Below the pieces are notes generated by a model, which was not told the origin of the DNA, did not search any database, and saw nothing but the letters and a program-made list of their open reading frames with translations. The position numbers were made by a program, and so were the translations under genes. Positions 1-5,506 of a DNA stretch of 5,506 bases are shown here, one piece after another (position 1 is the stretch's first letter; each line of letters opens with the position of its first letter). Source of the stretch: Deltaproteobacteria bacterium (GTDB lineage Bacteria > Desulfobacterota > DSM-4660 > Desulfatiglandales > HGW-15); contig JAFDIC010000282.1 in assembly GCA_019308525.1 (NCBI GenBank), positions 1 through 5,506 of the forward strand, given 5' to 3'.

Positions 1-57
1 AGGGAGAATCATTCTTATCTGTGTGCCAAACAAATACGAGGCTTTATTAAGGGAGAA

Positions 58-64
58 AAGGAGG
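58..64 (+). promoter_or_regulatory. Ribosome binding site of the selenoprotein gene
   Basis: AAGGAGG lies 7 bases before the ATG at 72, a near-perfect Shine-Dalgarno sequence at ideal spacing. It fixes the start at 72 and so includes the signal peptide. No convincing -35/-10 promoter pair can be picked out in the 57 bases before it. Confidence 0.85.
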
Positions 65-71
65 CCTTGCT

Positions 72-740
72 ATGAAAGAAAAAATATTTCCCTTGATCGT
101 GTCATTGCTCGTTTTGGTCCTGGTCTGGGGAGTTTCCTTAGCACAGGAGAGGGGCGGTCCTCCCCCAGGATTTCCCGCCCGAGAGGACAAGGGTCCCAGG
201 GTGGGTGACGTCGCCCCACCCTTTAAGCTTAAGTCCCTGGATGGGAAGGAAGAGTTTGAGATGGAAGCATTCAAGGGTGTGAGACCCGTGGTCCTTCTTT
301 TCGGCAGCTATACCTGACCTCCATTCTATCGCTCGGTGAGCGATATGGAGAAAATGTATCAGGACTATAAAGATATCGCCGAGTTTCGAATTGTCTATAT
401 CAGCGAAGCCCATGCCATTGACGACAGGCGGCCCGTGCCATACGCCATCGAGAAGGGCATCAAGGAGCCCAGAAGTTACGGGGAGCGATGCTCAGTCGCC
501 CGAATCCTGATAGCTGAGGGAAAACTCACAATTCCAACTATTATTGATGACATGGACAACCATGTGGCTGAGGCATATGACGCCCACCCGAACCGGCTTT
601 TCCTTGTCCGCAAGGACGGAAGGCTGGGTGTGGCGGGCGGTCCGGGCCCCTGGGGTTGGGAACCGTCCCTTGAGGAAGCTCGCAAATGGCTTGCCCATTA
701 TAAAAACACGGGCACGGAGCCTGAGCTTTCAAAAAACTAG
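72..740 (+). CDS. Exported deiodinase-like selenoprotein, TGA at 315-317 read as selenocysteine
   Basis: Seen: an ATG at 72 opens a frame reaching TGA at 315-317, and the same frame continues without another stop to TAG at 738-740, giving 222 residues with position 82 as Sec. Residues 1-24 form a signal peptide (KEK, then a long Leu/Val core, then SLA before Gln25), so the mature protein should be periplasmic. A redoxin-like start (VGDVAPPFKL, 44-53) leads to strand PVVLLFGSYT (72-81), Sec82 and PPF. Later blocks match iodothyronine deiodinases: VYISEAHA (108-115), ER...A.ILI (138-147), IPTIIDDMDN (154-163), and a C-terminal GPGPWGWEP block near 190-198. Known: the family has a thioredoxin fold with catalytic Sec; vertebrate members remove iodine from thyroid hormones. 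Inferred: a periplasmic selenol redox or reductive dehalogenation enzyme of unknown substrate. Odd: only one Cys (140); Tyr80 and Ile154 replace two conserved deiodinase cysteines. A nonsense-mutated pseudogene is the alternative, made unlikely by the SECIS-like hairpin and the intact downstream frame. Confidence 0.88.
315..350 (+). promoter_or_regulatory. Selenocysteine UGA codon and bacterial SECIS-like stem-loop
   Basis: TGA at 315-317 is followed at once by a strong hairpin. CTCCA (319-323) pairs perfectly with TGGAG (346-350). After a one-sided TTC bulge (324-326), TATCGCT (327-333) pairs perfectly with AGCGATA (339-345). The apical loop is CGGTG (334-338), or GGT if C334-G338 also pairs. 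The loop G bases are 17-18 bases past the TGA. Known bacterial SECIS elements lie in the reading frame just 3' of the UGA and present one or two G followed by U in a small loop for SelB, at about this distance. The base after the stop is C, the weakest UGA termination context in E. coli. All 12 canonical pairs are read directly from the sequence; SelB binding is inferred. Confidence 0.85.
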
Positions 741-809
741 CATTGGAAAAAAAGGGGGTCAGACCTACACAGGCTGTTGCCCAAAAGCGGACTCAGTGAG
801 GATTCTACC

Positions 810-847
810 ATCAGCCCTCCCCAGGGGGTCTTTTCCCAAGGCCCAAT
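810..847 (+). repeat. Left arm of a perfect 38-bp inverted repeat
   Basis: Bases 810-847 are the exact reverse complement of 1004-1041, with no mismatch over 38 bases. The arm begins ATCAGCCCTCCCC and ends CCAAGGCCCAAT. Just outside it, GGCTGTTGCCCAAAA (772-786) pairs with 1056-1070 at 13 of 15 positions, so the symmetry extends past the perfect core. Confidence 0.93.
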
Positions 848-886
848 CAGAATTCTCCCACGTCCTTACAAGGGCACCTAACACCT

Positions 887-900
887 TGTCGAAGGCGACA
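887..900. repeat. Small perfect hairpin TGTCG-AAGG-CGACA
   Basis: Five base pairs (887-891 with 896-900) close an AAGG loop. Its core TCGAAGGCGA reappears as the reverse complement at 1041-1050, inside another hairpin, so it belongs to the surrounding inverted-repeat pattern. Confidence 0.6.
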
Positions 901-1003
901 GTAGCCCCAGAAGATCATCTCCACCGAAGCCTCCACACCCCTTGTGTCCTATTGAGCAACCCCTATAAGGATAATGGGGGCGTGAGAACGGCTCAGGAGC
1001 GAT

Positions 1004-1041
1004 ATTGGGCCTTGGGAAAAGACCCCCTGGGGAGGGCTGAT
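1004..1041 (-). repeat. Right arm of the perfect 38-bp inverted repeat
   Basis: This is the exact reverse complement of 810-847, and 156 bases separate the arms. Within the spacer, 863-874 and 960-971 are also inversely related (10 of 12), so the region is an imperfect palindrome of roughly 300 bases (772-1070). It may be a MITE-like element, two inverted copies of one short repeat, or a long structured RNA. No transposase is present to decide. Confidence 0.93.
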
Positions 1042-1054
1042 CGCCTTCGATCAG
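1037..1054. repeat. Perfect hairpin CTGATCG-CCTT-CGATCAG
   Basis: Seven base pairs (1037-1043 with 1048-1054) close a CCTT loop. It overlaps the inner-to-outer junction of the right 38-bp arm, so the bases at 1037-1041 could pair either locally or with the left arm. No T-run follows, so a simple intrinsic terminator is not supported. Confidence 0.65.
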
Positions 1055-1073
1055 GTTTTGAGCAGCAGCCCGT

Positions 1074-1093
1074 TGAGAAAAGACCCCTAGGGA
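1074..1093 (+). repeat. Degenerate third copy of the repeat core
   Basis: TGAGAAAAGACCCCTAGGGA repeats, in the same orientation, the core TGGGAAAAGACCCCCTGGGG at 1013-1032 within the right 38-bp arm. With the left arm as the inverted copy, the core occurs three times in under 300 bases. Confidence 0.6.
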
Positions 1094-1188
1094 CCACAAC
1101 AGCGGATACCGTGATGCCCTATCTTTGTTACGCCGCTATAGATCTTCTGAGGGCCCTTCCACATGCAGGAACAGATTGTAGTTACAAA

Positions 1189-1207
1189 CACAAGTGCCTG
1201 CCTTGTG
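1189..1207. repeat. Small hairpin CACAAG-loop-CTTGTG
   Basis: Six perfect base pairs (1189-1194 with 1202-1207) close a 7-base loop. It lies a few bases before the REP-like palindrome. No T-run follows on either strand. It could be part of a compound REP unit or chance. Confidence 0.35.
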
Positions 1208-1213
1208 CACCGG

Positions 1214-1242
1214 TCTTTCGCGACTGAAAGTCGCTCCTACAG
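1214..1242 (-). repeat. REP-like palindrome with GTAG foot
   Basis: On the minus strand this reads CTGTAGGAGCGACT, a TTC loop, then AGTCGCGAAAGA. GCGACT (1220-1225) pairs perfectly with AGTCGC (1229-1234), and a GTAG tetranucleotide sits at the 5' foot of the stem on the minus strand (1237-1240). This matches the known design of bacterial REP sequences (for example GTAGGAGCGAG...CTCGC in Pseudomonas), mobilised by REP-associated Y1 tyrosine transposases (RAYTs). No RAYT gene is in the window, so the element would be non-autonomous. Confidence 0.65.
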
Positions 1243-1293
1243 GGGAAATGGTGATTCACAGTATCAGGGAGCGGAACGATTCGGCAACGGCCC

Positions 1294-1325
1294 CTAAACT
1301 GTGGACAACTTTGTCAGTAGTTTAG
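1294..1325. repeat. Compound palindrome beside the end of recD
   Basis: CTAAACT (1294-1300) pairs perfectly with AGTTTAG (1319-1325), and inside it GACA (1304-1307) pairs with TGTC (1312-1315), giving a nested two-level palindrome of 32 bases. It ends 38 bases from the recD stop. It could stabilise or end the recD transcript, but there is no T-run, so it may equally be a transposon-end remnant or protein-binding site. Confidence 0.5.
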
Positions 1326-1363
1326 CTTTGCCCCCCTTTCCCTTTGCTGAGGCATGAAGTCTC

Positions 1364-3238
1364 TTACCTCCATAGGGCATCGCGCAATCCCGACCTCCTC
1401 TCGGTACGCCTGGACACGGCGGCTCGAAAGATATCCTCCTTGCACCATATTTCTACGGACTCCCGGGCCCTGGTTATGGCCGTGTAGATGAGTTCCCTGG
1501 TCAAGAGGGGTGTATCCCGGTCGGGCAGGATCAGGACTACCCTGTCAAACTCCGAGCCCTGGCTCTTGTGTACGGTCATAGAATAGACCGTTTCATGCTC
1601 CGGGAGCCTGGCAGGGTGGATCTTCCTGAAGCCCCCGCCCGCTTCCGGAAAAAAGACCCGGAGGTCATTTCCCTCCTCCGGGTCCTCCAAGACAATGCCT
1701 ACATCGCCGTTATATAACTCGAGGCCGTAGTCATTGGTGATGATCATTACGGGTTTCCCTGCATAGTATCCTTTTTCCTGCCTGATAACCCCTTTATCTT
1801 TCAAGGCCTTCTCCGCCAGCAGGTTCAGAGCGCCTATCCCGTAAGGCCCTTCCCTCACGGCGCAAAGGATCCTGAATCGCTCAAACATGCGAAGGCATTC
1901 ACCGGGGTCTGAGCTTCCCGGGTAACCCCCGTAGCTTGCCAGGATCTTCTCCCTCATCACCCTTGGAAAGGCCCCTTGCTCGGGCAAGGGTTTCCAGTGG
2001 ACATCCTGGTAGTGCGTGCTCATGAGGCAGTCCAGGGCAGCATCCCCATCGCCCCTGTTCACATGATCACTCAACAGGGCGATGCCGCTGTCCCGCGGGA
2101 ACCTGTAACTCTTTTCAAGCTGCACTATGCACTCCCTGATGCCCCTTGCCTCCTTCCCCTCAACAGGGATACTGTACCCTGTCATCCGCCTGAGTTCCCT
2201 GGAAAAGGTGCTCGAAAAGGTGTATGAAGGTTCCACGTCGCATATATCCCCCAGGATGGCTCCTGCCTCCACGGATGCCAGCTGGTCCTTGTCTCCCAGC
2301 AGTATCAGGCGTGATCCCCGGGGAATCGCCTGGACGAGCTTGGACATCAGGGCAAGGTCCACCATGGAGGCCTCATCCACCACGACCACATCCACGGAGA
2401 GGGGGTTCTCCCTGTTATGGCGAAAATAGGGACTGTCCTTGATGGGCCCCAGCAACCTATGAATGGTCGAGGCATCTGAAGGCATGGAGTCTCTTATGTC
2501 TTGCGTGCAGGGGAGGCTCTTCTTGACTTCTCTTATGGCTTCCTGCATCCTTGCCGCCCCTTTCCCTGTGGGAGAGGCCAGTGCGATCCGCGGCTTTGCC
2601 CCGTCTCCCTGTTCAAGGAGCAGGGCCAGGATCCTGGCTACAGTGGTCGTCTTTCCCGTGCCCGGGCCTCCCGAGATGACACAGAACCTCTTGCTAAGGG
2701 CGGTAAAGGCGGCCACCTTCTGCATGTCCCCATCCCCGTCGGAAGGATCTCCGGGAAAGAGAGTGGACAGCATGCGCTCGAACATTCGAGGATCCCCGGG
2801 GAGATCAATCCCCTCTGCCCTCTCCCTTATCGATTCGGCCAGTCTTTCCTGGTATTCCCAGTAACGGTAAAGGTACAGCCTGGCCCTTTCATCGAGGATC
2901 AGGGGATTGTACTCTCCAGGCCTTCCCACAACCCTGCTCTCCTCCAGCCCCCTAACCCACTCTTCCAGTTCCGGGCACAGGAAGTCTTCCTCTTCCTTTT
3001 CCTGCGCTGGTAAAGGTTTCCCAGCCATGGCCGAGAGGTCCAGGCAAATATGTCCCTGCCTGGTGTGACTGCTCAACAGCGCCGCGGACAGGGAGACCAG
3101 GAATTGGTTTTTCTCTGCCAGTCGCGAGATCAACCTCGCGAAATGTATATCCAGGTATGAGAGAATCCCCTTGTCGTGGAGTAGATACAGATCTTCAGTG
3201 TTCGCCATGAAGGTGATTTTCCCCTTGCCAGAATTCAC
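1364..3238 (-). CDS. recD: RecD, exodeoxyribonuclease V alpha subunit (5'-to-3' helicase)
   Basis: RecD is the fast 5'-to-3' motor of RecBCD, which processes double-strand breaks for homologous recombination and degrades foreign linear DNA. The 624-residue product (E. coli RecD is 608) is complete. Its N-terminal block has the RecD-typical LDIHFARLISRL (29-40) and GHICLDLSAM (62-71). Superfamily 1 helicase motifs follow: Walker A GGPGTGKTTT (190-199, Lys196), ASPTGKGAARM (221-231), Walker B VVDEAS (286-291), LILLGDKDQL (311-320), KSYRF (376-380), MTVHKSQGSEFD (554-565) and YTAITRAR (585-592, arginine finger). All key residues are present. The start used is GTG at 3236-3238 with GGAG four bases upstream; ATG at 3206-3208 (residue 11) is a reasonable alternative, because family similarity begins only after it. 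The gene follows recB after 9 bases, pointing to one transcript and perhaps coupled translation. It converges on the selenoprotein gene. Confidence 0.96.
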   Translation of the reverse strand: MNSGKGKITFMANTEDLYLLHDKGILSYLDIHFARLISRLAEKNQFLVSLSAALLSSHTRQGHICLDLSAMAGKPLPAQEKEEEDFLCPELEEWVRGLEESRVVGRPGEYNPLILDERARLYLYRYWEYQERLAESIRERAEGIDLPGDPRMFERMLSTLFPGDPSDGDGDMQKVAAFTALSKRFCVISGGPGTGKTTTVARILALLLEQGDGAKPRIALASPTGKGAARMQEAIREVKKSLPCTQDIRDSMPSDASTIHRLLGPIKDSPYFRHNRENPLSVDVVVVDEASMVDLALMSKLVQAIPRGSRLILLGDKDQLASVEAGAILGDICDVEPSYTFSSTFSRELRRMTGYSIPVEGKEARGIRECIVQLEKSYRFPRDSGIALLSDHVNRGDGDAALDCLMSTHYQDVHWKPLPEQGAFPRVMREKILASYGGYPGSSDPGECLRMFERFRILCAVREGPYGIGALNLLAEKALKDKGVIRQEKGYYAGKPVMIITNDYGLELYNGDVGIVLEDPEEGNDLRVFFPEAGGGFRKIHPARLPEHETVYSMTVHKSQGSEFDRVVLILPDRDTPLLTRELIYTAITRARESVEIWCKEDIFRAAVSRRTERRSGLRDALWR

Positions 3239-3242
3239 TGGT

Positions 3243-3258
3243 CTCCGTCAGGCCTCCT
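3243..3258 (-). promoter_or_regulatory. Possible ribosome binding sites of recD overlapping the end of recB
   Basis: On the minus strand AGGAGG (3253-3258) lies within the last codons of recB, and GGAG (3243-3246) falls after its stop. GGAG is 4 bases from the recD GTG, which is short, while AGGAGG is 14 bases away, which is long. Neither is ideal, which suggests recD translation depends on ribosomes finishing recB. Confidence 0.4.
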
Positions 3259-5506
3259 GTCTCTTTTGATCTGGAGTCCTGTCTATCAGGCTATTGCTCA
3301 ATGCCCTTATCAATTGCTCGGGGGGTCTGTCCCTGTATATGCCGTAGTCGGGTCCCCTTTCATGGTCTACGCCGCGCAGAAAGACATAAAAGACTCCGCC
3401 GAAATTCTCTTCATAACTGTACCCGGGGACCCTCAATCCCAGGTACTGGTCAAGGGCGAGCGCATAGATATGGTACTGGAAATGATAGAAGTTTTCCTCC
3501 ATGGCCCTGGAAACAGCCTCCTGTCCGTAGTCTTCTATCCTGTGACCCAGGAAATTGGACTTCCAGTCCACGAGATAGAAACGATCTTTCCACCTGAACA
3601 CCATGTCCATGAAACCCTTCATGAAACCCTTGACAGGAGAGAACTCGAGTCTTTCAAGGTATTCAGGGTAGTTTTGCAGTGAGTCCCCGTGGGACCCCTT
3701 GACAAAAAGGGCCCTCAGGCCCTCGACGGAGATCTGCTTGAGAGGGAAATAGAACTCCAATTCATTGAGCCGGTCCTGGTTCGGAATCTTTGAGAGGCAA
3801 AGTCCCTCATCGCCCGGATCAAGGGGCAGGGACAGTACCCGGTGGATCATTTCGCAGACCGCGTCCAACCACGAGATTTCAAACCCGTAGGACCCGAGCT
3901 TCCGGGAAACCAGTTCCCGGACCAGGGTCAAGTCTGCGGTAAAATCCAGGTGCTCGAAGATATCATGGAAGAAGATTCCGGCCCTTGTCCCCCTGGGGAA
4001 GGAAAATATGGTCGCTGAATCCTGGCTTGCCTCTTCCTCTTCGAATACCTCAGTCTCTTGTGCCTGGCTTTCAATTATTGCATCGTAGTCGGGCAGTTCT
4101 TCTCCGTGCCTTTGAGCGTGGGCAAGGGAAGAAAAGCTGGAGACCCTCCACTGCCGGTCGATCTCTCCCTTGAATCTCCTGGGCCCCAGGACTCTCTCTC
4201 TTTCCAATCGAGGAGAAAGGGCAGGCGCATCATCCAGGGGAATATGGCACATGCCTATTGCTCCCCCTGCCCTTTCCTGGATATCTGCCAGACCCCTGTA
4301 GAACTCCTCATCACTCAGGGAGTTCACGATCGCCCCGGTCTTCCTGGCAATATCAGCTTCTTCTCCTGGATCCTTGTAATAGAAAAGGTATGCGGGCCCG
4401 GATGTCTCAGACTCATTTATCCTCCCCCAGACAAGGTAGCAGCGATTCCTTGCCCGGGTGAGGGCGACATAAAGTAGTCGCAGGTTTTCGGCCAGGGACT
4501 CCTCTTCCGCCTTTAAGAGGTGTTCTTCCACGCCGGATCCAAGGTCCAGGGTCAAACGCATCTCGTCGTCCTTGTCGTGGAAGATGAGATCTTCTCCTTT
4601 CCTTGCCAGGGAGCCATCCCAGGTAAAGGGACAAAACACCACCGGATACTCCAGGCCCTTGCACCTGTGCATGGTGATTATCCTTACCGCATTTTCATCA
4701 CTTTCCAGGCGCAACTGGTGTTCTTCGAGCTTCCGGGTACCAGGGCTTCTTTGTTCCGCGAGCCATTTAAACAGGCCTGTCATGTCGAGCTTCTTCTCTG
4801 TTGATATCCTGTGCAGTGTCTCCTCCAGGTGCAGCAGGTTGGTGCAGCGTCGTTCTCCGTCCCTGTAAGCCATGAGGCGCACGAGCACCCCCTCTCTCAA
4901 GAGCAGGGTACGAAACATCCTTATGAAGCCCTGTTCCTGCCAGATGAGGTTGTAATCCCGAAACTGTACAAGACGCCTTTCCCATTCCCTGTCATTTCCC
5001 ATCAAAATCTCTATGGATTCTCCTTTCAAGCCCAGCATATCCGTTGAAAGGGCAGCCTTGAAAAGGACTTCATTGCCTGGCTCCACGATGCTCGCCAGTA
5101 CCCTTTCCAGCTCCAGGGCCTCGTGGGACTCGAAGAGGTTGGCCGAGCTGTATACAATGCTTGGTATGTTAAGGGCCGACAGGTCTTTCTGTATGAGCTC
5201 GGCTTCCCGGTTTCTCCTGACCAGCACGGCAATATCCCTTTCCTCCAGGGGCCTTTGCCCTATCAGGGCCTTATTCTGCCGTCCCAGGTGAACCAGCCTG
5301 GATATCTCCCCCACAACTCCCCTTCGGATCAACTCCCTGGCCTCTCCTTTGTTAATCACCTCACCGGGCTTTGCCAGTTTCCCTGGATCAAGCAACCATA
5401 TTTGAAGGGGTTCCTGGCTATCAGGGTCCATCCTGAGGACCTCCTGATCTTCCCTCTCAGCAGGTTCAACAGGCCGAAACCCTATTTCCTTGTAAACAAA
5501 GGGGCG
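3248..5506 (-). CDS. recB: RecB, exodeoxyribonuclease V beta subunit (3' part; start outside window)
   Basis: RecB provides the 3'-to-5' helicase and the only nuclease of RecBCD. The last 752 residues are visible; the frame stays open to the window edge, so the Met at 5429-5431 (visible residue 26) is not the start. The missing part would hold Walker A and helicase motifs I-III. Visible in order: MWLM-like IWLLDPGK (about 36-43), helicase motif V ITMHRCKGLEYPVV (277-290), motif VI LLYVALTRAR (344-353), an acidic linker (about 485-495), then the RecB nuclease domain: AGIFFHDIFEHL (His514), ELEFYFP (about 582-588), GFMDMVF (Asp634), VDWKSNFLG (Asp647, Lys649) and FQYHIYAL (Gln677, Tyr678). The stretch from GFMDM to FGGVFYVFLRGVD closely follows E. 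coli RecB, including DYKSNWLG. All nuclease metal ligands I would expect are present, so the enzyme looks active. The stop lies 9 bases before recD. Confidence 0.96.
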   Translation of the reverse strand, partial: RPFVYKEIGFRPVEPAEREDQEVLRMDPDSQEPLQIWLLDPGKLAKPGEVINKGEARELIRRGVVGEISRLVHLGRQNKALIGQRPLEERDIAVLVRRNREAELIQKDLSALNIPSIVYSSANLFESHEALELERVLASIVEPGNEVLFKAALSTDMLGLKGESIEILMGNDREWERRLVQFRDYNLIWQEQGFIRMFRTLLLREGVLVRLMAYRDGERRCTNLLHLEETLHRISTEKKLDMTGLFKWLAEQRSPGTRKLEEHQLRLESDENAVRIITMHRCKGLEYPVVFCPFTWDGSLARKGEDLIFHDKDDEMRLTLDLGSGVEEHLLKAEEESLAENLRLLYVALTRARNRCYLVWGRINESETSGPAYLFYYKDPGEEADIARKTGAIVNSLSDEEFYRGLADIQERAGGAIGMCHIPLDDAPALSPRLERERVLGPRRFKGEIDRQWRVSSFSSLAHAQRHGEELPDYDAIIESQAQETEVFEEEEASQDSATIFSFPRGTRAGIFFHDIFEHLDFTADLTLVRELVSRKLGSYGFEISWLDAVCEMIHRVLSLPLDPGDEGLCLSKIPNQDRLNELEFYFPLKQISVEGLRALFVKGSHGDSLQNYPEYLERLEFSPVKGFMKGFMDMVFRWKDRFYLVDWKSNFLGHRIEDYGQEAVSRAMEENFYHFQYHIYALALDQYLGLRVPGYSYEENFGGVFYVFLRGVDHERGPDYGIYRDRPPEQLIRALSNSLIDRTPDQKRQEA

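Follow-up and report, generated by a model that had tools for sequence, protein, structure and literature searches.

The window, by which we mean the whole 5,506-nucleotide stretch of DNA analysed here, carries on its plus strand a short gene whose frame, from 72 to 740, is uninterrupted save for a TGA at 315-317. Its translation is 222 residues long with the TGA at residue 82, which agrees with the first-pass annotation of this DNA, where the frame had been joined through the TGA as selenocysteine (Sec). The features of the gene are as follows:

59..64, plus strand: AGGAGG Shine-Dalgarno sequence, 7 nt upstream of the ATG at 72, seen directly in the sequence
72..740, plus strand: deiodinase-like selenoprotein gene, from ATG 72 to stop TAG 738-740 (translation, Pfam, coding selection before and after the TGA)
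72..143, plus strand: putative signal peptide, residues 1-24, with a hydrophobic core (translation judged by eye)
315..317, plus strand: UGA codon for Sec82 within GSYT-U-PPF (of 146 related domains, 132 have TGA and 12 a Cys codon)
319..350, plus strand: bSECIS hairpin (fold and the constraints of PMC13188914)
396..413, plus strand: Tyr109, Glu112 and His114 (conserved in 143, 142 and 144 of 146 domains)
468..470, plus strand: Pro133, at the position of DIO1 His174 (146 domains: 123 with Pro, 15 with His)
489..491, plus strand: Cys140, the sole Cys of the protein and a candidate resolving cysteine on helix 136-150

The signal peptide is probably cut between SLA and QE, and the AF2 model has a helix at residues 6-24 in this stretch, at low confidence. 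On the opposite strand, minus-strand 1364-5506, a UvrD_C (RecB-like) gene enters from the end of the window and terminates in TGA at 3248-3250, and a RecD-like gene comes next, so that by Pfam two helicase-nuclease subunits stand side by side. Of the best 120 relatives of the RecD-like protein, the minority that bear an organism name are labelled Deltaproteobacteria, Thermodesulfobacteriota, Syntrophobacteria or Desulfobacterales, which makes a thermodesulfobacterium the probable host. The selenoprotein gene is separated from recD by a MITE-like element (810-1041) with perfect 38-bp inverted repeats at its ends (810-847 and 1004-1041). It has at least nine dispersed matches, 73-76% identical, in the genome G844 (nine of 73 candidates were scored and four aligned with the window), the only one with matches among 85 genomes of the order to which G001, the genome with the nearest full gene, belongs. 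An Rfam scan of the window found no tRNA-Sec or SECIS family, its four matches all being far under their gathering scores.

A deiodinase domain with TGA at the catalytic codon

The likeness to iodothyronine deiodinases on which the first-pass annotation rested, and for which it had suggested a search of the Pfam T4_deiodinase family, is borne out: the 222-residue product matches PF00837 (T4_deiodinase) at 102.4 bits over residues 43-210, against a cut-off of 27. The part after the TGA reaches 71 bits by itself, and the part before it gave no PF00837 match when searched alone. A match to the AhpC-TSA Pfam family is weaker (37.1 bits, cut-off 26), and the NCBIfam deiodinase family model NF038285 (deiodinase_rel) aligns with residues 40-199 at 134.3 bits, under its 250-bit cut-off and through only positions 174-334 of its 347. 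Among solved structures the best sequence matches are mouse Dio3 and Dio2, with the catalytic columns aligned, also by profile; residue 82 thereby falls on the catalytic residue of both, where the TGA had been said to lie. A structure model built with 88 sequences (AF2) has a mean pLDDT of 89.9, compared with 42 without an alignment, and when it was searched with Foldseek and VIA-align, Dio3 and Dio2 again came out on top, mouse Dio3 being the best solved match. The model has the catalytic-core fold of an iodothyronine deiodinase.

The nearest full gene that we found (L001) lies in the genome G001, and relatives were gathered from two phyla, that of G001 (395 genomes) and that of a Phycisphaerae genome, G002 (392 genomes). 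One search returned 30 loci, of which 21 have an ordinary Cys codon in a thioredoxin-type context, eight have TGA and one is unaligned over the residue; the 21 and the unaligned locus were excluded from the family set. Rows occupying the same places as others (L003, L014 and L044 for L001 and L002; both L183 domains for L015) and a 50-residue match, G499:C100, were also dropped. The alignment holds 148 domains from 145 loci, or 146 domains after removal of two duplicates, and in 144 of these, the window's own included, residue 82 aligns with Sec or Cys, the residues that the first-pass annotation had proposed to look for in homologues. At the catalytic codon 132 domains have TGA, 12 a Cys codon (11 TGC, one TGT) and one an Ala codon, and the residue is absent from one; each of the 132 Sec domains has exactly one TGA, at that codon. 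Since the Desulfobacterota side contributes ten Sec domains (the window, L001, L015-L018, L022, L024, L027 and L182) that were all picked in the knowledge of their TGA, only the Planctomycetota share is informative about Sec versus Cys: in the 392-genome sample, searched with a query of the Sec form and an E limit of 1e-12, 122 of 135 domains are Sec, 12 are Cys and one lacks the residue.

Between the window gene and L001, dN is 0.112 and dS 0.41 before the TGA, and 0.096 and 0.51 after it. Coding selection on both sides, together with a TGA at the same codon in so many domains, puts the resemblance far beyond chance, and the recurrence of the TGA in independent genomes excludes a sequencing error for TGC or TGT, which the first-pass annotation had named as a possible undoing of its claim. 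None of the refuting conditions listed there turned up.

Decoding of the TGA

The hairpin that follows the codon has a lower stem (319-323 paired with 346-350), a bulge (324-326), an upper stem of 8 bp (327-334 with 338-345) and an apical loop, GGU (335-337), that begins 17 nt past the UGA; its MFE is -16.9 kcal/mol. It satisfies all of the published bSECIS constraints as listed in a 2026 review: a loop of 3-9 nt that opens with two Gs and lies 16-37 nt from the UGA, an upper stem of 4-16 bp, and an MFE of -7.5 or lower (PMC13188914). Across the family, the 39 nt after the codon satisfy them in 116 of 132 Sec genes (16 do not) and in three of 12 Cys genes, and six control places do so in 2 to 50 of 130-132. 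In the Sec-gene folds, the apical loop usually begins 17 or 21 nt past the UGA and is most commonly GGTC.

Dinucleotide shuffling is a weak test for the relatives (four of 36 had an MFE at z below -2), and we therefore used resampled synonymous codons as the control. By this measure the window hairpin stands at z -5.5, with none of 150 resamplings as stable. For the Sec genes together the mean z is -0.93 (Stouffer -10.7), whereas in the Cys genes stability is not raised (-0.21, -0.7) and the control places are only weakly more stable than their resamplings (-1.3 to -3.5). Sorted by the position of the GG, the Sec genes comprise 25 of group A (the window's included), 49 of group B (48 distinct), 43 with both and 15 with neither; covariation was tested in A and B, as 25 and 48 distinct sequences, with the 43 and the 15 excluded. 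Compared with shuffling of the partners, stem pairing shows its largest excess in the true register (87 of 150 versus 61.9 in A; 210 of 288 versus 155.7 in B), and slid registers show a smaller excess (A +1, 72 versus 62.2; B -3, 152 versus 115.8) or none.

The decoding machinery was sought in the relatives' genomes. In a sample made up of the first 50 of 98 TGA-form genomes, 10 Cys-only genomes and 20 without a match at 1e-12, selA was over its cut-off in 47 of 50, four of 10 and 10 of 20, respectively (Fisher 2.9e-4 and 8.1e-5, with kinship and completeness uncorrected); in the other three TGA-form genomes, whose completeness is not given, selA was not found. In G001, selA and tRNA-Sec both pass their cut-offs, and a SelB-like N-terminal fragment, at 191 bits against a cut-off of 242, runs off the end of its contig; in G002, tRNA-Sec and selB pass theirs, and selB shares a contig with selA. 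ARAGORN found no tRNA-Sec on seven loci; the Rfam model located it elsewhere in G001 and G002.

The window gene is a deiodinase-like selenoprotein gene hidden by an in-frame TGA, and comparison with its relatives supports recoding of the TGA at 315-317 in the SelB manner through the bSECIS, giving a 222-residue protein with a thioredoxin fold of the deiodinase/peroxiredoxin type. The standard reading under table 11, in which the TGA is a true stop and the gene is either broken or encodes an 81-residue peptide, is very improbable given the same-codon TGA across the family, the coding selection that continues past it and the bSECIS. We regard it as more improbable still that the organism reads every TGA as a residue: nothing beyond the in-frame TGA speaks for such a recoded code, and against it the contig's own RecB-like frame terminates in TGA, frames of 624 and 752 residues have no in-frame TGA, and the catalytic codon is the sole TGA of the 132 Sec domains.

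The active site and its possible chemistry

Vertebrate iodothyronine deiodinases are membrane-anchored enzymes. The window protein shares with DIO1-3 (mouse Dio3, 4tr3; mouse Dio2, 9h48) the fold, the Sec position and the active-site Ser, Thr, Tyr, Glu and His (Ser79, Thr81, Tyr109, Glu112 and His114), but would have a signal peptide in place of the anchor, has one Cys in all and so none at U-2 and no distal one, has Pro133 where DIO1 has His174, and does not keep the DGW of loop D. Within the 146 domains, Ser79 is conserved in 132, Thr81 in 139, Pro84 in 138, Arg139 in 141 and Asp159 in all. Tyr109 and Glu112 correspond to DIO1 Tyr153 and Glu156, and His114 to His162 of Dio2 and His202 of Dio3, residues whose roles have been described (PMC9141512, PMC11592359). 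The proton relay proposed for DIO1 consists of Thr125, Glu156 and His174, and the T125A and H174Q variants are reported to be inactive and H174A active (PMC9141512); the activity of H174A would be in keeping with a residue at the His174 position that exposes the Glu to solvent. We considered Pro133 as the mark of a damaged enzyme and dropped the idea, as Pro is usual at this position in the set, although the subfamily to which the window gene belongs has His more often (94 of the 119 readable among the best 120 of 255 database fragments, with Pro in 20 and Ala in five).

The cysteines form a pattern of their own. Among 144 domains, 128 have one in the helix at about 136-150, nine at U-2 or U+3, one at both and eight at neither, and what emerges, with kinship uncorrected, looks like one resolving Cys per protein, set at varying spots. 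The helix Cys is at +1 in the window gene versus +7 in most. In DIO1, Cys124 is of the U-2 type and bonds with the catalytic residue (PMC9141512). Mouse Dio2 has Ala at U-2 and a Cys, in EDRC, that aligns with Cys140, a residue that the accessible part of the Dio2 structure paper does not discuss. To us the pattern suggests that Cys140 is a helix-borne resolving cysteine. Seven Planctomycetota genes (L171, L172, L175, L176, L179, L180 and L181) have instead UxxC, as SYTUPPC; positions 140 and 146 are without Cys in all of them, the helix lacks Cys altogether in six, and the seven may be one lineage.

Our main reading, to which we give a probability of roughly 0.88, is that of a selenoprotein of the bacterial deiodinase-like family, recoded through a bSECIS and presumably exported, which would work through Sec82 and Cys140. 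After export by way of the signal peptide, for which the N-terminus was judged by eye, Thr81, Tyr109, Glu112 and His114 would hold and protonate a small substrate, either oxidised or halogenated, and Sec82 would attack an electrophilic atom in it; the intermediate, a selenenyl species, would then form a Se-S bond with Cys140, to be reduced by a periplasmic thioredoxin-like protein. The best reading of function is an exported, peroxiredoxin-like selenoenzyme predicted to reduce a peroxide or a halogenated small molecule. As the protein is small, with a single Sec and a single Cys, and its gene has a strong bSECIS, the role of the bacterial deiodinase-like family becomes testable.

Two more particular versions of this chemistry start from the same selenoprotein. 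One is that the protein is mainly a selenocysteine peroxidase, akin to a 1- or 2-Cys peroxiredoxin or to Tpx, that clears periplasmic peroxides, and we consider the chances of this to be a little short of even. Against it, the deiodinase matches are clearly the best and the Tyr/Glu/His set is nearly invariant. Peroxiredoxins have the signature P-x-x-x-T/S-x-x-C, which is absent ahead of Sec82 (LLFGSYT precedes it), so that the window protein differs from the atypical 2-Cys peroxiredoxin Tpx (3hvv) in this as well as in having an EAH motif. The other version, a reductive dehalogenase that applies deiodinase chemistry to iodinated or brominated aromatics of the environment, seems to us possible but rather unlikely. 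It draws on the retention of Ser79, Thr81, Pro84, Tyr109, Glu112 and His114 in 132 to 144 of 146 domains and on the essential Thr before Sec in DIO1 (PMC9141512), where His174 has its place in the proposed relay; yet that His is Pro in the window, as is the position of the Arg275-type clamp, which is Arg in only 48 of 144 domains, and no neighbour was recognised as linked to dehalogenation (by Pfam for the two other window genes, by eye for the open reading frames around L001 and L188).

A bolder form of this idea, which we hold to be doubtful, is a secreted enzyme of Thermodesulfobacteriota and Planctomycetota that depends on Sec to dehalogenate halogenated aromatics reductively, by deiodinase chemistry, and carries its resolving Cys on the helix that follows the active site. 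If it were true, a bacterial enzyme for detoxification or scavenging would be the older form, from which the animal deiodinases had specialised in thyroid hormone, and the Cys of mouse Dio2 that corresponds to Cys140 would survive from the former resolving site.

Place in the family and in the databases

The selenoprotein described here is not new in kind, as earlier papers cover the family in both its Sec and its Cys form as well as an EF-hand fusion (PMC1088965, PMC2398784, PMC9402790, PMC13188914). Four Sec and six Cys sequences were described from the Sargasso Sea in 2005, with a redox role suggested as possible and, in the accessible text, left open (PMC1088965), 22 bacterial deiodinase-like sequences followed from GOS in 2008 (PMC2398784), and the fusion was reported in 2021 (PMC9402790). 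The window protein has in common with this family the PF00837 domain, the Sec or Cys active site and the bacterial SECIS after the UGA. It departs from the UxxC motif given in the table of the 2026 review (PMC13188914), having U-P-P-F; as only seven of 146 domains have UxxC, we do not treat that motif as defining for bacterial deiodinase-like selenoproteins. What is added here is the wide use of Sec in Planctomycetota, the truncation in the databases and the Cys pattern that suggests a helix-borne resolving cysteine. In the open-licence PMC literature we found no paper on the Planctomycetota prevalence or on the resolving-Cys pattern, nor, by title, anything on deiodinases in Planctomycetes, and a paper on planctomycetes from Porphyra names selenoproteins without using the word 'deiodinase' in its main text.

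The first-pass annotation had predicted that gene calling would stop at the TGA or split the gene. This holds insofar as the database has only a fragment, but the stop is the codon 315-317, and the fragment (P0002) comprises 128 residues from Met95 and not the 134-residue frame 336-740. Only the rear half of the window protein is there because its active-site Sec has been written as a stop codon. The best 120 of 255 database hits, this fragment included, all begin 4 to 13 residues past the Sec position and none has the active-site motif, so that studies that start from predicted proteins miss the chemistry of the subfamily. A Cys-form profile gave 3816 matches in the protein database, the best 120 of which are all Cys-type with the active-site motif; the Planctomycetota relatives are mostly Sec by our query, though Cys forms are thus plentiful among database proteins.

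In the tree, the window groups with L001 (SH-aLRT 96) and next with L188 (94), inside a set of seven rows, four from Desulfobacterota and three from Planctomycetota (SH-aLRT 99), a mixture that suggests transfer between phyla. The fewest Sec/Cys changes on the tree number four. The gene is present in two of 85 genomes of the order of G001. No relative was encoded on viral contigs, where six stretches matched a pattern, and plasmids gave a single match, at 24%, from Mycolicibacterium.

Several relatives are built differently. Ahead of the domain, 35 of 132 Sec genes and eight of 12 Cys genes have an EF-hand-like stretch, by pattern match in frames that may be cut at locus edges; L001 has an EF-hand Pfam match between its signal peptide and its deiodinase domain, as in the published fusion, whereas the window protein has no such stretch and no such match. 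At L015 (G362, contig C8) the Sec gene adjoins a second deiodinase-like domain that has Ala in the catalytic position (GSSASVL) and may be a partner without catalytic activity. The distant relatives L022, L024 and L027, with SITUPAA or SISUPAT motifs and one in-frame TGA, are possibly a separate selenoprotein family. Finally, one genome, G846, has two TGA-form genes, L188 and L189, which are 64% and 41% identical to that of the window.
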